64,000 nucleotides of DNA, from NCBI RefSeq assembly GCF_000966285.1, contig NZ_KQ031391.1, positions 3,073,208 through 3,137,207 of the forward strand, given 5' to 3'. A model generated the notes under the pieces. That model worked only from the letters and a program-made list of their open reading frames with translations. It did not search any database and was not told the DNA's origin. This stretch comes from Pseudofrankia sp. DC12. Its GTDB lineage: Bacteria > Actinomycetota > Actinomycetes > Frankiales > Frankiaceae. The translations under genes were made by a program, and so were the position numbers. This document shows positions 1-64,000 of the stretch, one piece after another; position 1 is the first letter of the stretch, and every line of letters starts with the position of its first letter.

Positions 1-288
1 GTCGCGCCCGAACACCGACGCGACGATGACCGAGCTCCACCCGACGACGATCAGAGCGAGGACCGCGAACCCGACGCCACCGGGCAGACCCACGCCGAAG
101 GTCAGGACCAGGCAGACCAGCAGCCCGACCGGCACCGATTTGGCGAGCGAACGTGGCAGCACCCGGCCGAGCCGGTCCCGGCGGACCAGGGCCTGATGCT
201 CGCGGCCGCGTCGATACTCCGAATAGAGGTAGGAACCCGGCTGCCCGGTCCTGGTGTTCGTCGTAGCCGGCCTGGTGATCGTCGCCAT
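1..288 (-). CDS. Membrane protein, N-terminal part (cut by window edge)
   Basis: The first 96 residues of a minus-strand gene run off the left edge. The ATG is at 288 and the frame stays open to base 1. Residues 1-50 are hydrophilic and basic, with a run of Arg and Tyr residues near 22-45. They are followed by two hydrophobic stretches, about residues 52-70 and 73-90, that read as membrane helices joined by a short Gly/Pro turn. No signal peptide or catalytic motif is visible in this part. I do not recognise the family. No strong ribosome binding site precedes the ATG. Confidence 0.6.
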   Translation of the reverse strand, partial: MATITRPATTNTRTGQPGSYLYSEYRRGREHQALVRRDRLGRVLPRSLAKSVPVGLLVCLVLTFGVGLPGGVGFAVLALIVVGWSSVIVASVFGRD

Positions 289-436
289 CGTGCCCACCGT
301 GGTTCGCAGGGTTGTCGGGGCTCGGTACTGGGGCCCATGAGGTCTTCCGGCCTGGCGCGAATGGCGGTTGGGCGCGCCACGTGGCCAGGGTGGGGACATG
401 CGGTGCGCGGGATCTCTGCTCGCTGAATCCCTGCCC

Positions 437-500
437 GCAGCGTTCCCGGTGAGCAGTGTTCCGAGTGAGCAGCGTTCCCAGTGAGCAGTGTTCCCATTTG
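437..500. repeat. 16-bp tandem repeat, four units
   Basis: Four head-to-tail units of the form GCAGYGTTCCCAGTGA lie at 437-452, 453-468, 469-484 and 485-500. The units alternate C and T at position 5, and the last decays at its 3' end. It sits between two divergently transcribed genes. No function can be read from it. Confidence 0.75.
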
Positions 501-741
501 TGGTCTCTGTTGCGACTGAGCGTAGCAGCGGCCGGCGGACGTCGATGGCCGAACCAGACCCTCGGGGCCGCGACCTGCCGACCCGGCCGCCTGCCGGCGG
601 GGCCGGCCGCCCGCCCGGTCGCGGCTAGGTCGATGATCCCTCAAACAGGATGGCCTGCCCACCCGGATGAACCGAATCGCGGCGAAGGGCGCCGGACAAC
701 TCGTGCCGGTCGCAGCGGGCCGTGGAGCGATCGTCCCCAAC

Positions 742-756
742 GGGCGCGGAGCGCCC
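742..756. repeat. GGGCGC-GGA-GCGCCC palindrome, copy 1
   Basis: A 6-bp perfect stem with a 3-nt loop. It is the first of nine copies in the window and is preceded by CCCCAAC, comparable to the GGCCGGAAC preceding the copy at 30756. Confidence 0.7.
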
Positions 757-782
757 GCCGGACGCTCCGTCTCGGGGTCCCT

Positions 783-866
783 GCCGGATCGACGGCAGGG
801 TTCCTACCGGATCGACGGAGTGGATCTGGGTGGTCGGCGATCGGGGAGGTCCGGGGCGCGGGGCGC
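783..866. repeat. Dispersed intergenic repeat, copy A
   Basis: The block carries two CCGGATCGACGG motifs around GCAGGGTTCCTAC, then a GGTCGGCGATCGGGGAGGTCC segment. Read on the minus strand, it matches 30771-30851 closely. The same hairpin element flanks both copies, so the two appear to be one repeat family in opposite orientation. Confidence 0.65.
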
Positions 867-1032
867 CCTCCCCGCGCTTGTTGCCGCATGACGTGGAAGT
901 CTGGGGTGGGAGCGGTCAGGGGTTGGGATCCTGGCCGGGTCGGGCGGGTGGCACGGGACACTTCGAGGCCCAAGTTACCGATGGGTACGAGTAGGCTACG
1001 CCCCGTTCGCGGAGCATAGGAGGACCAGACTG

Positions 1033-3294
1033 ATGGCGCTGAGGATCGCGATCGGTGGGGCGATCACCTTGATCGCCCTGGCGATTGCCGGAAGGCGATT
1101 CTTCTGGCTGTTCAGGCTGATCCAGACCGGACAGCCAGCAGAAGGGCGTCTGGACGACATCCCGACCCGGATCTGGAGTGAGATCAGCGAGGTCGGCGGT
1201 CAGCGCAAGCTGCTGAAGTGGTCGGTGCCCGGCCTCGCGCACGCGTTCACGTTCTGGGGCTTCACCGTCCTGATGCTCACGATCATCGAGGCCTTCGGAG
1301 GCCTCTTTGACGACGACTTCCACATCCCCGGCTTCGGGCACTGGGCGTGGATCGGGTTCATCGAGGACTTCTTCGCCGTCGCGGTACTCGCCGGCCTGGC
1401 CACGTTCACGGCCATCCGGATCAGGAAGGCGCCCGCCCGCCTCGAGCGCCAGTCACGGTTCTACGGCTCGCACACCGGGCCGGCCTGGATGATCCTTGGC
1501 ATGATCACGGCGGTCATCGTGACCCTGCTGATCTACCGCGGCGCCCAGTGGAACACGGGCAACCTGCCGCAGGGCAAGACCAAGTGGGCCTTCGCGTCCT
1601 ACGTCGTCAGCCGGGTCTTCTCGCCGCTCGGCCACACCGCGAACGAGGCCATCGAGACCACGTTCCTGCTGATCAACCTCGCGATCATCATGGGCTTCCT
1701 GGTGCTCGTCGCGTACTCGAAGCACCTGCACATCTTCCTGGCCCCGGTCAACGTCGTCCTCAAGCGGGAGCCGAAGGCGCTCGGCGCGCTCGGCACGACG
1801 CCGGACATCGAGACGCTGATGGAGCAGGACGAGCCGATCATCGGCGCGGGGAAGGTCGAGGACTTCTCCTGGAAGGCGATGCTCGACTTCTCCACCTGCA
1901 CCGAATGCGGCCGCTGCCAGAGCCAGTGCCCCGCGTGGAACACCGGGAAGCCGCTCTCGCCGAAACTGATCATCATGGACCTGCGCGACCACCTGTTCGC
2001 GAAGGCGCCATACCTGCTCGGTGGCACCGACGCGGAATCGCGTGACGCCGCCTGGGACGCCGCGGCCGCCAAGGCCCACGAGGGCCACGACCACGCGCCG
2101 GGCGAGGGCCACGAGCACCCCGAGCACGAGGTCCACGGCGTTCCCGAGTCGGGTTTCGCCCGGGTCTCGGAGCCTGGCAAGGCGCAGGCCGAGCGGCCGC
2201 TGGTCGGCACCGCCGAAGAGGGCGGCGTCATCGACCCGGACGTACTGTGGTCGTGCACGAACTGCGGCGCCTGCGTCGAGCAGTGCCCGGTGGACATCGA
2301 GCACGTCGACCACATCGTCGACATGCGGCGCTACCAGGTGATGATCGAGTCCGCGTTCCCGTCGGAGGCCGGCGTCATGCTGCGCAACCTGGAGAACAAC
2401 GGCAACCCGTGGGGCGTCTCCCCGCGCAGCCGCACCGAATGGACCGACGGCCTGCCGTTCGAGGTAAAGATCATCGATGCGGGCGAGCAGATTCCCGAGG
2501 ACGTCGAGTACCTGTTCTGGGTCGGCTGCGCCGGCGCCATCGAGGACCGGGCGAAGAAGGTCTCCCGGGCGTTCGCCGAGCTGCTCGACATGGCCGGCGT
2601 GAAGTTCGCGATCCTCGGCTCGCAGGAGTCCTGCACCGGTGACCCGGCTCGCCGCCTGGGCAACGAGTACCTGTTCCAGGAAATGGCGAAGGCCAACATC
2701 GAGCTGCTCAACGAGACCGGCGTCAAGAAGATCGTCGCCACCTGCCCACACTGCTTCAACAGCCTCTCGAAGGAATACTCGGGCCTCGGCGGCAACTACG
2801 AGGTGGTCCACCACACCCAGCTGCTCGGCAAGCTTGTCGAGGAGAAGAAGCTGGTGCCGATCACCCCGATCGAGTCGTCGGTGACCTACCACGACCCGTG
2901 CTTCCTCGGCCGGCACAACAAGGTCTACACCCCGCCCCGGGAGATCCTGGAAGCCATTCCGGGCCTGCGCGGCCAGGAGATGCACCGGTGCAAGGACCGC
3001 GGCTTCTGCTGCGGCGCCGGCGGCGCGCGGATGTGGATGGAAGAGAAGATCGGCACCCGGATCAACACGAACCGGGTGGAGGAGGCGCTTGGCCTCGACC
3101 CCGACGTCGTCTCGACCGCCTGCCCGTTCTGCATCGTCATGCTGTCCGACGCGGTGACCGAGCAGAAGCTGGCCGGCACGGCGAAGGAGTCCGTCGAGGT
3201 CCTCGACGTCTCCCAGCTCCTCGCCCGTTCCCTGGCCGCCCCGGCAGCGCCCACCCAGGACGCCCCCGGCGCGGAGCCCGCCCCGATGAGCTGA
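1033..3294 (+). CDS. etfD: EtfD-like membrane-bound iron-sulfur oxidoreductase
   Basis: A 753-residue membrane Fe-S reductase of the Rv0338c/EtfD type. In mycobacteria EtfD takes electrons from EtfBA and passes them to the quinone pool during fatty-acid beta-oxidation. About five hydrophobic segments fill residues 1-235. Two 4Fe-4S ferredoxin motifs follow: C289-x2-C292-x2-C295-x3-C299 and C408-x2-C411-x2-C414-x3-C418. The C-terminal half has two heterodisulfide-reductase-type cysteine-rich repeats: C534 with C571/C574, then the C659-C660-G motif with C697/C700. An unusual His-rich insert (seven His between 349 and 368) separates the ferredoxin motifs. A TAGGAGG site about 9 nt upstream supports the ATG. 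A strong hairpin follows the stop. Electron partners EtfA/B are not in the window. Confidence 0.85.
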   Translation: MALRIAIGGAITLIALAIAGRRFFWLFRLIQTGQPAEGRLDDIPTRIWSEISEVGGQRKLLKWSVPGLAHAFTFWGFTVLMLTIIEAFGGLFDDDFHIPGFGHWAWIGFIEDFFAVAVLAGLATFTAIRIRKAPARLERQSRFYGSHTGPAWMILGMITAVIVTLLIYRGAQWNTGNLPQGKTKWAFASYVVSRVFSPLGHTANEAIETTFLLINLAIIMGFLVLVAYSKHLHIFLAPVNVVLKREPKALGALGTTPDIETLMEQDEPIIGAGKVEDFSWKAMLDFSTCTECGRCQSQCPAWNTGKPLSPKLIIMDLRDHLFAKAPYLLGGTDAESRDAAWDAAAAKAHEGHDHAPGEGHEHPEHEVHGVPESGFARVSEPGKAQAERPLVGTAEEGGVIDPDVLWSCTNCGACVEQCPVDIEHVDHIVDMRRYQVMIESAFPSEAGVMLRNLENNGNPWGVSPRSRTEWTDGLPFEVKIIDAGEQIPEDVEYLFWVGCAGAIEDRAKKVSRAFAELLDMAGVKFAILGSQESCTGDPARRLGNEYLFQEMAKANIELLNETGVKKIVATCPHCFNSLSKEYSGLGGNYEVVHHTQLLGKLVEEKKLVPITPIESSVTYHDPCFLGRHNKVYTPPREILEAIPGLRGQEMHRCKDRGFCCGAGGARMWMEEKIGTRINTNRVEEALGLDPDVVSTACPFCIVMLSDAVTEQKLAGTAKESVEVLDVSQLLARSLAAPAAPTQDAPGAEPAPMS

Positions 3295-3311
3295 TCAGGG
3301 CCGGCAGGCAG

Positions 3312-3338
3312 GCTCGGGCCAGTCCGGCTGGCCCGAGC
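3312..3338 (+). terminator. Hairpin terminator after etfD-like gene
   Basis: GCTCGGGCCAG (3312-3322) pairs perfectly with CTGGCCCGAGC (3328-3338) around a 5-nt loop, 17 nt past the stop codon. There is no T-tract, as is common in GC-rich actinobacteria. Confidence 0.7.
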
Positions 3339-3339
3339 T

Positions 3340-3453
3340 CGCGGCCCTGGGCCAGCTTGGGCCGGGCAGGCCCGCGACAAGGGAGGCCGTCGACCTGCCC
3401 TGTCCTATCCCGGTTCCGGTCACGATCGCGACCTTGCCCGCCAGACGCCCCGT
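3340..3453 (-). pseudogene. Remnant of a short-chain dehydrogenase N-terminus
   Basis: Minus-strand translation gives LAGKVAIVTGTGIGQGRSTA, closely resembling the first beta strand and TGxxxGxG nucleotide-binding loop of classical SDRs. The resemblance stops after about 25 residues. There is no NNAG, catalytic Ser or YxxxK, and a stop lies at 3295-3297. No credible start precedes it: the frame runs on into the antisense of the toxin-antitoxin pair. I read it as a decayed or truncated gene end. A chance match is possible. Confidence 0.4.
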
Positions 3454-3530
3454 GATCGCCCCTTCGCCGACCGCGGCGACCGCCAGCTCTGCGGCCCTTG
3501 ATGCCCGACCTCCAGGTAGCGCCGCCCGGG

Positions 3531-3896
3531 TCAGCGCCGAAGGAAGAGCACCGCGTCCGGCCCGAGGTGCATGGGCTCGACGAGGAGTTTTTCCAGCGCC
3601 TGGCCGACCGCGCCGATGAAGCGGGCGTCCAGAGGAAAGATCTTCGTCGAGACGAGGACGAGACCGGCGTGGGAGCGGCCTGCCGCGCGATATTGGGCGT
3701 CCAGGCGGACGAAGTCCTTGACGTTCAGAGTGACGAGCGCGCGACCCTCGAGGGTCGCGGCGGCCAGAATCTCGTCGTGGGGCAGACCGAGGAGCACTGG
3801 CTCCAGCACGACGCAGCGGACGTCGTAGCCGAGATCGGTGAGCTGCCTGCCTATCCGCTGGTTGAGCATCTCGTCCAGCAGCAGCGGCCGGCTCAC
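3531..3896 (-). CDS. DUF5615 PIN-like toxin of a type II TA pair
   Basis: A 121-residue protein resembling the DUF5615 (Mut7-C/PIN-like) family. Visible landmarks are the N-terminal LLLDEMLNQRIG strand-helix with an acidic D-E pair, the PHDEILAAA helix near 40-50, and the ALVTLNVKDF strand carrying the conserved LVT..xDF signature. These acidic residues are the expected metal ligands of a PIN-fold RNase. The start is GTG at 3896, overlapping the stop of the upstream gene by 4 bases (GTGA), so translation is probably coupled. With that partner it makes a classic antitoxin-first pair. RNase activity is inferred from the fold. Confidence 0.65.
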   Translation of the reverse strand: MSRPLLLDEMLNQRIGRQLTDLGYDVRCVVLEPVLLGLPHDEILAAATLEGRALVTLNVKDFVRLDAQYRAAGRSHAGLVLVSTKIFPLDARFIGAVGQALEKLLVEPMHLGPDAVLFLRR

Positions 3897-4339
3897 CGTG
3901 CGAACAGTTCCTGCTCGCGCTGAAACGCCCGCTCGGCCGCGAGCTCGACATCGTCGGCGGCCTTGATCTCCGCGTTGACGTCATCCGGATAAGCGGCCCA
4001 GTAGCGCAACGCGGTACGCAGCAACCGCAGCGAGAGTCCGGTGTTGTCACACACCAGGCCCAGAACCTCGTTTTCGTCCAACTCGGGTTCCGCGGCACGA
4101 GCCGACCGCACGGCGCGAACGACCTCCCACACGTCGGGGCCGCCGACCAAGCCCGCGCGGCGGCCCGTAGCGCCGTTGCGGAACACGATCCCGGGGTGCT
4201 CGTGCGTCCGCAGTCCCTCATCGATCAAGAGTTTCCCGGCCGAGGAGAGCGACAAACCTGGGTAAGTCGCCGCAAAGGCCGCGAGTCGTGCAGCAACGGC
4301 CTCGTCAAACCGAACCGGGATCGGATGACGCTTCGCCAT
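3893..4339 (-). CDS. Antitoxin partner of the DUF5615 toxin
   Basis: A 148-residue protein starting at the ATG at 4339. The frame is open further upstream to 4474, but the N-terminus MAKRHPIPVRFDEAVAARL looks like a ribbon-helix-helix type DNA-binding start, and the operator-like palindrome lies just before this ATG. The middle contains a helix-rich region (PDVWEVVRAVRSARAAEPELDENEV), and the C-terminus contains NTGLSLRLLRTALRYWAAYPDDVNAEI, like DUF433 or similar antitoxins that accompany DUF5615 proteins. It overlaps the toxin by 4 bases. Autoregulation is likely but not proven. Confidence 0.6.
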   Translation of the reverse strand: MAKRHPIPVRFDEAVAARLAAFAATYPGLSLSSAGKLLIDEGLRTHEHPGIVFRNGATGRRAGLVGGPDVWEVVRAVRSARAAEPELDENEVLGLVCDNTGLSLRLLRTALRYWAAYPDDVNAEIKAADDVELAAERAFQREQELFAR

Positions 4340-4340
4340 G

Positions 4341-4353
4341 ACTACAACGTAGT
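4341..4353. promoter_or_regulatory. Candidate operator of the toxin-antitoxin operon
   Basis: ACTAC-AAC-GTAGT is a 5-3-5 inverted repeat one base upstream of the antitoxin ATG at 4339. A repressor bound there would cover the start region, as in autoregulated type II systems. The length is short, so chance cannot be excluded. Confidence 0.4.
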
Positions 4354-4565
4354 TGGGTCGAGAAAGCGCGTCCAGCACGATGATGCCCCCCACGCACCTG
4401 TCGACATCGACACTGTTGGCACAGACAGTTTTTCGATATGGGGCGAAGCCGAGCCGGTGCCCTCCACCGCGCACCTGGTTGCGGTGCGACAGTGCCCCAG
4501 CCGCCGAGCCGGGAGGTGCCGGGCTCTGACGGCCGAGGCCGGGCTGGACGTCGCGGAGGGAAGGG

Positions 4566-5291
4566 CTACTGGTTGGCGAGCTTGCCGACGACCTGTCCGG
4601 ACAGGGCGGTCAGGGTGTCGGTGCTGACCTGCGTCAGCGGGTTGACGACGAGGATGACGGACTCGACCCGGCCGCGGAAGATGCTGATCAGGTCGACGTT
4701 CACCTCCACCGTGTCGCCGCTCGCGCTGACGTTGAAGATGATCCTGGTCAGCGCGGTCGCACCGCGCGGGGGCGGCTGGGCGGTCGCGCTGCGCACGGTC
4801 GCGCCGCTCATGCCTCCCGACTTGCTCAGCTCACCCATCACCGCCTGGGCAAGGCAGTCAGGGAAGTCGGCCCGGTGCACGAGGTCGACATGCCTGGTCA
4901 CGGTGTCGGCCGACGCGAACACCCGGGCGCCCGACTCGATCGCGGTGCCGTCGTCGTCACTGAACATGTCGCCATTGGCGTGGGCGGTCGAGGCCGGGCC
5001 AAGGCCGCCGCTGGACAGGTGCATGCACTTCGGGACCGGGTCCTGGAAGGCCGTGCTTTCGGTGGTGTCGGAGTTCGGCTCCGCCTTGTAGCCGTTCGTT
5101 GCGGCTGACCCGCTGGTGAGAACGTACGCGGAGGGGTCCAGCTTCGGCCCCGCGGCCGCGGCGGACGGGGACGAACCGGCGCTGCCGCAGGCGGTCAGCG
5201 CCAGACCCAGCGCGGCGAAACCAGCGGGAACGACAACTCTGAGGAAATGCCGTCCACCACGCAACGAGTGTTTTTTTCCGCCAAAATCCAT
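4566..5291 (-). CDS. Secreted lipoprotein, paralogue 1 of 3
   Basis: A 241-residue lipoprotein of unknown function. From the ATG at 5291 it has a basic n-region, a hydrophobic stretch and a lipobox (ALTAC), so it should be diacylated and anchored outside the membrane. The mature part has two spaced cysteines (PVPKCM and FPDCLAQ), then a beta-rich C-terminal half ending in a helix (DTLTALSGQVVGKLANQ). The same plan recurs in the genes at 6507 and 10151. An in-frame upstream start exists, but a TAGCCT box 7 nt before the ATG favours 5291 and a leaderless mRNA. Confidence 0.75.
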   Translation of the reverse strand: MDFGGKKHSLRGGRHFLRVVVPAGFAALGLALTACGSAGSSPSAAAAGPKLDPSAYVLTSGSAATNGYKAEPNSDTTESTAFQDPVPKCMHLSSGGLGPASTAHANGDMFSDDDGTAIESGARVFASADTVTRHVDLVHRADFPDCLAQAVMGELSKSGGMSGATVRSATAQPPPRGATALTRIIFNVSASGDTVEVNVDLISIFRGRVESVILVVNPLTQVSTDTLTALSGQVVGKLANQ

Positions 5292-5298
5292 GTGGGCA

Positions 5299-5304
5299 AG
5301 GCTA
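5299..5304 (-). promoter_or_regulatory. -10 box of a probable leaderless mRNA
   Basis: TAGCCT on the minus strand ends 7 nt before the ATG at 5291 and matches the actinobacterial TANNNT -10 consensus. Transcription would begin at or next to the start codon. No clear -35 is seen. Confidence 0.45.
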
Positions 5305-5538
5305 GCCGCAGACCACACCTTCCAGCAGCAAAATGTATGTCATCAGAAAGACTTCAATCCTTACCACCACCTTACCAGTTCACGAGTCCCTTACTGATTC
5401 TTTGGGAATCACGATGAAGTGCGGGTGGCATTCGTGTTCTGTTGGCCATCGCCACTCTCGCGGAGGGCAGGGGGCCACGTCCGACGGCCCCGTGGGTGAC
5501 GTGGGCCTCTCAGCCCGGATCACCCCCGCATCGGGGCC

Positions 5539-5544
5539 TATCGT
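5539..5544 (+). promoter_or_regulatory. -10 box before psuG, leaderless
   Basis: TATCGT ends 6 nt before the psuG ATG at 5551. There is no Shine-Dalgarno sequence in the gap, which fits a leaderless transcript. Confidence 0.45.
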
Positions 5545-5550
5545 GCGGAC

Positions 5551-6480
5551 ATGCCGGAGATCGAGGTGTCCGCCGAGGTTCAGGACGCGCTGGCCGCGGG
5601 GCGGGCAGTGGTGGCCTTGGAGTCGACGCTGCTCGCCCACGGGCTGCCGGCCCCGCGCAACAGGGAGTTCGCCGCGGAGCTGGAGCAGCTGGTGCGCGAC
5701 CATGGCGCGGTTCCCGCGACGGTCGCGGTGCTCGACGGGGTGCCGACCGTCGGTCTCGACGAGGCGGCCCGCGAGCGGATCACGGATCCCGCCACGGACA
5801 TCCTCAAGCTGTCGGTGCGCGATCTCGCGCCGGCCACCGCACTCGGCCAGACCGGCGCGACGACCGTCGCGTCGACGGCCTGGCTCGCCGCCCGGGCCGG
5901 AGTCCGGGTGTTCGCGACCGGCGGCCTCGGCGGAGTCCATCGCGGCGGCGACGAGGACAGCGGCGGTTTCAGCTATGACGAGTCGGCGGACCTGCCGACG
6001 CTGGCCACGACCCCGATCACGGTCGTCTGCGCCGGAGTGAAGTCCATCCTCGACGTCGGCGCGACCCTGGAGCGGCTGGAGACACTGGGCGTCACCGTCC
6101 TCGGCTGGCAGACGTCCGACTTTCCCGGCTTCTACCTACCCGGCACGGGCTACCGGCTCGACTGGCGGGTAGAGGACGCGGGCCAGGTCGCCGCGGTGAT
6201 GGCGGCCGCCGACGAGCTCGGCACGCCCGGGGCGGTCATCGTGGCCCATCCGGTCGCCGAGGCCGACGCACTGGACCGTGACCTACACGACCGGGTGCTC
6301 GCCGACGCCCTCGGCGCCGCCCGCCGGGCCGGGCTGCGCGGCAAGGCCGTCACCCCTTTCCTGCTGGCCGCGTTCCACCGCGAGACCGCCGGCGCGAGCC
6401 TCGAGGTCAACCTCGCGGTCGTCCGAGGGAACGCGACCGTGGCGGCAGCCATCGCCACCGCCTACAGCCGCCGCGGGTAG
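5551..6480 (+). CDS. psuG: Pseudouridine-5'-phosphate glycosidase
   Basis: A 309-residue cytosolic enzyme splitting pseudouridine 5'-phosphate into uracil and ribose 5-phosphate (reversible). The whole length matches the PsuG family. ALEST carries Glu24, ILKLSVRDL carries Lys86, and CAGVKSILD carries Lys164, which corresponds to the Schiff-base lysine of E. coli PsuG (assigned from family knowledge). GGLGGVHRG and the YDESADL segment form the metal and phosphate site. The usual partner, the kinase PsuK, is absent next door, so the substrate may come from elsewhere. It converges with the lipoprotein at 6507 with only 26 bases between them. Confidence 0.92.
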   Translation: MPEIEVSAEVQDALAAGRAVVALESTLLAHGLPAPRNREFAAELEQLVRDHGAVPATVAVLDGVPTVGLDEAARERITDPATDILKLSVRDLAPATALGQTGATTVASTAWLAARAGVRVFATGGLGGVHRGGDEDSGGFSYDESADLPTLATTPITVVCAGVKSILDVGATLERLETLGVTVLGWQTSDFPGFYLPGTGYRLDWRVEDAGQVAAVMAAADELGTPGAVIVAHPVAEADALDRDLHDRVLADALGAARRAGLRGKAVTPFLLAAFHRETAGASLEVNLAVVRGNATVAAAIATAYSRRG

Positions 6481-6506
6481 GCAGCGCCCGGTCCTGGCCG
6501 ATCGCC

Positions 6507-7289
6507 TCAGCCGAGCCTGGCCGTCAGCTGCTTGACCGCGACGCTGATCAGGTCCTCGCTTGGCGGGTCGATCGTGCCGACGAGGTGCAGCTGCGCCTCG
6601 ACCTGGCCCGATCCCAGGTAGATCGTGTCGTAGAACAGCTGCATCTGGCCACCTGACGAGCTGCCACCGAGCACGACCACGGAGGTGCGCGCCAGCGCCC
6701 CGGTCGGCAGTGGGGCGCCCCTCGTCACCGCCTCCGGGTCGATCAGCTGGTTGCCGGCCGCCTGCTGTGACGCAATCGCGTCCTTCTGGGTCTGTGAGGT
6801 CACGCAGTCGGTGAAATTCGGGTCACGCAGGAGCCCAGTGTCCCGGTCCAGCTGCCCGGCCGGAACGACCTGCGCGTCGGACCAGAGGGTGATGCCGGTG
6901 GTCTTGTTGACAAGGTGGGTGCTCTCGGCCCGGTCGAGCGACCCGTCGCGCACGGCGGACCCGGTCGCGCCCAGGCAGGAGGCGAGCTTGGCGAGCGGTG
7001 AGGTGCCGCCGCTGGAGTCCGCTCCGCTGCTGGTGGCCGAGAACCCGCTGAACCCGGAGCTCGTGGTCAGCACGAAGTCCTTGGCCTGCGCGGAGACCGA
7101 CGATCCGGCCGCGGCGGAGGCCGGTGCCGCGCTTGCCGAGGCCGGCGCGGTCGAGGTCTCGGGTGTGGGCGTCGGGCTGTCACTCGGGGACTTCGAGCCG
7201 CCGAGCACCCCGCATCCCGCCGCCGCGGCCACGATGGCCGCTGCCCCTAGCGCGATCGCGCACCGTGTCCTGCGTGCCGTCGAGGGCAT
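6507..7289 (-). CDS. Secreted lipoprotein, paralogue 2 of 3
   Basis: A 260-residue lipoprotein of unknown function. The ATG at 7289 is chosen because GGGGAAAGG lies just upstream; a start at 7310 would sit before that site. The signal sequence ends in a lipobox-like AAAAGC. A Ser/Thr/Pro/Ala-rich linker of about 45 residues follows. The globular part shows the family plan: two cysteines (LASCLGATG, FTDCVTS), then ALARTSVVVL, a beta strand pair ending YDTIYLGSGQVEAQLHL, and a C-terminal helix after DPPSEDLISVAVKQL. The YLGSGQVE segment matches FLGAGRVE in paralogue 3. Confidence 0.75.
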   Translation of the reverse strand: MPSTARRTRCAIALGAAAIVAAAAGCGVLGGSKSPSDSPTPTPETSTAPASASAAPASAAAGSSVSAQAKDFVLTTSSGFSGFSATSSGADSSGGTSPLAKLASCLGATGSAVRDGSLDRAESTHLVNKTTGITLWSDAQVVPAGQLDRDTGLLRDPNFTDCVTSQTQKDAIASQQAAGNQLIDPEAVTRGAPLPTGALARTSVVVLGGSSSGGQMQLFYDTIYLGSGQVEAQLHLVGTIDPPSEDLISVAVKQLTARLG

Positions 7290-7818
7290 ATGACCTTTCC
7301 CCATCCCCATCCACCGACCGGGCCAGGCCGGCCGAACCCGTCAGGACCGGCCAATCCAGACCGACTGGTCCCAGTCGAAGCGTAGGGAGCCAGCCGGCCG
7401 CCTTCTTCTCCGGGTGCCCGAACGGCGGGCGCGAGACGGGCGGAGCGGGGCGTTGCCGCGTAACCGCTCATGCGGTCAAGACGGCGCGCCGGAGCCGAAA
7501 GGCACCGCGAGCGCGGGCGCCAACCACCAGAAAGCCGGCCGCACGCAATCCGGGTGCCGTCAAACCTCATAGGTTGCCTTGCGTGCCTACGACGACGGAC
7601 CGGCGCGGAGGGTGCGCGCTCCCGGTGCAGCCAACCACAGGGCGCGATCGCCACGGGTCAGGCACGCGGCGTGGCGCGCGAGCCCGGGCCGCGCGAGCCC
7701 GGGCCGGGTGAGCCCGGGCCGGGTGAGCCCGGGCCGGGTGAGCCCGGGCCGGGTGAGCCCGGGCGAAACCCTGGAGATGTCGTGACGTGCGGGACGCTTT
7801 CGGTGGGGGGTCGTGGGC
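7290..7818. other. Intergenic region with tandem repeat, no gene seen
   Basis: This gap lies between divergent genes. It contains the 15-bp tandem repeat at 7681-7764. Open frames across it encode only low-complexity Arg/Pro/Gly peptides caused by that repeat. Confidence 0.55.
7681..7764. repeat. 15-bp tandem repeat upstream of MMPL gene
   Basis: The unit AGCCCGGGCCGGGTG is present at 7696-7710, 7711-7725, 7726-7740 and 7741-7755. One variant unit precedes them (7681-7695, ending CGCGCG) and one decaying unit follows (7756-7764). Each unit contains the palindrome GCCCGGGC, so the array could fold into stacked hairpins. It lies 55 bases before the MMPL start. Confidence 0.85.
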
Positions 7819-10014
7819 ATGCGCCGGTCGGGGGGTTCCGCTCAGTCCGCCCACGCGGCGGCCCGGCGGTCCCGCGCCCGGCTCGAGCGCTTCGCCGAAT
7901 GGCCCATCGGGCGGTGGGGCCGTTGGGTCGCGGTGGGGCTGTGGCTCGCGCTGGCGCTGGTCGCGACGCCGCTCTCCGGGCGGCTGGGAAACGCGCAGAC
8001 CAACGACGCCGCGGCCTTCCTGCCGCAGGGCGCGGAGTCGACGCAGGTGCTCGCCGCCCAGCGCCAGCTGCCGGGTGGCGACGCCATTCCGGCGGTGGTC
8101 GTCTTCACCCGGCCAACCGGGACGTTGACCGACGCCGATCGAGCTGCCATGACCACCGCCGGCGCCAAGCTGGCACCCTTCGCCGCCGGTCCCGTCACCC
8201 CGGCCGCACCGGCCCCGGACGGCCGGGCCGCACTGATGATCGTCCCGATCGCGCAGTCCGCGGACGCGGACGCCTTCGCGGACCAGATCAACCGGATGCG
8301 CGCCATCGTGCGCACGCTGGCCCCACCCGGACTGGAGACGTCGGTCACCGGCCCGGCCGGCGTCATCGTGGACACGTACACGACGTTTCGCGGGGTCGAG
8401 ACGCCGTTGCTGTTCGTGACCGCGGCCGTCGTCGCGCTGATCCTTCTGGTCGTCTACCGGGGGCCGTTCCTGTGCCTGGTGCCGCTGGTCGCCGTGGGCG
8501 CCGCCGACCAGGCCGCGACCGCGATCATCTACCTGCTGGCCCGGCACGGCGGGCTGACGGTCAACGGGCAGAGCGCGGGCATCCTGCGGGTCCTGGTGTT
8601 CGGCGCCGGCACCGACTACGCCCTGCTGCTGATCGCCCGGTACCGCGAGGAGCTGACCCGGCACGCCGCCCCGACCGACGCGATGCGGGTCGCGCTGCTG
8701 CGCGCCGGCCCCGCGGTCCTGGCCTCGGCCGGCACCGTCGTCCTCAGCCTGCTGTGCCTGCTGCTCGGTGAGCTGAACTCCGACCGTGGGCTCGGACCGG
8801 TCGGCGCGGTCGGCATCGCCGTGGCGTTCGTCACCATGGGGACGCTGCTCCCCGCGCTGCTGGTGATCTGCGGCCGGCGGCTGTTCTGGCCGGCCATCCC
8901 CCGGATCGCAGCGCCGGCCGTCACCACGAGCCTCGAGGACGCCGGCAGCCCGGACGTCGTCGGCGCCTGGGCCCGGGCCGGGCTGACGATCGCCCGCCGG
9001 CCCCGGCTGATCTGGCTCGTCACCAGCGCGGTCCTCGCCGGCCTCACGATCGGCATCGTCACGTTCCACATCGGTCTCACCGACCGCGGGGCGTTCCGCA
9101 AGCCGATCGACTCGATCACCGGCGAAGCGCGCATCGCGGCCCACTTCCCACCGGGCGCGAGCGCCCCCACGTTCGTGATCGGCTCCAGCGACAAGGCGGC
9201 CGAGCTCGGCCGGGCGATCAACGCGACTCCGGGGGTCGCCACCGCGGTCGTCGACGGCACCGGCGAAGGGCTCACCCAGTTCCTGGTCGTCCTGCGCGAC
9301 AACCCGGACAGCGCCGCGACCGCCGCGACGATCGACCGGCTGCGGGCCAGGGTCCGCGCCGTGCCGGGTGCCGAGGCGCTGGTCGGCGGGACGACGGCGG
9401 TGAACCACGACATCGCCCGCGCCGCGATGCGCGACCGGCGGCTCGTCATCCCGCTGGTGCTCGCCGTCGTGCTGGTGATCCTCGGCCTGCTGCTGCGCGC
9501 GGCGGTCGCGCCACTGGTGCTGATCCTCACCGTGGTGCTGTCGTTCCTGGCATCGCTCGGGGTGTCGGCGCTGGTTTTCCGAGGGGTCTTCCATTTCGCC
9601 GGCGCCGACCCGTCGCTGCCACTGTTCGGCTTCATCTTCCTGGTGGCGCTCGGCGTCGACTACAACATCTTCCTGATGACGCGCGTGCGCGAGGAGGCGA
9701 CGCACACCGACGCCCGCACCGGCGTGCTGCGCGGCCTCGCCGTCACCGGCGGAGTGATCACTTCGGCCGGGGTGGTGCTGGCGGCGACGTTCTCGGTGCT
9801 GTTCATCTTCCCGCTGGTGCAGCTCGCCGAGATCGGCTTCCTGGTCGCCTTCGGGGTGCTGCTGGACACGCTGGTCGTCCGCTCGGTCCTGGTGCCGGCG
9901 CTGGCCCTGGACCTCGGCCGCACCATGTGGTGGCCCAGCCGCCTGAGCCGGCCCCTGACCCCGCCCATCGACCTCGTGACGCCGGAAGTCGTCGTCTCGG
10001 AGGACGTCCCCTAG
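7819..10014 (+). CDS. MMPL/RND-family transporter
   Basis: A 731-residue inner-membrane transporter of the MMPL (hydrophobe/lipid RND) family, probably exporting a lipid or other hydrophobic compound by proton exchange. It shows the duplicated RND plan: one helix near residues 38-55, a periplasmic loop, then a helix bundle with GAGTDYALLLIARYREE. The second repeat has a helix near 395-415, a loop, and GVDYNIFLMTRVREE. The two D-Y pairs are the conserved proton-relay signature. It is shorter than mycobacterial MmpL proteins. ATG 7819 is preceded by GGGGGG at good spacing; a GTG at 7813 is also possible. The flanking lipoproteins could be functional partners, by position only. Confidence 0.85.
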   Translation: MRRSGGSAQSAHAAARRSRARLERFAEWPIGRWGRWVAVGLWLALALVATPLSGRLGNAQTNDAAAFLPQGAESTQVLAAQRQLPGGDAIPAVVVFTRPTGTLTDADRAAMTTAGAKLAPFAAGPVTPAAPAPDGRAALMIVPIAQSADADAFADQINRMRAIVRTLAPPGLETSVTGPAGVIVDTYTTFRGVETPLLFVTAAVVALILLVVYRGPFLCLVPLVAVGAADQAATAIIYLLARHGGLTVNGQSAGILRVLVFGAGTDYALLLIARYREELTRHAAPTDAMRVALLRAGPAVLASAGTVVLSLLCLLLGELNSDRGLGPVGAVGIAVAFVTMGTLLPALLVICGRRLFWPAIPRIAAPAVTTSLEDAGSPDVVGAWARAGLTIARRPRLIWLVTSAVLAGLTIGIVTFHIGLTDRGAFRKPIDSITGEARIAAHFPPGASAPTFVIGSSDKAAELGRAINATPGVATAVVDGTGEGLTQFLVVLRDNPDSAATAATIDRLRARVRAVPGAEALVGGTTAVNHDIARAAMRDRRLVIPLVLAVVLVILGLLLRAAVAPLVLILTVVLSFLASLGVSALVFRGVFHFAGADPSLPLFGFIFLVALGVDYNIFLMTRVREEATHTDARTGVLRGLAVTGGVITSAGVVLAATFSVLFIFPLVQLAEIGFLVAFGVLLDTLVVRSVLVPALALDLGRTMWWPSRLSRPLTPPIDLVTPEVVVSEDVP

Positions 10015-10059
10015 GCCCGGATCGATGCACCGACAACCACGCACCCCGGCACAGGCTCG

Positions 10060-10089
10060 TTGAACGCGAACTATCTACACCGCTATGGT
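10060..10089 (+). promoter_or_regulatory. Promoter of third lipoprotein gene
   Basis: TTGAAC (10060-10065), an 18-bp spacer and TATGGT (10084-10089) form a good sigma-A-type promoter, giving a leader of about 55 nt before the ATG at 10151. Confidence 0.5.
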
Positions 10090-10150
10090 CGTCGTCCAAG
10101 CTGTCCGGATCGTCCGGATTCCCTCGCGGAACAAGGACTGTCGACTGATC

Positions 10151-10882
10151 ATGCTGTCAACCCGCGTCACCTCCCGCAGGGCCCGCGCGACCGTGACGGC
10201 CGTCGCGCTGGCGGTCTCGGCCGCGCTCGCCGGCTGTTCGACCGGGGACGACCCCAAGGCCGACTCGACGGCGCCGTCCCAGGCCAGCGTGTCGGCGGCG
10301 AAGCTGGACCCGATGGACTACGTCTACACACAGGGTCCCGAGACCGCCGCCTTCACGGTGGACCAGTCGTCCGCCGGCGCCGGGGACCCGACCAGCCACG
10401 ACAAAGCGATCTTCCTGGACATCGACGGCTGCATGGGCCAGAACGTCGGCGCACCCTCGGCGGTGGCGACTGGGCCGACGCTGACGAGCCAGGACCGGAT
10501 CACCTCGGTGGACTCCAACGCGGAGATCGTCACACCTGCCCAGCGAGCGGCCCACCTCAAGGAACTCACGGACCCGCGCCTGGACGGCTGCATCAAGAAG
10601 CTGATGGGGCAGTCCGCGGGTTCGGGGGGCAGCCAGGACGACACGATCGCGAGCCTCACCTGGCGGACCGCCCAGGTTCCCGCGGGCGCACTGGCCCGGG
10701 TCGCCTACACCGGCCAGGTCACCTCGTCCGGGGTCAGGACGAGCGTCTACCTCGACGTGGTCTTCCTCGGCGCGGGCCGGGTCGAGAACGAGGTGGCCTT
10801 CTTCTCGGCCAGCCGCCCCCCGGACGAGACCCTCGTCTCGGCCGTCAGCGCGCAGCTCGCCGCCAAGCTGAAGAGCCAGTGA
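10151..10882 (+). CDS. Secreted lipoprotein, paralogue 3 of 3
   Basis: A 243-residue lipoprotein of unknown function. The N-terminus (MLSTRVTSRRARATV) leads into a hydrophobic stretch ending in the lipobox SAALAGC. The mature protein repeats the plan of the genes at 4566 and 6507: KLDPMDYVYT resembles KLDPSAYVLT of paralogue 1; IDGCMGQ and LDGCIKKL carry the paired cysteines; ALARVAYTG, then YLDVVFLGAGRVENEV, then PPDETLVSAVSAQLAAKL match paralogue 2. It ends 4 bases from the convergent nucleotidyltransferase gene. AAGGA sits about 13 nt upstream, a little far for an ideal ribosome site. Confidence 0.75.
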   Translation: MLSTRVTSRRARATVTAVALAVSAALAGCSTGDDPKADSTAPSQASVSAAKLDPMDYVYTQGPETAAFTVDQSSAGAGDPTSHDKAIFLDIDGCMGQNVGAPSAVATGPTLTSQDRITSVDSNAEIVTPAQRAAHLKELTDPRLDGCIKKLMGQSAGSGGSQDDTIASLTWRTAQVPAGALARVAYTGQVTSSGVRTSVYLDVVFLGAGRVENEVAFFSASRPPDETLVSAVSAQLAAKLKSQ

Positions 10883-10886
10883 CGGG

Positions 10887-11942
10887 TTAGCCGAAGGTGG
10901 GGAACTCGGGGCCGAAGATGGTGGCCCAGAGGGCCACGGCCTCCTCGTGGCGGCCGTCACCCTCGGCGGCAACGGCCTTCTCCGAGTAGGCGCGGGCCAT
11001 CCGGACCGACTCGCCGAGTGCGCCGAGGTCGTCAGGCCGCAGGTAGGTCGACAGGTCGCCGCCGACGTCCGCGGGGTCGGTCATCGAGAGGCCGACCTCG
11101 TCCATGTGCCGGAACACGGTCGCCAGCGCCTGCCGGGGGTTCAGGCCGCGGCCGGCCAGCACCGTCCCGGCCAGCGCCTCGATGTGGAACGAGCGCAGAC
11201 GGCTGCCGCACACCCGGTTCCACGCCTTCAGCAGCCGGACCGCTGAGATCACCCGGGGGCCGAGGTCCTCGGTCCAGCTGGCGTGACGCTCGGGCCGGGT
11301 CGGCAGCCAGCCGCCGATCCGGTCGGGCATCACGTAGCCCGCGCGCGGGTGGTCGAAGGCCGGGACGAGGTGGACGTCCGGCGGGGTGTCGTAGACGACC
11401 CGCAGCGCCTGCCCGCGGGTGCCGATCGTCTGGACCCGGTCGCCACCGATCGCGTTCCGCACGCACAGCAGCAGGTCGCGGGAGTCCCAGCGGAACCGCT
11501 TCCAGGCGCTGTTCGCGGCGCTGAACACCGCGAAGATGTCGACCTCGTCGAGCGGCCGGATCATCGTGTCGCGCCCGGCGGAGCCGATCGTGGCGACGCC
11601 GACGAGCGGCAGGGCGCACCGGGGCGGGAAGATCGCCCGCAGCGCCCGCTCGGCCTCGTCGCGCCGCGCGTCGATCACGGCCTTGTCCTCGGCGGACAGC
11701 CGGATGATGTCGTCGAGCTTGACGAAGGCGCGGGCCGTCGTGCCGACGAGCAACGGGCCCGTCATCGGGTACGGGCCAGACGCCGGGTGCGCCGGGCCGT
11801 CCACCGACGGGAAAAGCGGGTTCGGGGCGCCGGCCACCGAGTCCTCGGGCCGCCGCCAGTGCGGCGGGATGATCAGGTGGTCGTAGGTGACCTCAGCAGG
11901 CGGCGTCGCGGCCGAGACCGGGCGTGGGGTATCGACGCTCAT
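10887..11942 (-). CDS. CD-NTase/SMODS-like nucleotidyltransferase, orphan
   Basis: A 351-residue protein with the pol-beta-like core of CD-NTases (SMODS domain), enzymes that make cyclic oligonucleotide signals in CBASS defence. G120-S121 starts the active-site loop GSAGRDTMIRPLDEVDIF, where E133 and D135 occupy the DxD metal site (Glu is unusual first). The third acidic residue is expected in a DVVPAF strand. Here the strand reads D189-V-H191-L-V-P-A-F, so His sits where Asp is usual. MPDRIGGWLPTRPERH and the helical LLKAWNR..SFHIEALAG region match the family C-terminal half. GGAGGTGCAC upstream supports ATG 11942. No CBASS effector, Cap2 or Cap3 gene is adjacent, and activity is uncertain. 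Confidence 0.65.
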   Translation of the reverse strand: MSVDTPRPVSAATPPAEVTYDHLIIPPHWRRPEDSVAGAPNPLFPSVDGPAHPASGPYPMTGPLLVGTTARAFVKLDDIIRLSAEDKAVIDARRDEAERALRAIFPPRCALPLVGVATIGSAGRDTMIRPLDEVDIFAVFSAANSAWKRFRWDSRDLLLCVRNAIGGDRVQTIGTRGQALRVVYDTPPDVHLVPAFDHPRAGYVMPDRIGGWLPTRPERHASWTEDLGPRVISAVRLLKAWNRVCGSRLRSFHIEALAGTVLAGRGLNPRQALATVFRHMDEVGLSMTDPADVGGDLSTYLRPDDLGALGESVRMARAYSEKAVAAEGDGRHEEAVALWATIFGPEFPTFG

Positions 11943-12351
11943 GTGCACCTCCCCGGCGCAGCGCGCCGACCGTCGGGCTCCCCTCCCGGACACACGCCGG
12001 TCCCCAACCGACGCGGATACCGGGACCGGAGATGGTGGGTGTCATCTCCCGCCGCGACATCATTCCCCATGGTGCCCCAAGCCGTAACCGAATGAACAGT
12101 CAGGGCACCCTACGGGCGACCAGAAGATACACATCGGCGTCGAAACGGAGCCTCAAGCGGTGTCGGCCTCCCGACAACCTAGCAGCGGCCAGCACGCCCC
12201 GCATCCAAAGGCGCCACCCGAAGGCTGCGGGCCAACCTGCGAGTATGACAGAACCAGCATTGCACCTAACGTTCTGTTCTAGCTAAGTGGCGGCGGGCCC
12301 GATACGGACCCCTCTGGCCAACTGTCACCCTCGGTGAGTCGTGGCTGTCCG
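11943..12351. other. Upstream region of the nucleotidyltransferase, no gene seen
   Basis: About 410 bases, less GC-rich than the flanks around 12080-12280. The region must hold the nucleotidyltransferase promoter. I see no convincing -35/-10 pair and no protein-like frame. Confidence 0.5.
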
Positions 12352-12888
12352 TCAACGCGGCGGCGGCCGGCACCAGACGCGCCAGCCAGCGACGATCACC
12401 ACCCGCGTCGGCTCGAAGGACGTGGCCCGCGCGAGGCGCTCGGCAGCCAGGTCGTCGGTACGCAGCCGGGTCTCCACCAGCGCGAGGCGAGAGCTCTCCA
12501 GCCAGCTGGCCAGCGCACGGATGATCTCGGCCCCGTAGCCGCGCCGCCGCTCGGCCGCGTCGATCACGACCGCGACCGCGGCCCGTCGGGCCTGGGCGTC
12601 CGCGCCCAGCAACCCCACCGGGCCGCCGTCGTGGTCGCGGACCACCCAGGTGGGTGTCGAGCGACCGGCGCTGGCCCGGTGGCGAAGCTCGCGGCGCAGG
12701 GCCGCTGGCTCGGCCGTCCCACGCGCGTCCGGGCCGGCGAACAGGCCACCGACGCCGAGCCCCGGCAGCGGCCGGGAGGCCAGCGCCACCTGGCGGGCCA
12801 GCTCCTCGGCCACGTAGCCCGCGTTCCACAGCGTGACCGGTAGCGCCTGCAGCCGCGGCGTGGTCAACGTCGGTCCGTCGTCAGCCAT
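12352..12888 (-). CDS. GNAT-family N-acetyltransferase
   Basis: A 178-residue cytosolic acetyltransferase-like protein. Motif A of the GNAT fold is visible near the middle: a VVIDAAERRRGYGAEIIRAL beta-strand, pyrophosphate loop (R-R-G-Y-G) and helix. It is preceded by the beta4 segment GGPVGLLGADAQ and followed by ETRLRTDDLAAERLARATSFEPT, typical of RimJ/RimL-like members. The substrate cannot be inferred. ATG at 12888 has only a weak ribosome site. It is not tightly linked to either neighbour. Confidence 0.75.
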   Translation of the reverse strand: MADDGPTLTTPRLQALPVTLWNAGYVAEELARQVALASRPLPGLGVGGLFAGPDARGTAEPAALRRELRHRASAGRSTPTWVVRDHDGGPVGLLGADAQARRAAVAVVIDAAERRRGYGAEIIRALASWLESSRLALVETRLRTDDLAAERLARATSFEPTRVVIVAGWRVWCRPPPR

Positions 12889-13013
12889 GAGTCACCGTCA
12901 GCACGGAACCCGACCGGTCGATCGGCGGACGATCCGGTCGCGCAGGCCCGCGGAGAGGGCCGCGCGGCACCGCAGAGAAAGAGGTGTGGACAGCCGTCGA
13001 CCCTGCGCGCCGG

Positions 13014-14249
13014 TCAACGCGTCCGGGACGGCTCGTTGACGCCGAGCAGGCCGCGGTCGCGCAACCACGTCTCGGTCCGGCTCATCCCGTCGGCGAGGTC
13101 GACGCGCGGCCGCCAGCCGGTCGCCTCGGTGATCCGGTCGCCAGCCAGGCGGCCGGTCCTCGTGACGTCCGCGACGGCAAGCGGGCCGAGGTCCATCCGC
13201 TGGTGCGGGTCGACCCCGGCCGCCAGCCGGGCTCCGATCCCGCGGACCAGCCCGAGCGCGACAGCCCCGGTCGACGGCCCCGTCGCGTCCGGGTGCTCGG
13301 CCGCCCCCACCGCCGGCACGGCGGCCCGATCGGTCTCGCCGCCGGAGCCGGGCCGGCCGCCGCGGGCCGGCTCGGACTCGCCGGACGCCCTACGGGACTC
13401 GACCCGGCCGCGCAGCCGGCCGACCGCGTGCGCCGCGTCGTCCAGCGCGCCGTACACCCGGGCCGGCACCGAACGCGGGACTGGCAGCTCGAGCATCCGG
13501 CTGTAACAGCCGACGAACTCGGCGACGGTCGCCGGGGCGGGCCCGGTCACGTGCAGCACCTCGCCGACGGCGGCCTCGCTGCCGGCGGCGGCGATCGCCG
13601 CGGCGACGACGTCGTCGATGTGCACGGGGTTCAGCCACCCGGTGCCGCCGTCGAGCAGGACGAACCGGCCCGCGCGCAGCAGCAGCACCGGCCAGACCGT
13701 CCACCGGCCGGCCCGCGGCCCGTAGGCGTCGCCCAGCCGCAGGATCGTCGCGGGCAGCCCGGACGCGGTCGCGGCGCCCACGGCCTGCTCGGCAGCGGCC
13801 AGCATGTCGGCTCGCGGATCGCCGGTCAGGCCCACCGGCGCGGTCTCGTCGACGCCGTCGGCGAGGTCGGGCCCGAGCGCGGAGACGCAGGAGAGATGGA
13901 TCACCCGCCTGGCGCCGCCACGGGCGGCGGCGTCCAGAACGGTCGCCGTACCGCCGAGCAGCACCTGGCGCATCTGGGCGGCCGGCACCCGGGACGCGCC
14001 GGCCGGCCGGCCGGCCCGGATCGGCGGCAGCTCACCGACCCCACCCATCCCGACGGCGGCCGCGTGCACCACCAGATCGGCGCCGACGAGCTCCTTCTCC
14101 CAATCCCCCGGCCGGCTCACGTCCGCGGTGTGCACGCCGGGGCCGCGGGCCACGTCGAGCGCGACGACGTCGTCCCCGCGCCCGCGCAGGGCGTGGACGA
14201 TCGCGCCGCCGACGAACCCCGCGGCGCCAGTCACCACGACCCGAGCCAA
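13014..14249 (-). CDS. NAD(P)-binding epimerase/dehydratase-like protein, atypical
   Basis: A 411-residue extended-SDR protein. The N-terminal GAAGFVGG nucleotide-binding loop, VVHAAA strand and SCVSALG strand are clear. The position where extended SDRs carry YxxxK appears to read R146-x3-L150 (RADMLAAAEQAV), so catalytic Tyr and Lys seem absent. A substrate-domain segment GWLNPVHIDDV is retained. A low-complexity Gly/Glu/Pro-rich insert near residues 290-335 is unusual. Start is TTG at 14249, supported by AGGAGG about 8 nt upstream. It may be a binding or regulatory protein rather than an enzyme. The 3-beta-HSD-like subgroup is another possible assignment. Confidence 0.7.
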   Translation of the reverse strand: MARVVVTGAAGFVGGAIVHALRGRGDDVVALDVARGPGVHTADVSRPGDWEKELVGADLVVHAAAVGMGGVGELPPIRAGRPAGASRVPAAQMRQVLLGGTATVLDAAARGGARRVIHLSCVSALGPDLADGVDETAPVGLTGDPRADMLAAAEQAVGAATASGLPATILRLGDAYGPRAGRWTVWPVLLLRAGRFVLLDGGTGWLNPVHIDDVVAAAIAAAGSEAAVGEVLHVTGPAPATVAEFVGCYSRMLELPVPRSVPARVYGALDDAAHAVGRLRGRVESRRASGESEPARGGRPGSGGETDRAAVPAVGAAEHPDATGPSTGAVALGLVRGIGARLAAGVDPHQRMDLGPLAVADVTRTGRLAGDRITEATGWRPRVDLADGMSRTETWLRDRGLLGVNEPSRTR

Positions 14250-14349
14250 CGTCAGCCCTCCTGATCACCTGCCAGCGCCGCCAGGCCGCGCGGGCCCGGA
14301 CCGGGCACCGGCCCGACCCACCCTCACGCGGGCTACACCAGTCTCCGCA

Positions 14350-14376
14350 TGCAAGCAGCCCCCGTTCCTGCTTGCA
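14350..14376 (-). terminator. Hairpin terminator downstream of dedA
   Basis: TGCAAGCAG (14350-14358) pairs with CTGCTTGCA (14368-14376) around a 9-nt loop. It lies about 180 bases past the end of the minus-strand DedA gene. Confidence 0.5.
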
Positions 14377-14554
14377 GCATCACAGCACACCTCGATCTCC
14401 GCCACGGCGACCACCCGGCGCACCACGGTCACCCGACTCAGCCCGTAATCCACCAATCCAGGGCGGATCGGACGGAGACCGGCCGAAGCCGCGCGCCGAT
14501 CCAGGCGAGCCGCGCCGCCGCTGGCGCGACGCGCAATGGCACCGTCCGGAGCGG

Positions 14555-15250
14555 TCAGGCCCGGCCCTGCTCGCTGCCGGCGAACGCCGCCGAGTCGTCC
14601 GGCCCGGATCCGGCGGACCAGGGAGCGGGGTCGGCCGGCACGGTGACGGCGAAGTCGGCCGCCGCCCGGGCGCGCCGACGGGCCCGGCGGCGCAGCAACT
14701 CGCCGGGCACGCCTGCGGCGACAGACAGTACGACGACCGCGGGCGCGAGCCACCCGGTCGCGTCCTTGAGGCCGGGGACGGACGACGCCGCGTACCCGAG
14801 CGCGGGGATGCCGGTGCCCCAGATCAGCGCGCCCACCGCGGCCGCGGCCAGGAACCGGGCCGGCGGCATCCGGACCGCGCCGGCCAGGATCGGGGCGAAG
14901 GTGCGTGCCCACGGCACGAACCGGGCGGCGATCAGCGTGACCGGACCGAACCGGTCGAAGAAGGTCTCTGTGCGTCCGAGCACCTTCAGGTGCCGCCGCT
15001 CCAGCCAGGGGCGCCCGAGCCGGCGCCCGGTGACGTAGCCGAGGCAGACCCCCGCGATGGCCATCACGGTCACCCCCGCCGCGAGGACCGGCAAGGAGAT
15101 CCGGTGGGCGGGATCTGCCGCCATCAGCCCGGTAGCGAACAGCATCGCGTCTCCCGGGAGCCAGAACCCGATCGGCACGCCGCTCTCGACAAACACGATC
15201 GCGAAGACGGTGAGATACAGGGTCAGGCCGGATAGATGGTGGACATCCAT
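14555..15250 (-). CDS. DedA-family membrane protein
   Basis: A 231-residue membrane protein of the DedA/SNARE-associated family, members of which act as undecaprenyl-phosphate or phospholipid flippases and affect membrane homeostasis. Landmarks are the ESGVPIGFWLPGDAMLF re-entrant loop with conserved Glu and Pro, YVTGRRLGRPWLER, and FDRFGPVTLIAARFVPWARTFAPILAGA containing the conserved F-x-R-F-x-P-x-x-R-x-x-x-P motif with two Arg. About four to five membrane helices are visible. The C-terminal 45 residues are basic then acidic and probably cytoplasmic. ATG 15250 is chosen because it starts the conserved domain; longer in-frame starts run into the upstream repeat. Confidence 0.85.
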   Translation of the reverse strand: MDVHHLSGLTLYLTVFAIVFVESGVPIGFWLPGDAMLFATGLMAADPAHRISLPVLAAGVTVMAIAGVCLGYVTGRRLGRPWLERRHLKVLGRTETFFDRFGPVTLIAARFVPWARTFAPILAGAVRMPPARFLAAAAVGALIWGTGIPALGYAASSVPGLKDATGWLAPAVVVLSVAAGVPGELLRRRARRRARAAADFAVTVPADPAPWSAGSGPDDSAAFAGSEQGRA

Positions 15251-15324
15251 ACCTTCAGTCTGCCGTCCCCATGCGCCGGCGACCGTCAGCGACGTCCCCA
15301 GCATCTCGACTGACATGCCCGTTC

Positions 15325-15390
15325 GGCTCCGCCGACATGTCACGGCGGCTCCGCCGACATGTCACGGCGGCTCCGCCGACATGTCTCCTT
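15325..15390. repeat. 22-bp palindromic tandem repeat between dedA and fba
   Basis: Three units of CGGCTCCGCCGACATGTCACGG lie at 15325-15346, 15347-15368 and 15369-15390, the last ending TCTCCT. Neighbouring units make an inverted repeat CATGTC...GACATG enclosing GGCGG-CT-CCGCC, so each junction can form a hairpin. It sits in the shared upstream region of divergent dedA and fba. Confidence 0.8.
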
Positions 15391-15662
15391 CGGCCGACGT
15401 TCGGCATTCCGCTGGCGACTCGCCCGCCGGGCTCCGGGCTTACGCGGGAGTGGCACGCACGATGTGGGTGGCAACGGGCTCCCTCGGGCAGCCCGCACGT
15501 CATACCCTTCGCGCAACACCTGCCCGCGGCGCGCACGGCCTCGTCCCGGTTCACGCCCTTTTCGCCGGCCTGTCGCGGCCAGGTGGGCGGACGGCGCGCA
15601 CTCGGCGTGCCTGCCGCGCCCGTTCCCCTCGGTGGCCCGACGCCTTTTGACAGGAGCTTTCG

Positions 15663-16694
15663 ATGCCCATCGCCACACCAGACGTCTACGCCGAGATGCT
15701 CGACCGGGCGAAGGCGGGTGCCTTCGCCTACCCCGCCATCAACGTCACCTCGTCCCAGACCCTCAACGCGGCGCTTCGCGGCTTCGCCGACGCCGGCAGC
15801 GACGGCATCATCCAGGTGTCCACGGGTGGTGCGGAGTACCTGTCCGGGCCGACGATCAAGAACATGGTGCTGGGCGCCGAGGCGCTGGCCGAGTTCGCCC
15901 ACCACGTCGCGAAGGCCTATCCGGTACAGATCGCCCTGCACACCGACCACTGCCCGGCGGACAAGCTCGACACCTACATGCGCCCGCTCGTCGCCATCTC
16001 GCGGGAACGGGTCAAGGCCGGCCGCGACCCGCTGTTCCAGTCGCACATGTGGGACGGCTCCGCCGTGCCGCTGGAGGAGAACCTCAAGCTCGCCGAGGAG
16101 CTGCTCGCGGACTGCAACGCCGCGAACATCATCCTGGAGCTCGAGATCGGCGTCGTCGGCGGCGAGGAGGACGGCGTCGTCGGCGCGATCGACGAGAAGC
16201 TCTACACGACCCCCGAGGACATGTGGCGCACCGCCGAGGTGCTCGGCACCGGCGAGAAGGGGCGCTACATGATGGCGGCCACCTTCGGCAACGTCCACGG
16301 CGTCTACAAGCCCGGCAACGTCAAGCTGCGCCCGGCGATCCTGCGTGACGGCCAGCAGTACGTGGCCGGCAAGCTGGGTCTGGCTGGCGAGGCGAAGCCG
16401 TTCGATCTGGTCTTCCACGGCGGTTCCGGCTCGGACCTGTCCGAGATCCGCGAGGCACTCGACTACGGCGTGGTCAAGATGAATGTGGACACCGACGCCC
16501 AGTACGCCTTCACCCGGCCGGTCGCCGACCACATGCTGAAGAACTACGACGGCGTACTGAAGGTCGACGGTGAGGTCGGCATCAAGAAGACCTATGACCC
16601 GCGCACCTGGGGCAAGGCCGCCGAGGCCAACATGGCCAAGCGCGTGCTCCAGGCGTGCGAGGACCTCCGGTCCGCCGGCACCGCGATCGGCTAG
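15663..16694 (+). CDS. fba: Class II fructose-bisphosphate aldolase
   Basis: A 343-residue zinc-dependent aldolase of glycolysis and gluconeogenesis, cleaving fructose 1,6-bisphosphate to dihydroxyacetone phosphate and glyceraldehyde 3-phosphate. HTDHC (H93, D95, H96) holds the catalytic Asp and a zinc His. ELEIGVVGGEEDG, FGNVHGVY (second zinc His) and FHGGSGS (third zinc His plus phosphate-binding Gly/Ser) follow in order. NVDTDAQYAF completes the DHAP site. Length is typical. AGGAGC is 7-8 nt before the ATG. The gene is followed by a three-unit repeat and a perfect 14-bp hairpin terminator. It lies upstream of purA as in other actinobacteria. Confidence 0.97.
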   Translation: MPIATPDVYAEMLDRAKAGAFAYPAINVTSSQTLNAALRGFADAGSDGIIQVSTGGAEYLSGPTIKNMVLGAEALAEFAHHVAKAYPVQIALHTDHCPADKLDTYMRPLVAISRERVKAGRDPLFQSHMWDGSAVPLEENLKLAEELLADCNAANIILELEIGVVGGEEDGVVGAIDEKLYTTPEDMWRTAEVLGTGEKGRYMMAATFGNVHGVYKPGNVKLRPAILRDGQQYVAGKLGLAGEAKPFDLVFHGGSGSDLSEIREALDYGVVKMNVDTDAQYAFTRPVADHMLKNYDGVLKVDGEVGIKKTYDPRTWGKAAEANMAKRVLQACEDLRSAGTAIG

Positions 16695-16762
16695 CCCGCC
16701 ACCGCGGCCCGGCCAGACCGCCACCGCGGCCCGGCCAGCCCGTCGCCACGGCCCGGCCAGGA
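16695..16762. repeat. Three-unit 22-bp direct repeat after fba
   Basis: Three imperfect units of about 22 bases, each ending CGGCCCGGCCAG, follow the fba stop codon directly. The first two share CCGCCACCGCGGCCCGGCCA, and the third is diverged (CGTCGCCACGGCC). They lie in the 3' untranslated region before the terminator. Confidence 0.6.
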
Positions 16763-16802
16763 CCGGGCTGGCCGCCGGCTCGGCACCGCGCCGGACCTTC
16801 GT

Positions 16803-16834
16803 CATCGGGGCCGCCCTTCGGGGCGGCCCCGATG
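16803..16834 (+). terminator. Strong UUCG hairpin terminator of fba
   Basis: CATCGGGGCCGCCC (16803-16816), a TTCG tetraloop and GGGCGGCCCCGATG (16821-16834) form a perfect 14-bp stem, 109 nt after the fba stop. Confidence 0.9.
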
Positions 16835-17380
16835 TGTCTAAGGACACTTCACTGACAGTCTCGGGCCAGACCACTGCGAGCCACGGCGATGGACCACCAA
16901 CGAGCCACGCGCCCGCCGGACGGGGTCGTTCGGCCAGGTCGCCGCTCAGCAGCGCGCAATCAGACAACTACCTGCCGTACGGACCGGGATGTTCGGTGCG
17001 GATGTGCCCAGGATCGCAATTCGGCCACCGGCGCGCCGAACGGACGTGTCGGGCGGCAGAGTCGTAGGTTTGTTTTCCCGGCGCGACGAGCGGACCACGC
17101 AGTTGTGAGGTGCCCCGCGATCCCGGTCCATCCAGGTCGTTCCGGGACGAATTCAGCAGGTCCCCGATGTTCCGCTCCGGGCGCCGACACACCGTTGGCA
17201 GCCCCGATAGGAATAGATGAGCGCGCGTACGCGCGCGTTAACACCGCCAGAGACCGGCCTCAAGCACCGACACGCGGGTGTGTCCTTTTTCACGTGTCCT
17301 ATTCAATGCTTGTCGCCACGCCGAGGAATGTGGTTATGGTCTTCGCCGTGCCAGGCGACAGGTCAGGCACCCATCGGGCG
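16835..17380. other. Intergenic region upstream of first riboswitch, no gene seen
   Basis: About 545 bases with GC content lower than the surroundings and no protein-like frame. A 16-bp palindrome of alternating purines and pyrimidines, GCGCGCGTACGCGCGC, lies at 17221-17236. The promoter of the riboswitch-rpf transcript must lie here, but I cannot place it. Confidence 0.5.
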
Positions 17381-17677
17381 GCACGCCGAATCCTGCCCCC
17401 GCCCCGATGTGTTTTGAACCCAGTGGCAGGAACGGGGGAACCGACTCCGGACGCCGTACCCAGAGATCCTGGAAGAATCGGGCATCCGCCCGCGCGGCCA
17501 CATGAGTGCCGCGCCTGGGCCCAGCCCACCAGGGCGTCCTAGGGGTGAAGCCGACTGACTTCCGCAGTCGTCGAGAGCGCGCGTTCCAGGCGCTTTCGAG
17601 GACACAAAAGGACACGTCATTCGGCCGGGCCATTCTCTTCCCAGCCCGAACCCGACAGCTCACCTCGCAGGCGTGGG
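17381..17677 (+). ncRNA. ydaO-type cyclic di-AMP riboswitch (upstream of rpf 1)
   Basis: The hallmarks of the ydaO-yuaA motif appear in order: CGCCGAATCCTGCC, GGCAGGAACGGGGGAACC, GGGGTGAA, CAGCCCGAACCCGACAGCTCACCTCGCAGGCG. The closing stem P1 is CACGCC (17382-17387) with GGCGTG (17670-17675). Such riboswitches bind c-di-AMP and are known before actinobacterial rpf genes. It is about 295 nt long, nearly 100 longer than the second copy, with extra sequence between GGGGGAACC and GGGGTGAA and again before CCCAGCCCG. Control of the downstream wall hydrolase is inferred from location. Confidence 0.87.
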
Positions 17678-17693
17678 GAAAGGGCAATCACCC

Positions 17694-18542
17694 ATGTCCG
17701 AAGCACGTAACCCTGGCCGACATCCCATGTCCGGCGGGCACTGCGCCCCGTCGAAGGCCTGCCGCGTACCAGCCGGCAACGCAAGCGTGCGAGACACCAG
17801 CACGAGGCACCACCGGCCGGCGCCCTCCCACGGAGGCGATGGCACAGACCGGCCACACCGTTCGGCCCCGCCGATCCGCAAGGATCCCCGACGGGCATTG
17901 GCACACCCAACCCGCCGGATACGCCAAGGCATCGCCGCGGTGCCGGTAATCGTGGCGGCAGTAGGCGGCGCAATTGCCGTGGCCACACCCGCCAGCGCCT
18001 CTTCAACGTGGGCGCAGCTTCGCCAGTGCGAGTCCGGCGGAAACTATTCCGTCAATACCGGCAACGGTTACTACGGCGCGTACCAGTTCTCGGCCGGGAC
18101 CTGGGCGAGCCTGGGATATTCAGGACTGCCGAGTGACGCGCCAACGGCGGTTCAGGACGAGGCCGCGCTGCGGTTGGCGCAACGTTCTGGATTTGGCCAG
18201 TGGCCGCTCTGTGGCCGCGGTATGGGCGCGGACCAGCTCGCTCCGGGAGCCAGCGCGTCCGACGTGCCCCAGGCCTCCCGGTCGGCGGCCAGAACTCCTC
18301 TCGTCGCTCAGGCGATCACGTCGACGACGGCCCAGCTGCCGTTCACGACGGCTCTCGTCGGCCAGTACCGCGCCGACGTCGCCCACTGGCAGGAGCGGAT
18401 GAACGCGATCGGCTACCCGCTCGCCGCCGACGGCCACTACGGCCCGGTGTCCGCGGCCGCGGCCCGGCAGCTGCAGGCCGCGAAGGGCCTGGCCGTCGAC
18501 GGCGTCGTCGGCCCGCGGACCTGGGCCGCGACCTTCGCCTAG
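17694..18542 (+). CDS. Resuscitation-promoting factor-like wall hydrolase, with peptidoglycan-binding domain
   Basis: A 282-residue secreted muralytic protein. A long basic N-terminal tail (about 75 residues) leads into a hydrophobic signal segment ending PASA near 103. The Rpf (lysozyme-like) domain follows: WAQLRQCESGGNYSVNTGNGYYGAYQFS, with catalytic Glu113 in CESGGNY, the two conserved Cys and QDEAALRLAQR. The last 50 residues are a PG_binding_1 repeat (YPLAADGHYGPVSAAAARQLQ...VDGVVGPRTW). An in-frame GTG at 17673 lies inside riboswitch stem P1, so ATG 17694 with AAAGGG upstream is preferred. It is probably exported to cleave peptidoglycan during growth or spore germination. The unusually long tail could mean a later start (ATG 17727 also in frame). 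Confidence 0.88.
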   Translation: MSEARNPGRHPMSGGHCAPSKACRVPAGNASVRDTSTRHHRPAPSHGGDGTDRPHRSAPPIRKDPRRALAHPTRRIRQGIAAVPVIVAAVGGAIAVATPASASSTWAQLRQCESGGNYSVNTGNGYYGAYQFSAGTWASLGYSGLPSDAPTAVQDEAALRLAQRSGFGQWPLCGRGMGADQLAPGASASDVPQASRSAARTPLVAQAITSTTAQLPFTTALVGQYRADVAHWQERMNAIGYPLAADGHYGPVSAAAARQLQAAKGLAVDGVVGPRTWAATFA

Positions 18543-18809
18543 CCCCGGTACACCCTCGCCCGCCTGACCCGGCCCGGACAGCCGGCCCCTTGCCCGCTCC
18601 GAGGTCCGGCGGCGAGGTCCCCGCCCGGTCCGGCACGGCGCCAGAGGCCGAGGCACCGGCAGCGCGGAGCCCACTCGCCCGACCGGCCCCCCAACCGGTC
18701 GTGGGCCTTCGTCAGGCCGGGATCCGGCCGATCCCCACCCAGCCGGCGGCCAGCCGGAGGCGGGGCGGCCACAGCCCTGCTCCCGCTCCGGCCAGGGTCG
18801 CCGGACCAT

Positions 18810-18855
18810 CCGTGAACCGGGGCCGTCCGCCGCAACGGACGGCCCCGGTTCACGG
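18810..18855. terminator. Perfect 20-bp hairpin between the two rpf genes
   Basis: CCGTGAACCGGGGCCGTCCG (18810-18829) pairs without mismatch with 18836-18855 around the loop CCGCAA. It lies about 270 nt beyond the first rpf stop and 110 nt before the second riboswitch, so it should isolate the two transcripts. The 268-base stretch before it (18543-18809) shows no gene. Confidence 0.88.
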
Positions 18856-18965
18856 CTCATGACCCGGCCGGCTCCCGATGTCAAGAGGAGCCCGGTTTGC
18901 GGGCTTGACGCCCGACTCGCTACAGTCCGGAGCTACTCGTCTGTCCTGGGCGAGTCGTGCGGGCG

Positions 18966-19166
18966 GACGCCGAATCCTGCCCCACCCGCATGTACGCCGT
19001 CCCTGATCCAAGGGCGCTGATCCGTTCGGCAGGAGCGGGGGACCCACTTTCGGACGCGGCGGCAGTCACGTCCTTGGGGTGTAGCCGGCCATCCGGGCTC
19101 GCGAGAGCACGGGGGAGCCGGCCGGGCATTCCCAGCCCGAACCCGACAGCTCACCCCGCAGGCGCA
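18966..19166 (+). ncRNA. ydaO-type cyclic di-AMP riboswitch (upstream of rpf 2)
   Basis: The same ordered motifs as the first copy appear in a compact 200-nt form: ACGCCGAATCCTGCC, GGCAGGAGCGGGGGACCC, GGGGTG, CCCAGCCCGAACCCGACAGC, TCACCCCGCAGGCG. The 3' closing strand runs almost directly into GGGAAGGA, the ribosome site of the following gene, so ligand-dependent pairing could affect translation as well as transcription. The ligand is assigned from family knowledge. Confidence 0.9.
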
Positions 19167-19180
19167 GGGAAGGATCGGAC

Positions 19181-19933
19181 ATGCCGTCTGAGCAGACGGG
19201 CCAGACCCGGCCCGCCGAGCGCAGAACCGGGGGCCGTCACCGCGCCCAGCCGCAGGGCCCGTCCACGACCGTGCGGGTGCTGCGCACCACCGGCGCGGTC
19301 ACCGCGCTCGTCGGCAGCGGCCTCGCGGTCACCGCGATGCCCGCCGGCGCCGCGACCCCGGACGACTTCGCCCGCCTGCGCCAGTGCGAGTCCGGCGGCA
19401 ACTACTCGATCAACACCGGCAACGGCTTCTACGGCGCGTACCAGTTCGACCTGCGGACCTGGCAGGGCCTCGGCTACTCGGGCCGGCCGGACCAGGCCGC
19501 TCCCGCCGTGCAGGACGAGGCGGCCTACCGCCTCTACAACTCGCGCGGCTGGTCGCCGTGGCCCGCCTGCTCGCGCAAGCTCGGCTTGTCCAGCAACGGC
19601 CCGATCGGGGTCTCGTCGTCGGCTTCCGGCGGCTCTCTCCAGCAGGCACTCCAGCCGGCCGAGCCGGCGATGACGCTCGACAAGGCCGAGGCGGAGGTCC
19701 AGGCCTCGGGCTTCCACGGCACGATCTCCGCCGCCGACGCGAACAAGGTCCGCGCCGACGCGTACGTCTGGCAGAACCAGATGCACGACCAGGGCTTCGC
19801 CCTCGCGGTCGACGGCAAGTTCGGCGCCCAGTCCCAGGGTGTCGCGGCGCTGTACTCGTACCTCACCAAGGTCAGCGACGGCCAGCCCGGCGTCGTCGGC
19901 GAGAACCTCTGGAACGCGACGGTCACCGGCTAG
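19181..19933 (+). CDS. Resuscitation-promoting factor-like wall hydrolase
   Basis: A 250-residue secreted muralytic protein. A basic tail and hydrophobic segment end at PAGAATPDD (signal peptide, cleavage near residue 59). The Rpf domain spans about 60-130: FARLRQCESGGNYSINTGNGFYGAYQFD with catalytic Glu70, then QDEAAYRLYNSRGWSPWPAC. The C-terminal 95 residues contain a degenerate peptidoglycan-binding-like helix pattern (WQNQMHDQGFALAVDGKFGAQSQGVAALYSYL) but lack the final WxxL block of the first copy. GGAAGGA lies 6 nt upstream of the ATG. The Rpf cores of the two proteins are close paralogues, indicating duplication with their riboswitches. Confidence 0.88.
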   Translation: MPSEQTGQTRPAERRTGGRHRAQPQGPSTTVRVLRTTGAVTALVGSGLAVTAMPAGAATPDDFARLRQCESGGNYSINTGNGFYGAYQFDLRTWQGLGYSGRPDQAAPAVQDEAAYRLYNSRGWSPWPACSRKLGLSSNGPIGVSSSASGGSLQQALQPAEPAMTLDKAEAEVQASGFHGTISAADANKVRADAYVWQNQMHDQGFALAVDGKFGAQSQGVAALYSYLTKVSDGQPGVVGENLWNATVTG

Positions 19934-19944
19934 TCCGCGCTCCA

Positions 19945-19961
19945 CCGCCCGTCCCGGGCGG
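19945..19961 (+). terminator. Short hairpin after rpf 2
   Basis: CCGCCCG (19945-19951), loop TCC and CGGGCGG (19955-19961) form a 7-bp stem 11 nt past the stop codon. A modest terminator candidate. Confidence 0.5.
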
Positions 19962-20047
19962 GACGAGGCTTCCCCGACCGGCCCCCTGCCGGCGCAGGCT
20001 CATCCGCCGTGCGGACGGGGCTGGCGTCGTTGATCGCCCGGGTCCAC

Positions 20048-20053
20048 TACGGT
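20048..20053 (+). promoter_or_regulatory. -10 box before the DUF3151 gene, leaderless
   Basis: TACGGT ends 6 nt before ATG 20060, and no ribosome site is present. The same box and spacing recur before purC. Confidence 0.45.
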
Positions 20054-20059
20054 TGGCCC

Positions 20060-20491
20060 ATGACCTCTACCTCCGGACGGCCGGACCTGCTTGGCGGGCC
20101 GCCGGCCACGCTGCTGCCGACCGAGGCCGGCGCCGACGCGCTGGCCGCCGGCAAGGCCGCCGCCGACGTCGCGGCCGAGTTCCCCACGTCGAGTGCCGCT
20201 TGGGCGGCCCTCGCCGAGGGGGCGCTCGATGGCGGCCGCGTCGTCGAGGCCTACGCCTACGCGCGAACGGGCTACCACCGCGGGCTGGACGTGCTGCGCC
20301 GGTCCGGCTGGCGCGGCCACGGGCCGGTCCCGTGGTCACATGAGCCGAACCGCGGCTTCCTGCGCGCGCTGGCCGCGCTCGGCCGGTCCGCCGACGCCAT
20401 CGGCGAGACCGACGAGGTGACGCGGATCCGGGCCTTCCTGGTCGACTGCGACCCGGCAGCACCCGGCCAGCTCGGCCCGCTCGCCCCCTGA
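20060..20491 (+). CDS. DUF3151 family protein
   Basis: A 143-residue cytosolic protein resembling DUF3151, a small conserved actinobacterial family of unknown function commonly found near fba and purA. Visible landmarks are PDLLGGPPATLLP at the N-terminus, a helix repeat (SAAWAALAEGALDGGRVVEAYAYARTGYHRGLDVLRRSGWRGHGPVPWSHEPNRGFLRALAALGRSADAIGETDEVTRIRAFLVDCDP) with the conserved G-W-x-G-x-G-P-V-P-W and N-R-x-F segments. The helix-turn pattern is TPR-like. No catalytic motif is visible. ATG 20060 is chosen over an upstream GTG in frame because of the leaderless promoter. Confidence 0.8.
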   Translation: MTSTSGRPDLLGGPPATLLPTEAGADALAAGKAAADVAAEFPTSSAAWAALAEGALDGGRVVEAYAYARTGYHRGLDVLRRSGWRGHGPVPWSHEPNRGFLRALAALGRSADAIGETDEVTRIRAFLVDCDPAAPGQLGPLAP

Positions 20492-20595
20492 CACCAGCGC
20501 TCGCGCGGCCCTTTCGGGCGGCCCGGCAGGTCGGTCCCGGGCGGGCTGAGGGCCGGTCCAGGCGTCGGCGCACGTCGTGGCGATCAGAAGCGTGA

Positions 20596-21915
<1,320 letters not shown>

Positions 21916-21935
21916 ACCACGCCGACGACCAGACC

Positions 21936-21982
21936 ACGCAACGCAACCCAGCCCGCGACCCGACAGCGCAACGCAACCCAGT
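21936..21982. repeat. Short direct repeats after purA
   Basis: CGCAACGCAACCCAG occurs at about 21938-21952 and again at about 21968-21982 in the 3' flank of purA. The surrounding gap (21916-22175) also holds hairpin copy 2. No gene is seen. Confidence 0.55.
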
Positions 21983-22043
21983 TCTGAACCCTGGATTAGC
22001 CCACCCCCGTAGCTCGTCCGCCGGCCTCGATTCACGTAGGCGA

Positions 22044-22058
22044 GGGCGCTAAGCGCCC
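22044..22058. repeat. GGGCGC-TAA-GCGCCC palindrome, copy 2
   Basis: A 6-bp perfect stem, in fact GGGCGCT-A-AGCGCCC with 7-bp arms. It lies 130 bases downstream of purA and may act as its terminator. Confidence 0.7.
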
Positions 22059-22175
22059 GAAGCGGCGAACAGCCGAAGGCGCGCAAGCGCCGGTTCCGGC
22101 TGATCGCCTTGCAGGGTTGGCCGCTAGGCGTAACGCTTCGCTGGTCACGTTGCGTAGTGCCGGGAGGTGGATCGG

Positions 22176-23315
22176 TTGGTCGCCCGCCCGTCTGAGGAGC
22201 CGTCTGCATCCCGGGCCGAACCACCGGGACCGCCGGAGGCCCGCAGGGAGGACAGCTTCGCGCCGGCGCCCGACCAGCCGGGGCCGCCGTCCGCCGCCGA
22301 GTTCGGGCCGGCCCCCGAGGCCCCGGCCTCACCCGGCGGCACCGGCGCGGTCGTCGTCCGCCGAGGCCCAGCCCTGCGCGGCGAGGTCACCGCGGCCGAC
22401 GACCAGCCGTGGCGGCGCTCCGCGGCGGGCGACTACCGCGCCCATCGCCTCGGCGACGCCGATCCGGCTCGGGACGCCGACGCCTGGAAGGTGGGCTTCT
22501 CGCCGAGCGGCGAGGCGCTGCCCGACGCGCTCACCGACGTCCTGCTGCGCGGCAGCCACTGGGTGCGCAGCGCGCAGCGGGTGGAGACGCTGCGCCGGGA
22601 GCGCTCGGCGGCCATCGCCGCGCACGTCGAGGCGCAGCTCGCCGCCTTCCTGGAGCTGTGCGCCGAGGCCGAGCTGGTCCCGCCGGTCACGCTGCGGGTG
22701 GTGCGCGACGTGCCGCGGCTGGCCCGCCACCGCGGTGAGGGACGGCCCCGGGCGGCGCTGCCGACCGACCCACCGGGCGATCCGGCCCTGGCCGCCGTGC
22801 CACGGCGGGGCCGGCCCAATGTGGTGCGAGCCACCCGGATCGGCCTGCCGGACCCGGCCGACGCCCCGACGACCCGTCCGCTGGGCCGGCGCGGCGCCGA
22901 GGCCGACCGGGGGCATCGGTCCGGCCCCGACCGGGCCGGGCGCCCGGGGCGCGCCGACGCGGACCGGTCGGGCCGGTCCCGCCGCGGCGGCCGGGACTCC
23001 GCCAGCGGCGGGCCGGCCCCCACCCGCCGGCACGGCCGTGACCAGCTGATGGCCTGGCCGCTGCTGTACTGGCGGTGCGAGAGCTTCCCGTCGGCCGGCC
23101 GGTCGCTGCACCTGTTCGTCGAGCCCGGCGGCCGGACCTTCGAGGGGCGCGAGGACCCGTCCCCGCTGAACGGGCTCGGCCGGCAGGTCCGGGTCTGGCC
23201 GGTGGACGCCCCGTCGATCGTCGAGGGCATGGCGGAGGTCGACGCCCGCCGCTGCGCCCTGCATCTCGTCGACGGCATGGCCCGCCTGCTATGGCGCGCA
23301 GGTGTCGGGCTCTGA
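22176..23315 (+). CDS. Uncharacterised protein upstream of purD
   Basis: A protein of about 379 residues that I do not recognise. An N-terminal Pro/Ala/Glu-rich tail (1-75) precedes a first conserved-looking block (about 76-180: WRRSAAGDYRAHRLGDAD through LRVVRDVPRLARHR) with a long amphipathic helix. A second Arg/Gly/Asp-rich disordered linker (about 200-290) leads to a compact C-terminal block (WPLLYWRCESFPSAGRSLHLFVEPGG to VDGMARLLWRAG). No membrane segment or signal peptide is present. A GTG at 22167 directly abuts GGGAGG, whereas TTG 22176 has the ideal 8-nt spacing, so TTG is chosen. Codon choice looks genuinely coding across both blocks. Confidence 0.6.
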   Translation: MVARPSEEPSASRAEPPGPPEARREDSFAPAPDQPGPPSAAEFGPAPEAPASPGGTGAVVVRRGPALRGEVTAADDQPWRRSAAGDYRAHRLGDADPARDADAWKVGFSPSGEALPDALTDVLLRGSHWVRSAQRVETLRRERSAAIAAHVEAQLAAFLELCAEAELVPPVTLRVVRDVPRLARHRGEGRPRAALPTDPPGDPALAAVPRRGRPNVVRATRIGLPDPADAPTTRPLGRRGAEADRGHRSGPDRAGRPGRADADRSGRSRRGGRDSASGGPAPTRRHGRDQLMAWPLLYWRCESFPSAGRSLHLFVEPGGRTFEGREDPSPLNGLGRQVRVWPVDAPSIVEGMAEVDARRCALHLVDGMARLLWRAGVGL

Positions 23316-23562
23316 CACGCCACAAGCCAGTACGTCGAGAGCGACCGCCTTTGCCGCATGCCTGGCGGCCCGGGCGGGTAAGGTGCGGCCGGGCCGGAGC
23401 CTCGCTCGTCAGCGCGACCCGGGCCCCACCCATCCCCCGGGGACACCGCGACAGGCAAAGGACCGACGGACCGATGACGCGCCACGACGCCCAGGGCAGC
23501 CCGCGACCACCCGCCGCACGCCGGCCGGGCTCCGGCTGCGCCGACGGGGTGACGGCGTGGGC

Positions 23563-24870
23563 ATGAGGGTTCTCGTCGTCGGCTCGGGCGGCCGTGAGCA
23601 CGCGCTGTGCCGCGCGCTCACCCGCGACCCCCGGGTCGGCTCGCTCGTCTGCGCCCCCGGCAACGCGGGCACCGCGGACATCGCGGAGCCCCGCCCGCTG
23701 GACGTGGCCAACCCCGACGCCGTCGCCGCTCTCGCCGAGGAGGCCCGGGCCGAGCTGACCATCGTCGGGCCCGAGGTCCCGCTGGTCGCCGGGGTCGCCG
23801 ACGAGCTGCGCGCCCGCGGCCTGCCGGTCTTCGGGCCGTCGGGTGCCGCGGCCCGGCTGGAGGGCAGCAAGGCGTTCGCCAAGGACGTGATGCGCGCGGC
23901 CGGCGTCCCGACGGCGGCCGCGCGCGACCACAGCGAGGTGGAGCCGGCGCTCGCCGACCTGGACGCCTTCGGCCCGCCCTACGTGGTGAAGTACGACGGT
24001 CTCGCCGCCGGCAAGGGCGTGACGGTCACCGACGACCGGGACGCCGCCGTCGCCGCTGTCCGCGGCTGCCTTCGCGGGCCGGACGACCGGGTGGTCCTGG
24101 AGGAGTACCTGGACGGCCCGGAGGTCTCGCTGTTCGCGGTCGTGGCCGAGGACGGCACGGTCGCGCCACTGCTGCCGGCCCAGGACCACAAGCGGATCGG
24201 CGACGGCGACGCCGGGCCGAACACCGGCGGGATGGGCGCCTACACCCCGCTGCCCTGGGCGTCACGCGGCCTGTCCGCGGACATCGTCGCCACGGTGATC
24301 CGCCCCACGGTCGCCGAACTGGCCCGGCGGGGCACCCCGTTCACCGGCCTGCTCTACGCGGGTCTCGCACTGACGGCGCACGGGCCGCGGGTGGTCGAGT
24401 TCAACGTCCGGTTCGGCGATCCCGAGACCCAGGCGATCCTCGCGCTGCTGACCACGCCGCTGACGGACGTGCTGACCGGCCGGCGCGCTCCGGTCTGGCG
24501 CTCCGGTGCCGCGATCACCGTCGTGATGGCCGCCGCCGGCTACCCGGGCACGCCGCGGCTGGGCGACCCGATCCGTGGCCTGGCCGCCGCCGGGAAACTG
24601 GCCGGTGTCGACGTCCTGCACGCCGGCACCAGGCGCGACGCCGAGGGGAACGTGGTCTCCGCCGGCGGCCGGGTGTTGTCCGTCACGGCGATCGGTTCCA
24701 ACCTGGAGTCCGCGCGAGGATCGGCTTACGAAGCCATCAGCCGGATCTCGCTGCCTGGCGCCCAGTACCGGACCGACATCGGCGACCCCGCCCGGCTGCG
24801 GCACGCGGCGGATGTCCGCCGGGCCGGTCCCGTCCCGGGCCCGGCGGACGAGCCCGGCGGCCCTCGGTAG
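23563..24870 (+). CDS. purD: Phosphoribosylamine-glycine ligase (GARS)
   Basis: A 435-residue ATP-grasp enzyme of purine synthesis that ligates glycine to 5-phosphoribosylamine. MRVLVVGSGGREHAL is the N-terminal domain. KYDGLAAGKGVTV is the ATP-grasp lysine region. The segment QDHKRIGDGDAGPNTGGMGAYTP and EFNVRFGDPETQ (metal ligands) follow in order. The start is the ATG at 23563; a longer in-frame stretch upstream lacks family similarity. A 107-base gap with two competing hairpins separates it from purE. The final 25 residues are variable Pro/Gly-rich. Confidence 0.96.
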   Translation: MRVLVVGSGGREHALCRALTRDPRVGSLVCAPGNAGTADIAEPRPLDVANPDAVAALAEEARAELTIVGPEVPLVAGVADELRARGLPVFGPSGAAARLEGSKAFAKDVMRAAGVPTAAARDHSEVEPALADLDAFGPPYVVKYDGLAAGKGVTVTDDRDAAVAAVRGCLRGPDDRVVLEEYLDGPEVSLFAVVAEDGTVAPLLPAQDHKRIGDGDAGPNTGGMGAYTPLPWASRGLSADIVATVIRPTVAELARRGTPFTGLLYAGLALTAHGPRVVEFNVRFGDPETQAILALLTTPLTDVLTGRRAPVWRSGAAITVVMAAAGYPGTPRLGDPIRGLAAAGKLAGVDVLHAGTRRDAEGNVVSAGGRVLSVTAIGSNLESARGSAYEAISRISLPGAQYRTDIGDPARLRHAADVRRAGPVPGPADEPGGPR

Positions 24871-24888
24871 GGCCGCCCCCGGGCGGCC
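24856..24888 (+). promoter_or_regulatory. Mutually exclusive hairpins at the end of purD
   Basis: GGCGGCCC (24856-24863) can pair with GGGCCGCC (24870-24877), enclosing the purD stop. Alternatively GGCCGCCC (24871-24878) can pair with GGGCGGCC (24881-24888). The shared middle strand makes the two folds exclusive, an attenuator-like layout before purE. It may be only a leaky terminator. Confidence 0.4.
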
Positions 24889-24976
24889 GGCCCGCGCACC
24901 CGACTGCCCCGACGACTCGCCTGACGATTCCCACCCTGACGACCCCGCTCCCCGACGACGAGGAGAAGTGAGCAGC

Positions 24977-25489
24977 ATGTCCGCCACCAGTGCAACCAGC
25001 CGGCCCAAGGTCGCCGTTGTCTACGGCTCGGCGTCCGACGCGGCGACGATGAGCAAGGCCGGCGCGACCCTCGGCCGGTTCGGCGTCGGGTTCGAGGAGG
25101 CGGTCCTCTCCGCGCATCGCGCGCCGCGCACCCTCGCCGACTGGGTGGACGGGCTGCGCGACCGGGGAGTCGCCGTCGTCATCGCCGGCGCGGGGCTCGC
25201 CGCGGCCCTGCCGGGCACGGTCGCCGCGCTCACCACGCTGCCGGTCATCGGCGTCCCGATCTCCGGCGGCGCCCTGGACGGGATGGACTCGCTGCTCGCC
25301 ATCGCGCAGATGCCGCCGGGTGTCGCCGTGGCCACCGTCGGGCTGAACAACGCGACCAACGCGGCGGTGCTCGCCGTCCAGATCCTGGCCGTCTCCGACC
25401 CGGGCCTGGCCGCAAAGCTCGCCACCTACAAGGACGACTTCGAGAAGGCCGCGGCCGACGGCCTCGCGCGCGCCGGAGCCTCAGCGTGA
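24977..25489 (+). CDS. purE: N5-carboxyaminoimidazole ribonucleotide mutase
   Basis: A 170-residue cytosolic enzyme converting N5-CAIR to CAIR in purine synthesis. YGSASDAATM binds the phosphate, SAHRAPRT carries the catalytic His, and AGAGLAAALPGTVAALTTLPVIGVP and NNATNAAVLAVQIL complete the class I PurE fold. AGGAGAAG lies 8 nt before ATG 24977. It overlaps purB by 4 bases, so the two are co-translated. PurK, which supplies N5-CAIR, is not encoded in the window. Confidence 0.95.
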   Translation: MSATSATSRPKVAVVYGSASDAATMSKAGATLGRFGVGFEEAVLSAHRAPRTLADWVDGLRDRGVAVVIAGAGLAAALPGTVAALTTLPVIGVPISGGALDGMDSLLAIAQMPPGVAVATVGLNNATNAAVLAVQILAVSDPGLAAKLATYKDDFEKAAADGLARAGASA

Positions 25490-26793
25490 TCGAGCGGTAC
25501 ACCCTCCCGGAGATCGGCCGGGTCTGGTCGGAGGCACACAAGTACGAGCTGTGGTGCGAGGTCGAGGTCCTCGTCCTGGAGGCGCACGCCGCCGCCGGCC
25601 GGGTTCCGGCCGACTCGGTGGAGCCGGTCCGCCGGGCCCCCGCGCCGACGCCGGCCGCTGTGGCCGAGATCGAGGCCGTCACCCAGCACGACGTGATCGC
25701 CTTCCTCACCGCGTGGGCCGACCAGACCGAGCCGCGCTCGGCCGCCGCCTACGTGCACTTCGGCATGACGTCCTCGGACCTGCTCGACACCGCCCTGGCC
25801 TGCCAGCTCGTCGAGGCGACCGACATCGTGCTGGCCAAGGCGGACCGGCTCGTCGCGGCGCTGCGCGACCTGGGCCTTGCCCACCGGACGACGCTGCGGG
25901 TCGGGCGCACCCACGGCATCCACGGCGAGCCGACCGTGTTCGGCCACCGGGTCGCGGACCTCGCGTTCGGCATGGCCCGCTGCCGGGACCGGCTGCGGGC
26001 CGCGCGCGCCGACATCGCCATCGCCAAGATCTCCGGGGCGGTCGGCACCTACTCGAACATCGAGCCGGACGTCGAGCGGTACGTCGCCGAAAAGCTCGGC
26101 CTGACCGCGGCGCCGGTCGCCACCCAGGTCGTGCTGCGCGACGGGATCGCCAGCTGGGTCGCGGCGCTCGCCGGCCTCGCGACGCTGTGCGAGACCGTGG
26201 CGCTGGAGGTCCGGCACGGCCAGCGGACCGAGGTGCGCGAGCTGTCCGAGCCGTTCGGCAAGGGGCAGAAGGGCTCGTCCGCGATGCCCCACAAGAAGAA
26301 CCCGATCATGTCGGAACGGATCGCCGGGCTCGCCAGGATCGTCCGGGCGCAGTATGTGCCGATCCTTGAGGGCGTGCCGCTCTGGCACGAGCGTGACATC
26401 TCGCACTCCTCGACCGAGCGGGTCGCACTCCCCGACGCCTCCATCGGGGCGGACTACCTGCTGAACCTGACGACCCGCCTGGTCACCGGCCTGGTCGTCG
26501 ACGCCGACCGGATGCGGGCCAACCTGGACGCCACCGGCGGGCTCGTCTACACGTCGGCCGTGCTGCTGGAGCTGGTCGAGACCGGGCTGTCGCGCGAGGA
26601 CGCCTACGCCATCACCCAGGCGGCCGCGATGGAGACCTGGCAGACCGGCGTGCCGTTCCGGGAGACGCTGCGTAAGCACGCGGCCGACCGTGGCCTTCCG
26701 CTGGACGAGCCGCGGCTGGACGAGGTGAGCCGACCGGAGCGATACGTCGAACGGCTCACCCCGGTCTTCGACCGGCTGGCCGCCCTCACCTGA
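25486..26793 (+). CDS. purB: Adenylosuccinate lyase
   Basis: A 435-residue member of the fumarase/aspartase superfamily acting twice in purine synthesis: SAICAR to AICAR, and adenylosuccinate to AMP. TSSDLLDT, GRTHGIHGEPTVFG (catalytic His) and the signature SSAMPHKKNPIMSE (catalytic Ser loop) are present in order. GTG 25486 overlaps the purE stop as GTGA. In many actinobacteria purC follows directly; here it lies 7.7 kb away. Confidence 0.96.
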   Translation: MIERYTLPEIGRVWSEAHKYELWCEVEVLVLEAHAAAGRVPADSVEPVRRAPAPTPAAVAEIEAVTQHDVIAFLTAWADQTEPRSAAAYVHFGMTSSDLLDTALACQLVEATDIVLAKADRLVAALRDLGLAHRTTLRVGRTHGIHGEPTVFGHRVADLAFGMARCRDRLRAARADIAIAKISGAVGTYSNIEPDVERYVAEKLGLTAAPVATQVVLRDGIASWVAALAGLATLCETVALEVRHGQRTEVRELSEPFGKGQKGSSAMPHKKNPIMSERIAGLARIVRAQYVPILEGVPLWHERDISHSSTERVALPDASIGADYLLNLTTRLVTGLVVDADRMRANLDATGGLVYTSAVLLELVETGLSREDAYAITQAAAMETWQTGVPFRETLRKHAADRGLPLDEPRLDEVSRPERYVERLTPVFDRLAALT

Positions 26794-26818
26794 CAGCGCC
26801 GGCGGGCGCCTCACTGTC
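26792..26818 (+). terminator. Imperfect hairpin after purB
   Basis: GACAGCGCC (26792-26800) and GGCGC...CTGTC (26805-26818) can pair with a small bulge, starting within the stop codon context of purB. A weak terminator candidate. Confidence 0.35.
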
Positions 26819-27296
26819 GGAAGGACGACAGCACCCTCGCGATGGCCGCGGAAACCGGTAGCGCCGTTGCGTCGTCGTGGATCGGCCGCGGCGGCGCATC
26901 TGGCGCCCGGGACAGCCTTGGAAACACGACAGACCGCCGGCTTCGCGCGGCCGTCTGCCGGATCGTGCCCGCTTGCTTCCGAACAGCGTCGGGGAGCGCA
27001 CATGCTGTCACGACGGCGTCCCAGTTGAGCCGAGGCCACTCCATCAACCGACAATGGTTGATGGTTAATTCGACAACGCAGTAGCTGTCAGGCCAAATCC
27101 CTTCGCATTGCGAATGCACAACGCACACGGGAAGTGACCGTTAGTCCTGTACGATCCCCCCTCGTTCGGTCTCGCACCCGTGTGCGACCATGAGGCCCGT
27201 ACTTGGCCTGCATCCACGAGGTCCGTACTTGGCCCGATTGACACAGCCGGATCTATTGCCACCCCGGCCGCCGCGTCCAGTGGGGGAGACATCATC
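26819..27296. other. Region between purB and fcl, no gene seen
   Basis: About 480 bases, less GC-rich around 27040-27150, with no protein-like frame. It contains the direct repeat at 27192-27234 close to the fcl start and should hold the promoter of the polysaccharide block. Confidence 0.5.
27192..27234. repeat. 17-bp direct repeat upstream of fcl
   Basis: GAGGYCCGTACTTGGCC occurs at 27192-27208 and 27218-27234, 26 bp centre to centre, about 2.5 helical turns. This is a possible regulator-binding pair. It lies 60-105 bases before the start codon. Confidence 0.6.
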
Positions 27297-28262
27297 TTGT
27301 CGGGACTACTTGACCATGGATCGGTCTTCGTCGCGGGGCACCGGGGGCTAGTCGGCAGCGCGATCACCCGGCGGCTGCGCGGTGCCGGGATCGACGTGAT
27401 CACCCGCGGCCGGGACGAGCTCGATCTGACCGACACCGTCGCGGTCTCCCAGTTCTTCGACGAGGTGCGCCCCGCGGCGGTTGTGCTGGCCGCCGCCAAG
27501 GTCGGCGGAATCATGGCCAACGCGACCCAGCCGGTCGAGTTCCTCGAGAACAACCTGCACATCCAGCTGAATGTCATCTCGTCGGCCTGGCGCGCGGGCA
27601 CGGAGAAGCTGCTCTTCCTCGGCTCCAGCTGCATCTACCCGAAGTTCGCGGCTCAGCCGATCACCGAGGACGCGTTGCTGACCGGCCCGCTCGAGCCGAC
27701 CAACGAGGCCTACGCCATCGCGAAGATCGCCGGGATCACGCAGATCCAGTCGTACCGGCGGGAGTATGGCGCGCACTACGTTTCCGCGATGCCGACGAAT
27801 GTTTATGGCCCGGGCGACAACTTCGACCTCGAGACGTCCCACGTGCTGCCGGCGCTCATCCACCGTTTCTATCTCGCGACCGAGCGGGGAGACCGCGAGG
27901 TCACCCTGTGGGGTTCGGGTACTCCGCGCCGGGAGTTCATCCACGTCGACGATCTCGCCGATGCCTGCGCCACCATTCTCGAGAAGTACGACGACCCCGC
28001 TCCGATCAATGTTGGTACCGGCACGGACGTTACGATCCGGGAACTGGCCGAGCTGGTCGCTGACGTCGTCGGGTTCACCGGCACGATCAGTTTCGACCCG
28101 GCGAAGCCGGACGGCACCCCGCGCAAACTGCTGGACGTCAGCAAGCTGGAGGGGCTGGGCTGGAAGCCGAGCATCTCGCTGCGTGACGGAATCGAGTCCA
28201 CGTTCGCGTGGTGGAAGAGCTCCGGGCAGGTCGCCCGCGGCCGCGTGACCGTGGACGCGTAG
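27297..28262 (+). CDS. fcl: GDP-L-fucose synthase
   Basis: A 321-residue cytosolic epimerase-reductase making GDP-L-fucose from the GDP-4-keto-6-deoxymannose produced by Gmd. GHRGLVGSAI is the NADPH-binding loop. AAAKVGGIMAN and the LGSSCIYPKFAAQPITE strand carry the family Ser/Cys, and NEAYAIAKIAG gives catalytic Tyr and Lys (YxxxK). MPTNVYGPGDNFD and EFIHVDDLAD are diagnostic. Start is TTG 27297, supported by GGGGGAGA 7 nt upstream; an in-frame longer form has no family similarity. It precedes gmd, its pathway partner, by 270 bases. Confidence 0.93.
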   Translation: MSGLLDHGSVFVAGHRGLVGSAITRRLRGAGIDVITRGRDELDLTDTVAVSQFFDEVRPAAVVLAAAKVGGIMANATQPVEFLENNLHIQLNVISSAWRAGTEKLLFLGSSCIYPKFAAQPITEDALLTGPLEPTNEAYAIAKIAGITQIQSYRREYGAHYVSAMPTNVYGPGDNFDLETSHVLPALIHRFYLATERGDREVTLWGSGTPRREFIHVDDLADACATILEKYDDPAPINVGTGTDVTIRELAELVADVVGFTGTISFDPAKPDGTPRKLLDVSKLEGLGWKPSISLRDGIESTFAWWKSSGQVARGRVTVDA

Positions 28263-28532
28263 TAGGCGGAACACGTCGCATGGCACGCGCCCAGCCACAG
28301 TCCGTGTCACCCCCCGCGTCAACGACGACCGAGGCGGGTCCGGTCGTCGGCGGGTGGGCGCAGAGCCTGGACACCGGCGGCGCAGCCACTGCCGTAGTGG
28401 CCGCGCGTTCGGCGTTGATTGTGACCGGGCTGGCAGCCCCCATCGGGCGAACACGATCACCCAGCCGTGCAGCCCGAGGTCAGCGGCGACACCGGTGCTA
28501 TCGTTTTCAGAAGCCGTTTGATCGGGGACGAC

Positions 28533-29546
28533 ATGACTAAAGTCGCGATTGTTACTGGCGTCACGGGCCAGGATGGCTCCTACCTCTGCGAGCTTTTGTT
28601 GCAGAAGGGTTACGAGGTCCACGGCCTCGTCCGTCGCTCGTCCAGCTTCAACACCGCGCGTATCGATCACCTGTACCAGGACCCGCACGAAGACGGGCGC
28701 AAGCTGGTGCTGCACCACGCGGACCTGGACGACGGCCTGAGCCTGGTGAACATTCTCAAGGAGACCGGGCCGAGTGAGGTCTACAACCTCGGCGCGCAGA
28801 GTCACGTGCGGGTCTCCTACGACACCCCGCTCTACACCGCGAATGTGACCGGCGTCGGTGCGCTGCGCATCCTGGAAGCGGTCCGCGCGAGCAACCTGGA
28901 CATCCGCGTCTACCAGGCGTCCTCGTCGGAGATGTTCGGCTCGACGCCGCCGCCCCAGAACGAGGAGACACCGTTCCACCCGCGCAGCCCGTATGCCTGC
29001 GCGAAGGTCTACGCCTACTGGTCGGCGGTCAATCACCGCGAGTCGTACGGGATGTACGTCTCGAACGGGATCCTGTTCAACCACGAAAGCCCCCGCCGCG
29101 GCGAGACTTTCGTCACGCGGAAGATCACCCGTGCGGTCGCGCGGATTCAGGCCGGGCTGCAGAATGAGCTGTACCTCGGCAATCTCGACGCGACCCGCGA
29201 CTGGGGGTACGCGCCCGAGTACGTCAACGCGATGTGGATGATGCTGCAGGCGCCGGAGCCGGACGACTACGTTGTCGCGACCGGCACGACCTATTCTGTC
29301 CGCGAGTTCTGCCGGGTTGCGTTTGGCCACGTCGGGCTGAACTGGGAGGACTACGTTCGGTTTGATCCGAAGTACACGCGCCCGGCCGAGGTCGACGCCC
29401 TGATGGGTGACGCCAGCAAGATCAACGCGAACCTGGGGTGGAAGCCCGAGGTGACCTTCGAAGAGCTGGTACAGATCATGGTCGACGGCGACATCCAGCT
29501 GCTCGAGGATGAGCGGGCCGGTCGGCTCGTGCGCGTCGACAGGTAG
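28533..29546 (+). CDS. gmd: GDP-mannose 4,6-dehydratase
   Basis: A 337-residue NADP-dependent enzyme converting GDP-mannose to GDP-4-keto-6-deoxy-D-mannose. [11 protein letters not shown] is the nucleotide loop. [38 protein letters not shown] and [12 protein letters not shown] (YxxxK) are the family motifs, and [17 protein letters not shown] is diagnostic of Gmd. ATG 28533 has GGGGA close upstream. With fcl it completes GDP-fucose synthesis, presumably for the surface polysaccharide encoded nearby. Confidence 0.94.
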
Positions 29547-29655
29547 TCAGCAGCCCAATTCTTATTGGTGAGCAGGCCGTCACGTGGCGTACCACCGGCG
29601 GCCGGCCAGCTCACTGGCGGCGCCCGCCTAATCGCCAACCGAGAGTGTCTTCCAT

Positions 29656-29678
29656 CTGCCAGCCGGCCCGGTTGGCAG
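29656..29678 (+). terminator. Hairpin terminator after gmd
   Basis: CTGCCAGCC (29656-29664) pairs with GGTTGGCAG (29670-29678) with one G-T wobble around a 5-nt loop, about 110 nt past gmd. The rest of the gap (29547-29915) shows no gene. Confidence 0.5.
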
Positions 29679-29915
29679 GTGTTGGAGTGCCTCGACCACA
29701 CTGTTATCCTGGTACGAAGCGCGCGACTGAGCGGGAATCATCCCAAATTGAGGACGGACGGCAGCCAACAAGTGCCGCATCCGGCGCGATTGTTTCGGGC
29801 TGTGTGTTTCCTGTGAGGTCACTGGTTCTTTGTTGGCGTCGGTGTGTGCGCGCCGCGCCGCCTGATATTTATGACGGGTGCCATGTCGCGGGGGCAACGA
29901 GTAAGGAGTGTCGCT

Positions 29916-30740
29916 GTGCTGGAAGGGCGCACCGAGCCGAGGACGGTGGCCGGCACGCGTCGCTCCGCTCCCGTGATCCGGGAGGCCAGCTGCTGCGGCG
30001 TGCGTATCACGGCCTGCTCGTTTGAGGACGCCGTCGCGGCGGTCATCGGTATTCCGGTGAAGGGCGGCGACGAGGTGCCCGGCGCCGGCACGGCGGTCCA
30101 CCTCTGCAACGCGTACACCCTGGCGCTGGCGGACCGCGAGGCCAGGCTGAAGAGGACGCTCAACACAGCCCGGTTCAACTTCCCGGACGGCTGGCCGGTC
30201 GCCCTGCTAACCCGCCAGCGGACCCGCCTGTCGGGGGCGGACAGCGAGAAGATCAGCGGTCCGGACCTGTTTCAGGCGGTGTTGTCCGCCGGCCGTGATC
30301 ACGGCGTGAAGCACTATTTCCTGGGCTCCACGCCGGAGGTCCTGGAGGCGCTCGAGCGGTCGGTCCGCAGGGCCTACCCGGGCGTCCAGATCGCCGGGGT
30401 GGAGAGCCCGCCGTTCCGGGAGCTGACCCCCGACGAGCGGGCCGAGCAGCGGCTGCGGATCATCGCCTCCGGCGCGGACCTGGTCTGGGTCGGGCTCGGC
30501 ACGCCCAAGCAGGACTGGGAGGTCGAGCGGCTCGCCGCCGAGATTCCCGCGGTGTTCCTCGCGGTGGGCGCGGCCTTCGACTTCCTGGCCGGCCTGAAGC
30601 CGCGTGCCCCGCGCTGGATGGGCGACTACGGCGTCGAGTGGATCTTCCGGCTGGCCAGCGAGCCGCAGCGGCTGTGGAAGCGCTACCTCGTCGGCAACCC
30701 GCAGTTCGTCCTCTCGGTCCTGCGCAACCGCGGCCACTGA
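29916..30740 (+). CDS. WecG/TagA/CpsF-family glycosyltransferase
   Basis: A 274-residue GT26-family transferase that adds a sugar (ManNAc-type or glucose in known members) to an undecaprenyl-linked acceptor at the cytoplasmic membrane face. Landmarks are HLCNAYTLALADRE, NFPDGWPVALLTR, GPDLFQAVL, YFLGSTPEVLEAL, the highly conserved VWVGLGTPKQDWEVERL, and FLAVGAAFDFLAG...RAPRWMGDYGVEWIFRL. GTG 29916 is selected because AAGGAG lies 7 nt upstream; upstream ATGs at 29871 and 29883 are in frame but precede that site. The acceptor and sugar are unknown. It is the only transferase in the 27-34 kb block. Confidence 0.85.
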   Translation: MLEGRTEPRTVAGTRRSAPVIREASCCGVRITACSFEDAVAAVIGIPVKGGDEVPGAGTAVHLCNAYTLALADREARLKRTLNTARFNFPDGWPVALLTRQRTRLSGADSEKISGPDLFQAVLSAGRDHGVKHYFLGSTPEVLEALERSVRRAYPGVQIAGVESPPFRELTPDERAEQRLRIIASGADLVWVGLGTPKQDWEVERLAAEIPAVFLAVGAAFDFLAGLKPRAPRWMGDYGVEWIFRLASEPQRLWKRYLVGNPQFVLSVLRNRGH

Positions 30741-30755
30741 CGAATCGGCCGGAAC

Positions 30756-30883
30756 GGGCGCGGAGCGCCCCGGACCTCCCCGATCGCCGACCTGCCGGAT
30801 CGACTCCGCCGATCCGGCAGGAACCCTGTCGCCGATCCGGCAGGAACCCCGGGCCGATTCGTCTGGCCGGGCGCTGAGCGCCC
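30756..30883. repeat. Hairpin copies 3 and 4 flanking dispersed repeat copy B
   Basis: GGGCGC-GGA-GCGCCC (30756-30770) and GGGCGC-TGA-GCGCCC (30869-30883) flank a block (30771-30851) with GACCTCCCCGATCGCCGACC and two CCGATCCGGCAGGAACCC motifs. That block is an inverted copy of 783-866. It lies just after the glycosyltransferase stop and may terminate transcription from both sides. Confidence 0.7.
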
Positions 30884-30986
30884 CCTACCCTCTGCTCGGC
30901 CGGCGTGGACGACTGGGGTCGATGTCCAACGTGCTCGGTAGCTCTGGTCACCTCGGCACGACAATGACCAAGCCCGGTTCGGGGGT

Positions 30987-31856
30987 CTAGGTCTCGTCGT
31001 TGAGCAGGCCTTCGAGGTAGGTGCCGTAGCCGCTCTTGGAGAGCGGCCGAAGGAGCTCGGCGAGCTGGGCGTCGGTGATGAAGCCCTCCCGCCAGGCGAC
31101 CTCCTCGACGCAGCCGATCTTCAGGCCCTGGCGTTCCTCGATCACCTGGACGAACTGGGCCGCCTGCATCAGTGAGTTGAACGTCCCGGTGTCCAGCCAG
31201 GCCGTGCCCCGGTCCAGCAGGTGCACGCCGAGCCGGCCCCGCTCCAGGTACGCCTGGTTGACCGCGGTTATCTCCAGCTCGCCGCGCGCACTCGGCCGCG
31301 TCTGGGCCGCGATCTCCAGCACCTCGTTGTCATAGAAGTACAGCCCGGTCACCGCGAAGCTCGACTTCGGCTTCGCCGGCTTCTCCTCGATCGAGACCGC
31401 GCGCCGGTCGGCGTCGAACTCGACGACGCCGTACCGCTCCGGGTCCGACACGTGGTAGGCGAAAACGATGCCGCCCACCGGGTCGGTGTAGCCCTTGAGC
31501 TGCTCGCCCAGGCCCACCCCGTAGAAGATGTTGTCGCCGAGGATGAGGCAGACCTTGTCGTCGCCGACGAAGTCCGCCCCGACGACGAACGCCTCGGCGA
31601 GGCCTCGCGGCTCGGCCTGGACCGCGTACTCGAAGCGGCAGCCCAGCCAGCCGCCATCCCCCAGCAGACGCTGGAACTGCGCCTGGTCGGCCGGCGTCGT
31701 GATGACCAGAATTTCCCGGATGCCGGCGGCCATCAGCGTCGAGAGCGGGTAGTAGATCATCGGCTTGTCGTAGACAGGCATCAGCTGCTTCGACACCGCC
31801 CGGGTGATCGGGTACAGCCGCGAGCCCGTTCCGCCGGCAAGAACAATGCCCTTCAC
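30987..31856 (-). CDS. rmlA: Glucose-1-phosphate thymidylyltransferase
   Basis: A 289-residue nucleotidyltransferase making dTDP-glucose from dTTP and glucose 1-phosphate. [16 protein letters not shown] is the nucleotide-binding loop, [17 protein letters not shown] holds the conserved Lys, [10 protein letters not shown] is the metal-binding segment, and [17 protein letters not shown] and [13 protein letters not shown] are family-typical. It starts with GTG 31856, 6 nt after a TAGGCT box, so the mRNA is probably leaderless. rmlB, C and D are absent from the window, so the final dTDP-sugar (rhamnose is commonest) is not determined here. Confidence 0.94.
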
Positions 31857-31862
31857 GGACCC

Positions 31863-31868
31863 AGCCTA
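31863..31868 (-). promoter_or_regulatory. -10 box before rmlA, leaderless
   Basis: TAGGCT on the minus strand ends 6 nt before GTG 31856, with no ribosome site between. Confidence 0.45.
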
Positions 31869-32133
31869 GCCGTGCCTGCTCCGCAGTCGTTGGAGCGCTT
31901 TGCGCGGTTCTCCCGCCAAATCTGCGCAGGTCGCCGGCCACCCCGTCACGCCGCGAGCGCCAGGGGCGGCCGGGACCGCCGTCCGCGATTTCGCGACCTG
32001 CCCACATATGCCACCATGGGTGGAGCTGTCGGCTTCGGGGAGATCGGGGAACAATGATCGTGCTTGGAGTGGGTAGTCCAGCGCGGCTCATGTCCCCGAC
32101 CAGCGCCGCGCACGCCTCGCACGAGGTCATCGC

Positions 32134-34248
32134 ATGAGCGCCCGCGACTTCATCGACCCACCGACCGAGGACCCGAACGGGCCCGCGCGGTGGGCGAGGC
32201 CGCCGGCCGGCTTGGCCGACCCGTCGGACCCGTCGACCACGACGGTGATCCGGCGCTCCCGGCATTCCGCCCGCGGCCGCGGCGCCACGGGTCCAGACGC
32301 CGCACCCAGGACGGCCGAGGCGGCCGGGCCGGACGCGGCGACGGACAGCCCCGAAACGCCGTTCGAGGACCCCGACAGCGGCTGGAAGCCGGCCGGCTCC
32401 CGGCGCGCCGACGCGGCCGACGACGGCACGGGGGCCTCGGGAGGCAAGCGTGGCCGCCTGATCGGCGGCGCCCGGGCCGGCCAGCCGGGGTCCCGCCGAC
32501 GCTGGCCGCTGGTGGTCGGTGGCGTCGTCGTGCTGCTGATCGCCTGCGCGGCCGTCCTCGTCTACCAGGTGCTGAAGGTGAAGTCCGACCTCGCCAGCAC
32601 CTCCAACGACCTCACCGCCGTCCAGGACGCCGCCACGTCCGGCGACATCCCGACCGCCAAGGCCCGGCTCTCGCGCGTCATCGACTCCGCCCACGCCGCC
32701 CGCTCGCACTCGGCCGGGCCGGTCTGGTGGGCCGCGTCCCACATTCCGTTCGCCGGCCCGAACCTCAGCACGTCCCGCCAGCTGGTGCTGTCACTCGCCG
32801 ACCTCGCGGACGGCCCGCTGACCGACATGGTCTCGGTCTCGGACACGATCAGCCCGGACAGCCTGATCAAGGACAGCACGATCGACGTGCCGACCCTCGT
32901 GAAGGACCGCCCGACGCTGCTGCGCGCCGCCGCCGGCGTCGCCACCGTCGACAAGCGGATGCAGAGCCTGCCGTCGGCCCACCTCGTCGGCCCGGTCGCG
33001 ACCGCCCGCACCCAGGCCGTCACCAAGATCGCCAAGCTGGACAAGCTGCTCGCCGGCATGGCCGACGCGCTCACCGTCGGCCCGGAGATGCTCGGCGCCA
33101 ACGGCCCGCGAACGTACTTCCTGGCGTTCCAGAACAACGCGGAGATCAAGGCGACCGGCGGCCTGCTCGGCGTCTACGGCATCATGACCGCGGACCACGG
33201 CAAGATCACCCTGGTGCACACCGGCTCGAACGACGAGCTGAAGAACTTCAAGGTGCCCGTCGTCGACTTCGGGCCCGAGTACAACGCGAACTACGGCACC
33301 CTCTTCCCAGGCGCGCTGTGGTCCAACGGCAACTCCAGCCCGAACTTCCCGTACGCCGGGCAGACCTGGGCGACGATGTACGAGCGCCAGACCGGCACGC
33401 ACATCGACGGCGTCATCGGCGTCGACCCGGAGATGCTCGCCGACCTGGTCCGGGCCACCGGGCCGATCACGCTGTCCAGCGGGCAGAAGGTCGACGGCGA
33501 CTCGGTCGCCAAGCTCATCGAGGTCGACGCCTACGCCGACTTCCACGACGACACGACCAACTCCGATGAGCGCTCCGCCCGCAAGGACTTCCTGCAGGAG
33601 GTCGCCGACACGGCGTTCCACACGGCGCTGAGCAGCGACGTCAAGCCGAAGCCGCTGGTCACCGAGCTGAACACGGCGGCCAAGGGCGGCCACCTGCAGA
33701 TCTGGACCCCGGTCGCGTCCGAGATGACCATCCTGCGCAAGGGCGGGCTGACGGGCGAGCTCTACCAGGGCACGGCGCCGTACGCCGGCGTCGTCCTCAA
33801 CAACGTCTCCGGCGCGAAGCTCGAGTACTACCTGCAGCGCAACGTCAGCTACACCCTCGGTTCCTGTTCCGCCGGCCGGCGGCCCGGGCAGATCCAGATC
33901 GGCCTGACGAACCTGGCCCCGGCTGGCCTGCCACGGTACGTCTGGCAGCGGATCGACGCTCCTCCCGGCTCCTATCCGCGGGGCCAGGACGTGCTGCAGC
34001 TGTCGGTCTACCTGACCGACGGCGCGAAGCTGGTGAACGTCATGGTCAACGGCAAGGCCGTCGACTTCACCCGCGGCACGGAACTCGGCCACCCGAGAAT
34101 CCAGATGTGGGTTTTCCCGACCCCCGGCCAGCCGTTGACCGTCACCGTCAACACCGACGAGCCGGCCACCTCGGCGAAGCCAGTCGTTCCGGCGCAGCCG
34201 ATGGCCCGGCCGCAGCAGACCGAGATCAAGGCCGCTGCCTGCGGCTGA
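32134..34248 (+). CDS. DUF4012 membrane-anchored protein
   Basis: A 704-residue protein with a disordered, charged N-terminal cytoplasmic region (1-125), one transmembrane helix (about 127-149: LVVGGVVVLLIACAAVLVYQV) and a large extracytoplasmic part matching DUF4012. Landmarks include the post-helix coiled region, YFLAFQNNAEIKATGGLLGVYGIM, GSNDELK, FPYAGQTWATMYERQTGTHIDGVIGVDPEMLADLVRATGP and NNVSGAKLEYYLQRNVSY. DUF4012 proteins cluster with polysaccharide export genes, but their role is unknown. The start is ATG 32134 with CGAGGTC upstream. The divergent rmlA start is 277 bases away, leaving room for promoters. Confidence 0.82.
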   Translation: MSARDFIDPPTEDPNGPARWARPPAGLADPSDPSTTTVIRRSRHSARGRGATGPDAAPRTAEAAGPDAATDSPETPFEDPDSGWKPAGSRRADAADDGTGASGGKRGRLIGGARAGQPGSRRRWPLVVGGVVVLLIACAAVLVYQVLKVKSDLASTSNDLTAVQDAATSGDIPTAKARLSRVIDSAHAARSHSAGPVWWAASHIPFAGPNLSTSRQLVLSLADLADGPLTDMVSVSDTISPDSLIKDSTIDVPTLVKDRPTLLRAAAGVATVDKRMQSLPSAHLVGPVATARTQAVTKIAKLDKLLAGMADALTVGPEMLGANGPRTYFLAFQNNAEIKATGGLLGVYGIMTADHGKITLVHTGSNDELKNFKVPVVDFGPEYNANYGTLFPGALWSNGNSSPNFPYAGQTWATMYERQTGTHIDGVIGVDPEMLADLVRATGPITLSSGQKVDGDSVAKLIEVDAYADFHDDTTNSDERSARKDFLQEVADTAFHTALSSDVKPKPLVTELNTAAKGGHLQIWTPVASEMTILRKGGLTGELYQGTAPYAGVVLNNVSGAKLEYYLQRNVSYTLGSCSAGRRPGQIQIGLTNLAPAGLPRYVWQRIDAPPGSYPRGQDVLQLSVYLTDGAKLVNVMVNGKAVDFTRGTELGHPRIQMWVFPTPGQPLTVTVNTDEPATSAKPVVPAQPMARPQQTEIKAAACG

Positions 34249-34259
34249 GCACCCGGAAC

Positions 34260-34309
34260 GGGCGCTGAGCGCCCGCCGGGTGCTCAGCCGGCTCGGGCGC
34301 CGAGCGCCC
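34260..34309. repeat. Hairpin copies 5 and 6 after DUF4012 gene
   Basis: GGGCGC-TGA-GCGCCC (34260-34274) and GGGCGC-CGA-GCGCCC (34295-34309) lie in tandem, 11 bases past the DUF4012 stop. The first is preceded by the CCGGAAC flank seen at other copies. Confidence 0.75.
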
Positions 34310-34411
34310 TCGCCAACGTGGGACGGGGTAACCGGAAAAATGCGAGGCAAGCCCCCATCCAGGGCTGGCAACCTGGTTGCGCCTCACTGCTGGACTGAAC
34401 AGGACATCGAA

Positions 34412-34447
34412 CGATCACCGCGTTCCGCGGAACGGGCGATCACCGCG
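34412..34447. promoter_or_regulatory. Candidate operator upstream of purC
   Basis: The direct repeat CGATCACCGCG at 34412-34422 and 34437-34447 flanks a perfect 12-bp palindrome GTTCCGCGGAAC (34422-34433). It lies 80-115 bases before purC and ahead of its -10 box. A repressor or activator site is plausible. Confidence 0.4.
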
Positions 34448-34513
34448 TGGTGGGCCCTTCATGGGCCACGCGGCCTTGGTCTCTGCCGCGTGCCCAGGGG
34501 CCGCGCGAGCCGG

Positions 34514-34519
34514 TACGGT
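34514..34519 (+). promoter_or_regulatory. -10 box before purC, leaderless
   Basis: TACGGT ends 7 nt before ATG 34527, with no ribosome site between. It is identical to the box before the DUF3151 gene. Confidence 0.5.
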
Positions 34520-34526
34520 CGGGACC

Positions 34527-35438
34527 ATGCCGCTCACCCAATTGGAGTTCGCCGGACTCACCCACCTTGGCTCCGGCAAGGTCCGCGAGCTGTTCGCGGT
34601 CGGCGACGACGCCGTGCTCCTGGTCGCCAGCGACCGGATCTCGGCGTTCGACGTGATCCTTCCGACCGAGATCCCCGACAAGGGCGCGGTGCTCACCGGC
34701 CTGTCGCTGTGGTGGTTCGACCAGCTCGCCGATCTCGTGCCGTCCCATGTCATCAGCTCGAACGTCGACGAGTACCCCGCCGAGCTCCAGCCGTACGCCG
34801 AGCAGCTGCGCGGCCGCTCGATGCTGTGCCACCGCCTCGACATGGCTCTCGTCGAGTGCGTCGCCCGGGGCTACCTGACCGGAAGCGGCCTGAAGGACTA
34901 CGTGCGTACCGGCGCCGTCAGCGGCCACATGCTGCCGGAAGGCCTGGTCGACGGCTCGAAGCTGCCGCGCCCGATCTACACCCCGTCGACGAAGGCGCCG
35001 ATCGGCGAGCACGACGAGAACATCAGCCGCGCCGACGCCGCAACCCGGATCGGCGACGAGCTCGCCGCCGAGCTGGAGAAGCTCACCCTGCAGATCTTCG
35101 GCCGGGCCAGCGACCTGGCCGCCGAGCGCGGGATCCTGCTCGCCGACACGAAGTTCGAGTTCGGCCACGACCCGGCCGGCGTGCTGCGGCTCGGGGACGA
35201 GGTGCTCACCCCCGACTCGTCGCGCTTCTGGCCGGCGGACTCCTGGGCGCCCGGCGGCGCGCAGCCCTCGTACGACAAGCAGTTCATCCGCGACTACCTG
35301 GTCAACACGGGCTGGGACAAGGTCTCCCCCGCGCCGGAGCTGCCGGACGACATCGTCACCTCGACCCGGGACCGCTACGTCGAGGCCTACGAGCGCCTCA
35401 CCGGCATCTCCTTCGCCGACTACCTCGCCACTTCGTAG
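34527..35438 (+). CDS. purC: SAICAR synthetase
   Basis: A 303-residue cytosolic enzyme ligating aspartate to CAIR in purine synthesis. SGKVRELFAVGDDAVLLVASDRISAFDVILPTEIPDKG is the ATP-binding N-lobe. ECVARGYLTGSGLKDY, PIYTPSTKA, ILLADTKFEFGHD and DSSRFWPADSW with SYDKQFIRDYL are signature segments. Length is typical. ATG 34527 is preferred over in-frame upstream codons because of the leaderless promoter. It is separated from purB by the fcl-to-DUF4012 block. Confidence 0.96.
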   Translation: MPLTQLEFAGLTHLGSGKVRELFAVGDDAVLLVASDRISAFDVILPTEIPDKGAVLTGLSLWWFDQLADLVPSHVISSNVDEYPAELQPYAEQLRGRSMLCHRLDMALVECVARGYLTGSGLKDYVRTGAVSGHMLPEGLVDGSKLPRPIYTPSTKAPIGEHDENISRADAATRIGDELAAELEKLTLQIFGRASDLAAERGILLADTKFEFGHDPAGVLRLGDEVLTPDSSRFWPADSWAPGGAQPSYDKQFIRDYLVNTGWDKVSPAPELPDDIVTSTRDRYVEAYERLTGISFADYLATS

Positions 35439-35475
35439 GCCGATCGGCCCACTTCGTAGGGCGATCGGCCCGGAC

Positions 35476-35490
35476 GGGCGCTCAGCGCCC
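35476..35490. repeat. GGGCGC-TCA-GCGCCC palindrome, copy 7
   Basis: It lies 38 bases after purC, embedded in TTCGTAGGGCGATCGGCCC and CTACGA, which extends the pairing. It probably doubles as the purC terminator. Confidence 0.7.
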
Positions 35491-35588
35491 TACGAGATGG
35501 CGGGGGCCTTGAGCGAATCCGACCAAGGTCCCGACCCTGGACGAGGGCCCGCCTCAGCCTTCCGCGTCACCTCGAACCACATCGGGGA

Positions 35589-35639
35589 GGGCGCTCAGCG
35601 CCCGAACCAGGCGGAGCGGCCCGCGGGCGCTCAGCGCCC
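35589..35639. repeat. GGGCGC-TCA-GCGCCC palindromes, copies 8 and 9
   Basis: Copies at 35589-35603 and 35625-35639. The loop of copy 9 contains the stop codon of the minus-strand gene at 35631, and its flank encodes that protein's last residues. Confidence 0.75.
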
Positions 35640-36596
35640 GTTCGGGCCGATCGCCATCGAGTCGGCGGGGGCCTTGGCGGCGTTCGGGTCGAAGACCAGG
35701 ACGGCGCCCTCGGGGATCTCCCCGCTGTCGTACTGGGCGACGACGTCGGCGGGCATCGCCGCCTGGTCACTGCCGCGACGGAAGTCCCGCAGGCTGGTGC
35801 CCTCGCACTGGGTGTCGACGTTCGGCGCCGAGCGGCCGGCCCGCAGGTCGGCGACGTTCACCGTCCGGAAGTCGATGCTGAACCGGGTCCGGCCGGAGGT
35901 GTTCGGCACGGTGGAGTGCATCTGCGCGGCCGAGAAGCCGATGACACTGCCGACCGGGCAGACGACCCGGAGCTGCGGGTCGGCCTGGACTGGCTCGCGC
36001 GGGCCGGGCTGCTTGCGGGTGTCCTTGGCGACGTGCTGCGCGGCCTGCGCCCGGCCGGTCGCGTTGTAGACGTAGTAGTTGAACTCCTCGGACCCGTTGC
36101 TGATCCCGGAGGTCCAGTAGTGCGGGTGGAACGCCATCGACGACTCGGACTCGAAGTCGTAGATCGGCAGCCACCAGTTGATCTGCGCCAGCGGCGCGGA
36201 CCACCAGACATCCCGGTGCAGCGGGAACGCGTAGCCGACGCCGGCCGTGAGATAGCCGTCGGAGGTCGCCCCGCGCAGCCGGGGGACGTCGATGTAGGTC
36301 TCGTCCAGGTCCGAGCCGAGCCCGCGGACCACGTCGGCGATCAGGCCCTTGGTCTTCGGGTGGTGGATGAACTTCGGCTTGAGCGGGCCGAAGATCTCCA
36401 CGAACTTCTCGACGGGCAGCTCGTGCTGGGCCACCACCGGGTCGTACGGCGCGAACGCGTCCTCGATGAGCTCGCGGGCGAAGTCGACCAGCGCCCGGAC
36501 GGCCGGCGACGGGGACGTCACGAACAGGTCGCCGCCGTACAGCCGCTCCCGCCGGCGCTCGTCGGGCATCGTCGAATCGGTGAAGACGGTCGTCAT
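35631..36596 (-). CDS. Fe(II)/2-oxoglutarate-dependent oxygenase-like protein
   Basis: A 321-residue protein resembling PhyH-type or related 2-oxoglutarate oxygenases. FPLHRDVWW supplies an H-x-D iron-ligand pair. SAAQMHSTVPNTSGRTRFSIDFR supplies the distal His and the Arg expected to bind 2-oxoglutarate, in typical spacing for a jelly-roll core. A hydrophobic NWWLPIYDF strand lies between. AAGGA about 6 nt upstream supports ATG 36596. Substrate unknown; modification of a sugar, amino acid or small metabolite is possible. The last residues (MAIGPNGR) and the stop derive from hairpin copy 9, so the original C-terminus may have been replaced. It is monocistronic. Confidence 0.6.
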   Translation of the reverse strand: MTTVFTDSTMPDERRRERLYGGDLFVTSPSPAVRALVDFARELIEDAFAPYDPVVAQHELPVEKFVEIFGPLKPKFIHHPKTKGLIADVVRGLGSDLDETYIDVPRLRGATSDGYLTAGVGYAFPLHRDVWWSAPLAQINWWLPIYDFESESSMAFHPHYWTSGISNGSEEFNYYVYNATGRAQAAQHVAKDTRKQPGPREPVQADPQLRVVCPVGSVIGFSAAQMHSTVPNTSGRTRFSIDFRTVNVADLRAGRSAPNVDTQCEGTSLRDFRRGSDQAAMPADVVAQYDSGEIPEGAVLVFDPNAAKAPADSMAIGPNGR

Positions 36597-37017
36597 CGTT
36601 GTCCTTGGTGGTCGGGCGGTCGGCCGCCACCGGGACGGCACAGCCGACAAGGTTTTCGATCCAGTTCGCGTCGCCGATGAACGGTGAGGAAGCACGGCGG
36701 CGTGGAACAGCCAGAGTCAGGGACGTCCCTCGGCACCATCGCCACGAGTGACGGTGAGAATGCATTCAAGAATGTTGGAGCGCATCGGGTCCTTCTGCAC
36801 GCCTGCCCAGGCGCTCACCACGTCGGCACGGTGACACCTGGCCGGCCCGCCGCCCGGCCACAGATCATGGCCGGTCAGACAGGTCGCGACGATGCTCCCA
36901 TCCGTGCCCTGACCAAGGATGCCCCAGGGTGGGCGGTGGCGCAATAGGTATTGCCTTGACGTTTTGACTACGAGTGTGTCATAGAGCCGACTGCCTCGAT
37001 CGGGAGGGTCGTTCGGC
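36597..37017. other. Intergenic region with a candidate promoter
   Basis: TTGACG (36956-36961), a 17-bp spacer and TCATAG (36979-36984), then GGGAGG (37002-37007), point rightward to the ATG at 37018. The rest of this 420-base stretch shows no family-like frame. Confidence 0.4.
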
Positions 37018-37278
37018 ATGAGCGCATCGTGCGGCCCGGCGCAGTGGACCCGTGACCAGCGGATCTTCCGGGACCGGCCAGCCGGGGAAAGCAGGATTGA
37101 CGATCAGCTAACCGGCCCGGAAGGCCGCGCAGAATCCGCGTCATGGATGTCGCGGTCGACCTTGGTCACGGCCTGGACAATGCGTCCGGCGTCACCCGAG
37201 AAGCTCTCGCCACGAGAGGGTTCGGGAGCCGGTAGGGCCGAGAGGACGTTCGGCGCTAACGAACCCGTTCGCGGCTGA
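37018..37278 (+). CDS. Possible small protein, 86 residues
   Basis: An 86-residue frame that I do not recognise, rich in Arg, Ser, Glu and Pro, with no hydrophobic segment. What favours it is its position: a promoter-like sequence and a well-spaced GGGAGG (10 nt) precede the ATG. Against it, third-position GC looks lower than in neighbours, and it overlaps the convergent HTH gene by 23 bases. Confidence 0.25.
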   Translation: MSASCGPAQWTRDQRIFRDRPAGESRIDDQLTGPEGRAESASWMSRSTLVTAWTMRPASPEKLSPREGSGAGRAERTFGANEPVRG

Positions 37279-37609
37279 GAAGGATGCCAATCCGCTGTCG
37301 GGTCACCCCGAAGAACTGTCCGATGCGCTCATGGGTCCAGCCCTCAGCGACCAGCGCGGCTGCCTCCGCCCGGCGGAAGCGCCCGGCCGCCGAGGACAGC
37401 CGGTCCAGGACGTCGCTGAGGCTCTCGACGATCAGCGGCCGTTCCTCGGCCTCGACGATCACCCGGTAGAGGTCGCCGCCGACGCGGCGGTGCTCGATCT
37501 CATCCGCCCGCTGACGGACCCGCTCCAGCTGCGCGATCGTGTCATCGATGACTGCGACCAGATGACGCAGCTCGGCGATCGTCTCGTCGTCGGCGTCCAC
37601 GATGCCCAT
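37256..37609 (-). CDS. Small protein with coiled coil and helix-turn-helix
   Basis: A 117-residue cytosolic protein. Residues about 5-35 form a heptad-like helix (ETIAELRHLVAVIDDTIAQLERVRQRADEIEHRR). The C-terminus (AAALVAEGWTHERIGQFFGVTRQRIGILLSRERVR) is a helix-turn-helix of the sigma-70 region 4 or Xre kind, with T-x-x-R-I at the turn. It is probably a DNA-binding regulator. A longer frame reaches 37756 but would overlap the upstream gene. It lies just past the sugar cassette and points the same way, so it could regulate or be read through from it. Confidence 0.55.
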   Translation of the reverse strand: MGIVDADDETIAELRHLVAVIDDTIAQLERVRQRADEIEHRRVGGDLYRVIVEAEERPLIVESLSDVLDRLSSAAGRFRRAEAAALVAEGWTHERIGQFFGVTRQRIGILLSRERVR

Positions 37610-37710
37610 TCTGGGGTACCGGCCGGGCCACGGACGCGATTCGTCGATCACGCCGGCGTGCGGCGGGATGACGGGCGGGGCGGGGCCTTCCGCGTCCGTC
37701 GGGTCGCCGG

Positions 37711-38553
37711 TCAGCAGGACCGCTGGAACGCGAGCGCCTTGATGAGCGCGCCCCACTCGTACACGATCGTCTTAGGCCAGTTGTCCCGGCCGGGCGAGAC
37801 GCCGGCGATCTCCAGCTGCCCCTGGTAGCAGCGTTCGACCCGGATCCGGGCCCGAGTCTCCTGCGGCCGGCCGGTGACCACGATCACCTTCTTCCAGCCG
37901 TGCTCGCTGGCTAGCCGCTGCGTCGCCTCAGCCTCGCCGCGGGTCGTCGCCGGACTGGGCACGAAGCAGAACACCTGCGCGCCGGAGATCGTCGGGAGCG
38001 ACTTCTGGCAGAACGTGGGATCCTGCGTCGAGACGGCGACGACCGGCGCATAGCCGTGGCCCGCCAGCCAGAAGGTCGTGTACTTCCGGTCGCCGATCCC
38101 GTCGAACATGACGATCGCGTCCGCCTTCGTCAGCGGGTCCGTCTTCGGGAAGACGAACAGCCGCAGGGTCACGGCAAGCAGACCCACGACCAGGACGAGA
38201 ACCAGCCCGACGACGAGCCAACCGCGTCGCCGCAGCCGGCGGATCCGCCGGAAGGCCCGGGGCCGCTCCACCGCCGGCACGAGCGCCGGCTCCGCGACGC
38301 CGTCCACCACCACCGTGCCGGCCGGCTCCGCGACGCCGTCCACCACCACCGTGCCGGCCGGCTCCGCGACGCCGTCCACCACCACCGCGGGGGCCGGCTC
38401 CGCGGCGTCGTCGTCCACTGCTGGCGCCGGCGGCGCGGCGTCATCCAGCACCACGGAGGCCGGTTCCGCGGCGTCGTCCTGCATCGCGAGGTTCGGCAGC
38501 CTGTCGGACTCGGTCGGCTGGGAGCCTACGGCGGTCATCGCCCCGTCCGTCAT
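37711..38553 (-). CDS. DUF218 (YdcF/SanA-like) membrane protein
   Basis: A 280-residue protein with a disordered Asp/Ala/Glu/Pro/Val-rich N-terminal tail (1-95), one transmembrane helix (about 112-133) and an extracytoplasmic DUF218 domain: KADAIVMFDGIGDRKYTTFWLAGHGYAPVVAVS, then TTRGEAEATQRLASEHGWKKVIVVTGRPQETRARI. The T-R-G-E-A segment corresponds to the conserved YxTRxE/N active loop. SanA/YdcF relatives affect envelope permeability. Four Cys in the outer domain (FCQKS, FCFVP, RCYQG, RSC) suggest disulfides. The tail contains a 12-residue repeat. ATG 38553 overlaps the NUDIX stop by 4 bases, the last gene of a five-gene run. Confidence 0.75.
   Translation of the reverse strand: MTDGAMTAVGSQPTESDRLPNLAMQDDAAEPASVVLDDAAPPAPAVDDDAAEPAPAVVVDGVAEPAGTVVVDGVAEPAGTVVVDGVAEPALVPAVERPRAFRRIRRLRRRGWLVVGLVLVLVVGLLAVTLRLFVFPKTDPLTKADAIVMFDGIGDRKYTTFWLAGHGYAPVVAVSTQDPTFCQKSLPTISGAQVFCFVPSPATTRGEAEATQRLASEHGWKKVIVVTGRPQETRARIRVERCYQGQLEIAGVSPGRDNWPKTIVYEWGALIKALAFQRSC
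38277..38400 (-). repeat. 36-bp in-frame repeat in the DUF218 gene
   Basis: Three near-identical 36-bp units (about 38289-38396) encode DGVAEPAGTVVV, and a fourth diverged unit adjoins. They add 12 residues each to the cytoplasmic tail. Near-perfect DNA identity points to recent slippage. Confidence 0.8.
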
Positions 38554-39044
38554 CGCAGCACCGGCGGGCCACCCGCGAGGTAATCGTTGATCCGCTGCCG
38601 GCCGCTCTCGTGGAAGTCGAGGGCGTCGAGATCCTCGAACGCGACGAACGCGACGTCGAGCGACTCCTCGCTGGCCCGCAGCTCGCCGCCGACGATCGTG
38701 CAGGCGCAGCAGATGGTGAACTCCTGGCGGCGCTCACCATCCGCGTAAACCATCACATGGCTCGGATTCGAGTAGACGCCGACGATCCGGTCGACCCTGA
38801 CGTCGAGACCGGTCTCCTCGTGGATCTCGCGGACCACGCAGTCCTCGAACCACTCGCCGATCTGCATCCCGCCGCCGGGGATGCCCCACTTGCCGTTGTC
38901 ACGGCGGCGTTCGAGCAGGAAACGCCCCTGGTCGTCGACGACGATCGCGCTGCCGCCGACGACCAGGGAGTTGGCTAGCTTCGCCTCAGGCGCTCCGGCT
39001 GCGGCCGCGTCCCGATGTTGCTGGGAGTACTCCCTCCATACCAC
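38550..39044 (-). CDS. NUDIX hydrolase
   Basis: A 164-residue pyrophosphohydrolase. The NUDIX box G-x5-E-x7-REUxEExGU is complete: GGMQIGEWFEDCVVREIHEETGLD. The preceding strand SAIVVDDQGRFLLERRRDNGKWGIPGG is typical of ADP-sugar or nucleoside-diphosphate hydrolases. In this cassette it may hydrolyse a nucleotide sugar or clear a wrong CDP-sugar, which is inference. GTG 39044 has only a weak ribosome site. It overlaps the DUF218 start by 4 bases and follows the methyltransferase by 56 bases. Confidence 0.85.
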   Translation of the reverse strand: MVWREYSQQHRDAAAAGAPEAKLANSLVVGGSAIVVDDQGRFLLERRRDNGKWGIPGGGMQIGEWFEDCVVREIHEETGLDVRVDRIVGVYSNPSHVMVYADGERRQEFTICCACTIVGGELRASEESLDVAFVAFEDLDALDFHESGRQRINDYLAGGPPVLR

Positions 39045-39100
39045 CGGGATCGCGGCCTTTCCGTCTACCTGGACGACTCGACCCTTACGTTACAGGAGGG

Positions 39101-40288
39101 TCAGACTTCCTTCAGCTCCGTGGTGACGCCGAGCTTCTTCAGCTCGTCCCCGATCTCGGCCAGATAGATCGGGTTCATGACGATCACGAGCTCGGGCTTG
39201 TCCTCGACGAGCTGCTCGGGCCCGACGATCAGGTGCCCGCTGCCAGCCATGTATTTCCCGTGCTTGTACGGGTTGATGTCCACGGCGTAGTCGACCAGCT
39301 TGCTCGCCTCGCCTAGGCCGGCGAAGAACGACACGCCCTTGGAGCCGGAGCCCCAGATCGCGACGCGCCCACCCCGAGCTCGGACCGCGCGGATCTCGAC
39401 GGCCCAGTTGTCCAGGCTGGAGTTGACCTTCTGCTCGAACGGCGCGAGCGACGCGGCAAGCCGCTCGATGTCGTCCTCGATCGCCAGCGGCTCGCCGGGG
39501 GCCGGCACGGTCGACGGCTTGGCCTCGATCACCAGGTACTGGTCGTCGTACTCGCGCGTGACCTCAAGCACCTCGAAGCCGGTCGCGCGGAACAGCCGAG
39601 CCAGCGAGCCGGCCGAGAAGTACGTGCAGTGCTCGTAGTAGACATCCCAGTACGCGGCGTCCTCAAGGATGCGCAGCACGTCCGGCAGCTCGAACAGCAC
39701 GATCGTGTCCGGCTGGTCACCGATGGCCGCACGGACGTTGCGCATGAACTCGCCCACCGGCGAGATGTGCTCAAGCGTGTGCCGGCAGACGACCGCGTCG
39801 GCCTTCAGGTGGTTGTAGCTCGGGCCGTAGTAGTCGGCGATCCAGGTCAGCTTGCCCTCAAGCTCGGGGGCGATCCGCTCGGGGCGCACGCCCGGGTCGA
39901 TGCCGATCCCGGCGCCCGCGCCCTGCTCGATCATGTTGACCAGGAACTCGCCCTTGCCACAGCCGATCTCCAGGACCGACTTCCCGTGCAGGTCGTACTT
40001 GTCGACCCACCGCTTCGCCAGGTCACGGGCGAACTCACGGAACAGCGGCGAGAAGGCCTGGGTCTCCTCGTACTTCTCCGAGTAGGCGGCCATATGGCCG
40101 TCGTAGTCGGCGTTGAAGACGAAGGCGCAGTCGTCGCAGAACGAGATCCGCAGGTCGCCCTTGGGGAAGGCGAGAGCCTCGGCCTCGGAGTCCATCAGCA
40201 GGCAGCTGTGCGAGGCGACCTGGTCCTTGGCGTAGAACGGGGTCAGGTTGGCCCCGTCGCACGCCGGGCAGCGGTCGATGCTCGTCAT
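39101..40288 (-). CDS. SAM-dependent sugar C-methyltransferase (TylCIII/NovU type)
   Basis: A 395-residue enzyme with the three-part layout of NDP-sugar C-methyltransferases. It has an N-terminal zinc domain (C7, C10, C51, C54), a central Rossmann SAM domain (SVLEIGCGKGEFL, then HTLEHISP), and a C-terminal domain with a second nucleotide-like fold (GGRVAIWGSGSKGVSFFAGL). Characterised relatives add a methyl to C3 of 4-keto-6-deoxy NDP-sugars. The neighbouring cytidylyltransferase and epimerase suggest a CDP-linked branched sugar. ATG 40288 is chosen because it starts the zinc domain; GAGG lies upstream. Confidence 0.85.
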   Translation of the reverse strand: MTSIDRCPACDGANLTPFYAKDQVASHSCLLMDSEAEALAFPKGDLRISFCDDCAFVFNADYDGHMAAYSEKYEETQAFSPLFREFARDLAKRWVDKYDLHGKSVLEIGCGKGEFLVNMIEQGAGAGIGIDPGVRPERIAPELEGKLTWIADYYGPSYNHLKADAVVCRHTLEHISPVGEFMRNVRAAIGDQPDTIVLFELPDVLRILEDAAYWDVYYEHCTYFSAGSLARLFRATGFEVLEVTREYDDQYLVIEAKPSTVPAPGEPLAIEDDIERLAASLAPFEQKVNSSLDNWAVEIRAVRARGGRVAIWGSGSKGVSFFAGLGEASKLVDYAVDINPYKHGKYMAGSGHLIVGPEQLVEDKPELVIVMNPIYLAEIGDELKKLGVTTELKEV

Positions 40289-40424
40289 GGCACGATCCTC
40301 GGGCTCGGGACAGGGCGGCTGAACTTTCCGCCCCGCCGCAGGTACTCGTCCTGTTGCTTCATGATCTCGTCGACGTGGTTCCAGGCAGGCCTGACGGTCC
40401 GGCGGGACCGACAACCAAGATCGC

Positions 40425-41465
40425 TCACGCCGACGTCTCAGGAGCCGTGAACTTCAGCGACGTGTCGATCGTCCCCGCGTCGATCAGCTCCTGGATGCGC
40501 CGGATCCGCTGGAAGCGGGCGCCCTCCAGGTCGGCCTTGGAGAGGGCCTCCTGGACGAAGGTCGAGTACAGCTCCTCGACGCCCTTGCGGACCGTCCAGA
40601 CCGGCTGGAACGCCGGGAAGGTGTCGGCGAACCGGTCGCAGTCGACCCGGTAGTTCCGCTTGTCCGGGCCGGCGCTGTCGCTGAACGAGATCTTGCTGTT
40701 CGGCACGATCTCCTCGACGATCTCGGCGACCTCGCGGATGCGGTAGTTCTCGGTGGTACGACCGACGTTGTAGGCCTCGAGGTGGATCTTCTCCGCTGGG
40801 GCCTCGCAGACGGCGAGCATGGCGCGGGCGATGTCCTCGATGTGCACGAGCGGCCGCCACGGGGTGCCGTCGCTCTTCATCCGCACCTCGCCGGTGGTCA
40901 GCGCGTAGCCGGTGAGGTTGTTGACGACCAGGTCGCCGCGCAGCCGGGGCGAGACGCCGTAGGCGGTCGCGTTACGCAGGAACACCGGGTGGAAGTCGTC
41001 GCCGGCCAGCTCGGTGAGGCCCTGCTCGGCCATCACCTTCGACTCGCCGTACGGCGTCACCGGCAGGAACTCGGCCGACTCGTCGATCGGGGCGTCGCCG
41101 TGCGCGCCGTAGAGGCTGCAGGACGAGGAGAAGACGAACCGGCCGACGCCGGCCTCCTTCGCCGCCCGGCCGACACTGACGGTGCCATGCGCGTTGATGT
41201 CGTAGGTCGTCTGGGGGTTCAGGTCGCCGAGCGGGTCGTTGGACAGGGCCGCGAGGTGGACGACCGCGTCGAAGCCCTCGAAGTGCTCCGGCTTCGCGTC
41301 CCGGATGTCGGCCCGGACCGCGGGCACCGCCTCCGGCTCGTTCCCGAGCGTGCAGTCGGCGAACAGGCCGCTGTCCAGACCGGCGACCTCGTGGCCGGCG
41401 GCGCGGAACAGGGGAATCAGCCGCGTGCCGATGTAGCCGTCATGACCGGTGACGAGAATGCGCAT
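40425..41465 (-). CDS. NAD-dependent epimerase/dehydratase in the CDP-sugar cassette
   Basis: A 346-residue extended SDR acting on a nucleotide sugar. RILVTGHDGYIGTRL is the NAD loop, VVHLAALSND and FVFSSSCSLYG the core strands, and TPYGESKVMAEQ contains catalytic YxxxK. RNATAYGVSPRLRGDLVVNNLT and PWRPLVHIEDIARAM are typical of this subgroup. It may catalyse the dehydration, epimerisation or 4-keto reduction step; sequence alone does not decide. ATG 41465 lies 4 bases after the rfbF stop, so the genes form one operon. Confidence 0.85.
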   Translation of the reverse strand: MRILVTGHDGYIGTRLIPLFRAAGHEVAGLDSGLFADCTLGNEPEAVPAVRADIRDAKPEHFEGFDAVVHLAALSNDPLGDLNPQTTYDINAHGTVSVGRAAKEAGVGRFVFSSSCSLYGAHGDAPIDESAEFLPVTPYGESKVMAEQGLTELAGDDFHPVFLRNATAYGVSPRLRGDLVVNNLTGYALTTGEVRMKSDGTPWRPLVHIEDIARAMLAVCEAPAEKIHLEAYNVGRTTENYRIREVAEIVEEIVPNSKISFSDSAGPDKRNYRVDCDRFADTFPAFQPVWTVRKGVEELYSTFVQEALSKADLEGARFQRIRRIQELIDAGTIDTSLKFTAPETSA

Positions 41466-41469
41466 CTCG

Positions 41470-42249
41470 TTAGTCCCAGACCTTCCATGGAGCGCTGCCG
41501 GAGTCCCAGAGCGACTGGAGCAGCTTTCGATCACGAATGGTGTCCATGCACTGCCAGAAGCCGCTGTGCTTGTACGCCATGAGCTGGCCGTCCTTGGCCA
41601 GCTCCTCCAACGGCTCCTTCTCGAACTGCGTCGAGTCGCCCTCGATGTAGTCGAAGATCTCAGGCTCGAGCACGAAGAATGCGCCGTTGATCCAGCCCTC
41701 ACCGGTCTGCGGCTTCTCCGAGAACTCGGTGATCCGGTCGCCGTCCATCTCGATGTGGCCGAACCGGGCCGGCGGGCGCACCGCGGTGAGGGTGGCGAGC
41801 TTCCCGTGTGACTTGTGGTAAGCGAGCAGGGCGTCCAGGTCGACGTCCGCGACACCGTCACCCCAGGTGAGCATGAACGTGCCCTCGGTGCCGATCCATG
41901 GCTGAAGCCGCTTGATCCGGCCACCGGTGTTGGTCTCCAGGCCGGTCTCGACGAGGCTGACGTTCCAGTCCTCGCGCTCGGTCTCCGGCTCGTGCCACTG
42001 CACCTTGCCGTCCCGCAACGAGACCGACACGTTCGCGGCCAAGGACGCGTAGTCCACCAGCCACCGCTTGATGTACTCGCCCCGGTAACCGAGCGCGACG
42101 GTGAAGTCGGTCAGGTGGAAGTGGGCGTAGTACTTCATGATATGCCACATGATCGGCTGGTTACCGACCTCAACCATCGGCTTGGGCCTAGTGGCGGTCT
42201 CCTCCGCGAGCCGAGTACCGAGCCCGCCCGCGAGGATACCAATCTTCAT
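41470..42249 (-). CDS. rfbF: Glucose-1-phosphate cytidylyltransferase
   Basis: A 259-residue enzyme making CDP-glucose from CTP and glucose 1-phosphate, entry to CDP-3,6-dideoxy and branched sugars. GILAGGLGTRLAEETATRPKPMVEVG is the nucleotide loop with conserved Lys. PIMWHIMKYYAHF, GYRGEYIKRWLVDY, LTWGDGVADVD, RFGHIEMDGDRITEFSEKPQ, WINGAFFVLEPE and SGFWQCMDTIRDRKLL follow the RfbF order. Length is typical. GAGGGAAGC directly precedes ATG 42249. It is the first gene of a minus-strand run. The usual next enzyme, CDP-glucose 4,6-dehydratase RfbG, is not recognisable in the window. Confidence 0.94.
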   Translation of the reverse strand: MKIGILAGGLGTRLAEETATRPKPMVEVGNQPIMWHIMKYYAHFHLTDFTVALGYRGEYIKRWLVDYASLAANVSVSLRDGKVQWHEPETEREDWNVSLVETGLETNTGGRIKRLQPWIGTEGTFMLTWGDGVADVDLDALLAYHKSHGKLATLTAVRPPARFGHIEMDGDRITEFSEKPQTGEGWINGAFFVLEPEIFDYIEGDSTQFEKEPLEELAKDGQLMAYKHSGFWQCMDTIRDRKLLQSLWDSGSAPWKVWD

Positions 42250-42985
42250 GCTTCCCTCTCGTTCTCCTGGCGATGGGCCCGCGGCCAGCCGGCGGCGTCG
42301 GGCGCCGCACGCGGCCGCCGCGTGACGGCCGGGGACCAGCGGGGCTACCTGGCAGCGGCGCCGCTCACCGGGCCAGGCCGGCGGCTCCGCCCAGCCGCGG
42401 GAATGACGGCCGTAGTGTGAGCAACTCTCCTCGGATCACAGCTACTCGGCGCCCGCCTACCCGATGTGCGGACCAACCCCCTCGCGCCGCCTACCAGGCC
42501 ACTTCTTCGAGGGATGCTACACAACGCATTCCAGCGAACATCAGGCGCCCCGCGCCCCTGGCGGGCCCATAGGTCACGCTCGCGGCCTGCCGGGTGGGCC
42601 GCCTGAGGCGTCGACGCCGGAACCGATGCGTCGGAACGTGGCGATTCTCTGACCGTTGGACCGTTCGGGGATGTCGGGCAACTGACAGGACACACGCGTC
42701 AGCGGCTTGTTAGTGATCAAAATGCTAGATTTGCCGGCATGCGGCCTCGCACGCGCGTGGTAGACGATGTTGAGGCGCCCCACCCCATCGTCGGCACTGC
42801 CCCCAGTGGCAGGTCCAGACGGGACGCGATCTGTGAGGGTCCGCTCTCGGGGGCCATCAATGCCGACGAGGCCGAAACACCTCTAGCGCCGCGGGCACGG
42901 CTGTTCCCACTGCGGCATCCATCAGAGGCGGTGTCCCCAACCATCCAGTCGTCGTCGCCCCAAACCTTCGGTATGGCGGGATCTG
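42250..42985. other. Divergent regulatory region, candidate promoter at 42704-42730
   Basis: This 736-base gap lies between the divergent rfbF and the acetyltransferase. At 42704-42730 GGCTTG, 16 bases and TAGATT form a candidate rightward promoter. The latter box is 8 nt before an ATG (42739) whose frame is not that of the downstream gene. No protein-like frame is convincing. Confidence 0.35.
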
Positions 42986-44365
42986 ATGTCCGTTCTCCCT
43001 CGACGGCCAGTGTCGGCCGTCCTTGCTCCGGTCGTGCTGACGCATGCGCTGCCCACCAGCGCCTCAACCGCGCGTCCCCTCGGCGACGGCGCCGCCGGCC
43101 TGGCCCGGTCGCTGGCCGGCGCGCGGTCGGTCGGGCGGGCTCTCGTCGCCACGGCGCGCCAGCGGCTCGGCGCGCCGGCCGAGGCCGCCGAGCGGCCCGG
43201 CGACGAGCGCTACGAGGTCGCCAGGCTCGCCAGCCACGCCGAGATCGCCGCGCTGCGCCCCGAATGGGAGCGGCTGTATGAGGCCGGCCACCAGAACCCG
43301 TTCAACGACCCAGGCTGGCTGCTGGCGTGGGCCCGCACCTATGTTCCGGTCGACGACGACCTCTGGGTCGTCACGGTCCGTCGCGAGGGCCAACTCGTCG
43401 GAGTGCTGCCCTGCTACCTGGCCGCCGTCGGCCGCCATGGGCTGGCCTTCCGCTCGATCCAGCTGTTCGGCTGCCTGATCACGTCCGGGATCACCGAGCT
43501 TCCGTCCCCGCTCACGCACCCCTGCGAGGACCCCCGCGGCGTCACCCGCACCGCACTGCGCTACCTGATCGACCGGGCACCCGCCGACGCCCGCGCCCAC
43601 TGGATCGAGATCACCCTCGACCGCGACGTGCCCTGGCTCGAGGCCCAGTGGTTCCGGCCGGCGTCGGCCGCGGAGCACCCGCCGACGATCATGGGGAAGG
43701 CGCCGCGCGCCGTCGTCACCCTGCCACTGCCCACCGCTCCCGAGCCGCTGGTACTCAAGCGGAACGTGAAGGAGTCGGTGCGCCGCGCCCGCAACCGGCT
43801 GACCAGGACGGGCAAGCCCTGGTCGGTGCGCGCGGTCACCGGTAAGGAGGAGATCTCCGCCGCCTTCGAGACGCTGCGCCAGTTACACACGGCCCGGTCG
43901 GTCCTGACGGGCAAGGAATCGCACATCAACTCGCTCACCGGCCCGGCGGAGCCGTTCCTGCGCGAGGCGGTGGTGGACCTCGCCGGTCGCGGCCGGGCGG
44001 CGATCTACCAGCTTGAGCTCGACGGCGAGGTGATCGCCGCCCAGCTGGTGCTGACCAACACGCGGGCGAGCTACCTCTCGGTCTCCGGGCTGACCGCCGA
44101 GGCGTGGAGCTACTCGCCGATGGCCCTGATCATCCACACCGTCGCCACCGACGCGATAGCGCGGGGTGCCAGCCGGCTGCACCTGTCCGCCGGCCCGGAC
44201 GAGGCGAAGCTGCGCTGGAGCGAGCAGGTCGACTACTACCCGCAGTTCCTCGTGGTGCCATCGACGCCGTCGGCGCGGCTGGCCTTCGCGGCGTACTGGC
44301 CGCTGTCGGCGGCGCTGCGCTACCGACGCGAGTTCCAGTTTCACACAATTCGCGCCGGCGACTAG
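42986..44365 (+). CDS. BioF2/CelD-like GNAT acetyltransferase
   Basis: A 459-residue cytosolic protein of the BioF2-like (DUF482/CelD/BcsL) acyltransferase family often found in polysaccharide clusters. After a variable 80-residue tail, EVARLASHAEIAALRPEWERLYEAGHQNPFNDPGWLLAWARTY is the family start. VVTVRREGQLVGVLPCYLA, LKRNVKESVRRARNRL (the conserved basic K/R patch), FETLRQLHTAR and AIYQLELDGEVIAAQLVL...YLSVSGLTAEAWSYSPMALIIHTVATDAI build a GNAT core with acetyl-CoA site. It may acylate the exopolysaccharide or its precursor, inferred from context. ATG 42986 has no strong ribosome site. Confidence 0.75.
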   Translation: MSVLPRRPVSAVLAPVVLTHALPTSASTARPLGDGAAGLARSLAGARSVGRALVATARQRLGAPAEAAERPGDERYEVARLASHAEIAALRPEWERLYEAGHQNPFNDPGWLLAWARTYVPVDDDLWVVTVRREGQLVGVLPCYLAAVGRHGLAFRSIQLFGCLITSGITELPSPLTHPCEDPRGVTRTALRYLIDRAPADARAHWIEITLDRDVPWLEAQWFRPASAAEHPPTIMGKAPRAVVTLPLPTAPEPLVLKRNVKESVRRARNRLTRTGKPWSVRAVTGKEEISAAFETLRQLHTARSVLTGKESHINSLTGPAEPFLREAVVDLAGRGRAAIYQLELDGEVIAAQLVLTNTRASYLSVSGLTAEAWSYSPMALIIHTVATDAIARGASRLHLSAGPDEAKLRWSEQVDYYPQFLVVPSTPSARLAFAAYWPLSAALRYRREFQFHTIRAGD

Positions 44366-44441
44366 CCCAACAGGCAGAAAACTGGTGCAGTCCAGGCTGC
44401 GATAGTCTTCTTCTGTCTTCCGTTACGTAAGAATTGAGCCC

Positions 44442-46193
44442 ATGGGGCCCCCCGCCGACACGACCACGACGACCTGGGGTTTTCGGCCTGCCCCGCCGAC
44501 GCCGCCCGACCCGCGAGGCGGCCGGCGGGCGACGTCGAGGTCCGGTCCGCCGCGCCGAGGGCCGAGAGTGCCCGCGGTACGCACCGCCGCGCTGGTGGCC
44601 GCGGCCGTCCTGCTCGCCGCCTGCGGCGGCGGGCACGGGACGCCGGCCGCGCCGGGGACGCTCGAACAGGGTGTGCCGACGGCCGCGCCGTCCGGCAGCC
44701 TGGCCACGTACCCCGCGCCCGACACGCCCTACGTCGTCGGCGCCGGTCAGCGTTACACCAGCATCCAGAAGGCGGTCGACGCGGCGCCTGAGGGCGCGAC
44801 CATCTACATCAAGAACGGCACCTACCGGGAGAGCGTCATCCCCAAGAGCGGGCAGACGCTGCAGGGCGAAAGCCGCGACGGCACCCGGATCGACGGCGCC
44901 AACGCAGTCACCGCGTCGTCGTGGCACCGCGACGGCAGGCTCTGGTACTTCACCGACCCGTGGCCGCTGCGCGGCAAGGTGGCCGCACTGTGGGATGGCG
45001 TCACCCCGGACATCGACGCGCTGGACACCGACCTGCTGCACCGCGACGACGTCCCGCTGCTGCACAAGGCGCAGCGCGGCCAGGTCGGCTCCGGCGACTT
45101 CTGGATCGACTACGACACCCACCGGGTGTACATCGCGGACGACCCGGCCGGGCACCGCTTCGAACTGGCCGTCCGCCGGGTCGGCGTCGGCGACACCAAC
45201 ACCACCGCCACCAACGTCAACCTGGTCAACCTCACCGTCGAGAAGACCGCGACCGGCTTCAACGAGGCCGGGGTCGAGATGAAGACCGGCTGGACCATCA
45301 AGGACTGCCTGGTGCTCGGCCATCACGGCCGCGGCATCAACACCGAGATCGACAACACCATCGTCGGGACGATCGCGCCGACCACCGGCTCCTACGGCGG
45401 CAGCGGCGACCAGTCGTCCGACCAGCAGGGCCGCTCCGGCTCCATGCAGGTGCTGCTGAACGGCGACCTCGGCATCGGCGGCGACCCGCATCTCGATGCG
45501 GCGCCGAACGGCAACAACATCCAGATCAACAACACCGAGATCGGCTGGTCGAACGTCGAGCGCTACTCGTACTGGGACGAGGCCGGCGGGCTCAAGCTGT
45601 CCGGCCGGAGCAACGTCAGCCTGAGCGGGGACTGGATTCACGACTCGTACGGCGCCGGTACCTGGTTCGACACCGGGAACAAGAACCTCAAGGTCACCGG
45701 CAGCCTGTTCGAGGACAACCTCGCCGCCGGCGTCTGGTACGAGGCGAACGACGGCGGCATCGAGATCACCAAGAACACGTTCCGCCGCAACGGCGACACC
45801 GGCCTGGCGATGAACCGCGAGTTCGACACCCGGGGCCAGTACTCGGCGATCTTCCTGTCCGACTCGGCCAACGCCACCGTCGACCAGAACTTCATCCAGG
45901 TCGGCACGCAGGGCGGCTTCGGCATCGCGTCCCACTACGGCGGCCGGATCCACCCGGCGCGCTACGCCATCCACGGGAACGTGATCTCGATCGGCATCCC
46001 GACGGCGGCCTTCGCCTTCGGCACCGACGGCGACGAGATCGTGTTCACCGACAACAGCGTGCTCACGTGGGGCCGGGTGACCCCGAGCTCGAACCTGTTC
46101 AGCCTCGGCGCGGGCTCGTTCACCGCCTGGCAGGCCCAGGGCCACGACACCAACGGCATCATCGCCGCCGTCGCCACCCCGCAGGCGGGCTGA
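44442..46193 (+). CDS. Secreted parallel beta-helix lipoprotein
   Basis: A 583-residue protein with a 45-residue basic, Pro-rich tail, then a signal segment ending in the lipobox LLAAC, so it is likely membrane-anchored outside the cell. From about residue 105 it has the right-handed parallel beta-helix pattern: YTSIQKAVDAAPEGATIYIKNGTYRESV, then repeating short rungs with N and G turns (LVNLTVEKTATGFNEAGVEMKTGWTIKDCLVLGHHGRGI; NLKVTGSLFEDNLAAGVWYEANDGGIEITKNTFRRN). Such folds bind or cleave polysaccharides (lyase or epimerase-like). No catalytic residues can be assigned. It probably acts on the exopolysaccharide encoded around it. ATG 44442 follows AT-rich sequence. Confidence 0.75.
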   Translation: MGPPADTTTTTWGFRPAPPTPPDPRGGRRATSRSGPPRRGPRVPAVRTAALVAAAVLLAACGGGHGTPAAPGTLEQGVPTAAPSGSLATYPAPDTPYVVGAGQRYTSIQKAVDAAPEGATIYIKNGTYRESVIPKSGQTLQGESRDGTRIDGANAVTASSWHRDGRLWYFTDPWPLRGKVAALWDGVTPDIDALDTDLLHRDDVPLLHKAQRGQVGSGDFWIDYDTHRVYIADDPAGHRFELAVRRVGVGDTNTTATNVNLVNLTVEKTATGFNEAGVEMKTGWTIKDCLVLGHHGRGINTEIDNTIVGTIAPTTGSYGGSGDQSSDQQGRSGSMQVLLNGDLGIGGDPHLDAAPNGNNIQINNTEIGWSNVERYSYWDEAGGLKLSGRSNVSLSGDWIHDSYGAGTWFDTGNKNLKVTGSLFEDNLAAGVWYEANDGGIEITKNTFRRNGDTGLAMNREFDTRGQYSAIFLSDSANATVDQNFIQVGTQGGFGIASHYGGRIHPARYAIHGNVISIGIPTAAFAFGTDGDEIVFTDNSVLTWGRVTPSSNLFSLGAGSFTAWQAQGHDTNGIIAAVATPQAG

Positions 46194-46247
46194 GCCCACC
46201 GGCCTGATCCGGCCAGGGCCCCAGCGCCAGCCCCAGCTGGCGGCCCG

Positions 46248-46334
46248 GGTCTCGGCCGGCCCCGGTCTCGGCCGGCCCCGGTCTCGGCCGGCCCCGGTCT
46301 CGGCCGGCCCGGGTCTCGGCCGGCCCCGGTCTCA
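46248..46334. repeat. 16-bp tandem repeat between convergent genes
   Basis: Five units of GGTCTCGGCCGGCCCC lie at 46248-46263, 46264-46279, 46280-46295, 46296-46311 and 46312-46327, with a partial sixth to 46334. One unit ends in G instead of C. Each unit contains GGCCGGCC, itself palindromic. It lies in the 3' flank of both convergent genes and just touches the end of the minus-strand one. Confidence 0.85.
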
Positions 46335-47519
46335 GGGCCGGGCGTGGCGCAGGGCCAGCACGTCCTCGTAGATCGCGACGAGCTGCTTGGTGACGACCTC
46401 GGGGCTGAACGACGTCTCGAAGCGCGTCCTGGCCGCCGCGCCGCGGCGCGCGGCGCTGACGGCGTCCACCTCGGCGAGCGCGGCGGCGAGGTCCTCCGGC
46501 TCGGTGCCGGCCGCGCGCCAGCCGACCTCGCCGTCGACGACGGTGCCGACCGAGCCGACCGACGTGCCGACGACCGCGCGCCCGCGGGCGTACGCCTCCA
46601 GCACCGTCATCGGGAAGCCTTCGAACCACAGCGACGGGACGGCCACCGCCGCCGACGCGCGCATCAGCTCGCCGACCTGCTCGCTCGGGACCGGCCCGAG
46701 GTAACGCACCCCGGGCAGCGCCCGGGCGGCCCGCTCGACCTCGGTGCGCAGTGGCCCCTCGCCGACGATGGTCAGCTCGTCCAGCCAGCCGCCGCCGTGG
46801 CGGTGGAAGTGGTCCCAGGCGGCCAGCAGCAGCTGGATGCCCTTCTCCTCCACCAGGCGGCCCGCGAACAGCAGGCCCCGGCCGGGCGCGGTCGCGGGGC
46901 CCGGGTCGTGCACGGTGTTCGGCTTGGGCGTGATCTGCGACGCCGCGACGCCGGCGTCACGCAGGTGCTTCGCCATGAACGGCGTGACCGGCAGGAACCG
47001 GTCGACGAGCTGCCAGGTGGGCCGGTGCGCGGCCAGCGCCGCCGTCATGACCAGGCTCTGCGACCGCGAGTCGCGGTAGCAGCTGAACTGGATCGCGGGA
47101 AGCGGCACCCGCTTCGTCGCGCACTTCGTGCAGATCTCGCCGTCCCGGAAGAACGCGCCGTTGACGCAGGCCATCCGGTAGTTGTGCACGGTCTGGACGA
47201 CCGCCACCCCGGCCGCGTCCGCGACCCGGACGACCTGCGGCGAGATCAGCGGGTACGGGTTGTGCAGGTGCAGCACGTCGATCCGGTCGTCGCGCAGGAT
47301 CTGGGCGACCTTGGCCGTGTCCTCACGGGAGTAGAGCGGGCGGACCAGCAGCTCAGCCTTGGCCGCGCCGGTCAGGCCACCGATCTCGTCGCTGGACCGG
47401 ATGTAGGCCCGAACGTCGACGCCGGCCGCCCGCAGGTTCTCCAGGTCGTCGTTCACGACCCGGCGTTCCCCGGACGGGTTGGCGCTGACGTAGTCGTTGT
47501 GCACCACCAGCACGCGCAC
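46332..47519 (-). CDS. GT4-family glycosyltransferase
   Basis: A 395-residue retaining glycosyltransferase of the GT-B/GT4 class. RVLVVHNDYVSANPSGERRVV is the N-terminal acceptor-side strand and loop. HLHNPYPLISP is diagnostic of WbaZ/ExpE-like sugar transferases. LLFAGRLVEEKGIQLLLAAWDHF, TIVGEGPLR and the PSLWFEGFPMTVLEAYARGRAVVGTSVGS block (E-x7-E motif) form the donor site. CVNGAFF..GEICTKCATK carries a Cys trio of the kind seen in related transferases. GTG 47519 is preferred for RBS spacing (GGGAGAAGG); GTG 47528 would overlap the upstream stop as GTGA. It adds a sugar to the exopolysaccharide unit, identity unknown. Confidence 0.85.
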   Translation of the reverse strand: MRVLVVHNDYVSANPSGERRVVNDDLENLRAAGVDVRAYIRSSDEIGGLTGAAKAELLVRPLYSREDTAKVAQILRDDRIDVLHLHNPYPLISPQVVRVADAAGVAVVQTVHNYRMACVNGAFFRDGEICTKCATKRVPLPAIQFSCYRDSRSQSLVMTAALAAHRPTWQLVDRFLPVTPFMAKHLRDAGVAASQITPKPNTVHDPGPATAPGRGLLFAGRLVEEKGIQLLLAAWDHFHRHGGGWLDELTIVGEGPLRTEVERAARALPGVRYLGPVPSEQVGELMRASAAVAVPSLWFEGFPMTVLEAYARGRAVVGTSVGSVGTVVDGEVGWRAAGTEPEDLAAALAEVDAVSAARRGAAARTRFETSFSPEVVTKQLVAIYEDVLALRHARP

Positions 47520-47524
47520 AGCCG

Positions 47525-49216
47525 TCACCTTCTCCCTGGGCGCGGGGCTCCCGCGGAGAGCGCGGCCGGCCGACGTAGCGGCGGGCTTTCCGGGCCGGAG
47601 CTGCCCGGCTCGGGCAGGGTCTCGACGCCTGGAACGGAACCGCCACGGGAGGCGTAGCGGCGCTGCGCCGGGATCGGCGCCGGTTCCAGGTCCAGCGCCG
47701 GCCGGTCGTGGGCCATCCCGGCCAGCGCCCGCTCCAGCCGGGCCGGCAGCCTGCGCCCGTCCCCGCCGCCCAGCCGCATCAGCGGCGCGAGGCACATGCC
47801 GAGCGTCAGGTAGCAGGCGGCCGCGCCGAACGGCGACTCCAGGAACGGCTCGAACTGGGACGCCGTCACCATCAGTGCCATCAGCGCCAGGCCGACCGGG
47901 TTCCCGGTCCGCTTGTAGACCGTCCACAGCTGCCGGGCGATCGCGTAGAAGAGCAGCGCCATCAGCGCGACGCCGACGAAGCCGGTGTAGCCGATCGAGT
48001 AGAAGATGATGTTGTGGGGGCTGCGGACCGTAGTGTCGACGTTGCCCGGCGGCGCGAGCGTCTGCAGGTTGAACCCGTAGCCGTGGCCGAAGAAGAGGAA
48101 GGTCGGGTCGCTGGTGGCGCTGTGCCAGATGCCGTGCCACCACGCCTGGCGGAACTGGGCGGTGCCGTTCGCGCCCTCGACCCGGTCCGCGCTGGTGAAC
48201 TGGCTCGCGAGCTCCGGGTCCACCGAGCCGACGGCCCGGCCGATGACGTCGGTGGGCCGTACGGCGCCACCGCGGTCGGTCGGGCCGGGAATCTTGACGT
48301 TGATGATCGTGATGACCGTCGCGAAGACCAGGATGACGCCGAGACCGGCCGCCAGCCGCCGGTACTGCCTGGTCAGCACGCAGTAGATCACCAGCGAGAC
48401 GATCAGGGCCAGCCACTCGGCCCGGATCTGATGCCCGAACAGGACGGCCACGTTCAGCAGCACCAGCGGGATCAGCCACTTGCTGCGGCGGTGGTAGACG
48501 ACCAGCCCGAGGATGGCCATCGCCGCGTTCGTCAGGCCCAGGTCGAACAACGGCGCGCCGGGATTGCCCGGCACCGTGACCTGCAGCTTGTTGAGAAAGA
48601 CCGCGTAGGCGATGCCATAGGTCGCGTTGCCCCAGGCCAGCGCCCAGACCAGCTTGCTGAAGATCTTCGGGTCCCGGACGCCCATCCACATCCCGAAGGA
48701 GAGGAGAACCGGGTAGTAGTACAGCTGCAGCGACTTGAGCAGGGTGGTCGAGCTGCCGCCGTCGAACAGGCCGCGGATGGTCTCGGCGACGCCGTAGCAG
48801 AAGAACACCATCATCGCGACGGCGAGCAGGTGCAGCCGCCCCGCCCGGCCGGCCTGGCGCAGCAGGCCGGCGAGGTACGTCCGGGTGGGACTGAAGATCA
48901 CCATCGTGATGATGGTGATCTCGCTGATGTACAGGTTGATCGGGGCGATGCCCAGGTACGCGAACCCGCGCCCGCAGAGCACCATGCCGAAGGTGACGAA
49001 CAGGCCGTACATCGTCATCCGTCGCGCGGCCCGCTCGGCCGCGGGCATCCCCATCCGCCGGACCGCGGAGTTGACCGATCCGCGCATGGCGGCCGGCCGC
49101 GGCGCCCGCCGCCACCGCCGGCCCAGCCACATGCCGGGCCTGGTGCGCGGGCCGGACCCGGCCCGCGCACCCAGGCCGCCGGCGGGCAGCGACAGCCCGG
49201 CGGCTGGAGCCGTCAT
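47525..49216 (-). CDS. O-antigen ligase/polymerase-like membrane protein (Wzy)
   Basis: A 563-residue multi-pass membrane protein with about ten to twelve hydrophobic helices between residues 70 and 470 and a hydrophilic, Pro-rich 85-residue C-terminal tail. The long outer loop (about 290-380) with WWHGIWHSATSDPTFLFFGHGYGFNLQTL...SPHNIIFYSIGYTGFVGVALMALLFY is the pattern of O-antigen ligase/Wzy proteins (the H-N and G-x-G segments). It probably polymerises lipid-linked repeats at the outer membrane face. Its ATG overlaps the Wzz-kinase stop by 4 bases, supporting a joint role. Confidence 0.8.
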   Translation of the reverse strand: MTAPAAGLSLPAGGLGARAGSGPRTRPGMWLGRRWRRAPRPAAMRGSVNSAVRRMGMPAAERAARRMTMYGLFVTFGMVLCGRGFAYLGIAPINLYISEITIITMVIFSPTRTYLAGLLRQAGRAGRLHLLAVAMMVFFCYGVAETIRGLFDGGSSTTLLKSLQLYYYPVLLSFGMWMGVRDPKIFSKLVWALAWGNATYGIAYAVFLNKLQVTVPGNPGAPLFDLGLTNAAMAILGLVVYHRRSKWLIPLVLLNVAVLFGHQIRAEWLALIVSLVIYCVLTRQYRRLAAGLGVILVFATVITIINVKIPGPTDRGGAVRPTDVIGRAVGSVDPELASQFTSADRVEGANGTAQFRQAWWHGIWHSATSDPTFLFFGHGYGFNLQTLAPPGNVDTTVRSPHNIIFYSIGYTGFVGVALMALLFYAIARQLWTVYKRTGNPVGLALMALMVTASQFEPFLESPFGAAACYLTLGMCLAPLMRLGGGDGRRLPARLERALAGMAHDRPALDLEPAPIPAQRRYASRGGSVPGVETLPEPGSSGPESPPLRRPAALSAGAPRPGRR

Positions 49217-50790
49217 ACCCCGGATCCGACAGACGGCTTGTTGTACCGGTTGCCGCCCTGACCGCTGGATCCGCCGGATAGGCCAGCCTTCCTGGCGGCC
49301 GGCTGTGCGGCTCGCCGCTTCCCGGCACCAGTGCCGCCACGCCGCGGCGAGCGGGTGAAGAAGTAGCCGCGCACCGGCAGGCTCAGCAGACTGATCCGCT
49401 TCGCGAACTCCTCGGTGACCCGGATGTCCGCGCCGAACGGGATGATCGCGACGGCCGCGTCGGCCTGCTTGGCCAGCGCCGTGCCGGCCGCCCGCTCCAG
49501 CACCGCCGGGGCGTCGATGAGCACGAGGTCGAACCGGCGGCGGACCTCCTTGAGCACGTCGCCGATCGCCTCGGGGTCGAACGTGACCGGGCGCCCGTCG
49601 TCGGCAAGCCCGGGCGGCAGGATGAACAGCTTGCCGGGCACCTGCTCGACGAGGCGGATACCCTCCTCGGCGCTGATCGAACCGTGCAGCACGTCGGCCA
49701 GCCCGACCCGCTCGGACGGCACCCCGAGCAGCCAGGACAGGCCCTGGCCGTCGAAGTTGGCGTCAATGGCGAGGACCCGCTTGCCGGACCTCGCGGCGGT
49801 GACTGCGAGGTTGGCCACCGTCACGCTCTTCCCGTCCCCGGAGGTAGCCGAGATCACCGCGTACGTCTGGCCGGACTCCAGCGCGTCCGCGGCGAACCGA
49901 AAACCCTCGGCGGCTGCCGATCGCTCACCGTCGAAGGCGGGGAGGTCACTCGGCAGGCGATCCAGCGTGAAGTCGGGGATCTCGGCGAGGAACGGCCGCT
50001 CCAGCAGGAGCTCTGGCTCCAGGCGGTTCTCGATCCGAGGCCGCCGGTTGACGGTGAAGTACGCGAGGGCCGCGCCGACCAGCAGGCCGAGCACCACGCC
50101 GAGCAGACCGAAGCGGATGGCCGCGGACTTGGAGGCACTGCTCGGCACGGCCGCCGGTGAGCTGTCGACGATGCCGGTCAGGGTGACGGCGCTCTTGCCG
50201 GTCGCGGCCGACCACTGCGAGTACAGCTGGCTCAGTACGGCCTGCTGCGGAGAGCCGGCGGCACGAGCGGCCGGGTCGGTGTTGATCTGCGCGGTCACTG
50301 TGGCGATCGCCTTGCGGAGTCCGTCGATCTCGTTCTTATTGGCATCCGAGGCGATGGTCGTCACGACCGCCTTGTACGCGTCAACGAGCGCGTTCGCGCC
50401 GGCCTGAGCGATCTCCGGGCTGGAGTCTCGGTAGGAGACCGTGATCAGGTCACTGTTCTGGTCCAGCGAGACCGTCAGATGCTTGCTCAACTGACGACCG
50501 GTCAGGTGCGCACTCGGGAACTGCTTGTTTACCCCTGCCGCGGCCACGTCCGCCGTCTTCGGCATCTTCATGATCGATGCCTGGTTCGCCGCGTAGTGGG
50601 CGTCGGGGTTGCTGGCCGAAGGATCCTCCACCAGGATCGACGCCTTGGCCGTGGCAGCACCGGACGTCTTCACCCCGATGGCGATCCCGACCGCACCCAG
50701 CAGCACGACACACACCAGGACCAGTCCACGCCGGCGGCTCATCGCGCCGAAGACGGTCGGGGCGAACGGTGAGACCTCTAGTGCATCCAT
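49213..50790 (-). CDS. Wzz-type chain-length regulator fused to a BY-kinase-like ATPase
   Basis: A 525-residue membrane protein combining a Wzz-like part with a P-loop domain. Two membrane helices (about 23-40 and 228-247) bracket an extracytoplasmic coiled-coil-rich loop. The cytoplasmic domain has Walker A SATSGDGKS (Lys321), an A'-like motif VLAIDANFDG and Walker B FDLVLIDAPAV (Asp426). The A' motif has Asn where BY-kinases have the second Asp. The C-terminal tail has a single Tyr (NRYNKPS) instead of a Tyr cluster, so autokinase function may be reduced or lost. It should control polysaccharide length with the adjacent Wzy. ATG 50790. Confidence 0.85.
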   Translation of the reverse strand: MDALEVSPFAPTVFGAMSRRRGLVLVCVVLLGAVGIAIGVKTSGAATAKASILVEDPSASNPDAHYAANQASIMKMPKTADVAAAGVNKQFPSAHLTGRQLSKHLTVSLDQNSDLITVSYRDSSPEIAQAGANALVDAYKAVVTTIASDANKNEIDGLRKAIATVTAQINTDPAARAAGSPQQAVLSQLYSQWSAATGKSAVTLTGIVDSSPAAVPSSASKSAAIRFGLLGVVLGLLVGAALAYFTVNRRPRIENRLEPELLLERPFLAEIPDFTLDRLPSDLPAFDGERSAAAEGFRFAADALESGQTYAVISATSGDGKSVTVANLAVTAARSGKRVLAIDANFDGQGLSWLLGVPSERVGLADVLHGSISAEEGIRLVEQVPGKLFILPPGLADDGRPVTFDPEAIGDVLKEVRRRFDLVLIDAPAVLERAAGTALAKQADAAVAIIPFGADIRVTEEFAKRISLLSLPVRGYFFTRSPRRGGTGAGKRRAAQPAARKAGLSGGSSGQGGNRYNKPSVGSGV

Positions 50791-51212
50791 GATCTTCCCG
50801 GTGGTTAGGGCGGCCAGCGCGCGGGACAGGGATCATCGCGTCTCGAACCTGGAGAGGGCCCGAAGGACACGCCGGTCGATATGAGGGTCTCAGGTTACAT
50901 CGACCCCACATCCGGTCCGCCGGGACGTAAGCCCGCGACGGCACCCGAGCCGGCTACGCGCCTGATTCTCCACAGAACGCGACCGGCGGCCAGAGGCTGG
51001 TGACATTGGGACGACGAGGAGCTAGCCCGAACGTCAACGAGAGAACGCCGGGACCACGGTCCCGTTGGTCACGCCACCCCGTTCGGGCGTGTCAGCATTG
51101 CGAAGTCCCGCAACCGTCCAGTAACGGTAGCGTCAGCACTATCCCGCGACGATCAGGTCCACGGAACCCGACCAGAGCGCTATCCAGTGACGAGAAGGCC
51201 CGTGGGACCCGG
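50791..51212. other. Gap between polymerase operon and GT4 gene, no gene seen
   Basis: About 420 bases upstream of the minus-strand Wzz-Wzy-GT4 operon, with no protein-like frame. GGGAAG directly precedes the Wzz start codon. A promoter must lie here but is not obvious. Confidence 0.45.
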
Positions 51213-52487
51213 CTACCGGGCCGCCTTGACATAGATCTCGTCGAGAAGGTCCGGCAGCCGCTCGACGCTGAACCGCCGGTCGGGTTCGAGCGGGCCGGGG
51301 CAGTCACGCAGGGCGCGGGCCAGCGCGCCGACCACGTCGCCGTACGGGCGGACCCGGACACCCCGCTGCCCCATCCCGAACCGGCTGACCTCGCCGACCT
51401 GCATGGCCGGGCCGCCGATGTCCAGGCAGATCACCGGACGACCGAGCGCGAGCGCCTCGGCGACGATCCAGCCGGCGCTGTCGTGCATGGATGGGAACAG
51501 CAGTACGTCACTGCTCGCGAGCGCCGCGAGTACTTCCTCCCGCGGCCGCTGACCGTGCAGCGTCACCCGGTCGGTCACGCCGAGCCGCTCGCAGGCCGCG
51601 CGGATCTGCTCCTCGTCCGGCCCGGCTCCGTAGATGTCCAGTGTCCAGCCGTCCGCGTGCGCCCGCGCGATCGCCGCGACGGCGAGCCGGACGCCCTTCC
51701 ACGCCAGCAGCCGGCCGGCGAAGACAGCGCGCCGCTGCGGCTTGGCCCCGCCTGGTGCCTCGGGACGCCCGACCTCGACGGCGGTGGCCTCCGGGTGCGC
51801 GCCGGCGGGCGCGCGGTCGGGGCCCGGCCTGGTGCCGTGTCCCGGAGCCGCGGCGGGAACCGGAAGCTGGTCCAGGTGCAGGGCGATGTTCGGCTCGACC
51901 CGCGGGTGCGCCCGGCGGAACCGGCGGGCGACGTCCTCGTTCGCCGCGAGCATCACGCTCGCCCGCCGGGACAGCAGCTCACCGCAGGCGACCCGCCCGG
52001 CGGCGGTGATCACTCCACGCGCGACCTCGACGGCGAACTGCTTGTCACCGAGCTGTTCGCGGAACTGGGACGGCAGCGGCGCCGTCCCGCCAACCGGGCC
52101 CCAGACGAATGGGACGTCGGGCAGCACGACACCCGACGGCATCCAGTCCGCCGCGTACGTGATGTGGTGGGTGATGTCGAAGCCGATCTCCGCGTGCTTG
52201 GCGCGGACCGCCCGGCGCAGGAAGTACTGCCAGGCCGCGTAGCGCATCCGCTCGCCGCGGCCGAAGTCGCCCGGGTAGTTGGCCCACGCCGGCGCCGGGA
52301 CCTCGACGGCCGTCAGCCGCAGCTCCGGCTCGGCGCGCACCGCCGCCCGGATCGGCTCGATCCAGGAGGGGTCGGTGAAGACCCACACGTCGTGGCGCAG
52401 CGCCGCGGCACGGGTCCACTCCCAGCCGGCGCCCGGCTCGGAGCCACCCCCGGGACCGCAGGCAAATGCCCCGATCGCGACCTTCAC
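51213..52487 (-). CDS. GT4-family glycosyltransferase
   Basis: A 424-residue GT-B transferase. KVAIGAFACGPGGGSEPGAGWEWTRAAA is the N-terminal strand and glycine loop. HHITYAADWMPSG, PFVWGPVGGTAPLP, a GRLLAWKGVRLAVAAIARAH donor-domain start, IYGAGPDEEQI and LLFPSMHDSAGWIVAEALALGRPVICLDIGGP with the conserved Glu pair fit GT4. A Pro/Gly/Ala-rich insert of about 45 residues lies between the domains. GTG 52487 is chosen with GGGAGG about 10 nt upstream. The sugar transferred is unknown. It is followed on the same strand, further from the Wzz operon, by that operon's promoter gap. Confidence 0.82.
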   Translation of the reverse strand: MKVAIGAFACGPGGGSEPGAGWEWTRAAALRHDVWVFTDPSWIEPIRAAVRAEPELRLTAVEVPAPAWANYPGDFGRGERMRYAAWQYFLRRAVRAKHAEIGFDITHHITYAADWMPSGVVLPDVPFVWGPVGGTAPLPSQFREQLGDKQFAVEVARGVITAAGRVACGELLSRRASVMLAANEDVARRFRRAHPRVEPNIALHLDQLPVPAAAPGHGTRPGPDRAPAGAHPEATAVEVGRPEAPGGAKPQRRAVFAGRLLAWKGVRLAVAAIARAHADGWTLDIYGAGPDEEQIRAACERLGVTDRVTLHGQRPREEVLAALASSDVLLFPSMHDSAGWIVAEALALGRPVICLDIGGPAMQVGEVSRFGMGQRGVRVRPYGDVVGALARALRDCPGPLEPDRRFSVERLPDLLDEIYVKAAR

Positions 52488-52607
52488 CTTCGGCCATCCT
52501 CCCTTGAGCCGACGCCACCGGCGCCGGTTCCCCTCCGCGCGGGTGCGGGCAGCCATCCACCATCCCGCCGTGCTGGCGGCTCCGGGAGGCGGCCGCCCGG
52601 TGACGAC

Positions 52608-53585
52608 CTACAGCCGGTGCTCGGCGCTCGACTGCTTGTTGCCGATGCCGAAGTAGTTGTGCGGGCCGGGCACCAGCAGCTTGCGGAACTTGTCCGGCTG
52701 GACCGCGAGCACGCCGACCGCGGCGTAGCACTGCGCCCGCTCGACCGGCGGGAAGGAGTGCCGGTCGATCGCGTCGATGTACCCGCGGATCATGTTGGAG
52801 ACCGGGGGCAGCACGCTCTTCTTCGCGTCCGGGTTGCTCCACTTGGCCTTCTGCCAGACGCTCATGTTGTTCGAAGCCCCCGAGTGCGAGCGCCGCTGCC
52901 ACAGCGGCTCCTCGACCACCCGCCAGGTCCCCAGCAACGCCATCTCGGCGAGGATCACCCGGTCGGTGCCGTAGAACTTCTGCTGCATCGCGGTGCTCAG
53001 CAACACCTCGCGGCGCATCAGCCCGAAGATCTCGAAGCACCACTTCGTGTGCAGCAGCACATCGCGGAACCGGACGTGCGGGTAGGGGGAGCGCAGCTGC
53101 CGGGTGGCGATGTTCGGGTCCGGGCCGTCGACGTAGGTGCCCTTGTCGTCGACGAAGCCCACCCCGTCGCCGGCCGGATGCAGCGGCTTGCCGTCCTCGT
53201 CGATGTACGAGGCGAAGGAGTGACACAGGACCGCGTCGTCGTCCCTGCTCAACAGGCCGTACGTCTTTTCCAGGTACTCCGGCGACAGGGTGTCGTCGTC
53301 GGCGGCCCACCGGTAGTAGGGAGCCCGACTGAGCCGGACGACCTCGTTGAAGTTCGCGTTCGCGCCGATGTTCTCCTCCTGGCGCACGTAGCGAACCCGC
53401 GAGTCCTCCTTCGCGTACCCGCGGCAGAGGTCCTCGGTGCCATCGGTGGAGGCGTTGTCCGAGATCACCAGCTCGAAGTCGCCGAAGGTCTGCGCGAGGT
53501 GCGACTCGATGGCCGAGCCGAGGTAGTCAGCGCCGTTGTACACCGGAATCCCGATGCTGACCTCAGGTACCCGGGATTCCTTCAT
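52608..53585 (-). CDS. GT2-family glycosyltransferase
   Basis: A 325-residue inverting GT-A transferase. EVSIGIPVYNGADYLGSAIESHLAQTFGDFELVISDNASTDGTEDL is the typical N-terminal domain. RWAADDDTLSPEYLE supplies the DxD-type metal and nucleotide site. WCFEIFGLMRREVLLSTAMQQKFYGTDRVILAEMALLG is the acceptor side. No membrane helices are predicted. GGAG 8 nt upstream supports ATG 53585. A 15-bp tandem repeat lies just upstream. It probably extends the repeat unit, substrate unknown. Confidence 0.87.
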   Translation of the reverse strand: MKESRVPEVSIGIPVYNGADYLGSAIESHLAQTFGDFELVISDNASTDGTEDLCRGYAKEDSRVRYVRQEENIGANANFNEVVRLSRAPYYRWAADDDTLSPEYLEKTYGLLSRDDDAVLCHSFASYIDEDGKPLHPAGDGVGFVDDKGTYVDGPDPNIATRQLRSPYPHVRFRDVLLHTKWCFEIFGLMRREVLLSTAMQQKFYGTDRVILAEMALLGTWRVVEEPLWQRRSHSGASNNMSVWQKAKWSNPDAKKSVLPPVSNMIRGYIDAIDRHSFPPVERAQCYAAVGVLAVQPDKFRKLLVPGPHNYFGIGNKQSSAEHRL

Positions 53586-53595
53586 CGCAGCGTCT

Positions 53596-53625
53596 CCGTC
53601 TGTCGAACATCCGTCTGTCGGACAT
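53596..53625. repeat. 15-bp tandem repeat upstream of GT2 gene
   Basis: CCGTCTGTCGAACAT (53596-53610) and CCGTCTGTCGGACAT (53611-53625) adjoin each other. The second contains TGTC-G-GACA, a small palindrome. They lie 11-40 bases before the minus-strand start codon. Confidence 0.6.
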
Positions 53626-53868
53626 CAGGGCCGAGCCTGGGCGGGCCGAATCGCGCTCCGCCCGCGGGCACGGCGAGGCCTTCTATCCGGGAGCCCCGTC
53701 CCTGCCAGCCTAGAGCCTCCGGCTGTGAGCCAGTTAGGAGGCCCGTACACGCCGGTGTCATCACGGTGTGAAATCTTTCATGTTCAGAGGGTGGGTATTG
53801 CTGATTTCTCAGGACGGGCCTCGCGCCCCGCCCGGGCCGCGTCCTCACGACACGCCAACAGGGGTCTG

Positions 53869-56652
53869 TCAGCGGCCTCGGTCGAACACGTCAGGCCTGC
53901 GCAGGCCGGACCCACCGCTGGAATGCCGGCCCCGCCCGCGCCGCGCCGCCGGCGTGGGCTGCTCCGGCTCTGGCTCCGGCCGCGGCGCGGGCGCCGGCGG
54001 ACGCGGGTCCGCCTGGGAGGCCGCTGGCGCGGGCCTCGGCTGACGAGGCGTCGGCGGTGCCGGCATGGGTGCGGGAGGCCTCGTCGCCCGGCGGGCAGGA
54101 ACCTCGGCCGGACCGGGCCCGGCGGCGGGCCCCCGGCCTGGTACCGGCCCCGGCGCGACGGGACGCGACGGGACGGGCATCGCGGGACGCCCCGGTCCAG
54201 CAGCCGGGCGGCCCGGCGACACCGGACCAACCGGTCCCGGCACCGCCGGAGGGGCCGGGACCGCCAGGCTCGCGGTCGCGGCGGGCTGCGCGGGACGCCG
54301 GAACTCACGGACGATGACCGCCCCGTTGACGACGTACATCGCCAGGAGGGTCGCCCCGGCACCCCAGATCAGGGCGAACGAGCCGAGGGCCTTGGCGGTC
54401 GCCGCGACGGCGATGCCGGACACGACGACGGCCACCAGGCTCGCGACCGACGCCGCCCGCGCGCGGCCCGCGGCGTTCGCGATTGTGATCAGTACCAGGA
54501 CGCTGTAGCCGGCACCCTCGGTGACGATCGTCCAGGGCAGCAAGCCGTGTACCCGATAGGCGGGCTTCTGGAACCTGGGAAGCGGGTTGAACGGCCATTC
54601 AAAGCCCACCAGCAACGCCCACCCCAGGATGGCGACCGCGACCAGGCCCCAGAAAAGCAGACAGATCTTGATCAGCCTGCGGACGGACCGGTTGTGCGCC
54701 GCTTCCATGATCTCCGGGTTGAGCACGGCAAGCAGCCCGATGACCAGCACGGTGACCGGCTGGGCCAGGACCCGGGCCCCCTCGCCGCTACCGACGTCCG
54801 CCTGGCCGGACAGCGCCGTCAGGAGCGCGAAGTTGAGGAACGGGCCGCTGGCCGACAGCACGTTGCCCACCACGATCCAGCCGCCCATGGAGACGAACAG
54901 GGTTCGCAGCTTCAACAGCATCGGCGCCCGGTGGCCGGGCTTGGCCTTCCACAGCCCGAACGCCCCGGAGACGAAGTTCGCGACCGCGAGCGCGCCGAAC
55001 GGCACCCAGGCCGGCGGCACGTGCGCGACCTTGGCCGTCACCAGTCCGAGCGTGACGGCCAGCACCTGTACAAAGGAGGTCGCGGCCGCGGTCCAGGACA
55101 TTCCGGCCTGGTGCAGCATCCGCCGGATGTGGTCCTGCATCGGCGAGGCCACCGCGACCAGGGCGGCCGTCACGGCGAACCCGACCCGGGAATCGGCCGA
55201 CTGCCCGTGCGACGGAATGATCAGGACCAGTGGCACCAGCAGCGCCGCCAGGACGGCGGGCGCCATGCCCAGCTGCAGCGACTGTGGCAGCAGCTGCACC
55301 CGCCTGTGCCGGGCCGCGACACCCGCCGACGTGTACTCGACCGGCGAGAAGACGATGCCCGTCGGGATGACCGACACGGCGATGAAGGCCGTGTAGAAGA
55401 GCCCGTACGTGCCCAGCATCGTGGGTAGGAAATACTGCGCGAACACGCCCATCATGAAGCTGCCCAGCGACGACAGGCTGGAGTCGACGAGGCCGGCCGG
55501 CACCCGGCGTAGCAGCGACGGCGCCTGCGGCTCCTCGGGGGGCGGCGTCGGTGCGGCCCCCGTCAGCTCCTCACGAAGCGGGATCGGCACCGGGCCGGTC
55601 TGGAACAGCAGCGAGCCCGGGGGCATCGCCGAGCGCGACATATGCATGGTCGTCTCGGCCACCAGCGGGTCGGCGAGCAGGGCGATGCGCCCTTGCCTGC
55701 CGCCTGGGAGGTCCCGGCGGGAGATCCGCATCGTCGTCTCGGCCGGGTTCGGCTCCGCCAGGGCACGGTGACCGACAGGCCTGGTGGCCTGAGTCGCGCC
55801 TCGGTCAACCGCTGGGCGGTCGGCTGCCGCCCGGTCGGCCGGTGCTCGGCCGGCCGGAGGCGTGGCAGGCCGTCCGTCGGACGCGGCTCCCGTGATCTTG
55901 CGACGGTCGAGCAGCTCCGTGCTGTCCGGCGGCGGTGCCTTCGGCACGCCGACGCCGCGGCTCGTGACAGCCGCAGGGTCATCGACGGTGTCCCGCCGCG
56001 TCACCCTCGACCGGTCGACCCTGGCCGTCCGTTCCCCAGCCGGCCCGGCGGCGTCGGAGGCGGGCCCGGCCACGCCGCGCCCAGGAGCCGCCGGATCCGC
56101 CGTGCCCCGGCGTTCCAGCCGCGCACGGTCCACCTTGGTCGTCCGCTCCCCGGCCGGCGAGGCGCGGTCCGGCGGGGCCGGATCGACGGTGTCACGCCGC
56201 TCGGTCCTGGGCCGCTCGACCCGGGTCGTGCGCTCCCCCGGGTCCTCCGCGCGCTGGGACCCACGTGACGGAGTGGGTGCATAGACCGACGGTGGGGACG
56301 AGGCGGGTGGCTCGGCTGGGCCGCGGCCTGGGCGTGGCACCGTCGTCGTCTCGTCGACCGCCACGCGGACCGCCGCGCGCGAGTAGACCGAGGGAGGAGA
56401 CGGCGGAAGGACCCGCCCGGGCGGCAGCTTGATCGTCTGACTGTCGTCGCCGGCCCCGCCGGAACCTTCGGCACGCGTCTCGCCACGTCCTGGGTCCGTC
56501 CGCCGACGCGGAGGAACACCATGCGACGCTTCCGGCTCGACCGGTGACGAGGAGTGTTCGCGGTCGCCCGGCGTCTCGCTGCGCCCCCTGGCGGCCTCAT
56601 CGGCCTCGCCCGTTTCCGGACCCGCCTCGGGGCCACTCCCAGCGTCGCTCAT
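53869..56652 (-). CDS. Wzx-like polysaccharide flippase with long disordered tails
   Basis: A 927-residue MOP-superfamily (MATE/Wzx-like) membrane protein. Residues about 390-765 hold some twelve hydrophobic helices (SSLSSLGSFMMGVFAQYFLPTMLGTYGLFYTAF onward, with GFAVTAALVAVASPMQDHIRRMLHQAGMS). The first 385 residues are disordered and contain seven copies of a Thr-rich short motif, T-x-x-[VILM], most preceded by Glu and followed by Arg. The C-terminal 150 residues are Pro/Ala/Arg-rich. It probably flips lipid-linked repeat units. The tail may be a Ser/Thr-kinase substrate and FHA-binding platform, which is inference. ATG 56652 is chosen; GTG 56661 is three codons upstream. No kinase or FHA gene is in the window. 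Confidence 0.75.
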   Translation of the reverse strand: MSDAGSGPEAGPETGEADEAARGRSETPGDREHSSSPVEPEASHGVPPRRRTDPGRGETRAEGSGGAGDDSQTIKLPPGRVLPPSPPSVYSRAAVRVAVDETTTVPRPGRGPAEPPASSPPSVYAPTPSRGSQRAEDPGERTTRVERPRTERRDTVDPAPPDRASPAGERTTKVDRARLERRGTADPAAPGRGVAGPASDAAGPAGERTARVDRSRVTRRDTVDDPAAVTSRGVGVPKAPPPDSTELLDRRKITGAASDGRPATPPAGRAPADRAAADRPAVDRGATQATRPVGHRALAEPNPAETTMRISRRDLPGGRQGRIALLADPLVAETTMHMSRSAMPPGSLLFQTGPVPIPLREELTGAAPTPPPEEPQAPSLLRRVPAGLVDSSLSSLGSFMMGVFAQYFLPTMLGTYGLFYTAFIAVSVIPTGIVFSPVEYTSAGVAARHRRVQLLPQSLQLGMAPAVLAALLVPLVLIIPSHGQSADSRVGFAVTAALVAVASPMQDHIRRMLHQAGMSWTAAATSFVQVLAVTLGLVTAKVAHVPPAWVPFGALAVANFVSGAFGLWKAKPGHRAPMLLKLRTLFVSMGGWIVVGNVLSASGPFLNFALLTALSGQADVGSGEGARVLAQPVTVLVIGLLAVLNPEIMEAAHNRSVRRLIKICLLFWGLVAVAILGWALLVGFEWPFNPLPRFQKPAYRVHGLLPWTIVTEGAGYSVLVLITIANAAGRARAASVASLVAVVVSGIAVAATAKALGSFALIWGAGATLLAMYVVNGAVIVREFRRPAQPAATASLAVPAPPAVPGPVGPVSPGRPAAGPGRPAMPVPSRPVAPGPVPGRGPAAGPGPAEVPARRATRPPAPMPAPPTPRQPRPAPAASQADPRPPAPAPRPEPEPEQPTPAARRGRGRHSSGGSGLRRPDVFDRGR

Positions 56653-56875
56653 CACCCTCACTCACCGAGTCGTCAGCGCATTATCCCAGTCCGCCGTTAC
56701 GGAAAAGTTGACGTCGTCCGATAGCCGCGTCCCGACGATACGGAGAGCGACAGGGGTGGGGAATTCCCCACCCCTCACGGTGGTACTCCCACGCGCGGCC
56801 GGTTCCGCTGGCCCCACCCTGGATCCGCCGGTCCACTCCAGTGACCACGACCTCGCGTTCCGGGACCGTCGAGGC

Positions 56876-59410
56876 ATGCGTACACGACAGCCGGACGCCG
56901 CCGTGGCAGCCACCGACCCGGCTTCCGAGCCCACCGACCTCGACGCCACCCCGGGCGCGGGCGGCTCCGGCCGTCCCGGGTCCCCAGGCGTCCCGACAGC
57001 AGCCCTCCCGACAGCCGGCACCCACCGCCGCCGCTCCCGCGGCGGGCACCTCGCCGCCCGCGCGGCCCGGTGGAGCGTCCGGCACCGCAAGCTCGCCGTC
57101 GCCGGGTGGCTGCTCGCCGTCGTCGCCCTCGTCATGGCCGGCAGCCTGATCGGCACCAGGAACCTCAAGCAGTCGGACTGGACCGTCGGCCAGGACGGCC
57201 AGGCCCAGCAGGCCCTGCGCGACCACGGCTTCGTGGACCGGGACAGCGAGAACGTCCTGATCCAGCTGGCGAGCCGGCCGGCCGGCGGCCTGGCCGCGGA
57301 CCAGCAGGTCCAGGCCGCCGTGACCGACGTCGTCCGGCGGATCGTCGCGACGCACGAGGTGACGGCGGTGCGCACGCCGATCGCCACACCCGGCGCGACG
57401 GCCGACCCCGGTCTGATCTCCGCCGACGGCCGGTCCGTTCTGGTCACCTTCGAGCTGCTCGGCACGGTCGACGACGCGGACAGCCGCGTCGGGCCGGTGA
57501 TGGACGCCGTCACCGCCGCGGGCGCCGCCCACCAGGGCCTGTCGATCGAGCAGTTCGGCTCGGCGAGCGCGGACAAGGCACTGAACAAGACGATCGGCAA
57601 GGACTTCCAGCGGGCCGAGTACCTCTCCGTCCCGATCACCCTCGCGATCCTGCTCCTGGTCTTCGGCGCGGTCGTCGCCGCGCTGGTCCCGGTCGGCCTG
57701 GCGCTGACCGCGTTCGTCGGCGCGATCGGCGCCGTCGCCTTCACCAGCCGGCTGATGGCGACCAACCAGACCGCCACCTCGGTGATGCTGCTGATCGGCC
57801 TGGCAGTCGGCGTCGACTACGCGCTGTTCTACATCCGCCGGGAACGAGAGGAGCGCGCCAAGGGGCACAGCGCTCGGCGGGCGCTGGAGATCGCGGCTGA
57901 GACATCCGGGCACGCCGTCCTCGTCTCCGGCCTGACGGTCGCGGTCTCGCTGGCCGGCCTGATGATCACCGGGATGGCCGCGTTCACCGGGATCGCGGTG
58001 GGCACGATCGTCGTCGTCCTGATCGCGCTGCTCGGCTCGATCACCGTGCTGCCGGCGCTGCTGTCGATGCTCGGCGACCGGATCGAGCTCGGCAAGCTGC
58101 CATGGCACCGCGCCGCCGCGCCGGGCAACCGCCGGGAGCGCAAGGCCGCCCGGCTGGCGGCCAGCGCGGCCCGGCGGTCCGGCCTCCCCGCCGACTGGGA
58201 GGCCGAGGAGGAGCGCGCACAGCTCGCCGCCGCTGCCGCGCCGCGCCCGGCCCGCCGCCGGCAGGGCCGCCCCGACCGGGTGCGGCTGCTCGACCGGCTG
58301 ATGCGCAGGCCGGTGGCCGTGGCCGTCGTCTCCGGCGGTCTCCTGCTCGCGCTGGCCGCGCCGACCCTGCGGCTGCACACCTCCGACCTGGGCGTCTCGG
58401 ACCTGCCGAAGGACCTGCCCATCGTCCACACCTACGACCGGCTGCTGGTCGCGTTCCCCGGCGGCCCGGTCCCGGCCGTGATCGCCGTGACAGCGCCCGA
58501 CGTCACCGCCGCTCCGGTGAGCGCCGCGATCCAGGAGCTGCGGACCCGGGCGGTCGCCGCGCACGTCGGCTTCGAGCCGATGGTCGTCGACATCAGCGCG
58601 GACAAGAAGGTGGCCCGGGTGATCCTTCCGCTCGCCGGCACCGGTGACAACCGGGCGTCGATCGACGCGGCCCACCAGCTACGCGACAACCTGGTGCCCA
58701 CGACGATCGACAAGGTTCCCGGTGCGCACGCCTACGTCGGCGGCGAGGCCAGCGCCTCAATCGACTTCAACGACCAGCTGTCCAGCCGCACCCCGCTGGT
58801 CATCGGGTTCGTGCTGCTGCTGGCCTTCGCGCTGCTGTACCTGTCGTTCCGCAGCGCGGCCATCGCCGGCGTCGCCGTCGGGCTGAACCTGCTGTCAGTC
58901 GGCGCGGCCTACGGCGTGCTCGAGCTGGTCTTCCAGCACCACTGGGCGGACGGGCTGCTCGGCTTCACCGCCACCGGCAGCGTCGTCAGCTGGCTCCCGC
59001 TGATGCTGTTCGTGATCCTGTTCGGGCTGTCGATGGACTACCAGGTCTTCCTGCTCTCCCGCATCCGGGAGGCGCGGCAGTCCGGGCTGGACATGCGGGC
59101 CGCGTCGCTGGCCGGCCTGCGCAGCAGCGCCGGCGTGGTCACCAGCGCCGCGATCATCATGGTCGCCGTCTTCTCGATCTTCGCGACGCTGTCCCAGGTG
59201 AGCATGAAGCAGCTGGGCGTCGGGCTGGGCACCGCGATCTTCCTGGACGCGACGGTGATCCGGGTGTTCCTGATGCCCGCCCTGCTCACCATGCTGGGCG
59301 ACCGCGTCTGGCGCCCCCGCGCGGGCGGCACCGGCAAGCTCCCGGCCGCCGCGCCCTCGGGCGGCGGAATCCCCGCCCAGGGCGCGCGGATCGCGAGCCA
59401 CACCGGCTGA
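56876..59410 (+). CDS. MMPL/RND-family transporter
   Basis: An 844-residue inner-membrane MMPL transporter, probably a lipid or lipid-linked compound exporter. A 60-residue disordered tail precedes helix 1 (about 75-95). GLAVGVDYALFYIRREREE and LFGLSMDYQVFLLSRIREAR are the paired D-Y proton-relay motifs in the two helix bundles. A Pro/Ala/Arg-rich cytoplasmic linker (about 410-475) separates the halves. Related trehalose monomycolate transporters have the same layout. Upstream in-frame codons to 56708 lack similarity, so ATG 56876 is preferred, though no good ribosome site is seen. It diverges from the flippase. A role in the polysaccharide cluster is only positional. Confidence 0.88.
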   Translation: MRTRQPDAAVAATDPASEPTDLDATPGAGGSGRPGSPGVPTAALPTAGTHRRRSRGGHLAARAARWSVRHRKLAVAGWLLAVVALVMAGSLIGTRNLKQSDWTVGQDGQAQQALRDHGFVDRDSENVLIQLASRPAGGLAADQQVQAAVTDVVRRIVATHEVTAVRTPIATPGATADPGLISADGRSVLVTFELLGTVDDADSRVGPVMDAVTAAGAAHQGLSIEQFGSASADKALNKTIGKDFQRAEYLSVPITLAILLLVFGAVVAALVPVGLALTAFVGAIGAVAFTSRLMATNQTATSVMLLIGLAVGVDYALFYIRREREERAKGHSARRALEIAAETSGHAVLVSGLTVAVSLAGLMITGMAAFTGIAVGTIVVVLIALLGSITVLPALLSMLGDRIELGKLPWHRAAAPGNRRERKAARLAASAARRSGLPADWEAEEERAQLAAAAAPRPARRRQGRPDRVRLLDRLMRRPVAVAVVSGGLLLALAAPTLRLHTSDLGVSDLPKDLPIVHTYDRLLVAFPGGPVPAVIAVTAPDVTAAPVSAAIQELRTRAVAAHVGFEPMVVDISADKKVARVILPLAGTGDNRASIDAAHQLRDNLVPTTIDKVPGAHAYVGGEASASIDFNDQLSSRTPLVIGFVLLLAFALLYLSFRSAAIAGVAVGLNLLSVGAAYGVLELVFQHHWADGLLGFTATGSVVSWLPLMLFVILFGLSMDYQVFLLSRIREARQSGLDMRAASLAGLRSSAGVVTSAAIIMVAVFSIFATLSQVSMKQLGVGLGTAIFLDATVIRVFLMPALLTMLGDRVWRPRAGGTGKLPAAAPSGGGIPAQGARIASHTG

Positions 59411-59462
59411 CCCGTCCCGCGGCGCCCCGGTCCCGGCGCCCCCGTCCCTGCGTCCCGCAGTC

Positions 59463-59501
59463 GTGCCGGCTTCGCCAGTCCCCCGCTGGCGGAGCCGGCA
59501 C
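59463..59501 (+). terminator. Strong hairpin terminator after MMPL gene
   Basis: A 16-nt arm (59463-59478) pairs with 59486-59501 with a single mismatch around a 7-nt loop. CCTTTGC follows. Confidence 0.88.
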
Positions 59502-59645
59502 CTTTGCATTGACGGCTCCAACCGTCCTCGCCCCTTCCCTTCCGCCCCTTGGACACTCGCCGTCGATCTTCATTGCGCCCGGCCCACGCCAGATTCCCCA
59601 CGCAAACGCAGATCTTCAGGCGGTATCGAGCCACCAGAGGAGCCC

Positions 59646-59721
59646 TGATCGCGAACTGCGCAGGGATAAAAGGCACAAACCGGGGCACAGGACGCCATTT
59701 TCCCTACGCAGTTCGCGATCA
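59646..59721. repeat. Long inverted repeat around an AT-richer core
   Basis: The 21-bp arm 59646-59666 (TGATCGCGAACTGCG, then CAGGGA) is matched in inverse by 59701-59721 with one mismatch, and similarity continues several bases inward. The 34-bp core (59667-59700) is less GC-rich. The TGATCGCGA sequence recurs at about 59845. There is no gene between 59411 and 60052. Confidence 0.8.
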
Positions 59722-60052
59722 TGATCTCCAGGAGCGGAACAGGCCACCTATGATCACCGGTTGGGTCGGGAAAACGGCGCTCCAGCCTGATCCATGAGAC
59801 GGGAGTAAGGCCGGCGAGGTTCGCCCGGGTCGCCCCGCAGACCATGATCGCGAGTCCGGTCTGCAATAGGTGCGATCAGGCCGGATCGGAACCACCAGTT
59901 GGCGACATGGGAATCACTTTGCGGGGCGGGCCTTTTGGGGGCTCGGCGCCGGACCGGGGTTGGCCCCGGTCGCGATCGCACGTCCGGACAGCCAGAGCGT
60001 GGCAGGCCCAGACAGTGGCCTCCCGAGCCTGGACGAGGTGGGCCCGGGGCCG

Positions 60053-61402
60053 TCACACGTTCGGGCGGCCCAGGGCGTGGTAGGTCCAGCCGGCGGCGCG
60101 CCAGCGGGCGATGTCGAGGGTGTTGCGGCCATCGATGACGACCGGGGTGCGGACGTGCGCCCGCAGCGCTGCCGGGTCGATCTCCCGGAAGTCGGCCCAT
60201 TCGGTCAGGTGCAGGACGATGTCGGCGTCGGCGGCGGCCGAGGCGGCGTTGTCCGCGTACCGCAGCTCGGGGTGGCGGCGCCGGGCGTTCGGGATGGCGG
60301 CCGGGTCGGTCACCGTCACCACCGCGCCGGCCTCGCGCAGCAGTTCGGCGACGTCGAGCGCGGGCGAGTCCCGGATGTCGTCGCTGTTCGGTTTGAAGGC
60401 AGCGCCGAGGACGGCCACCCGGCGGCCGGCCACGTCACCACCGAGGAGCTCGGTGGCGAGCTCGGCGACCCGGGTCCGGCGGCGCAGGTTGATGGCGTCG
60501 ACCTCGGCGAGAAATCCGACCGCGCGCCCGGCGCCCAGCTCCTCGGCGCGCGCCCGGAACGCGCGGATGTCCTTGGGCAGGCAGCCGCCGCCGAAGCCGA
60601 CGCCCGAGCCCAGGAAGCGGCGCCCAATCCGGGCGTCATAGCCGAGCGCGGTCGACAGCGTCTGCACGTCGCCGCCGGTCACCTCGCAGATCTCCGCCAT
60701 GGCGTTGATGAATGAGATCTTGGTGGCGAGAAAGGCATTGGCGGCGGCCTTGACGAGCTCCGCGGTCGCGAAGTCGGTGACCACGACCGGTGTGCCCGCC
60801 GTGATCGCGGTCGCGTAGACGGCCCGCAGCGTCTCCTCGGCCCGGTGCCCGCCGGCGCCCGCCGGCACGCCCAGCACGAGCCGGTCCGGGCGCAGCGTGT
60901 CCTCGACAGCGAATCCCTCCCGGAGGAACTCCGGGTTCCAGCCGAGCCGGACCATCGGCGCCTGGGCCGCGAGCCGGCCGGCGAGCGCGGCGGCCGTGCC
61001 CGCCGGCACCGTGGACTTGCCGACGACCAGCGAGCCCGCCTTCGGCCCGGCGGCGAGCAGCCCGTCGACGGCTGCGTCGAGGTAGCGCAGGTCGGCCGCC
61101 TGCGAGTCCGGCCGCTGCGGGGTGCCGACGCACAGGAAATGCACGTCGGCGTCGGCGGCCTCGGCGAACGAGGTGGTGAAGGAGAGCCGGCCGGAGTCGA
61201 GGTTCTTGCGCAGCAGCTCCTCAAGACCAGGCTCGAAGAAGGGCACCGTCCCGCCCGCCAGGCTGTCGGCCTTCGCCTGGTCGACGTCGACGCCGACCAC
61301 GGAGAAACCCAGCTCGCTCATGCACACCGCGTGGGTCGCACCCAGGTAGCCGGTGCCGATCACGCTGATCCGCGTGACCTCGGGCACAGTACCGACAGTC
61401 AT
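60053..61402 (-). CDS. ugd: UDP-glucose 6-dehydrogenase
   Basis: A 449-residue NAD-dependent enzyme oxidising UDP-glucose to UDP-glucuronate. [30 protein letters not shown] is the N-terminal Rossmann fold. [32 protein letters not shown] and the active-site [16 protein letters not shown] with Cys274 follow. [23 protein letters not shown] and the C-terminal UDP-binding domain complete the family. GGGGGA lies 4 nt before ATG 61402. It would feed uronic acid into the exopolysaccharide. GDP-mannose dehydrogenase is a related alternative but less likely from the motifs. Confidence 0.93.
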
Positions 61403-62096
61403 TGTTCCCCCGTTTCGTCCGCCGGGCGCGGCCGCTCACGGCCGGCCCGGGCAAATCCGCGCGACGCCCCCGCGCCACGGTGAACCGCGATACGCACCGG
61501 CCTGCCTGATCGCCGACAGCGGAGCAGGCAGAAATTCCAGACGGTGTGTGGATTCGAATTCCAGCTCAACCGACGACCAATCACGTCCCCATGGACTCGA
61601 AAGCTGCGGCGAACCGGTCCATGGAATTTCGCCGTCACATCATGGTAGTCACGGCCCGACCGCCGGTCCGACAGATGGCCAGCGCAACTCGCTACGCATT
61701 TGTTGCGGACGAGTTACCGGTTCACCGCCGACAGTTCCCGCGCCGGACGGGCAGACCGCGGTTGCTCGGCACGAGTGCGCTGCCGCCAGGCGACGCGCCC
61801 GGGCCGATCGGGACGGCGTGGGTCGGTCCCGACAGGCGTCGGCCCGGCGAAGAAGCCCGGTTCTACCGCGCGGCCGCCCGAAGACGCGTGCGAACGACCA
61901 CGAGGCAGGGCTGGACGGGGTCGGACCCGCGATCACCACTACCCCCGGCCTTGCTCGTCATGGCAGCGGCGCACCACCCCGGACGTCACGGAGAACGGCC
62001 AGCGCAGGTAGTTACAGTCACACTGACTCCACGGTCGTTGCGTTGGGGTTACAGTCATCCGGACGTCCGGTACCGCCCCGAGGACTGGAACGGCCC
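61403..62096. other. Region between ugd and panC, no gene seen
   Basis: Nearly 700 bases between divergent genes. Its first 400 bases are less GC-rich than the flanks. The direct repeat TTACAGTCA (62012-62020 and 62049-62057) and the palindrome AGTCA-CAC-TGACT (62016-62028) lie close upstream of panC and may be operator sites. No protein-like frame is convincing. Confidence 0.45.
62016..62028. promoter_or_regulatory. Candidate operator upstream of panC
   Basis: AGTCA-CAC-TGACT is a 5-3-5 inverted repeat about 70 bases before panC. A half-site (TTACAGTCA) repeats 37 bases downstream. Confidence 0.35.
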
Positions 62097-62999
62097 ATGC
62101 CTTACGCCCCAACCGCCGATCCGGTGTCCGGCGCGCGCCTGCGCCCTGTCGTCGCCCGCACCAGGCCCGAGCTCGCGCGGCTGCTGGCCGAGCCGACCGG
62201 CACCCGGGCCGTCGTGATGACCATGGGCGCGTTGCACGACGGCCACGCGGCCCTGATCCGCGAGGCCCGGCGCCGGGCCGACCAGGTAGTCGTCACGATC
62301 TACGTCAACCCGCTGCAGTTCGGGCCGGCGGAAGACCTCGACCGCTACCCGCGCTCCTTCGACGCCGACCTCGAGGTGTGCGCCCGCGAGGGTGCGGACG
62401 TCGTCTTCGCGCCGGTCGTCATCCACGACCCGCGGCCGCTGGTGACGCTGCACGCCGGGCCACTCGGCGAGATCCTCGAGGGCGCCAGCCGGCCGGGGCA
62501 TTTCGACGGCATGCTGACGGTCGTCGCGACGCTGCTGCACCTGACCAGGCCGGACCTGGCCTTCTTCGGCCGCAAGGACGCCCAGCAGCTGGTCTGCATC
62601 CGCCGGATGGTCGCCGACCTGGCCGTCCCGGTCACGGTGGTCGGGGTGCCGACGGTGCGCGAGCCGGACGGCCTGGCCTTGTCCAGCCGCAACGTCTACC
62701 TGACCACGCCGCAGCGGGCGTCGGCGCTGGCACTGTCCCGGGCGCTGGCCGCCGGGGTCGCGGCGGCCGACGACGGCGCGGACGCGACGCTGACGGCGGC
62801 CCGCGCCGTGCTGGCCGCGGAGCCCGGCGTGGAGGTCGACTACCTCACCCTCGCGAGCCCCGACAGCCTCGGCCCGGTCGGCCCGGCCGGCGGCCCGGCG
62901 CTGCTGCTGGTGGCCGCGCGGGTCGGCTCCACTCGGCTGATAGACAACATCGAGCTCACCGTGGCGCCCGCCCCCGGGCCCGGAGCGGGGGAACAGTGA
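62097..62999 (+). CDS. panC: Pantothenate synthetase
   Basis: A 300-residue cytosolic enzyme condensing pantoate and beta-alanine with ATP in coenzyme A synthesis. [17 protein letters not shown] has the HxGH-like ATP motif (His47, His50). [19 protein letters not shown], the [38 protein letters not shown] segment and SSRNVYL are in family order. Start ATG 62097 opens directly on the conserved domain. Its stop overlaps the following GTG by 4 bases, so panC and nadB are co-translated. Confidence 0.95.
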
Positions 63000-64000
63000 C
63001 ATCGACACACCCGGACCCGGCCGCGTCGCCGGTCGGCCTGCCCCCGCTGCCCGTGCTCCCCGCCCGGCTCGGCGCGCCGCGCGCCGGCTGGACCAGGCAC
63101 GCCGACGTCGTCGTGATCGGCTCCGGCGTCGCCGGGCTCACCGCCGCGCAGCGGGTCCGCGCCCAGCTGCCGGCGAGCCGGGTGCTGCTGGTGACGAAGG
63201 CGCTGCTCGACATGGGCTCGACCCGCTGGGCGCAGGGCGGGATCGCCGCGGCGCTGGCCGCCGAGGACTCCCCCGACGACCACCTGCGCGACACCCTCGT
63301 CGCCGGCGTCGGGCTGTGCGACCCGGGGGCCGTGCGGGTGCTGGTGACGGAGGGCCCGGCGCGGGTCCGTGAGCTGGCCGCGCTCGGCGCCCGGTTCGAC
63401 CTCACCGCGGCCGGCGAGCTGTCGCTGACCCGGGAGGGCGGCCACCTGCGCGACCGGATCGTGCACGCGGGCGGCGACGCCACCGGCCTGGAGGTGGAGC
63501 GGGCGCTGATCGCCGCGCTGCTCGCCGACGACGGCATCGACGTGATCGAGCATGCCCTCGTGCTCGACCTGCTCGTCGACGCGGACGGGCAGACGGCCGG
63601 GTTGACCCTGCACGTGCTCGGCGAGGGCACCCGCGACGGCGTCGGCGCGGTCCTGGCGCGGGCCGTGATCCTCGCGACCGGCGGGATGGGCCAGATCTAC
63701 GCCTCGACGACGAACCCGTCGGTGTCGACCGGCGACGGCGTCGCGCTCGCGCTGCGCGCCGGAGCGGTCATCGCCGACCTGGAGTTCGTCCAGTTCCACC
63801 CGACCGCGCTGCGGATCCCGGGCGCGGCGTCGGCCGGCCAGCAGCCCCTGATCAGCGAGGCGATGCGCGGCGAGGGCGCCCTCCTGGTGGATGCGGCCGG
63901 CGAGCGGGTCATGTCGGGCGTTCATCCCCTGGAGGACCTGGCGCCCCGCGATGTGGTGGCCAAGCAGATGTCGCGGGTGATGGCGGCCCAGGGCGTCGAC
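62996..64000 (+). CDS. nadB: L-aspartate oxidase (3' end beyond window)
   Basis: The first 335 residues of an FAD-dependent oxidase that makes iminoaspartate from aspartate, the first step of de novo NAD synthesis. [19 protein letters not shown] is the FAD-binding loop. [13 protein letters not shown] is the NadB signature, and [53 protein letters not shown] contains catalytic residues. [20 protein letters not shown] follows. The GTG start at 62996 overlaps the panC stop (GTGA). The gene runs past base 64000. Confidence 0.93.

Follow-up and report, generated by a model that had tools for sequence, protein, structure and literature searches.

The Flippase Gene and Its Neighborhood

The window, i.e., the whole stretch of 64,000 nucleotides analyzed here, carries a flippase gene on its minus strand. 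The gene, the parts of its product and the neighboring genes were assigned as follows:

53869–56661, minus strand: flippase gene, 930 aa (GTG start, ATG at 56652 possible; GC3 0.87)
55516–56661, minus strand: N-terminal tail, residues 1–382, low in hydrophobicity and rich in P/A/R/G/T/S, predicted from its composition to be disordered
54289–55515, minus strand: membrane core of MOP fold, residues 383–791 (AlphaFold2 model and PDB matches)
53872–54288, minus strand: Pro/Ala-rich, fast-evolving C-terminal tail (37.5% amino-acid change)
52608–53585, minus strand: glycosyltransferase family 2 (PF00535)
51213–52556, minus strand: glycosyltransferase group 1 (PF13692)
49213–50790, minus strand: chain-length/ATPase protein, BY-kinase-like (AAA_31 and CbiA matches; putative name)
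47525–49216, minus strand: Wzy/O-antigen-ligase-like polymerase (PF04932, Wzy_C)

The N-terminal tail, described as 385 residues long in an earlier note on this DNA, comprises about 382 residues, and the core starts at residue 383. The C-terminal tail (53872–54288) is a fast-changing Pro/Ala/Arg repeat with a conserved GGSGLRRPDVFDR at its end.

The core was modelled with AlphaFold2. From four sequences, a pLDDT of only 47.5 was obtained, while a 23-sequence alignment that included homologues from the second flippase family described below (hhalign probability of 90%, E 1.6e-6) gave a pLDDT of 84.1 and a pTM of 0.82. The PDB matches to the latter model were WzxE (9g9n, inward-facing; TMq 0.72), a MATE protein (3vvn; 0.75) and MurJ (6nc9; 0.68). 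Judged by the model, the core is a MOP fold with at least 12 transmembrane helices, a fold that by itself cannot tell Wzx from MATE. The core had no match to a curated flippase family, neither in Pfam, even at E 10, nor in NCBIfam; the sole Pfam match at E 10 was a chance match in one of the four members of the core family. Neither a Pkinase match nor a pseudokinase domain of the MviN type was found in the protein, and searches of Pfam and NCBIfam gave no FHA-domain match. Since the neighboring genes encode glycosyltransferases, a BY-kinase-like ATPase and a Wzy_C protein, Wzx is favored over MATE. The protein is probably a MOP flippase of the Wzx type that belongs to an exopolysaccharide cluster, with predicted transport of lipid-linked sugars. 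In MOP transporters of this size, the N- and C-terminus are both cytosolic; therefore, the N-terminal tail of the window flippase, by analogy, probably faces the cytosol.

Threonine Motifs in the N-Terminal Tail

The seven T-x-x-[VILM] motifs claimed earlier for the tail were all found, i.e., TIKL (T76), TTTV (T105), TTRV (T145), TTKV (T174), TARV (T212), TMRI (T310) and TMHM (T338). They span about 55639–56436 on the minus strand, in agreement with the earlier coordinates within one codon. An eighth motif in the same context, DSTELLDR (T248), had been missed, and two further T-x-x-V occur in the tail without acid/Arg context (T293 and T355). The earlier description of an acidic residue before and an Arg after most motifs was borne out, with the acid 1–3 residues ahead of the Thr in eight of eight motifs and the Arg exactly at +5 in seven. 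QTIKL (T76) is the looser of the eight, the other seven having the acid 1–2 residues before the Thr together with Arg at +5. The consensus is [DE]-x-T-x-x-[VILM]-x-R. The motifs and the repeats that carry them are:

56425–56436, minus strand: motif 1, QTIKL (T76); both orthologues retain the Thr and the +3 Leu
56338–56349, minus strand: motif 2, TTTV in DETTTVPR (T105); +3 Val lost in both orthologues
56167–56238, minus strand: repeat A1 with motif 3, ERTTRVER (T145)
56080–56151, minus strand: repeat A2 with motif 4, ERTTKVDR (T174)
55966–56037, minus strand: repeat A3 with motif 5, ERTARVDR (T212)
55909–55920, minus strand: motif 6, TELL in DSTELLDR (T248)
55693–55746, minus strand: repeat B1 with motif 7, ETTMRISR (T310); aligned with EATVRIKR of L004, a more distant relative
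55609–55662, minus strand: repeat B2 with motif 8, ETTMHMSR (T338)

The diverged 24-residue repeats of family A carry three motifs (DNA 65–69% identical), and the repeats of family B carry two (DNA 61% identical). Independence of all eight motifs was rejected, since five of them lie in these two repeat families.

Compared with shuffled versions of the tail, the pattern T..[VILM] was found 10 times versus 4.1 (p 0.004). The excess was larger with the acid included: [DE].T..[VILM] occurred seven times versus 0.57, and none of 5000 shuffles reached this count. For [DE].{0,1}T..[VILM].R, also present seven times, the shuffles gave 0.14 on average and a maximum of 4 in 20,000; the search patterns were refined after the window tail was known, and the independent tests are the tails of other proteins. 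Among 954 genes, i.e., those called in the window plus a 17% sample of its own genome, the last pattern was absent from 888, present once in 63, twice in two and seven times in one, the window protein; the genes of the genome sample were called by a GC3 heuristic, and some are probably in wrong frames. The sample consisted of 60 stretches of 20 kb, mostly evenly spaced, with a few placed over FHA matches. The tail is also rich in Arg (52 of 380 residues).

Two further features of the tail were observed. Each A repeat (55966–56238) contains a second conserved Thr, RR[DG]T[VA]D[PD], located 13 residues after the first and without a hydrophobic residue at +3. SPPSVY is present twice (56281–56400; residues 88–93 and 122–127); PPSVY is conserved at both places in both orthologues and may be a separate binding motif.

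Conservation of the Motifs in Orthologues

The core family of the window flippase was found in four of 58 genomes of relatives and in four of 393 of the class, the own genome being included in both counts, and all four genomes belong to one genus. A scan of genome contigs returned a single locus, L005 (Frankia sp. AgB1.9), which includes orthologue L002 letter for letter and was not counted as a third orthologue. When the repeat region was searched against 35 genomes of the family, the two orthologues matched strongly, and the best of the other matches had an E value of 5e-4. In the more distant relative L004, with a core 53% identical, the tail is interrupted by a contig end; PEATVRIKRP and QEDTERITRR are present in it.

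To assess selection, the window tail was set against those of L002 and L003, two distinct same-genus orthologues; these are alike, so that the two comparisons are not independent. In windows from −2 to +5 around the eight motifs, differences were seen in 8 of 128 comparisons of residues (6%), versus 164 of 636 (26%) in the tail outside these windows and 85 of 817 (10%) in the membrane core. Synonymous change was not lower in the motifs, with 26.6% in the motif windows, 18.2% in the rest of the tail and 17.3% in the core. When the motif mask was shifted circularly, none of the 381 shifted masks was as conserved as the real one. The motif Thr was kept in eight of eight motifs and the +3 hydrophobic residue in seven of eight, T105 being the exception, with its Val lost in both orthologues. 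Of the 24 non-motif Thr of the tail, 19 were also conserved in the two orthologues. This comparison argues for purifying selection on the motifs, strongly for the motif windows as a whole and modestly for the Thr alone. Thus, within one genus, the T-x-x-V spacing is conserved while its surroundings drift, a contrast that the earlier note had singled out for checking.

Tails of a Second Flippase Family

The own genome encodes a further polytopic flippase of a second family (L030:17402–19534, minus strand) with PEDTQLLRRDG and ADGTQLLRRPQ in its N-terminal tail. Of the 1197 low-hydrophobicity segments of the genome sample, this one ranked in the top five. The second flippase family is far more widespread than that of the window flippase: of 35 genomes of the bacterial family, probably Frankiaceae, 31 have a match to its core. 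Fifty tails were collected, 34 from loci within the family (30 from 58 rows plus four added) and 16 from 37 outside rows. The statistics used 33 of these, with the 16 outside-family tails and one of under 50 aa omitted, and 27 were non-redundant.

In the 27 non-redundant tails, T..[VILM] occurred 112 times versus 50.9 in shuffles (2.2-fold), and none of 500 shuffles was as high. The controls were close to the shuffled values, with 61 versus 51.5 for the reversed order and 59 versus 56.8 for S..[VILM]. Hydrophobic residues were most strongly enriched at +3 (124 versus 57.1). Acid was enriched at −2 (107 versus 67.8; 1.58-fold) and depleted at −1 and −3, Gln was enriched at +1 (49 versus 21.1), and R/K at +5 (100 versus 75.4; 1.33-fold). 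When Ser replaced Thr in the full context, 22 occurrences versus 7.5 were counted, i.e., above the shuffles although plain S..[VILM] was not; this excess perhaps derives from S-T-Q-V-V sites. At least one acid-Thr-x-x-hydrophobic site was present in 30 of the 33 tails.

In addition to TQ[LIV][LIV]xR, an island that looks helical and is conserved, T-x-TIDLSALRRRLE or TTELAALRRRLG, occurs in many of these tails. Some islands resemble amphipathic helices (TIDLSALRRRL), and extra hydrophobic enrichment was seen at −5 and +6.

The family also includes short-tailed paralogues, with 13 rows having open frames of only 463–550 aa; in one of these, L179, the tail is 59 residues long and lacks an acidic site. 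Judged by eye, none of 16 outside-family homologues (of 37 listed) has a convincing tail, and several outside rows beyond those 16 have long open frames. The motif tails of the second family look lineage-restricted.

Tails of MurJ and Control Tails

For MurJ of the family, 30 of 35 rows led to loci, of which 21 were used (eight not parsed, one with masked letters) and 16 were non-redundant. Wherever tails lay in long open frames, they were trimmed to the last 300–330 residues or to a recognized start. In the 16 MurJ tails, T..[VILM] was found 39 times versus 13.6 in shuffles (2.7-fold), with controls of 12 versus 13.7 (reversed) and 10 versus 12.6 (Ser). Again, +3 was the strongest position for hydrophobic residues (40 versus 14.7). 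Islands such as GEQTRRLPSAP, DDRTARLPPP and ADQTMVVPR were present, and two of the 16 tails had no site. In the MurJ of the own genome (L072), the frame stops directly after the membrane core, leaving no space for a pseudokinase domain. Its N-terminal tail of about 400 residues contains PTRRLPA, PTSRLPGPP and PTTPVSR as well as, near the core, EETVAQPR, which is without a hydrophobic residue at +3.

Elsewhere in the class, 27 MurJ loci were inspected. Three of one genus (L204–L206, f18/g24) have an N-terminal tail of about 200 residues with the conserved stretch LPYGDDPxTTQ[YF]VGVD, and L227 has a tail of about 110 residues with STTDL. In the remaining loci of those 27 outside the family, the tail looked short or the upstream region non-coding, as judged by eye.

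In 81 other disordered membrane-protein tails of the own-genome sample, 148 hydrophobic residues versus 151.8 were counted at +3 (0.98), and the three flippase tails together, window protein included, gave a ratio of 2.48. The possibility that any disordered tail of this genome shows the pattern was rejected on the basis of the 81 tails. Among 30 multi-transmembrane tails, acid-T..hydrophobic-basic occurred in forward and reversed order, respectively, 8 and 0 times in the window protein, 3 and 0 times in the second flippase and 5 and 5 times in the other 28. Tails within one family share ancestry, so the shuffles overstate significance, and the counting units are the three families. The T/+3 pattern appears to be common to these three distantly related flippase families of one bacterial family and, by the plain test, specific to Thr and not Ser.

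Kinases, FHA Domains and Known Systems

The own genome has 12 FHA matches; for kinases, 53 of 58 candidates were scored, giving at least 53 matches. One gene run consists of FhaA_N plus FHA, FHA, PP2C, a RodA-type protein, a PBP and two kinases, the last with PASTA domains, and is a cluster of the FhaA/FhaB/PstP/RodA/PbpA/PknA/PknB type. The motifs had been said to look like kinase and FHA sites. The likeness held for the hydrophobic residue at +3 and for the flanking acid and Arg, and it did not extend to their exact positions, acid at −2 and Arg at +5, or to T105, with its +3 Val lost in the orthologues. According to PMC7164672, PknA-dependent pThr sites of M. tuberculosis prefer Leu/Val at +3, followed by Lys/Arg at +4, and acidic residues at −1 and from −3 to −6; compared with this context, the window motifs agree at +3, and the acid at −2 and the Arg at +5 are shifted by one place. 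Passages of PMC5549992 describe pT-x-x-V and pT-x-x-M as pT+3 contexts of the FHA type, and part of PMC6180346 reports binding of the FhaA FHA domain to CwlM pT382 in NDRPTGTFTFAELLA, with Phe385 at +3. The absence of a plain Ser signal fits, because FHA domains are highly pThr-specific (excerpt of PMC3146460). What is expected of an FHA ligand was found in the tails, namely an accessible region in which Thr, but not Ser, goes with selection at +3, the full-context Ser pattern being the exception.

Among the closest known systems is mycobacterial MurJ/MviN (Rv3910), like the window protein a MOP flippase with an extension. According to portions of PMC5845002, PMC6180346 and PMC11898655, the MviN extension lies in the cytosol, is phosphorylated and binds FhaA (Rv0020c) through the latter's FHA domain. 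There, the extension is described as a 334-residue intracellular domain composed of a linker and a pseudokinase, whereas the window protein has a long N-terminal tail with repeated linear motifs; in addition, MurJ/MviN is a lipid II flippase, and the window protein is a flippase of a polysaccharide cluster. The parallel would be close in logic and different in build. Passages of PMC6180346 also report that the MviN pseudokinase and FhaA are dispensable for growth and that, in one study, PknB depletion increased, and did not decrease, MurJ phosphorylation, so that a kinase for mycobacterial MurJ, too, can be named only tentatively.

The likeness to GarA/OdhI noted earlier stood in part. The N-terminal ETT motif of these proteins resembles the window motifs in its acidic residue, adjacent Thr and hydrophobic +3; GarA and OdhI carry an FHA domain, whereas the window protein has none, and about eight motifs. 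The GarA motif, ETTxV, combines the acid, a Thr pair and the hydrophobic +3, and GarA and OdhI are soluble FHA proteins. Thr14/Thr15 of OdhI are phosphorylated in vivo, and several kinases contribute (from a section of PMC2784874). Another parallel is Streptomyces CslA, a membrane-bound polysaccharide enzyme with a phosphorylated Thr close to its N-terminus, and parts of PMC13432765 indicate that T17 phosphorylation matters for glucan output; CslA has one site and is a synthase, not a flippase, and FHA is absent from the main text of that paper. In the open-access literature, no publication on Frankia phosphoproteomics was found, nor, among the matches listed, anything on flippase tails (Wzx/MurJ) with FHA-type motifs, and no flippase is mentioned in passages from two phosphoproteome studies of Streptomyces.

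A Putative Phosphothreonine Code on Flippase Tails

On sequence evidence, the N-terminal tail of the window flippase may be a multi-site substrate of Hanks-type kinases, with pThr motifs that would then be read by an FHA-domain protein, a reading that we consider the likeliest, at about even odds. The steps that we infer, from the cytosolic side of the tail through phosphorylation and FHA reading to an effect on flipping, would run as follows. One or more kinases, most likely of the PknA/PknB class, would phosphorylate about eight Thr of the tail, and an FHA-domain protein, with FhaA as the leading candidate, would bind the pThr-x-x-hydrophobic motifs. The multiple sites could provide higher avidity or a graded response, and the flippase might be recruited or held back in step with the peptidoglycan machinery. 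Confidence is limited because the acid and basic positions are off the published kinase context and short-tailed members are numerous.

Kinase sites may also serve without an FHA reader, the phosphates altering tail charge or membrane contact and so tuning the flippase. Kinases themselves prefer a +3 hydrophobic residue with flanking charges (as stated in part of PMC7164672), and the tail is rich in Arg (52/380), but every short motif is conserved, beyond net charge, which suggests a reader and makes this alternative rather unlikely. The motifs could instead be phosphorylation-independent docking sites for an envelope protein such as a polarity scaffold, the BY-kinase-like protein or the polymerase. 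The conserved islands within fast-drifting tails, the adjoining genes for the Wzy-like polymerase and the BY-kinase-like ATPase, and the inexact match of the acid/Arg positions to the published kinase context are consistent with docking; however, the plain test shows selection for Thr and not for Ser, as would best suit pThr readers, and the same T/+3 rule recurs in differing sequence contexts. We consider docking unlikely.

Helix capping or local folding, with Thr as N-cap and a hydrophobic residue at +3, would involve no signalling at all. It draws on the helical-looking islands TTELAALRRRL and TIDLSALRRRL and on the hydrophobic residues that, in the second family, are additionally enriched at −5 and +6. 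It is very improbable, in that Pro directly follows the hydrophobic residue at many sites (TRRLPSAP, TARLPPP, TIKLPPG, TTTVPRP), which is ill-suited to a helix, and in that Ser, a good helix N-cap too, is not enriched. That a repetitive GC-rich tail of low complexity gave rise to the motifs by expanding neutrally is hardly credible: two repeat families do hold five of the eight, but the repeats are old (DNA 61–69%), the motifs have changed far less than their surroundings, and no mask shift (0/381) was equally conserved.

Kinase-FHA control has already been reported for the mycobacterial lipid II flippase. Extending the kinase-FHA reading beyond the window protein, we tentatively suggest, while leaning against it, that one pThr code, [DE]-x-T-x-x-hydrophobic-x-R, is carried on the N-terminal tails of at least three flippase families and that a single kinase-FHA hub might coordinate the export of lipid II and exopolysaccharide. 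If so, repeated linear pThr motifs would be a portable device that links several flippases for export with a single signalling hub, and the motif tails would yield short, directly testable peptides.
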